Shown piece by piece: positions 1 to 20,215 of a DNA stretch of 20,215 nt. The DNA is taken from positions 1 to 20,215 of IMG/VR virus record IMGVR_UViG_3300047673_000163. One strand, 5' to 3'. This stretch comes from a virus. How positions within the stretch are numbered: position 1 is the first letter of the stretch; each line of letters opens with the position of its first letter. The notes beneath the pieces are model-generated. The model ran no database searches, was not told where the DNA came from, and was given only the letters and a program-made list of their open reading frames with translations. A program made the position numbers and the translations under genes.

Positions 1-2062
1 CGTTCATAGCGACAATCGAGGGCAATTGCGACTTGAAGGCTTGCGTCAAATCGAGCTTGTCATCCAACCGCCGCAACAAATCCTTGGCCAGATAGTTAGG
101 ATCAATTCCGGGGATTTGAATAAGCAGCGGATAGATGCGTTGCGCGTTCGCCACCTCTTGCGAGGCGTTCGGGCGTCCCATGCTGCCGGCTTCGACTTCC
201 AGCAGGATTTCCTGCGCGATGTCGCCGCGCGTAAACTGCGGCCAGACCGCGCCCTGCCCGACCACTTTCTGCACGGTTGGCTGCGATACTTCCGCCATCA
301 GGATTTGACCGCCGTTGCGCGCCAGCAGCGTCAGCAGGTCATTAAGATCGTCGATGTTCGACCCCATGCTGGTCATGCGCGAGCCTTCGGCCACTTGCGT
401 CTGCGTCGCGGTGGTGTCGGAGGTGCCGCCCAGATTGGCCTCTTGGATGCCGGTGGTGCGAAGAATGTCCTCGTACACCGGATTGACCTCGTACAGATTG
501 TTGTCGATGCCCGGCCCGGCGTAGGCCTGCAACAATTGCTTCACATCTTGGTTGGGCTGCAAGGCGTTCAACTCGACCACGTCATTGGCCTTGCGTTCCG
601 ACAGCTTGGTTAAGTCCTCCTCCTCCATCGAACCGGCCACCACGGCGGTGAACGGCCGCGCGGCGATGCGTTGCTCCTTCAGCCCTTCACGGCAGCGATT
701 GTATTCAAGCTGCATGTCGCGGATGAGCCGCACGTCGGAGGGCGGGAAAATTTCGGTTTCATGGTCGCACTCGTTAAAGATGAGCGCGTACCAAGGATAA
801 AATCGCTCATTGTAGATTTCGGGTGAGGCCGGTTCACGCAAAAAGTCGGTGTAGCCGTCGCACACCTCGTACACCAAGCCGTCCTTGCGGCAGTAAATCT
901 GCCAGACCGAACAGAAATCGCACTGGCGGTCGGCGGCCTTACCGGCTTCGCGCCACTCGTAGCCGGCGAGCATTTCGCGCGCCATCTGCACCGGGTCCGG
1001 TCCCTTCAGATCGTAGCGCGTGTAGGACGTGTAACTGTCACCGACATCGACGCCGTAGATTTCTTCAATTTCGTTGGGCGTGAGCATGAACTGCTCGCAC
1101 ACCCAGTCGCTGCCAAGGAAATTGCGTAGCTCGATGGTCTTGGTGTCGGGGATGATGTTGGTGGAGAGCGGATAATCAAAGGTCAGACCTTCGCGCGCGA
1201 CGAATTCCGACTCCTTCGCCATGTCGTTAATCATCAGCCGCAACTGTTCGGCCTCCTTGCTGTCGGGTTCGCTAATGTCGTCGGCGATGTCGGCGGCCAG
1301 CCGTTCCATGGTGGCAAGGCGTTCGGAGGCATCCGCAATGCCCTTTTCCAGATCGGGGCGCTTTTCCATCACCCGCTCAAAGCCGAGCTTCACATAGCCG
1401 ACGCCGGTGGTGATGGTGCGCCGCACGACAAGCTTCATCATCGACTTGAACGGGTGCGGCTGGTCGGAAACATTATAGGAATACAATAGCTCCAAGGTTT
1501 TCCCCAGCTTGTCGAGCATGGCGTTTTCGGCCTTGACGCGCGCCGCGTCCTGCATCACCGCCATGGCGCCCTGCGCCGCGCCCAGCATCTGCGGCGTCAT
1601 GCCGGAGCCGGTCATCTGCGCCTGCTGTACCATCTGCGCGCCCGACGCCATCAGCGATTGCAGCGTCGATTGCGATTCATCCCACACCGTCGCGTTCATG
1701 CGTTCACGCCGCTTGGCCACTGCCTTGGGATTTTTTGCGTACAGGAACGCGGTTTTTTGCGCGACCAGCCGCAGCGTCAAATTGGCCTTATAGCGCTTGT
1801 CGGTGTCGTCGCGCGACCACTGATGACCAAAGGCAAAGTCTTGGTCGTCAAGCATGCGCTTGAAAGCTTTTTCCCAGTGCGTCTTGGCGGCCTTGACGCG
1901 GCCGGTCCATGCCGCCACCAGCGCCTTGCGCTGGTCGGGCGGGTCGGGCGCGTCGCGCGGAATGTGGTCCTTCTCTGCCGCAAGCACCACGGCTTCCAGC
2001 GGATTGACGGCGCTTTCATCCGGCGTCACGCCGTCGAGCGGTGCGTTCGGGTCTATAGCCAT
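1..2062 (-). CDS. Phage portal protein (C-terminus cut by window edge)
   Basis: The frame is open from the ATG at 2062 to the left edge, giving at least 687 residues, so the C-terminus lies outside the window. Portal proteins form the dodecameric ring at one capsid vertex through which DNA is packaged and ejected. I read it as a portal from its position directly after the large terminase, its large size (typical of podovirus-type portals), and motifs such as DVRLIRDMQLEYN and a Gly/Thr-rich LGGTSDTTATQTQV stretch near residue 560 that resemble this family. A Met/Gln/Ala-rich helix (about residues 140-175) follows the N-terminal domain. The start overlaps the end of the terminase gene by 10 bases (ATGGCTATAG), indicating coupled translation. 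The assignment is by family resemblance, not a search. Confidence 0.85.
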   Translation of the reverse strand, partial: MAIDPNAPLDGVTPDESAVNPLEAVVLAAEKDHIPRDAPDPPDQRKALVAAWTGRVKAAKTHWEKAFKRMLDDQDFAFGHQWSRDDTDKRYKANLTLRLVAQKTAFLYAKNPKAVAKRRERMNATVWDESQSTLQSLMASGAQMVQQAQMTGSGMTPQMLGAAQGAMAVMQDAARVKAENAMLDKLGKTLELLYSYNVSDQPHPFKSMMKLVVRRTITTGVGYVKLGFERVMEKRPDLEKGIADASERLATMERLAADIADDISEPDSKEAEQLRLMINDMAKESEFVAREGLTFDYPLSTNIIPDTKTIELRNFLGSDWVCEQFMLTPNEIEEIYGVDVGDSYTSYTRYDLKGPDPVQMAREMLAGYEWREAGKAADRQCDFCSVWQIYCRKDGLVYEVCDGYTDFLREPASPEIYNERFYPWYALIFNECDHETEIFPPSDVRLIRDMQLEYNRCREGLKEQRIAARPFTAVVAGSMEEEDLTKLSERKANDVVELNALQPNQDVKQLLQAYAGPGIDNNLYEVNPVYEDILRTTGIQEANLGGTSDTTATQTQVAEGSRMTSMGSNIDDLNDLLTLLARNGGQILMAEVSQPTVQKVVGQGAVWPQFTRGDIAQEILLEVEAGSMGRPNASQEVANAQRIYPLLIQIPGIDPNYLAKDLLRRLDDKLDLTQAFKSQLPSIVAMN

Positions 2063-3618
2063 CCGTCGAGGTTCCTTTTGACGCGATCAAGCCCCTCTTG
2101 CTTTTTGGTCTGTGCCCACAAGGCGCGGAATGTCCCCTCTTGCGCCATTGGTTTTTCCGGCTTCTGGCGGTTGCGCGGTCGCATCTTGGCCAGACCCAGA
2201 CCGACGAGCGAGAGCGTATCGACAAAATCGTCCTTGGCGCCCATGGGGAATTTCAAAATCTGGTCCTGCGCCTCTGCCCACCAGCGGCAGAACACCGGGA
2301 AGTGAACCATTTTCATGGCGCTGCGCGCTTGGATGGCTTGCGCGCGCTGCGTCTTGTCAACCGCCGGCGCAATCGGGTCCATGGCGCAGAACACGCGCTT
2401 TTCCAGCATGCGCTTGCGTAAGAAAGGCCCGATTGACTTGGTGATGGCGCCGGCTTCCGCCCACCAGAATTGCGGTTTGTATTTCTCAATCAGCAACAGC
2501 ATGCCTTCGACGGCGGTGTGGCTGTCCACCCGCATCCACACCACGTCGGGCATGATCCAGACATTGTCGGCGACATCGACGCCGACCACCATCAGGCAGG
2601 ATTTGTCGCCCTGCTTGTTCAATGTCACCGCGTGATCGGAAGCGCCGTAGAAGCGCATTTCGTCGAACGCCGGCAGGTCGCGCATGGAATTGTAGCCGAC
2701 CAAATCCTTGGCTTGGAAAAATGCACCGTCGCGCGGTGACGGCTGGCCCTGATAAAGCGCCATGAAGCCGCGCGGGTCGGAGGCGCGAACTTCTTCAAGA
2801 TATTTTTCATCAAAGCGTTCCGGCCACAACGCCTCACCGGGCGCGCGTCCCAGCACGTCGTTATCATCCGCCAGCGCCGGCAGGTCGATGGAGCGCCAGC
2901 GCGTTGCTTCTTCATGGCTGTAATACGGGTTAAGGGGATCGGTGAGCCGGCCTACAAGATCGTCCTCGCTCCACCGCGTTTGAATCATGGTGATGGTGCC
3001 GACCTTGTTCATCAGGCGGGTTTTCAAGACTTGGTTGTACCATTGCCAAAGCTTGTCGCGGATGAGCGGCGAGTCGGCTTCCTCGCGGTCCTTGATGGGA
3101 TCATCGAGCAGGATGGTGTGGGCGCCGCGCCCGGTGATGGCCGAGCCGCGACCAACGCAGAACACAACACCGCCTTCGGTGGTTTCGATGCGGTTGACGG
3201 CGGCCGATTTCTTTTTGATTTCGACCTTGGGAAACACCTGCTTGTATTGCGGCGTCTGCATAATGTCGCGAATCTTGCGGCCCAAGTCCCAACTGTAATG
3301 CTCGTTATAGGTGGCGACGATGATCGAGCGTTCGGGATGGCGGCCGATGTACCACGCCGGGTACATATTCGACGCCAGCGTGGTCTTGCCGGCGCGCGGC
3401 ATGATGGAAATTTTCAGGCGGCGGATTTTCCCCTTTTCCACCTCCTCCAACGCCACGCCGATGACGCGGTGAAATTTCTGCGGTGTGTAAACCGAATAGG
3501 TCGCGTCGTCGGAATTTTCCGGGTCCGGCATCATTAAGCAAGTGAAGTCGATTAAATTATCGCGCGCCTTCAGGATGGCACGTTTACGTTTGAGCAGGAC
3601 CAGATGGCGCGCACTCAC
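2053..3618 (-). CDS. Phage terminase large subunit (ATPase and nuclease)
   Basis: 521 aa, the usual length for TerL. This motor pumps DNA into the capsid through the portal and cuts the concatemer. The N-terminal ATPase has a Walker A-like MPRAGKT (residues 73-79), a Walker B TILLDDP (168-174) and a coupling-type QTRW (213-216). The C-terminal RNase H-like nuclease shows the expected acidic residues: D328 in GASDHAV, E388 in WWAEAG and D467 in KDDFVDTLS. The start is GTG at 3618, five bases after the preceding gene, with a purine-rich AAGGGA about ten bases upstream. All key residues are present, so it should be active. It lies about 11 kb from the small-terminase-like gene at 14,634-14,855, which is unusual because the two subunits are commonly adjacent. 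Confidence 0.95.
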   Translation of the reverse strand: MSARHLVLLKRKRAILKARDNLIDFTCLMMPDPENSDDATYSVYTPQKFHRVIGVALEEVEKGKIRRLKISIMPRAGKTTLASNMYPAWYIGRHPERSIIVATYNEHYSWDLGRKIRDIMQTPQYKQVFPKVEIKKKSAAVNRIETTEGGVVFCVGRGSAITGRGAHTILLDDPIKDREEADSPLIRDKLWQWYNQVLKTRLMNKVGTITMIQTRWSEDDLVGRLTDPLNPYYSHEEATRWRSIDLPALADDNDVLGRAPGEALWPERFDEKYLEEVRASDPRGFMALYQGQPSPRDGAFFQAKDLVGYNSMRDLPAFDEMRFYGASDHAVTLNKQGDKSCLMVVGVDVADNVWIMPDVVWMRVDSHTAVEGMLLLIEKYKPQFWWAEAGAITKSIGPFLRKRMLEKRVFCAMDPIAPAVDKTQRAQAIQARSAMKMVHFPVFCRWWAEAQDQILKFPMGAKDDFVDTLSLVGLGLAKMRPRNRQKPEKPMAQEGTFRALWAQTKKQEGLDRVKRNLDGWL

Positions 3619-3622
3619 TTCG

Positions 3623-3973
3623 CTATCCCTTCGGTCGCCCGACCGGATTCGGGTGTCTAGTGACGTGCTGCGGCACCACTATCTTTTTCGGCGGGCCGCC
3701 GGTCATCGGACGCGACGCCGCGTTACGCGGCACCGGCGGCACCGGCGCCTGTTGCTGCACCATACCGGGCGCCGGCGATGAATGATGCGTGTAGGCATCC
3801 TGCGTGTTCGACACCTGCGGCGGCGGCCCCGGCGGTGGTCCCGGTGGCGGCAGCGGCCCGCTCGCCTGCGGCCCCGGCGAGGCGGCCTGCGTGTCGGATG
3901 GACTGGGCGGATAGAGCGGCGCGTTCGGGATGATCTTGACGCCCGGCGGCGTTTTCGGTGGAGGGAATGCCAT
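3623..3973 (-). CDS. Proline-rich protein upstream of terminase, unknown function
   Basis: 116 aa, very rich in Pro, Gly, Gln and Ser, with PPPGPPPGPPP-like runs in the middle (about residues 42-52) and a basic C-terminus ending GRPKG. It has no membrane segment or signal peptide and is probably disordered. The start at 3973 has a good ribosome-binding site (GAAAGGA, about 6 bases upstream), and the gene ends four bases before the terminase start, so it is likely expressed with terL. I recognise no family. By position it could be a virion or packaging accessory protein, but this is only inference. The low-complexity composition means the frame is supported mainly by its ribosome-binding site and tight packing. 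Confidence 0.65.
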   Translation of the reverse strand: MAFPPPKTPPGVKIIPNAPLYPPSPSDTQAASPGPQASGPLPPPGPPPGPPPQVSNTQDAYTHHSSPAPGMVQQQAPVPPVPRNAASRPMTGGPPKKIVVPQHVTRHPNPVGRPKG

Positions 3974-4013
3974 AACGTTTTCCTTTCACTGACACCTCAG
4001 AATGTTTTGCTCA

Positions 4014-4250
4014 TCATACGAGCAACGGCAGCATGGCTCCGGTAATTTCCCCCAGTCGAAACCCGGCGCGCGGCAGGATCATCTGCACAAGGATGAGGAC
4101 GCACACCAAAATGAAAATGACCCAGATGATTTGCACCACCTTCGGCGGCAGCGCGATGCCGACAACGGTGCCGAGCACCCAAAGGATCAAGTATATCGCG
4201 AGTGCGAGCAGGCAAATATAAATCAGTCCATATATGACACCTTCGATCAT
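4014..4250 (-). CDS. Small two-helix membrane protein (holin candidate)
   Basis: 78 aa with two hydrophobic segments, about residues 5-34 and 38-60, separated by a short LPPK turn, then an amphipathic tail. The size and topology fit a small holin or holin-like inner-membrane protein, and it sits in a cassette with an exported protein, an RlpA-like protein and another membrane protein. The ATG at 4250 follows the TAA of the exported-protein gene by a single base, so the genes are co-translated. No specific holin family is recognised. It could equally be an uncharacterised membrane protein. Confidence 0.7.
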   Translation of the reverse strand: MIEGVIYGLIYICLLALAIYLILWVLGTVVGIALPPKVVQIIWVIFILVCVLILVQMILPRAGFRLGEITGAMLPLLV

Positions 4251-4251
4251 G

Positions 4252-4560
4252 TTAGTGCTCCTTTGGTTGCGGCATGCACTTGCTGCGTTGCGTCGCCGGG
4301 ATCATCACGTTGCCGGTCGCCGGCGTGATCGGGGAATCAAAGCCGGGACCGCCAGCGCCCAGCACGTCGCCACGGCAATCGGTGCGGCGCGCAAGATCGT
4401 AGAACATGCCGACCACCGGGATTGCGGCGATGGTGACGTTTGCGGGTTGCTGCGACGGCGCCTGCTTGTGAATGACAACGTGATGGCGTTTGGCATCGGC
4501 GGCCGTGATCGCTGCCAGCAACACCACGATGGCGGCCAGCGCACAGAGAACCGTTTTCAT
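4252..4560 (-). CDS. Small exported protein with signal peptide
   Basis: 102 aa. The N-terminus MKTVLCALAAIVVLLAAITAA is a typical Sec signal peptide (basic residue, hydrophobic core, small residues before a likely AxA-type cleavage at about residue 22). There is no lipobox cysteine at the cleavage site. The mature part has two cysteines (in RTDCRG and SKCMPQ) that could form a periplasmic disulphide. The ATGA overlap with the RlpA-like gene and the one-base gap to the next membrane-protein gene place it firmly inside the candidate lysis cassette. A periplasmic role (spanin-like or wall-associated) is possible but not shown, since no transmembrane or coiled-coil spanin pattern is evident. Confidence 0.75.
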   Translation of the reverse strand: MKTVLCALAAIVVLLAAITAADAKRHHVVIHKQAPSQQPANVTIAAIPVVGMFYDLARRTDCRGDVLGAGGPGFDSPITPATGNVMIPATQRSKCMPQPKEH

Positions 4561-4985
4561 GCGACCTCCTCCTGCGTTCTGACGAAAGGAAAAATAACTT
4601 CGACTTCGTCATCGGTTTCGATGCCAAGGTATTCCATCAGGCCAAGGCTGATGTCGGCAACGCGGCCGGTGTTTTCGTTCGGTCCCCAGTCCGCCGGCCA
4701 TGCAAGGAATTGCCGGTCGGTGCCGGGCGCGCGCACAAGCGCGACGTAGTCCATGCTGGCCAGCATCGTTTTGGGGAATTCGTCGTAGTTCCAGCGCATC
4801 GCGATGAACGGCACCGAACTATTGAGGCGGCGCGCCAGCCCGCTGGTGCCTTCCGGCTGCACCGCCAGAAACAGATGCGGCGCCGTGTAAATGTCATAGA
4901 TGAAGGCAAGCCCTTCATCGGGCGTAACCCCCATGTCGGTCGGGCCGCCGAACCAAGACACCTTGCCGACAACGTTGAGCGTCAT
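4557..4985 (-). CDS. RlpA-like double-psi beta-barrel protein (cell-wall acting candidate)
   Basis: 142 aa. The C-terminal half (about residues 90-135) carries PADWGP...TGRVADISLGLMEYLGI...DDEVEV. This parallels the RlpA/DPBB signature NDRGP...GRIIDLSxAAAxxLGM...VRV, in which the Asp of D-x-G-P is a catalytic residue of RlpA lytic transglycosylases. The Asp is present here, but the usual upstream catalytic His is not obvious (the matching region reads AMRWNYDEFP). There is no signal peptide, so export would need a holin or a virion route. The gene overlaps both neighbours by ATGA and lies between two small membrane/exported protein genes. This supports, as inference, a role in peptidoglycan binding or cleavage, in lysis or at entry. 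Confidence 0.6.
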   Translation of the reverse strand: MTLNVVGKVSWFGGPTDMGVTPDEGLAFIYDIYTAPHLFLAVQPEGTSGLARRLNSSVPFIAMRWNYDEFPKTMLASMDYVALVRAPGTDRQFLAWPADWGPNENTGRVADISLGLMEYLGIETDDEVEVIFPFVRTQEEVA

Positions 4986-5257
4986 GGTAGCGCCCTTCCG
5001 ATAACTTCCTTAAACAGCATTGATTTGCCGTTGCCGTTTGGCCCTTGCCGACAATCGCGGATGTCCGTCACCAGCTTGCTGATGAGTTCAAGCTGCGTCT
5101 TGCTGCGTTCAGTGACGTTGTTTGAAATTTCGCCAAGCACATAAGCTGCCAGACCCAGAAAGCCGACGTTGACGATGAGCAGCGCAATCGCCAGCGGCGT
5201 AGATTTCATCGCCTCGATGGCGCTGCTGGCGACCTTGCCCGTTACCTCGACCGGCAT
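4982..5257 (-). CDS. Single-pass membrane protein (holin-like candidate)
   Basis: 91 aa. One hydrophobic segment at about residues 20-43 is followed by a polar, probably helical region (residues 44-70, with NNVTERSKTQLELISKLV) and a basic C-terminus. The ATG at 5257 has AAAGGA about 13 bases upstream inside the end of the preceding small gene. It overlaps the RlpA-like gene by ATGA. An N-in membrane anchor with a cytoplasmic or periplasmic coiled-coil tail is compatible with class III-type holins or a spanin-like protein, but sequence alone does not decide. Confidence 0.7.
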   Translation of the reverse strand: MPVEVTGKVASSAIEAMKSTPLAIALLIVNVGFLGLAAYVLGEISNNVTERSKTQLELISKLVTDIRDCRQGPNGNGKSMLFKEVIGRALP

Positions 5258-5266
5258 GCGCGGTGT

Positions 5267-5431
5267 TCATTCCTTTTTGGTTGGCGGCGGCACATAGGGA
5301 TCGGGCACGCCACCGTCAGCGAGCCATTGTTCGTACTCAGCACGATCACGGTTGGCGGGATCGTTCGGAATGAATGCCTGATCGGCTGTGCGGATGACGA
5401 CATCGTTTTGTGTGAGTTGATAGTCTGACAT
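5267..5431 (-). CDS. Small acidic tail-associated protein, copy 2
   Basis: 54 aa, beginning MSDYQLTQNDVVIRTADQAF and containing [21 protein letters not shown]. It is clearly paralogous to the 65-aa protein encoded at 6495-6692. Sequences with R-x-x-E-Y-x-x-W-L-A-x-G-x-x-P-x-P are common at the ends of phage tail-fibre or tail-fibre-assembly proteins, so a chaperone or attachment role with the preceding tail protein is inferred. The start ATG shares one base with the TGA of that tail gene (TGATG). This short gene is easy to miss, but it is supported by the conserved paralogue and the coupling. Confidence 0.8.
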   Translation of the reverse strand: MSDYQLTQNDVVIRTADQAFIPNDPANRDRAEYEQWLADGGVPDPYVPPPTKKE

Positions 5432-6492
5432 CACAGCCTCGCGTCCATAGTCAGGGTCGTTAAAGCGCGTGTTGCCTGATATACAAACGGGCTAATTGCG
5501 CTTGGGCCGTTGATAGTGAACCCCGTACCGCCGCCGGTAAAAGTTGGTATAACTCTCATTTCAGGCGCTAAAAAAATTGACTGACCGGCAACTGCCACAT
5601 CGACAACGCAAGTCATTTTTTGAAAATACCGCTTGCACGTCACCAACTCCTGATCGTAACTCCGCATCACATTCGGCGACTGTGCGGCGGTCGGAGCTTG
5701 GGTGCCGGGGAGGACGACAAGACCAGTGAGATACATATAATCGGTTGTCGAAGCTACACCGTTGGTCGTTCCCGTAACCCCAAGATAACCACCAGACACC
5801 CACGCATTGGCTGGCGCGGTTTGGCCGCTGCCACACATCAGGGCAATGGAGACAGTCAATCCAATCGTATTGTCTTTCGCCCATGTGCCGGTGGTGTCGC
5901 CGGGGATGCTGACGGTTTTGTATTCCCACGCTCCTACGGCATTCATCGTGAATGAGAACGGATATGCTCTATCGGCGGCACCATTTCTTATTGATCCAGA
6001 AAACGCGCCGGTTCGATTTGTGGCAACCCAAAAGCTGACCGTTATCGGCTGTGCGGCTGCTGTCCCCCAAGCCAATCTGCTAACTCGATAACCTTCGATA
6101 GGCTGATAAAAGAAACAATAGTTTCCGGCTGCCGGGCTTGCATTGGCCGTGCTCACGGAAACGTAGGCAGATTTAACAAATCCGGCAGGACCATTTGGTT
6201 GCTGCGATACCGGCAGCACTTGAGCACCACTTGTTCCCAGCATCCAGCCATCAAGAATGTATTTGGTGCTACTCACCACCACGGCAGAAGTGCCATTCTC
6301 CTGACTGACCTCCATTCCGCCGTTGACCTGTATGCCACTGTACGCCATCGCATCGAACGGGGCGTAGATGACGCCGCTGCTGCTCGACACCGCCCACTTT
6401 TCGCCGTCCCATTTATAGACCGGCTGACCGACCACCGGCGGCGATGGATAAAGCTGGCCAATGCTGGGTGAAATGGGAAAATCTAGCGCCAT
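5431..6492 (-). CDS. Tail / receptor-binding protein, paralogue 2
   Basis: 353 aa from the ATG at 6492, chosen because GAGGAG lies 7 bases upstream and the protein then begins with MALDFPISPSIGQLYPSP, a Trp/Gly-containing module (KWDGEKW) typical of phage tail or collar proteins. An in-frame upstream extension to 6588 overlaps the preceding gene and is rejected. From about residue 42 to the end it is paralogous to the 625-aa protein at 6692-8569 (shared [39 protein letters not shown], GDTxGTW, [13 protein letters not shown]). The shared part looks beta-rich and is likely the host-surface-binding domain. The two C-termini diverge most, as expected for receptor specificity. Confidence 0.85.
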   Translation of the reverse strand: MALDFPISPSIGQLYPSPPVVGQPVYKWDGEKWAVSSSSGVIYAPFDAMAYSGIQVNGGMEVSQENGTSAVVVSSTKYILDGWMLGTSGAQVLPVSQQPNGPAGFVKSAYVSVSTANASPAAGNYCFFYQPIEGYRVSRLAWGTAAAQPITVSFWVATNRTGAFSGSIRNGAADRAYPFSFTMNAVGAWEYKTVSIPGDTTGTWAKDNTIGLTVSIALMCGSGQTAPANAWVSGGYLGVTGTTNGVASTTDYMYLTGLVVLPGTQAPTAAQSPNVMRSYDQELVTCKRYFQKMTCVVDVAVAGQSIFLAPEMRVIPTFTGGGTGFTINGPSAISPFVYQATRALTTLTMDARL

Positions 6493-6494
6493 GG

Positions 6495-6692
6495 TCAGGC
6501 TCCTCGCGATTTTTTGCTGGTTGTTTCCGGTGCAGGTTTTGCCGCGCTGCTTGTCGCAGGATCGGGCGTGTTGCCTTGCGCCAGCCACGCTTCATACTCA
6601 GCACGATCACGGTTGGCGGGGTCGTTCGGAATGAACGCCTGATCGGCGGTGCGGACAACGATGTCGGTTGTGGTGAGTTGATAGTCTGCCAT
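6495..6692 (-). CDS. Small acidic tail-associated protein, copy 1
   Basis: 65 aa, [20 protein letters not shown] then [20 protein letters not shown], with an Ala/Pro/Lys-rich tail that the second copy lacks. The ATG at 6692 shares a base with the TAA of the tail gene (TAATG), so it is translationally coupled to its tail protein, exactly as copy 2 is. A longer frame reaching 6830 would run over the tail gene and is not used. Function is inferred from genetic pairing: a tail-fibre chaperone or small attachment subunit. Confidence 0.82.
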
Positions 6693-8569
6693 TAGAGCCT
6701 CGCGTCTGCGACCCAGTGTGCCGACAAAAGATAAGTTGTTCCTGACGCAATTTGTGCTGTAATCATCCCGCCGCGCTCGTTGATAGCAAGGATAGTAGCG
6801 GGCCAAGGACCGCTTTGTGAATTGTCCCAAACCGTCCCTGCTGTTCCGTTCGTCGTTCCATAAGATGTGAGAGTTGGTGCTGCTCTTTTCGGAATGAACT
6901 GCATCCCAAGCCCAACGGTAGTTGTTACAGGGACACTCGCTCCATAATATATAGCCGCACCACCAAGACCTGTGGCCGTTCCGGGCCTTACCGCATAAGG
7001 ATAACTCTTTTCATAGTATCGTTGGCACATCAGCAATTCCTGATCGAACGGCCGCATCACATTCATCGACTGTGCGGCGGTTGGTGCTTGATTGCCGGGG
7101 AGGACGGTGACGCCGGTCATAATGAAATAATCAGAAGTCGCGGCAACGCCGTTGACTGTTCCAGTTGCCCCAAGCTGAACAGTCGAACTCCAAGCCCCGG
7201 CCGCACCCTGATTGTTGCTCCCAGACATAATGGAAAAATGAACGGCCAAACCAATGGAATTGTCCGCCGTCCACGTCCCGGCAGTATCACCGGGTATGGT
7301 GACAGTGAAATACTGCCAAGCGCCGGATGTGGTGTAGTTGAACGTAAATATGTAGCCACGGTTTGCAGCGCCGTTGCGAACGCAGCCAGAATAAAGGCCA
7401 GTGCGGTTTGCGATCAGCCAAAACCCGAGCGTAATCGGTTGTGCCGCCGCCGTCCCCCAAGCAAGGCGCTTGATACGGTAGCCCTCAATGAACTGACGGA
7501 GCGTGCAATAGTCTGCTGCCGCCGGAGTTGGGTTTGCTGTCGTCACCGCTAACTGCAAGCCACTGTTTAGACCGGCTAAGGTTAAGTCCACTCTTTGAGT
7601 GCAAGAAAGGACATGCGCGCCGGAGGAGGCGATATTCCAGCCGTCAACAATGTATTTTACACCAGTAGGGACGGACACGGAGACAGCCCCATTCTCCTGA
7701 CTGACCTCCATACCGCCATTGATCTGCATGCCGCTGTACGCCATCGCATCGAACGGTGCGGCGTAGATGTTGGCCCTCCCCTGTTGCTGCTGCGGCGCCG
7801 TCAGCGACTGTGCAGTGTCGTAGCGCACAACGGTACTGTTGAGCGCGTAGGCGGACGAATCCGGCACCGCGAACGCCGTCACCCATTGCGTGGTGTTGCC
7901 GTCGTTGTAGCGCACATAGAGCGTGCCGGTGTCGCTCTCCCACCACATCGCATTGTCAACGGCGCCCGCCGGCGCGTTGTCGGAAATAAGAAGTGCCGGG
8001 CGGCTATCGACGTATTGCTTGGTGGCGGCCTGCAAATTGGTGGACGGATTGCCCGACAGCGTCAGCAGTCCGGTCATCGTTGAACCAGCCTTGGCGACGT
8101 AGGCATTGTTGGCATTGGTGACGGCGCTGGCATCGGCGGCGGTGAAGGCGGCGGTGACGGCGGCATCGCCTGCGTCGGTATATTGCTTGGTGGCGGCGCC
8201 CAGCGGCGCGGTCGGATCGCCCGATAACACCAATGGTCCGGTCATGGTGTCGCCGGCGGTATCGACGGCTTGGCTCTGGTCGAGATAGACCGCCCAGTTG
8301 GTCGCGTTGAAGGCGCCGGGACTGACCGCAACCTTGGCGCGGTAGAGCACGCCGGCGTTGATGACGAAGTCGCCGATGGCGTATTGCGCGCGCGCATCAA
8401 AGAAGCGCACCGCCAGCAGCATCAAGGGATTGCCGAGCGAACCGGCATTGGCGTCGCCGACAACGATCTGCCGGTTGGCGGTGTTGACGGCAATCTCACC
8501 CGGCTCGATTGGCGACGGGAACGGAGTGGCCGGGTTGGACGTGCGCTGGTGCCGATAATGCGAGGTCAT
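6692..8569 (-). CDS. Tail fibre / receptor-binding protein, paralogue 1
   Basis: 625 aa. Order: an N-terminal module starting [19 protein letters not shown] with an [15 protein letters not shown] segment typical of virion attachment; a carbohydrate-binding-like motif at about 59-95 ([18 protein letters not shown]...NW); two tail-fibre repeats of the type [25 protein letters not shown] (residues 105-132 and 162-188); a [17 protein letters not shown] segment (209-225); then the large C-terminal domain (about 270-625) shared with the 353-aa paralogue. The TMTG...ATKQYVD repeat is well known in fibres of many tailed phages. It starts five bases after the preceding gene ends. Expected location is the distal tail, contacting the host surface. 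Confidence 0.9.
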
Positions 8570-8573
8570 AATC

Positions 8574-8855
8574 TCAGTCTCCTATGTCGGTCGGTGCCGA
8601 CTGATGAACCGGCGGTTTCTTTTTGTTGGTCGGTGTCTGTGTCACCGACTGCGTCGTCGTCTGCACTGGCGGCGGTGGATTGTTGCCGTCGTAAGCATCC
8701 TTGATGGTGTGGGCGCGATTGTTGCCGACCAGCGCGCCGCCATACATGCGCACGACGTTGTCGGGCGTGTCGGGCGGCAAGCCATAGACCGCCGCGAGCT
8801 TGGAACGCGGCGGTGTATTGGGTTGCAGCGGCAGTTTGCCGGGCCACTGATCCAT
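8574..8855 (-). CDS. Small tail-region protein, unknown
   Basis: 93 aa: an ordered N-terminal half (KLAAVYGLPPDTPDNVVRMYGG) followed by a Pro/Thr/Gln/Lys-rich, probably disordered tail. The ATG at 8855 overlaps the TGA of the upstream 54-aa gene (TGATG). This picks this frame over a competing out-of-frame ORF that starts a few bases away and has Arg/Ala/Gln-rich shadow composition. No family is recognised. By position between the Ig-fold protein and the tail fibre it is probably a minor virion or assembly protein. Confidence 0.7.
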   Translation of the reverse strand: MDQWPGKLPLQPNTPPRSKLAAVYGLPPDTPDNVVRMYGGALVGNNRAHTIKDAYDGNNPPPPVQTTTQSVTQTPTNKKKPPVHQSAPTDIGD

Positions 8856-9019
8856 CAGCCAACCTTGTCGCCGCCCGGTGCCGATTCAGGGTTGGGTGCC
8901 GGTGATGGGCCGGTTGGCTGGCTCATCGGGTCAACCGCCGGCACCGTCTTTGGCTTGGGTGCGTTCGGCGTCGATGTCGGCTTCTTGTTGTCGTCGTGGT
9001 CGTCTTTATGTGTCGTCAT
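8855..9019 (-). CDS. Very small Lys/Pro/Asp-rich protein
   Basis: 54 aa, beginning MTTHKDDHDDNKKPTSTPN, polar, Pro-rich and without hydrophobic segments, so likely disordered. Its ATG overlaps the TGA of the Ig-fold gene (ATGA), and GGAGGAG lies about 8 bases upstream. The start sits at the end of a run of nine A residues that also ends the upstream gene, so it may be expressed both independently and as a frameshifted extension of that gene. No family is recognised. Confidence 0.65.
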   Translation of the reverse strand: MTTHKDDHDDNKKPTSTPNAPKPKTVPAVDPMSQPTGPSPAPNPESAPGGDKVG

Positions 9020-9633
9020 TTTTTTTTCTCCTCCGTTTGGTGATGGACTTTGTCTTGATGACCTTCTTTGCCTTGCGCTTTTGCTTCGGCATTACTCGCT
9101 CCTGTTTTGCTGCGTGTCGCAGCGGTGAACGTGAAGGCGAGTTCGTTGGAAATCGCCGAGCCATTGCGGACATTGACCGCAACGTCATCGGGATTAACGA
9201 ACAGCGAACACTTCACGATGGTTGAGACTTCAGTCGGCGATAAAAATGTGGTCGGCTCATCGAGGCCGCCGAACATCAGCACGGCGTTCGGCATGTAGCC
9301 GTCGCCGGTCACCACCAGAGTTACATCGCTTGCATCACCGGCTACTGCTGTTGACGGTGATAAAGAGGAAATCACTGGTGCCACGTCCGGCACCGGTGCG
9401 CCGGGATCGACCGGCTCGCCGTCGATAAGAACACTACCCGGCACGTCCGAGGTGACGCGCACCGTCACCGGCCCGGTGATGTCGGCCACCTCGCCGTCCG
9501 GCACGTCGATCTTGGGCGAGTCGATGGGCGTACCGGCGACCGATACGGTGGTGGGCGTGCCGCCAACGATACGCAAATAAGCCGGGCCGCTGACGGCGGC
9601 GGTCGAACCTTCCGGCACTTCGATGCGGACCAT
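9016..9633 (-). CDS. Ig-like (IPT/TIG) domain protein, probable virion decoration or tail protein
   Basis: 205 aa from the ATG at 9633, chosen because AGGGAGG lies about 6 bases upstream. The much longer open frame to 10269 is Arg/His-rich shadow opposite other genes. Residues 1-80 contain repeated beta-type strands (VRIEVPEG, VSVAGTPI, VTVRVTSD, VLIDGEPV). Residues 86-170 match the IPT/TIG pattern (PVISSLSPSTAVAGD...LVVTGDGYMPNAVLMFGG...ELAFTF). Such Ig-like domains are widespread on phage capsids and tails, where they bind cells or glycans weakly. The C-terminus (171-205) is Lys/Glu-rich and ends EEKKK over a run of A. Confidence 0.8.
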   Translation of the reverse strand: MVRIEVPEGSTAAVSGPAYLRIVGGTPTTVSVAGTPIDSPKIDVPDGEVADITGPVTVRVTSDVPGSVLIDGEPVDPGAPVPDVAPVISSLSPSTAVAGDASDVTLVVTGDGYMPNAVLMFGGLDEPTTFLSPTEVSTIVKCSLFVNPDDVAVNVRNGSAISNELAFTFTAATRSKTGASNAEAKAQGKEGHQDKVHHQTEEKKK

Positions 9634-9644
9634 GATTGTCCTCC

Positions 9645-10088
9645 CTAAAACGTTCCGGCGTCGATGATGGACGGCAGCAGGTTGGCCGGGATCGGCGGCA
9701 ACAGGCTGACCGGGATCGGCGGCAAAATGAGCGTGCTGATGAGGCCGTTGCCGGCGGTTTTGACCATGCGGTTGGCGTCGAGCGCGGTGTTGCCGGACGG
9801 CGTCACGATAGCGATGGGATCGGCGAAGTTGGCTTCCGGGATGCCAAGCTGGCGCATCTGTTCGTCGCGCAGCGTGTTGGGCGACACAACCTTGAGGCCA
9901 TCGGTCCCGGCCGCCATGTCGGCGTCGGTGGCCCAGTCGATGGTGGCGCCGCCGCCGGTCGATTGCGCGGCGAATATGGTCGGGATGGCATTGTCCTGCG
10001 GGCGCGGTGTCTCGGTGGTGAGCACGGTGTCGGAAATGGCGTTGACGGTGGTCGGCACCCAGCGGGCGACGCGCGCGTTCTGTGTCAT
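9645..10088 (-). CDS. Tail-region protein with C-terminal Pro/Leu repeats, unknown
   Basis: 147 aa starting MTQNARVARWVPTTVNAISD. The start ATG at 10088 overlaps the TGA of the upstream tail-fibre gene (ATGA), so the larger open frame reaching 10388 is rejected. The body is rich in Thr/Ala/Asp with PSGNTALDANRMV. The C-terminus has two copies of an 8-residue PIPxxLLP unit, encoded by a 24-bp tandem repeat. No family is recognised. Its position directly after the fibre suggests a virion-associated or fibre-accessory role. Confidence 0.75.
   Translation of the reverse strand: MTQNARVARWVPTTVNAISDTVLTTETPRPQDNAIPTIFAAQSTGGGATIDWATDADMAAGTDGLKVVSPNTLRDEQMRQLGIPEANFADPIAIVTPSGNTALDANRMVKTAGNGLISTLILPPIPVSLLPPIPANLLPSIIDAGTF
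9680..9727 (-). repeat. Two-copy 24-bp tandem repeat within the 147-aa gene
   Basis: Two adjacent 24-bp units (9680-9703 and 9704-9727) share the core CCGGGATCGGCGGCAA and differ at only a few bases. The repeat is in frame and encodes PIPANLLP and PIPVSLLP, so copy number could change without breaking the gene. Confidence 0.8.
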
Positions 10089-11485
10089 GGCGGCGCCGTC
10101 CCCGGCTGGAACCAGACCATCCAGATGTGGGCGTCGGCGGGAGGCGCCACGCCGAAATGCACGTTGTTGCCGGTGGCCGTGAAGTCCTTGCCGGCTTCCT
10201 GAATGACGCCGTCCTGCGACAGCGCCAGTTGCGCGCCGGTGCCGACATTGGCATCGACGATGGCGCCAACGGCGTTCTGATATTTCAGCGGAAAATTCTG
10301 CGTGGTGCCGTCCGGGGTGATGGGCTGAATTTTCCACGCCAGCACCGCGCCCGGCGCCACGTTTTCCGGCGGCACCAGCAAGTCCCACTGCACGACGGAA
10401 CCGGCGGCGACATCGCCGGTGAGCGTCAGTTTGTTGGCGGCCTTGTCGATTGCAAAGTCATGGCCCTCGACCAGCTTGACGCCGTTCAAGTGAACGTCGG
10501 ACGGCGAAGTGAGCACCGCCGGCGCCATGCCGTTGTCGTCGGCGCCTGAGAACACGGTCTGGCCGTTGGTGGCAGCGGTGTAGACGAAGCGGGAGGCGTA
10601 ACCGTGCGCCAGTTGCGAGGACGGTATCCACGCGATGCCGTTCCAGACGTAGAGCAGGTCATCGGAGGTGTTGAAATAAAGCGAGCCGGGCGGGATCGGA
10701 TTTGGCGCGTTCATGCCGTTGTCGGGATTGACTTCGCCCGGCAGCGGCGGCTCTGCCCAGCCGCCCAGATAGAACGTTGATAGCCCACCGACCAGTTGCT
10801 GGGCATAGATCGCCCACCACTTCGCCGACCACAGCCCCGCCATCTGTGAGCCATGCACCGGCTGGTAGTAGAGGCCGTGCGGCCATTTGGAACCGGCGAT
10901 GTAGGCCGGCGCGTCGGCCGGGTTGACGACGGGACCGGCGAGGAATTCGGCCCACGCCAGCGCTTCGTCTTTTGCCGCGATGGCGTTGTCGGCCATCGCT
11001 TGGCTGTAGTTCGCCCAGTTTTCCGAATCGGTGGCGTAGGTGTCGGCGTCGTTGGCGGCTTTTGTGTTGGCGCCGCTGTGCTGCTCGATGATCTGGCGCA
11101 GCGCGTTCAAGCCGTTGACCAGTTCCTTGGCGACGCTGACGGCGGCTTCGGCATCCTTGGCATAGAGCGCGGCGTTCTTTTCGTACTCCTGCACGTTTTC
11201 GGCGGCGTGACGGATGGCGGCGCGCACCGGCTCGACCGTCTTGGCGATGGCGTCGGTCACTTCGGCGATGAAGTTGTGGCGGAAATGTTCGGGGCCGACA
11301 CTCTGCGGCTTGAGCGTGCCGTTCGGCTGCCTGATTTCGGCGAGCGCGTCCTGCGTGGTCTGGATGGCTTGGGTCAGTTCGATGAACATGGCATCGAGGC
11401 GGTCGCCGGGATGCTGGTCGCGCGGGTGCGACTTCGTCCAGTCGGTGAACGAGAACGAGCGGGTGGGCCGCTTGATGATCGTCAC
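10085..11485 (-). CDS. Tail fibre protein, T7 gp17-like N-terminus
   Basis: 466 aa, first gene of the late minus-strand operon. The N-terminus (FSFTDWTKSHPRDQHPGDRLDAMF) resembles the virion-attachment end of podovirus fibres. Residues about 75-185 are Ala-rich with heptad-like spacing (coiled coil). A WKP-type region follows, with SGDL/SLYFNTSDDLLYVWNG near 280, and then two related beta modules near 325-380 and 415-466 (VHLNGVKLVEGHDF and ALSQDGVIQEAGKDF). The start is GTG at 11485. An in-frame stop lies 24 bases upstream, so little else is possible, and the ribosome-binding site is weak (GGAAG 16 bases upstream). It is expected to form a trimeric fibre at the tail. Confidence 0.88.
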   Translation of the reverse strand: MTIIKRPTRSFSFTDWTKSHPRDQHPGDRLDAMFIELTQAIQTTQDALAEIRQPNGTLKPQSVGPEHFRHNFIAEVTDAIAKTVEPVRAAIRHAAENVQEYEKNAALYAKDAEAAVSVAKELVNGLNALRQIIEQHSGANTKAANDADTYATDSENWANYSQAMADNAIAAKDEALAWAEFLAGPVVNPADAPAYIAGSKWPHGLYYQPVHGSQMAGLWSAKWWAIYAQQLVGGLSTFYLGGWAEPPLPGEVNPDNGMNAPNPIPPGSLYFNTSDDLLYVWNGIAWIPSSQLAHGYASRFVYTAATNGQTVFSGADDNGMAPAVLTSPSDVHLNGVKLVEGHDFAIDKAANKLTLTGDVAAGSVVQWDLLVPPENVAPGAVLAWKIQPITPDGTTQNFPLKYQNAVGAIVDANVGTGAQLALSQDGVIQEAGKDFTATGNNVHFGVAPPADAHIWMVWFQPGTAPP

Positions 11486-11513
11486 GATTGGGTCAGTGAG
11501 GCTTCCGTTTTAG

Positions 11514-11536
11514 AACGCTGGAATGCCTAGAGCGTT
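11514..11536. other. Inverted repeat between repressor and late operon
   Basis: AACGCT (11514-11519) and AGCGTT (11531-11536) form a 6-bp inverted repeat in the 115-bp gap between the repressor stop and the tail-fibre start. It could be an operator for late transcription or a weak hairpin. There is no T-run to make it a terminator, and no convincing promoter was found beside it. Confidence 0.35.
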
Positions 11537-11600
11537 GCGCTGCCGGCGCGTGACGAGCAGTGATGGTTTTTAATACACCCGTTGCCTGAAAACTGGAAGG

Positions 11601-11915
11601 TTAACGCGGACGCCGCCCGGACGGCAGCGGCTTCGGCTTGGGGCCGGTCGGGATGGCCGAGAGGTCGGCGATGGTCACGTCGAGCGCCTTGGCGATGCGG
11701 TCGAGCATGGCGACGGTGGGGTTTTCCAGTCCCCGCTCAAGCCGGCTGACGTAGGAGCGGTCGGCGCCTGAATCGGTCGCCAGTTGCTCCTGCGACAGCG
11801 CCTTTTCGACCCGGATGCGGCGCACGTTCCAAGCGATGCGTTCGTTGCCGTTCTTTTTCATGCTCACAGGGTGACATTGCGGGCTGTCTAAAACCATGTT
11901 CCTTAATGCCACCAT
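11601..11915 (-). CDS. XRE-family helix-turn-helix regulator (repressor-like)
   Basis: 104 aa as drawn. Residues 30-85 form a classical XRE/Cro-CI helix-turn-helix (IRVEKALSQEQLATDSGADRSYVSRLERG...LDRIAKALDVTIADL). Unlike CI repressors it has no C-terminal oligomerisation or peptidase domain, only a basic Pro-rich tail. The start is uncertain: AAGGAGGT sits just before the ATG at 11915 with a very short spacer, and the next codon GTG (11912) is better spaced. The HTH part would also begin from an internal ATG at 11861. It is divergent from the small-gene operon with overlapping promoters, so it probably controls that operon and itself. Confidence 0.88.
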   Translation of the reverse strand: MVALRNMVLDSPQCHPVSMKKNGNERIAWNVRRIRVEKALSQEQLATDSGADRSYVSRLERGLENPTVAMLDRIAKALDVTIADLSAIPTGPKPKPLPSGRRPR

Positions 11916-11946
11916 TACACCTCCTTGCGCGCGAACTTTTTATGGC

Positions 11947-11975
11947 TTCACCCGGTGCTAAGGGTGCATTATACT
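11947..11975 (+). promoter_or_regulatory. Candidate promoter for the rightward small-gene operon
   Basis: TTCACC (11947-11952) and TATACT (11970-11975) are separated by 17 bases, with the first gene of the operon starting 28 bases after the -10 box. Five of six -10 bases match the sigma-70 consensus. Confidence 0.55.
11968..11973 (-). promoter_or_regulatory. Candidate -10 box of the repressor gene, overlapping the divergent promoter
   Basis: A perfect TATAAT lies on the minus strand at 11973-11968, inside the rightward promoter's -10 region. No good -35 is seen at 16-18 bases upstream, so it may need an activator. GGTG...CACC half-sites (11964-11967 and 11977-11980) flank both boxes and could be an operator. 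Confidence 0.4.
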
Positions 11976-12003
11976 ACACCTATATAGCGAGAGGGTGAGA
12001 ACA

Positions 12004-12423
12004 ATGCCAAAGCTGTTTCCGATCCACATTGAAGTCGAGGAAATGTATGTCGGGCGGGTTTACCGGATGCTCGACAACATGGACGGCGTTGCCAAGATCG
12101 TGCTCACCGGACTGAGCGACAAGACCAAGCCGAACGGTCACGCCGAAGCGCGCAAGGGCACAGTGCGCGGACCTTACAAGAAATACGAAACCACCGGCGA
12201 TGAAGCGCTGTTCAAGGCCATGCACGGCAAGCCGCCGATGACGGTGTCGCAGATGGCCGATAGCTTTGAAGCGATGGGCCGCTCGCCGGTGTCGGTGCAT
12301 TCATTGGTCCACAAGCTGAAAAAGTCCGGTGATCTGGTGGCGCGCGAGGACGGCAGCTACGCGCTGGCAACAAAAGTGCGCGACCGCATGCGGCACAGGA
12401 AGGCTGCGAAGAAAAAAAAGTAA
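12004..12423 (+). CDS. Winged-helix-like DNA-binding protein, first gene of early operon
   Basis: 139 aa from the ATG at 12004, which has GAGAGGG about 8 bases upstream. A GTG three codons earlier is less well spaced. The N-terminal half is acidic/hydrophobic (PIHIEVEEMYVGRVYRMLDNMDGVAKIVL). The C-terminal half holds a helix-turn-helix with a wing (PMTVSQMADSFEAMGRSPVS...KLKKSGDLVAREDGSYALATK), followed by a very basic KAAKKKK tail. Divergent from the XRE repressor, it is placed where phages keep Cro, replication or activator genes. The wing arrangement suggests sequence-specific DNA binding, but no named family is recognised. Confidence 0.8.
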   Translation: MPKLFPIHIEVEEMYVGRVYRMLDNMDGVAKIVLTGLSDKTKPNGHAEARKGTVRGPYKKYETTGDEALFKAMHGKPPMTVSQMADSFEAMGRSPVSVHSLVHKLKKSGDLVAREDGSYALATKVRDRMRHRKAAKKKK

Positions 12424-12449
12424 GACGGCGATGAAAAAGGGGTTTGATG

Positions 12450-12830
12450 ATGGCAAGAACCTACATCTATCGCAGCTATCGCTTCATCGACAAAGACCCG
12501 GTGATTGATGCGGTGCGCACCGTGGTGCAGCAAGAGCGGCTAAAGAATTCCGCCGTGCATGCGGTGTCGGGTGTTGCCACCGCCACCTTGGACAACTGGT
12601 TTGATGGCCCGACGCGGCAACCACAAAACTCGACGGTGACGGCGGTCACGGCGGCGCTGGGTTATGCGCGCCACGATGAAATTACTGCGGACGGCCGCGT
12701 CGTGGTCGGCTTTCGCAAACGCAGGAAACTGGACTGGAAAGAAGAAGCGTTAAAGCAAGCGGACTGGGTGATTAAACACGCGCAGCCAAAAAAGAAGCGC
12801 GCGAAGAAGAAAAGCAATGGGCACGGCTGA
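12450..12830 (+). CDS. Small DNA-binding-like protein with basic tail
   Basis: 126 aa from the ATG at 12450. AAGGGG is 7 bases upstream, and an ATG one codon earlier (12447) and a TTG two codons earlier are also possible. Residues about 25-75 look helix-turn-helix-like (VRTVVQQERLKNSAVHAVSG...TLDNWFDGPTRQPQNSTVTAVTAALGY), the pattern of XRE-type proteins in which a variable helix is followed by a TRxP-like loop. The C-terminus is extremely Lys-rich (KKKRAKKKS). It is likely a regulator or nucleoid-type protein acting with the upstream gene. Confidence 0.75.
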   Translation: MARTYIYRSYRFIDKDPVIDAVRTVVQQERLKNSAVHAVSGVATATLDNWFDGPTRQPQNSTVTAVTAALGYARHDEITADGRVVVGFRKRRKLDWKEEALKQADWVIKHAQPKKKRAKKKSNGHG

Positions 12831-12857
12831 AGCAAAGTCGGCCCTTGAAAGTCGGAA

Positions 12858-13121
12858 ATGGCGTGGATGGAGCGGCGCATGTTGCTGGCTCTGCTGTCGC
12901 AGCGTGACAAAAGTTTGCCGCTGGACCGTTTCCGCGTGCGCGCCAAGGCCATGCTGGTGCGCCTTGAACGTGGCGGTGTGGTCGAGGTCAACGCGGTCCA
13001 CGTTTCATTAACGCCCCACGGTGTCCTCATCGCTAGGCGGATGAAAAAACGCCGCGCACAGAAAGCCAAGGACGGCGCCAGTGGACATCGCGGTGTAGGC
13101 GACAAGGGCGACGTTGAATGA
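12858..13121 (+). CDS. Small winged-helix-like protein
   Basis: 87 aa with pattern MLLALLSQRDKSLPLDRFR...MLVRLERGGVVEVNAVHVSLTPHGVLIARRM, which resembles a small winged helix (helix, recognition helix, two-strand wing), then a basic tail. It lies 27 bases after the previous stop, with only a weak purine-rich ribosome-binding site. An overlapping 64-aa ORF in another frame is rejected as shadow. Its stop overlaps the next start by ATGA. Confidence 0.6.
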   Translation: MAWMERRMLLALLSQRDKSLPLDRFRVRAKAMLVRLERGGVVEVNAVHVSLTPHGVLIARRMKKRRAQKAKDGASGHRGVGDKGDVE

Positions 13122-13231
13122 AGTCATGGGCAATGATCCCTGCCCCGGCGTTGTGTAGTTTAATCGCGTTGATCGGAAAGCGGTGGTGGGATGGTGGGGG
13201 GGTGGAATGTTTCACGGGCAACAGCGGTTAA
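13118..13231 (+). CDS. Very small protein (37 aa), possible
   Basis: ATG at 13118 overlaps the TGA of the upstream gene (ATGA). The 37-codon frame (MKSWAMIPAPALCSLIALIG...) then runs to a TAA just before the ribosome-binding site of the next gene. It has a short hydrophobic stretch (about residues 6-20) followed by a Gly/Trp-rich tail that reads through a G-rich DNA segment. The coupled start and the exact fit of the gap are the only support. The G-run may instead mean the region is not coding. Confidence 0.4.
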   Translation: MKSWAMIPAPALCSLIALIGKRWWDGGGVECFTGNSG

Positions 13232-13241
13232 GGAGCGGTTT

Positions 13242-13403
13242 ATGAATGAACAGGTGAAGGCGGCCAGCTTTGTCAACGCGCTGGACCAGTACCTTGCGGC
13301 GCGCGAGGCGGTGAAGGACGGGGGTGGTGAAGTGTCATCACGTCGCGCCTATCTGGTGGCGATGACGGCGGCGCTGCTGAATGATCGCGGTGATGGCAAG
13401 TGA
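13242..13403 (+). CDS. Small protein of unknown function
   Basis: 53 aa starting MNEQVKAASFVNALDQYLAAREAV, with TAAGGAG about 8 bases upstream, which decides this ATG over an upstream in-frame one. It is mostly alpha-helical by composition. Its stop overlaps the GTG of the next gene (GTGA). No family is recognised; it belongs to the string of tiny genes in this operon. Confidence 0.7.
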   Translation: MNEQVKAASFVNALDQYLAAREAVKDGGGEVSSRRAYLVAMTAALLNDRGDGK

Positions 13404-13609
13404 AGCTGGACATCGTGGAGCGGTTGATCGCGTACCGGGATCGTGTTGGGAGGTCGCGTCATGGCCGCGAACTGCTGGCGGATGCGTGCAATGAAATCAT
13501 ATTGTGGCGCGGTGCCATGATCGCGGCGCACCGGGCCTTGATGGCGGGGCGGGCTGATGCTGCGGCCAAGATCATAAAGGATACGATTGCAAATGCTCGG
13601 CCCGATTGA
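13400..13609 (+). CDS. Small helical protein of unknown function
   Basis: 69 aa from GTG at 13400, overlapping the preceding TGA. It has a strongly amphipathic helical composition (VERLIAYRDRVG...ADACNEIILWRGAMIAAHRALM) with several basic residues. No motif is recognised. The GTGA coupling and the fit between its neighbours support it. Confidence 0.65.
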   Translation: MKLDIVERLIAYRDRVGRSRHGRELLADACNEIILWRGAMIAAHRALMAGRADAAAKIIKDTIANARPD

Positions 13610-13682
13610 TGCCGTCGATGTGGCGATTGGCGTGACGATGCTGCTGGTGATCGCGTTCGGTAGCTGGTGGGTGTTTGGATGA
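13593..13682 (+). CDS. Tiny single-pass membrane protein (29 aa)
   Basis: MLGPIDAVDVAIGVTMLLVIAFGSWWVFG, with a hydrophobic segment at about residues 10-28. The ATG at 13593 lies within the end of the previous gene, and its TGA overlaps the next gene's ATG (ATGA). AAAGG is 12 bases upstream, which is long. Tiny membrane proteins such as this are common in phage early operons but rarely characterised. Confidence 0.55.
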   Translation: MLGPIDAVDVAIGVTMLLVIAFGSWWVFG

Positions 13683-13846
13683 GCGAGGACGACAAAGAAT
13701 ACCAAGCCGACATGGACCTGATTGTGTTTTTGATCGGCGACAAGGTGGTGCGTAACGTGGACCTTGAAAAAGAGTTCGTTGATGCGGTGACAAAGTACGG
13801 TTCGTCAGTCAAAGCGCTCGCCGCACTGAAACGGAAGCGGCGATGA
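13679..13846 (+). CDS. Small acidic/basic protein of unknown function
   Basis: 55 aa: an acidic N-terminus (MSEDDKEYQADMDLIVFLIGD) and a basic C-terminus (ALKRKRR). ATGA overlaps join it to both neighbours. It could bind nucleic acid through its tail, but this is a guess from charge alone. Confidence 0.6.
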   Translation: MSEDDKEYQADMDLIVFLIGDKVVRNVDLEKEFVDAVTKYGSSVKALAALKRKRR

Positions 13847-14031
13847 TAAAACTCATTCAGCTTTTGACTATGAACGCGCACAACGAACGCGTGGTGTGGT
13901 TGAACGCCGCACACGTCATCGCGGTCGAGGACGATGACGGCCAGACGTGCATCACGGTCACAGGACCGTCAACGCTGTACGTCACCGAGAGCGTCGAGCG
14001 CGTGGTTGAACTGGTGAGCGCGGCGAAGTGA
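13843..14031 (+). CDS. FlbD-like small protein
   Basis: 62 aa: MIKLIQLLTMNAHNERVVWLNAAHVIAVE...TLYVTESVERVVELV. This resembles the FlbD/YlzI-type fold (MIKLTRLNG...LNPDxIxxIE...VxES.EEVVxxI), a small beta-barrel-like protein first described near flagellar genes and also found as small phage and plasmid proteins. The start overlaps the preceding TGA (ATGA) and its stop overlaps the next GTG. The function in phages is unknown, so the name is only a fold resemblance. Confidence 0.65.
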   Translation: MIKLIQLLTMNAHNERVVWLNAAHVIAVEDDDGQTCITVTGPSTLYVTESVERVVELVSAAK

Positions 14032-14240
14032 CAGCGCTGTTTGAATTCAAATGCGACAGGTGCGAACAGACCATCGCACTGCCGGTGCAGTCGGTGATGT
14101 GGAAAATCCAAGTGCGATGTCCCGACTGCGTGAACAAGCAAGAGGCGAAAGTGTTTCACCGCCGAATGGATCGCATCGAGGGACACCTGAAGCAAACGGC
14201 GCGCGGCAGACAAGTGCTGCGAGAGTTGAAAACCAGATGA
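14028..14240 (+). CDS. Zinc-ribbon protein
   Basis: 70 aa with two CxxC pairs, C9-x-x-C12 and C31-x-x-C34 (CDRC and CPDC), spaced as in a zinc ribbon, followed by a helical basic region ending RELKTR. GTG start at 14028 overlaps the previous stop (GTGA). Such ribbons bind nucleic acid or proteins. No specific role can be given. Confidence 0.75.
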   Translation: MTALFEFKCDRCEQTIALPVQSVMWKIQVRCPDCVNKQEAKVFHRRMDRIEGHLKQTARGRQVLRELKTR

Positions 14241-14413
14241 CAGTCGAGGATCACATCAAGGCGGTCGAAAAACTTATCAATGAGTTTTTTGCGACCAATC
14301 CGACACCGGCCGACGCAAACAAATTTCTCACAACGCTTGGCTCAGACTTCGCCGTGATGCTGTACGCGATGCGCGAACGGTTTGGAAACGTGGACGGAAA
14401 ATTTAGTCAGTGA
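14237..14413 (+). CDS. Small acidic protein, last gene of the operon
   Basis: 58 aa, MTVEDHIKAVEKLINEFFAT, mixed helical. The ATG overlaps the TGA of the zinc-ribbon gene (ATGA), which decides it over an upstream out-of-place frame. No family is recognised. It is followed by 220 bases without a gene that hold two inverted repeats. Confidence 0.65.
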   Translation: MTVEDHIKAVEKLINEFFATNPTPADANKFLTTLGSDFAVMLYAMRERFGNVDGKFSQ

Positions 14414-14485
14414 GGGTTGCGGTCGCCAGCGTTCCTCAAGTCGGGGGGTGGGCAGGGGTCGGTTTTGATTTTTTAGAAAGCCTTG

Positions 14486-14509
14486 CAGCACAGTGATTAA
14501 TACGTGCTG
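14486..14509. repeat. Inverted repeat after the small-gene operon
   Basis: CAGCAC (14486-14491) and GTGCTG (14504-14509) flank a TGATTAATA-containing centre. The arms contain the CACAGT-type motif seen in the adjacent palindrome, suggesting a shared binding protein. There is no T-run. Confidence 0.6.
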
Positions 14510-14514
14510 TATGC

Positions 14515-14540
14515 GACACAGTATCGGACGATGCTGTGTC
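14515..14540. repeat. 26-bp palindrome (operator- or origin-like)
   Basis: The arms GACACAG (14515-14521) and CTGTGTC (14534-14540) are complementary. Inside them ATC and GAT also pair, giving GACACAG-N-ATC-N4-GAT-N-CTGTGTC. This is far better than expected by chance and typical of a dimeric regulator site. The surrounding gene-free stretch 14414-14633 shows no other structure I can name. Confidence 0.65.
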
Positions 14541-14633
14541 ACATCAATGCGCGCTTTTCAGGGGTTTGTTTGGGGACAAGCCGCACGCGCACTGATGCAA
14601 CGTGTTATTGCAGCGCTTGTTAAAGGCCTTGCG

Positions 14634-14855
14634 TCAATTCTCTTTCGCGCTCGCTGCAATCTCAGAGTCTAATTCTTCTATGCTCATCGCTGCCGGCGCT
14701 TTGCTTCCATCGGCGCGCGAGTCGCTACCGTAGAATTCTGCAAGCGTGCGGCCGGCGCTTGCACGCGCCGATGCTGGCGCTTTGCGATCTTGCAGAATGG
14801 TCAGCAATTCTTCCCTAATTAAATCGCTGAGTGTCCTTGGAATTCCGCGCGGCAT
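14634..14855 (-). CDS. Small-terminase-like protein (candidate TerS)
   Basis: 73 aa: MPRGIPRTLSDLIREELLT, then KAPASARASAGRTLAEFYG and a C-terminal SIEELDSEIAASA. The middle ASARAxAxRTLAE segment and the xLxxEELDxxIAA end resemble small terminase or terminase-associated proteins of alphaproteobacterial phages, which bind DNA at the packaging start. It is shorter than most TerS and lacks an obvious full HTH, so the call is tentative. It starts 37 bases inside the end of the zinc-binding-protein gene on the same strand. The repeat cluster upstream of that gene would be a natural TerS target. Confidence 0.45.
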   Translation of the reverse strand: MPRGIPRTLSDLIREELLTILQDRKAPASARASAGRTLAEFYGSDSRADGSKAPAAMSIEELDSEIAASAKEN

Positions 14856-15082
14856 TTATGTAGTTTTTTAACCTTGTTAACGTGCGAGGTCTTAAACCTC
14901 ATTCGCTTTTGGCCGCCATGCTTATTACAAAAACGCGATGATGTGACGGCGATGTTATGGCACGGCGATCCATCAGCCTTTAACCGTTCACATCGTCGCC
15001 TGTTAACGTTGCCCGGTAACAGTCGCGCTTTTAACAGCCCGACTTTCCAAACTACGTTTCCACTTCCTGCGGTGACTGGCAT
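14819..15082 (-). CDS. Small Cys/His 'HGG' zinc-binding protein
   Basis: 87 aa. Residues 31-57 hold C31, C41, C52 and H55 in RCERLKADGSPC...SSRFCNKHGG, the well-known phage-associated C-x(9)-C-x(10)-C-x(2)-HGG arrangement, followed by a Lys-rich tail (KTSHVNKVKKLHKC). Small HGG proteins often sit next to small-terminase genes in proteobacterial phages, which fits here. The ATG at 15082 has no evident ribosome-binding site and no better start was found. The start abuts the repeat cluster. Confidence 0.65.
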   Translation of the reverse strand: MPVTAGSGNVVWKVGLLKARLLPGNVNRRRCERLKADGSPCHNIAVTSSRFCNKHGGQKRMRFKTSHVNKVKKLHKCRAEFQGHSAI

Positions 15083-15083
15083 T

Positions 15084-15213
15084 GGACGGATTTAAACCCG
15101 GACGGTTCTTGGACGTAATACACACTCTAGAGAGTGTGTGTATTACGTCCAGAGAGTAACGGGCGGATTAAATCCAATTCCGTCCGAATTAAATCCATTA
15201 TGTCCTTTCGTCC
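15084..15213. repeat. Iteron-like cluster of GGACG and ATTAAATCC repeats
   Basis: GGACG occurs at 15084, 15100 and 15111 on the plus strand, and as CGTCC at 15146, 15181 and 15209 (plus TGTCC at 15201). ATTAAATCC lies at 15167-15175 and 15188-15196, with an inverted partner GGATTTAA at 15088-15095. A stray pair, GGACG at 15327 and ATTAAATCC at 15338-15346, lies just outside. The left half points right and the right half points left, so the cluster is symmetric around the hairpin. This organisation suits an origin, packaging site or operator array. Confidence 0.7.
15111..15150. repeat. 40-bp near-perfect hairpin/palindrome at the centre of the repeat cluster
   Basis: GGACGTAATACACAC (15111-15125) and GTGTGTATTACGTCC (15136-15150) are fully complementary. 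The pairing continues through CACACTCT/AGAGTGTGTG with a 2-base offset, leaving only a few bases in the loop. No T-run follows, so a terminator is unlikely. Cruciform or dimer-site function is more plausible. Confidence 0.85.
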
Positions 15214-15276
15214 AACAACTCTAAAAACAGTTACACATCAAAACGTTAAGCACCCTACCCTACCGGACACACCCTT

Positions 15277-15292
15277 AAACCGTTCTTTTACA
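15277..15292. repeat. 16-bp direct repeat, left copy
   Basis: TAAACCGTTCTTTTAC, repeated exactly at 16111-16126. The two copies bracket the two minus-strand genes and their terminator. Confidence 0.8.
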
Positions 15293-15360
15293 CAGCTTCA
15301 ACGTGTGAAATAAAAACGCATTTTTCGGACGAAATACATTAAATCCGACCTGTTAACAAA

Positions 15361-15388
15361 AAAGGCCTAGCAAACCTGCTAGGCCTTT
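15361..15388 (-). terminator. Rho-independent terminator of the minus-strand pair
   Basis: A perfect 12-bp stem AAAGGCCTAGCA / TGCTAGGCCTTT with loop AACC lies just after the stop of the 96-aa gene. On the minus strand it is followed by TTTTTT before GTTAAC. On the plus strand only TTTCC follows, so it works best leftward. Confidence 0.9.
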
Positions 15389-15410
15389 CCGCATTTGATG
15401 TCGCCGGCCG

Positions 15411-15701
15411 TCACACTGGCGCGCCGTTCGCTTCCAGCCATGCTGTCAGGTCTGCGATGGCTGCCGCACTGTTCTTTGCGTTCCACCGCTTGCCGTAGTC
15501 CTTGCCGCAAATCTTACCGGCCGTGGCCAGCATGTTGGCCGGGCTATAAGCGCTGTTAACCTTCATCCCCGTCTTTGCGTAGAACATCATCGCGCGCCGT
15601 ACCGCCATCGCGCCGACGACATAGGGCGGGCTTGTCGGATAGGCCGGCTTCAATCCCAGTGGCGTCATCCCCGGCATTGCTGGTACTTGTGGCGTTTTCA
15701 T
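15411..15701 (-). CDS. Small protein of unknown function with start-associated leader
   Basis: 96 aa starting MKTPQVPAMPGMTPLG: a Pro-rich N-terminus, then a mixed helical body with a single Cys (AGKICGKDYGKRWNAKNS) and a C-terminal ADLTAWLEANGAPV. No family is recognised. It is second in a two-gene minus-strand operon and is followed directly by a strong terminator. The entire 24-base gap before it is the shared leader CCAACCAAAAAGGACCAACCAA. Confidence 0.75.
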   Translation of the reverse strand: MKTPQVPAMPGMTPLGLKPAYPTSPPYVVGAMAVRRAMMFYAKTGMKVNSAYSPANMLATAGKICGKDYGKRWNAKNSAAAIADLTAWLEANGAPV

Positions 15702-15723
15702 TTGGTTGGTCCTTTTTGGTTGG
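15702..15723 (-). promoter_or_regulatory. Start-associated leader copy (minus)
   Basis: CCAACCAAAAAGGACCAACC AA directly before the ATG at 15701. It contains AAGGA as ribosome-binding site, with CCAA on both sides. Confidence 0.85.
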
Positions 15724-15725
15724 AG

Positions 15726-15926
15726 TTAAAAACAGCGAATTGCGCTGCTTAGTTTTTGTGTCAATCCGTACTCGCTTACGGTTCCGACATCGACGAATGT
15801 TCTTGCCCGGCCATCAACATACCCGGCCGCATATTCTTGCCCGTACACGGCAACGTCTGGCGGGCAATAGTCCTTGCCGCTTTGCCCGTCGCGATACCCG
15901 TCTGCGTAAAAACTTGATTTGGTCAT
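15726..15926 (-). CDS. Small protein with YxxGYxDG repeats
   Basis: 66 aa: MTKSSFYADGYRDGQSG...YGQEYAAGYVDGRARTF. The two YxxGYxDG motifs (about residues 7-15 and 31-39) are typical of small Gly/Tyr/Asp-rich proteins of phages and plasmids whose function is unknown. It lies first in the minus-strand pair, preceded by a leader copy with AAAGGACC and by a candidate promoter. Divergently placed from ardC. Confidence 0.75.
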   Translation of the reverse strand: MTKSSFYADGYRDGQSGKDYCPPDVAVYGQEYAAGYVDGRARTFVDVGTVSEYGLTQKLSSAIRCF

Positions 15927-15949
15927 TTGCTTTGGTCCTTTCTCAGTTG
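15927..15949 (-). promoter_or_regulatory. Start-associated leader copy (minus, divergent variant)
   Basis: CCAACTGAGAAAGGACCAAA GCAA before the ATG at 15926. The first CCAAC and the AAAGGACCAA core are kept; the middle is changed. Confidence 0.75.
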
Positions 15950-15956
15950 GTTGCGG

Positions 15957-15985
15957 TTTTTAACATCCGGCCGCCATGCTGTCAA
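15957..15985 (-). promoter_or_regulatory. Candidate promoter of the minus-strand pair
   Basis: On the minus strand TTGACA (15985-15980) and TAAAAA (15962-15957) are 17 bases apart, ahead of the leader. The -35 sits in CCTATTGACA-N-CAT, the same context as the divergent ardC promoter. The gene-free stretch 15927-16234 holds this promoter, the ardC promoter, two leader copies and one direct-repeat copy. Confidence 0.55.
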
Positions 15986-16110
15986 TAGGTGTATATGCTC
16001 AATTAGTCTAATAGGCCATTTGACCCTACAAGCCTTTAAAAAACCTCCCCGCTACCTGCTATCCCCGCACCGCCTTTAAACCCGCCCACGGCCATCCTTG
16101 CGGCTCATTG

Positions 16111-16126
16111 TAAACCGTTCTTTTAC
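16111..16126. repeat. 16-bp direct repeat, right copy
   Basis: TAAACCGTTCTTTTAC, exact match to 15277-15292, upstream of the ardC promoter. Confidence 0.8.
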
Positions 16127-16173
16127 CTAGTCAATTCGCCACTGTTATGGAACATTTAGACCATATAACCCTA

Positions 16174-16203
16174 TTGACACCATACACGATAAGGGCATAT
16201 AAC
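16174..16203 (+). promoter_or_regulatory. Promoter of the ardC operon
   Basis: Perfect TTGACA (16174-16179) and TATAAC (16198-16203) with an 18-base spacer, about 30 bases before the ardC start. The 9-bp CATATAACC occurs twice, at about 16162-16170 and overlapping the -10 at about 16197-16205, and may be an operator pair. Confidence 0.75.
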
Positions 16204-16214
16204 CATCACAGCGA

Positions 16215-16234
16215 CCAACCAAGGACCAAGGACC
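16215..16234 (+). promoter_or_regulatory. Start-associated leader copy (ardC)
   Basis: CCAACCAAGGACCAAGGACC directly before the ATG. It duplicates AAGGACC, so two ribosome-binding-like sites lie in tandem. Confidence 0.85.
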
Positions 16235-17128
16235 ATGAAAAAAGACCTGTACCAGACAGTAACAAACCGAATTCTTTCTGAACTGGAAAAAGGCTGTGTG
16301 CCATGGGTCAAGCCATGGGCAGCGACAGCCGGTGCCAATCAACCTTGCAATGCGGATACCGGCCGGCCGTATTCGGGCGTCAATATCATCCTGATTTGGC
16401 AAGCCATGGCATCTAATCCGCAGTGGACGACTCCCCGCTTCCTGACGTTCAAGCAATGCCAAGCGCTAGGCGGACACGTCAAAAAGGATGAGCACGGCAT
16501 ACAGGTTTACTTTGTGAAGCCGCTACTGGTTAAGGGCAAGAAAGAACAGCCAGCCGGTGATGAAGAATTGAAGCGCATCACCATGTTGCGCGAATTCACC
16601 GTTTTCAACGTCGCCCAATGCGACAACTTGCCGGCCCGTTGCCTTGGCACAGTCGCGCCAAAAATCAGGAACAAGGACAGCCGCGACTCTACCGTTGACT
16701 CATTCATTGCCACGCTTGGCAGCGACTTGAGGCATGGCGAGGACCGGGCTTACTACGCTTCCAGCCATGACTTTGTGATGTTGCCTAACTTCCAAGACTT
16801 CAAAGGCGCTGACCATTACTATGCGACAAGCTTCCATGAACACGGCCATTGGACTGGCAACGAAAAGCGGCTTAACCGCGAATTCGGAAAGCGCTTTGGC
16901 GACAAGGCCTATGCGGCGGAAGAATTGGTCGCTGAACTCACAGCGGCTTTCCTTTGCGCTGAATTCGGTATCGACGGCGATTTGCGCCATGCGGCCTATG
17001 TGTCGAACTGGATTGCTATTCTAAAGTCAGACTCCAAAGCATTCTTCACAGCGGCAAGCGCTGCACAAAAGGCCGCCGATTATATGCGCGGCCTTGCACT
17101 CGCAGAGCCGCTTGCAGTCGCGGCCTAG
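16235..17128 (+). CDS. ardC: ArdC-type antirestriction protein (ssDNA-binding plus zincin metalloprotease-like)
   Basis: 297 aa, the usual length of ArdC. Residues 1-130 match the ArdC N-terminal single-strand-DNA-binding domain (LYQTVTNRILSELEKG, PWVKPW, GRPYSGVNIILIW, FLTFKQCQALGGHVKK, TVFNVAQCDNLPAR). The C-terminal half has a zincin motif HEHGH (201-205) followed by WTG and by the glutamates of AAEELVAELTAAFL (about 229-240), the expected third zinc ligand region. ArdC proteins protect incoming DNA from type I/II restriction and are found on conjugative plasmids and phages. Here it is the first gene of the operon, suited to immediate expression after DNA entry. The motif is intact; which nuclease it blocks cannot be read. 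Confidence 0.92.
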   Translation: MKKDLYQTVTNRILSELEKGCVPWVKPWAATAGANQPCNADTGRPYSGVNIILIWQAMASNPQWTTPRFLTFKQCQALGGHVKKDEHGIQVYFVKPLLVKGKKEQPAGDEELKRITMLREFTVFNVAQCDNLPARCLGTVAPKIRNKDSRDSTVDSFIATLGSDLRHGEDRAYYASSHDFVMLPNFQDFKGADHYYATSFHEHGHWTGNEKRLNREFGKRFGDKAYAAEELVAELTAAFLCAEFGIDGDLRHAAYVSNWIAILKSDSKAFFTAASAAQKAADYMRGLALAEPLAVAA

Positions 17129-17130
17129 TC

Positions 17131-17174
17131 GCTATCTAGCACGGCCGGCGCAATGCCGGCCGTGTCGGGATAGC
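17131..17174. other. Intercistronic hairpin (type A) after ardC
   Basis: Outer stem GCTATC (17131-17136) / GATAGC (17169-17174) and inner 10-bp stem CACGGCCGGC (17140-17149) / GCCGGCCGTG (17155-17164) with a 5-base loop. No T-run follows. Same plan as the hairpin at 18297-18359. Confidence 0.85.
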
Positions 17175-17189
17175 ATCTAAGGCTATCGA

Positions 17190-17208
17190 CCAACCAAGGA
17201 CCAAGACA
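17190..17208 (+). promoter_or_regulatory. Start-associated leader copy
   Basis: CCAACCAAGGACCAAGACA before the ATG at 17209; identical to the leader at 18368-18386. Confidence 0.85.
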
Positions 17209-17481
17209 ATGCCGAGCAAAAAGAACGTCTGGCGCAAACGCGGCCGCCTTGAATTCCGCCGCGAAACGAAACGCTATAGCGACGGGACTCCATGGGGCAT
17301 TGATGTGCTCTATGTCCGCGTGAAAAAGCGCGACTGCGCCATCGTCGAACCTTTTGAGCTAACCAGCTACCGCGAACAAGGCAAAACGCTTTCTGTCCTG
17401 CCATCGCTAGGCAGCACATACCGCATTGATAGGCCGGCCAGAATTCCGGCCATCATCCGCGCAAGCTTGCGCGGCCTGTAG
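17209..17481 (+). CDS. Small basic protein of unknown function
   Basis: 90 aa, MPSKKNVWRKRGRLEFRRET..., strongly basic at the N-terminus, then beta-like strands (WGIDVLYVRVKKRDCAIVEPF, TYRIDRP) and a basic end. No family is recognised. The gene is preceded by the type A hairpin and a canonical leader, and its last codons contain an 18-bp palindrome that serves as hairpin for the next gene. Confidence 0.75.
   Translation: MPSKKNVWRKRGRLEFRRETKRYSDGTPWGIDVLYVRVKKRDCAIVEPFELTSYREQGKTLSVLPSLGSTYRIDRPARIPAIIRASLRGL
17457..17474. other. 18-bp perfect palindrome at the end of the 90-aa gene
   Basis: CCGCGCAAGCTTGCGCGG; folded as RNA it gives a 7-bp GC-rich stem with an AGCT loop, 7 bases before the next leader. 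Confidence 0.8.
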
Positions 17482-17504
17482 CCAACCAACCAAGGACCAA
17501 CGCT
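17482..17504 (+). promoter_or_regulatory. Start-associated leader copy
   Basis: CCAACCAACCAAGGACCAA then CGCT before the ATG at 17505; one extra CCAA unit at its 5' end. It fills the whole gap between the two genes. Confidence 0.85.
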
Positions 17505-17855
17505 ATGACCCTCACAAAGCGATTACAGGCTGACAAGGCGCGCACCATGCGCGACCCCACCAGAAACGAAATGCTTACCTTTCTCGCCGGCTTTTATCCC
17601 GGCGAGGCAGACCAATTTGACCGTGAGGCCGCAATCTACTGGTTTGCAAACGACTGGCATGGCGGACAATGGTCAAATCTTTATGCGGCCTTGTGTGCCT
17701 CGATGTACCGGCCGGGCCTGACCAGCAATGGAGTCCTGCCCGGCAGCATGGCGGCCATGCTCTATGAAGAATTGCAAGCGCGCTATTGCGAGGTGGCAGA
17801 GGATAAAGAGGCGCGCATTGCACGCCACTGCGAAGCTGATGAGCCGCACCGTTGA
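17505..17855 (+). CDS. Small protein of unknown function
   Basis: 116 aa with a Trp/Tyr/His-rich centre (REAAIYWFANDWHGGQWSNLYAALCAS) and an acidic/basic helical C-terminus (ELQARYCEVAEDKEARIARHC). No motif is recognised. Two cysteines near the end could bind metal but do not form a standard pair. It is translated from a leader that joins it to the previous gene; the operon context suggests an early takeover or accessory role only by position. Confidence 0.75.
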   Translation: MTLTKRLQADKARTMRDPTRNEMLTFLAGFYPGEADQFDREAAIYWFANDWHGGQWSNLYAALCASMYRPGLTSNGVLPGSMAAMLYEELQARYCEVAEDKEARIARHCEADEPHR

Positions 17856-17871
17856 ACATATCAGGCAGACT

Positions 17872-17897
17872 CCAACCAACCAAAAGGACCAAGGACC
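17872..17897 (+). promoter_or_regulatory. Start-associated leader copy
   Basis: CCAACCAACCAAAAGGACCA AGGACC before the ATG at 17898, combining the extra CCAA of 17482 with the doubled AGGACC of the ardC leader. Confidence 0.85.
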
Positions 17898-18290
17898 ATG
17901 TGGAAATTTTACGACGCATTCACGCAACGCAGCGAGGGTTACCAGCCGCAGCAAGGCCCGATGCCATTAAAGCGCTGGATAGCGGACGGCAAGCGCCACA
18001 AGCTGCACTACCGCGCACCCAAGCGCCCGAAAGTCACGCCAACCACCGACTCGCAATTTGAGCGCAAGGCCGCCGACTATGCCCGATGGCTTGCCAAGCG
18101 CGACGGGATTGTGTTGCCCAACACATACAGCGTTAGCGTGATCTGGTCAGGTGTGAGCGCTAACAACGCGTCCCGATGGGAGCGCAGAATTCGCGCCGTG
18201 ACTTTCGGGACCGTGACAATCGACCTGCCTAACTGGGACTTCATACCGGAGTCCTTGGCAGAGTCGGAACCACTGCAAGAGGCGGCCTAA
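17898..18290 (+). CDS. Small basic protein of unknown function
   Basis: 130 aa: MWKFYDAFTQRSEGYQPQQG, a Lys/Arg/His-rich stretch (RWIADGKRHKLHYRAPKRPK), a helical DSQFERKAADYARWLAKRDG segment and a beta-like C-terminus (VTFGTVTIDLPNWDF). The basic middle part suggests nucleic-acid contact, but no domain is recognised. It ends just before the second type A hairpin. Confidence 0.75.
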   Translation: MWKFYDAFTQRSEGYQPQQGPMPLKRWIADGKRHKLHYRAPKRPKVTPTTDSQFERKAADYARWLAKRDGIVLPNTYSVSVIWSGVSANNASRWERRIRAVTFGTVTIDLPNWDFIPESLAESEPLQEAA

Positions 18291-18296
18291 TCAGTC

Positions 18297-18359
18297 GCTA
18301 TCGCAGCACGGCCGCGCAGGTCCGCCACACCCTGCCGGCCGTGTCACGATGGCGATGGT
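18297..18359. other. Intercistronic hairpin (type A), second copy
   Basis: Outer stem GCTATCGC (18297-18304) with GCGATGGT (18352-18359, two G-T pairs); inner stem CACGGCCG + GCAGG (18307-18320, one bulged C) with CCTGC + CGGCCGTG (18331-18343). Shares the GCTATC...AGCACGGCC...GGCCGTGTC skeleton with 17131-17174 while the loop differs. Confidence 0.8.
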
Positions 18360-18364
18360 GCCGT

Positions 18365-18386
18365 CAACCAACCAAGGACCAAGACA
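18365..18386 (+). promoter_or_regulatory. Start-associated leader copy
   Basis: CAACCAACCAAGGACCAAGA CA before the ATG at 18387; its last 19 bases equal the 17190-17208 leader. Confidence 0.85.
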
Positions 18387-18659
18387 ATGGCGAAGCTTAT
18401 TCTATCGACCTACAACGCCCAACGTTCAAATGGCTTTCTGCAAGTCGCGCTTAGTATCGGCAGCGATGGGCCGCTGCCGTCAAAGACGGTAGAAATTAAA
18501 CGCACCATAGATGCGGCGGCCGAACTGGAAACCTACAAACAAGAGGCGGCCGCGCTTGGAATTCCGCTTGTCGTTTCCTTGCGGATTGCCAGAGGCGACC
18601 GTTCGCCGAACGGCTTTGATGCGTTCAATGCCGCCGGCTTCCATCCTGTTAACGTCTAA
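18387..18659 (+). CDS. Small protein of unknown function
   Basis: 90 aa: an N-terminal beta region (MAKLILSTYNAQRSNGFLQVALSIG), a helix (IDAAAELETYKQEAAALG), then PLVVSLRIARGDRSPNGFDAFNAAGF. The alternating beta-alpha-beta look suggests a small compact domain, but I recognise no family. It is flanked by hairpins on both sides. Confidence 0.75.
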   Translation: MAKLILSTYNAQRSNGFLQVALSIGSDGPLPSKTVEIKRTIDAAAELETYKQEAAALGIPLVVSLRIARGDRSPNGFDAFNAAGFHPVNV

Positions 18660-18664
18660 GCCAT

Positions 18665-18696
18665 TAGCCCTATTGCCTTGGTAGGCAATAGGGCTA
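18665..18696. other. Perfect intercistronic hairpin (type B)
   Basis: 14-bp stem TAGCCCTATTGCCT / AGGCAATAGGGCTA with loop TGGT. Not followed by T residues. TTGCCT within it and TATATA right after (18695-18700, 16 bases apart) could also act as a promoter. Confidence 0.85.
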
Positions 18697-18702
18697 TATA
18701 CC

Positions 18703-18731
18703 CCAACCGACAACCAGCAAGGACCATAGAC
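18703..18731 (+). promoter_or_regulatory. Start-associated leader copy (divergent variant)
   Basis: CCAACCGACAACCAGCAAGG ACCATAGAC before the ATG at 18732: AAGGACCA core kept, with an interrupted 5' part. Confidence 0.7.
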
Positions 18732-19190
18732 ATGACCCGTTTTGTCGAAGCGCACGATCTGGAACCGTATGCAATCAATACCGGCGAATTCTACCAGACG
18801 CACCTTGCCCTAGTTGGCAAGGATTTAGGCGAGTGGATGGAGCACGTTCGCCAAAAGGTCCTAACACGGTACTGCAAAGAAATTGAGCCGGTGAAGCTGG
18901 CAAACGATGTCAACATCGCCGTGGCCACCAAGCTGATGGGCTACTACATCCGCCACACCAACGAGTCGAAGGCGCTGGCAGACTCAGAGCGTAGCGGATT
19001 GCCGCCGACGCCGTGGGAATTCCGGGGCAACGGCGACACGTTTGCCATCGTGGACAAAAACGACAGGCTTGTTTTTGAACTGCCCTACATCGAGGAAACC
19101 GACAAGGAGCCGCTAGACACAGCAAGCGGCCGGCTTGTCGTGATGATTGTGGACGCTGTGAATGCAAAGGGACGCAATGACCAAACGTGA
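18732..19190 (+). CDS. Protein of unknown function
   Basis: 152 aa from the ATG at 18732, chosen because the leader with AAGGACC precedes it; an in-frame upstream start lies in the hairpin. Order: a helical N-terminal region (GKDLGEWMEHVRQKVLTRYCKEI), a helix with KLMGYYIRHTNES, then beta-like strands (GDTFAIVDKNDRLVFELPYIEE, GRLVVMIVDAVN). No family is recognised. It overlaps the next HTH gene by 14 bases, so they are co-translated. Confidence 0.75.
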   Translation: MTRFVEAHDLEPYAINTGEFYQTHLALVGKDLGEWMEHVRQKVLTRYCKEIEPVKLANDVNIAVATKLMGYYIRHTNESKALADSERSGLPPTPWEFRGNGDTFAIVDKNDRLVFELPYIEETDKEPLDTASGRLVVMIVDAVNAKGRNDQT

Positions 19191-19377
19191 ATTCCTAGCA
19201 GCGCTTAAAGAATTGCACCTTGGCACTGCCAGCAAAGCGACCGTGCGCGCGCTTGGCGTGACCGTGACGCAGATTCAGCGGCTGGCATCCGGCCGGCAAC
19301 GTGTCACGCGCCAGCTAGAACTGTTGCTTCATATGTATCGCAAGCACGGCATCCCCAAACAGGTGCCGGGTGAGTAG
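19177..19377 (+). CDS. Small helix-turn-helix protein
   Basis: 66 aa from the ATG at 19177 (AAAGGGA about 5 bases upstream); an upstream in-frame ATG at 19162 lacks this. The sequence TASKATVRALGVTVTQIQRLASGRQRVTRQLELLLHMYRKHG has the XRE-like pattern of a small phage HTH (A..LGV....I.R...G...V...L..LL....KHG). It is likely a DNA-binding regulator of this module or of the recombinase downstream. It does not use the shared leader. Confidence 0.75.
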   Translation: MTKREFLAALKELHLGTASKATVRALGVTVTQIQRLASGRQRVTRQLELLLHMYRKHGIPKQVPGE

Positions 19378-19444
19378 TACCGCCCTGCCAATGGCCGGCA
19401 TCATCGCCATTGTCTTGTGGATCATTTTTGATGATGCGTTCTAA
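19370..19444 (+). CDS. Tiny hydrophobic protein (24 aa), possible
   Basis: GTG at 19370 overlaps the end of the HTH gene. The product MSSTALPMAGIIAIVLWIIF is a single membrane segment with an acidic end. An internal ATG at residue 8 is possible. Support is only the overlap, the exact fit before the next leader and the membrane-type composition shared with the two following genes. Confidence 0.4.
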   Translation: MSSTALPMAGIIAIVLWIIFDDAF

Positions 19445-19464
19445 CCAACCAAAGGACCAAACAA
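19443..19464 (+). promoter_or_regulatory. Start-associated leader copy
   Basis: AACCAACCAAAGGACCAAAC AA before the ATG at 19465; its first bases are the stop of the previous frame. Confidence 0.8.
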
Positions 19465-19548
19465 ATGATTCTGATTCTCCTGCTGGGCCTCTTGGCTTGG
19501 CTCATCATCCACGTCGTTGTCTGGTGGATCACCAAGGAGTCGGCGTGA
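19465..19548 (+). CDS. Tiny membrane protein (27 aa)
   Basis: MILILLLGLLAWLIIHVVVW then WITKESA: a single membrane segment over almost the whole length. A full leader copy precedes it, which strongly supports real translation of this very short gene. The TGA overlaps the next ATG (TGATG). Confidence 0.75.
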   Translation: MILILLLGLLAWLIIHVVVWWITKESA

Positions 19549-19757
19549 TGGACTGGGTCGTAGGGATTGCCGTTTTGTATGGCCTTTATTGGCTGGCCCA
19601 CAAAATGATCGACGTTTTTTTATATCCGCCAGAGGTTAGGGCGGAAGAAGCGAGGCGCGAAGCTGAATGGGAGGCCACTCGCAAGAGTTACGAAGCCATG
19701 CAGGAGCTACAATTCCGCAACCGTATGGAAGAAGCGAAGCGACAGGCACGACCATGA
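19548..19757 (+). CDS. Small membrane-anchored coiled-coil protein
   Basis: 69 aa: an N-terminal membrane segment ([20 protein letters not shown], about residues 3-25), then a highly charged helical tail ([20 protein letters not shown]). AAGGAG lies inside the upstream gene 8 bases before the start. Its stop overlaps the recombinase start (ATGA). No family is recognised; exclusion, spanin-like or anchoring roles are possible. Confidence 0.7.
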
Positions 19758-20215
19758 CTAAAGCCGTCATTGCCTACTATCGGGTATCGACGCAGAAGCA
19801 AGGCCGCAGCGGGCTGGGCTTGGAAGCCCAGCGCGCGGCGGTGTTGCGTTTCATCGAAGCCGAACAACTAAAGCTACTGGCGGAATTCACAGAGGTGGAA
19901 ACCGGCAAAGGCTCAGACGCCCTTGACCGTCGCCCGCAGCTTGCCGCCGCCATGCAGGCAGCCAAGAAGCAAGGTGCTTCGATTGTGGTGGCCAAGCTCG
20001 ACCGCCTTTCCCGCGACGTTGCGTTTATATCGACGCTGATGGTGCGCAAGGTGCCGTTCATCACCGCCGAATTGGGCACGCAAGCCGACCCGTTCATGCT
20101 GCACATCTATGCCGCACTGGCAGAACAGGAACGGCGGATGATTAGCCAGCGCACCAAGGCCGCACTCAAGGCCGCCAAGGCGCGCGGTGCCAGAATCGGA
20201 ACGCCGGACTTTGTA
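19754..20215 (+). CDS. Serine recombinase (resolvase/invertase/integrase), C-terminus cut by window edge
   Basis: 154 codons are visible to the right edge. The N-terminal catalytic domain has YYRVSTQ with R10 and the nucleophile S12, QRAAV (26-30), [11 protein letters not shown] (78-88) with the conserved arginines, and [16 protein letters not shown] (123-138), the start of the long E helix. All catalytic residues seen are intact. The missing C-terminus decides whether it is a small resolvase/invertase or a large phage integrase, so the substrate is not known. It is translationally coupled to the upstream membrane protein and ends the early module, consistent with integration or site-specific inversion. 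Confidence 0.92.

Follow-up and report, generated by a model that had tools for sequence, protein, structure and literature searches.

A holin-linked double-psi beta-barrel protein as the probable accessory half of a split phage lysis system

Positions 4014-5257 of a 20,215-bp soil-phage sequence (hereafter the window, which is the whole stretch of DNA analysed and the complete IMG/VR record IMGVR_UViG_3300047673_000163) probably form a lysis cassette, in which a double-psi beta-barrel (DPBB) protein of 142 residues would be an accessory, glycan-directed endolysin half encoded without its catalytic partner. On this favoured reading the lysis system is split, and the holin-linked DPBB protein complements peptidases encoded elsewhere in the genome. 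The evidence computed here comprises the fold, residue conservation, domain fusions, synteny with genes for transmembrane (TM) proteins and the presence of other hydrolases. An earlier note on this DNA had proposed an unconventional lysis cassette built on an RlpA-like protein, an interpretation that is partly supported: the cassette and the part of the DPBB protein in lysis stand, whereas the idea that lysis was built on this protein for want of an endolysin does not.

Gene order and the fold of the 142-aa protein

The window is probably a fragment of a phage genome, and since the record is probably partial, genes that are absent from it allow no inference on the whole phage. Its left half is taken up by a minus-strand late operon, and no tRNA gene was found in the window. 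The relevant features, from upstream to downstream, are as follows.

6692-8569, minus strand: tail fibre protein, upstream of the fibre gene at 5431-6588
5431-6588, minus strand: tail fibre protein (phrog_4492, 7.4e-30), the upstream landmark
Between the tail fibre genes and the 91-aa gene, minus strand: gene for a 55-aa protein
4982-5257, minus strand: 91-aa candidate holin with a single TM segment; shares an ATGA with the DPBB gene
4557-4985, minus strand: stand-alone DPBB-domain protein, 142 aa, assigned by AlphaFold2 (AF2)/Foldseek fold and fused homologues
4252-4560, minus strand: 102-aa exported protein whose N-terminus resembles a signal peptide; overlaps the DPBB gene by ATGA
4014-4250, minus strand: 78-aa membrane protein with 2-3 hydrophobic segments
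3623-3973, minus strand: Pro-rich 116-aa ORF, which separates the cassette from TerL
2053-3618, minus strand: terminase large subunit, TerL (phrog_38, 5.6e-95; PF03237), the downstream landmark
After TerL in the late operon, minus strand: 687-aa ORF, portal-like

Two small membrane proteins, one exported protein and the DPBB protein are therefore encoded between tail and terminase genes, as the earlier note had described. The cassette is tightly packed, with ATGA overlaps on both sides of the DPBB gene (4982-4985 with the 91-aa gene and 4557-4560 with the 102-aa gene) and a 1-nt gap between the 102-aa and 78-aa genes. For these four proteins Pfam gave no significant match, and PHROGs none to a family of named function. 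Homologues of all four genes were found in other phages, so the cassette is not a chance arrangement. No recognisable peptidoglycan hydrolase was found within the window when its 20 main ORFs were compared with Pfam and 10 of them also with PHROGs.

Upstream of the cassette, the unit of tail fibre and small downstream protein is tandemly duplicated (window 5267-6588 and 6495-8569, with different lengths); the fibre genes share 64.6% nucleotide identity over 777 bp, and the 55-aa and 111-aa proteins are homologous. An ArdC-like anti-restriction protein is encoded at window 16235-17128 (ArdcN, 9e-35; zincin-like MPTase-PolyVal, 4e-47).

Sequence searches with the 142-aa protein against Pfam, PHROGs and PDB sequences gave no match, nor did tblastn against 50,697 named phages, and the DPBB_1 profile (PF03330) matched it neither by hmmscan nor in a genome search. 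Structure prediction, the check that the earlier note had suggested, gave a DPBB fold in an AF2 model based on the 47-row family alignment (pLDDT 88.8, pTM 0.84). The best compact PDB match by Foldseek was the RlpA-type structure of PA4485 (4avr; TM-score 0.68 by target). Foldseek also matched designed DPBBs, a loosenin, the GH75 chitosanase V-Csn (7tvl; 23% identity to the 142-aa protein), a baseplate hub from cyanophage A-1(L) (8kea) and phage proteins that carry the annotation rare lipoprotein A. By sequence, both of the top PDB matches (4avr and 8kea) are RlpA-type. At the level of the predicted model, the 142-aa protein is thus confirmed as a double-psi beta-barrel nearest to RlpA-type domains.

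Across the 47 rows of the family alignment 41 residues are invariant, including D99, W100, G101, P102, R108 and D111. In a single hhalign comparison with rhizobial RlpA (E 5e-5, probability 67%), which covers the C-terminal half of the protein, D99-W-G-P falls on D-R-G-P and A-D111-I-S on I-D-V-S; the aspartate of the D-x-G-P motif, which the earlier note had seen as kept, is accordingly joined by a second one. That note had also described the RlpA histidine and a signal peptide as apparently lacking, and both are indeed absent. The A-A-H region of RlpA, whose histidine is catalytic, reads A-(C/M)-R-W in this family with an invariant R64, and no histidine is invariant in the 47 rows. The first barrel strand lies right at the start of the protein, which carries no signal peptide, lipobox or SPOR domain, and is followed by an insertion of about 40 residues with FGGP, LARRL and RW motifs. 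No peptidoglycan-hydrolase catalytic domain was recognised in the protein by Pfam or PHROGs, a result that counts against the split system.

A different reading of the invariant acidic pair is that the DPBB protein cuts glycan itself as an active endolysin, either a lytic transglycosylase of the RlpA/MltA type or a hydrolase of the GH45/GH75 type, which would use D111 as the acid, dispense with a histidine and be freed by the 91-aa holin. We regard this, the strong form of the idea in the earlier note, as possible though doubtful. It gains from the alignment of both aspartates with those of RlpA and from the 3D domain of MltA, where the members of the last aspartate pair, D317 and D328, are 11 residues apart against 12 for D99 and D111, and D328 is crucial for catalysis (PMC10127604). 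It loses from the replacement of the RlpA histidine region by A-(C/M)-R-W with R64, from the different spacing of 9 in the catalytic pair D148/E157 of V-Csn (PMC9485262), a comparison of spacing and not of aligned sites, and from the expansins, which are non-lytic and need the same aspartate pair, there D71 and D82 (PMC3995998). The likeness to MltA, V-Csn and expansin was drawn from motif spacing and fold rather than from a computed residue alignment. Because non-lytic expansins need it too, the aspartate pair is no proof of catalysis, and since these positions are common to glycan-cutting DPBBs and expansins, sequence alone offers no choice between cleavage and loosening.

Relatives of the DPBB domain and its neighbouring genes

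Relatives of the 142-aa gene were collected from 99 viral stretches, 80 loci of which were kept; with one Bradyrhizobium prophage they make up a set of 81. In 55 of these the domain shares a polypeptide with another endolysin-type module: Amidase_3 in 46 (N-terminal in 31 and C-terminal in 15), a CHAP/hub-lysozyme-like domain with PG_binding_1 in six, GH25 in two (about 1e-29 and 1e-28) and an M15-like domain with PG_binding_1 in one. The domain stands alone, as in the window, in 23 relatives and is cut by the contig end in the other three. Most Amidase_3 fusions were assigned by motif and homology, and Pfam was run on examples (3e-23 and 3e-24; PHROG endolysin, about 1e-51). For example, the amidase half of L013 is 41% identical over residues 5-165 to Ply of Listeria phage PSA. 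The fusion is the sole Amidase_3 in 19 of the 19 amidase-fusion records examined, and no M15 or VanY match above cut-off was found in these records. In addition, two extra relatives came from 392 Bradyrhizobium-family genomes. One of them (L100:958-2700, genome G121) is a 580-aa chain of a membrane domain (phrog_1544), DPBB and an M15_4 peptidase (6.5e-15), in which holin and endolysin are apparently merged; the other (L101) combines DPBB with a CHAP-like domain (7.8e-5). This distribution identifies the DPBB family as a recurrent endolysin building block in environmental phages and a Bradyrhizobium prophage.

The fusions bear on two of the alternatives. A glycan-cutting DPBB would suit a domain that is mostly fused to amidases, given that RlpA works on glycans denuded by amidases (PMC6895207), and L058 and L080 already have hydrolase-like and binding modules next to DPBB. 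The second alternative is a virion component, at the tail tip or baseplate, that loosens the wall during entry. The gene lies directly after the tail-fibre genes, and, ranked by E-value, the A-1(L) baseplate hub with its RlpA-type domain heads the PDB fold matches; that tail baseplates too can contain DPBB domains (8kea) counts against the split system. However, in the relatives the domain is fused to leaderless proteins with matches to PHROG 'endolysin' families, and hub or fibre proteins are not among its partners, apart from the hub-lysozyme-like domain of L058. Small TM genes adjoin the DPBB gene, and the 4-nt overlaps join it to genes for membrane and exported proteins. We consider a virion role improbable.

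The neighbouring genes argue for the lysis cassette. The 91-aa protein, whose family was aligned in 16 rows, matches no library family of named function, and its homologues adjoin DPBB or endolysin genes in L012, L013, L015-L017, L019, L021, L037, L047, L050, L054, L055 and L081. In L015-L017 the homologue (69% identity) shares 4 nt with a DPBB-Amidase_3 gene, at the place where the window has DPBB alone. Of 44 DPBB genes, 31 have a small TM ORF on the same strand no more than 60 nt away, compared with 56 of 456 other genes in the same loci (Fisher 1.7e-16, for loci that are not fully independent). In record G018 a separate Amidase_3 gene (L091:11361-12292) is overlapped by a holin-like gene of the 91-aa TM family and the DPBB of the same phage (L049) stands alone, which would represent a natural split of a fused endolysin. 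The arrangement of TM gene and DPBB/endolysin gene looks like a holin-endolysin pair, and from its size, TM segment and position we infer that the 91-aa protein is a candidate holin. Because most relatives have the domain as part of a genuine endolysin and TM-gene homologues adjoin those endolysin genes, the DPBB protein is assigned to lysis.

The 102-aa protein has two conserved cysteines in its mature part, and its homologues (window 4252-4560, L025:1000-1317, L026:8313-8735, L068:6644-6949 and L069:2296-2643) were found only beside stand-alone DPBB genes, namely in the window's own species, L025, L026, L061/L069-L071 and L068, and never beside fusions. An amidase remnant is ruled out, as these proteins form a conserved family of their own and carry a signal peptide. 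An O-spanin was also rejected: the protein is without a lipobox cysteine, and its AF2 model (pLDDT 49.7) is uninformative. Homologues of the 78-aa gene are confined to the same species and L061/L069-L071, with a dN/dS of 0.14 against L069; its product is a candidate second holin or spanin. The Pro-rich 116-aa ORF, for which Pfam and PHROGs gave no family, is conserved downstream of the 78-aa homologue in L061/L069-L071.

A third alternative is decay, in which the DPBB protein would be a remnant of a DPBB-amidase endolysin that has lost its amidase half and has no present function. At the syntenic position L015 has a fusion, and the tree of the domain requires a switch between stand-alone and fused forms three times or more. 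Yet the window copy retains all family-invariant residues, and the gene is under purifying selection, with four synonymous and one non-synonymous codon change against L009 and a low dN/dS of 0.23 against L069. Furthermore, stand-alone forms persist in divergent phages beside the same exported partner gene. A functionless relic is very improbable.

Hydrolases outside the window and a proposed division of labour

Two further contigs, G002 and G004, match window 1-7090 at 99.96% and window 1-6612 at 95.8%, respectively, and by this identity are longer contigs of the same phage; both run on into virion genes. They encode a 190-aa M15-type protein with a signal-peptide-like leader (L082:3905-4477), whose match to PF13539 (M15_4; 9.8e-5) lies at the cut-off, with 23.3 bits of 25 in one search and 25.2 in another; the zinc motif HxxxxxxD...DxxH and the leader were read by eye. 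They also encode a Pro-rich protein of 849 residues whose N-terminal part matches Amidase_2 (1.3e-20; L082:4474-7023); it follows large, probable internal virion proteins and is a probable virion entry hydrolase. The M15_4 and Amidase_2 genes rule out the DPBB protein as the phage's sole lysin. Another gene (L082:10850-11548) was rejected as an Rz-like spanin, since its PHROG match (3.6e-5) probably reflects a coiled coil or low complexity in an internal virion protein. A tyrosine integrase gene on G002 (L082:239-1387) indicates that the phage is probably temperate; a serine resolvase-type recombinase is encoded at window 19667-20215.

The statement of the earlier note that no conventional endolysin is visible holds for the window but does not carry over to the phage, and the apparent lack is an effect of the fragment, as genes for the exported M15-type peptidase and the Amidase_2 protein lie on the longer contigs. 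Of the finding that the note had named as speaking against its idea, a standard endolysin elsewhere with its own holin, the endolysin part has largely been borne out; the holin part has not, because the holin-like gene sits in the cassette, as in T7, where holin and lysozyme genes lie far apart.

Similar partners are seen in other phages with a stand-alone DPBB. G023 and G024 encode homologues (67-68%) of the M15_4 protein of this species, and VanY is found in G013, G017 and G018, the last with a separate Amidase_3 as well; the long records G016 and G020 showed neither M15, VanY nor a separate Amidase_3. The pattern of fused against separately complemented domains across records (Fisher 2.6e-4, with kinship ignored) fits a DPBB module that would be either fused to a separate enzyme or complemented by one. 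Several VanY matches sit in large, probably virion proteins. Some observations weigh against the split system: an Amidase_3 homologous to the endolysins of the relatives is absent from all contigs of this species, the M15_4 score is around the cut-off, and the Amidase_2 protein and the VanY matches may serve entry rather than lysis.

In the split system that we favour, the 91-aa TM protein, perhaps with the other TM protein, would open the inner membrane late in infection as a holin does, and the leaderless DPBB protein would then reach the periplasm and peptidoglycan through the opened membrane. Its cleft, to which the invariant D99 and D111 would belong, would engage glycan strands, by cleaving, binding or loosening them, while the exported M15-type peptidase and/or the Amidase_2 protein would cut the peptide part. 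Since RlpA works on amidase-denuded glycan and most relatives couple the domain to an amidase, an order of peptides first and glycan next is suggested here. Holin activity, transport, glycan binding and cooperation are the parts of this model that we infer. A bolder view, rather unlikely in our estimation, is that this family, absent from both Pfam and PHROGs, serves widely as an interchangeable endolysin module in soil phages of Bradyrhizobium-like hosts and is a new glycan-cleaving class that does without the RlpA histidine, here free-standing, holin-released and working with a Sec-exported peptidase.

Comparison with known systems

The window protein and RlpA (PF03330, DPBB_1) are alike in the DPBB fold and in the aspartates of D-x-G-P and (A/I)-D-(I/V)-S, whereas the former has no Pfam hit, A-A-H, signal peptide or lipobox, or SPOR domain and carries the insertion of about 40 residues. 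In Ply of phage PSA, a binding domain accompanies Amidase_3; the DPBB of the relatives occupies the place of this binding domain, and the window has the DPBB half alone. The late genes of T7 run from tail fibre through holin gp17.5, TerS and spanins to TerL, with lysozyme gp3.5 far away. The window likewise has its candidate membrane-protein genes for lysis placed between the tail fibre and TerL genes, with peptidoglycan hydrolases encoded elsewhere, but its cassette differs in the inserted DPBB protein. The window protein shares a DPBB core and acidic cleft residues with GH75 V-Csn (7tvl, from soil viruses) and with the expansins and loosenins, but V-Csn has a second domain and the D148/E157 pair, and expansins, which act on the walls of plant cells, carry an additional binding domain.

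Among phage lytic proteins, PhaLP counts PF03330 only twice (PMC8310338), and a literature search for DPBB or rare lipoprotein A together with endolysin or holin found nothing comparable; in the literature searched, DPBBs are almost absent from endolysins and hardly known there. The family described here goes undetected by Pfam and PHROGs, and the finding accounts for the way in which phages such as this one may seem to lack an endolysin. The union of an RlpA-like fold and an amidase in one polypeptide makes a lysis mechanism of amidase plus glycan module testable. The cassette is a variation on modular and split endolysins rather than a new principle of lysis.
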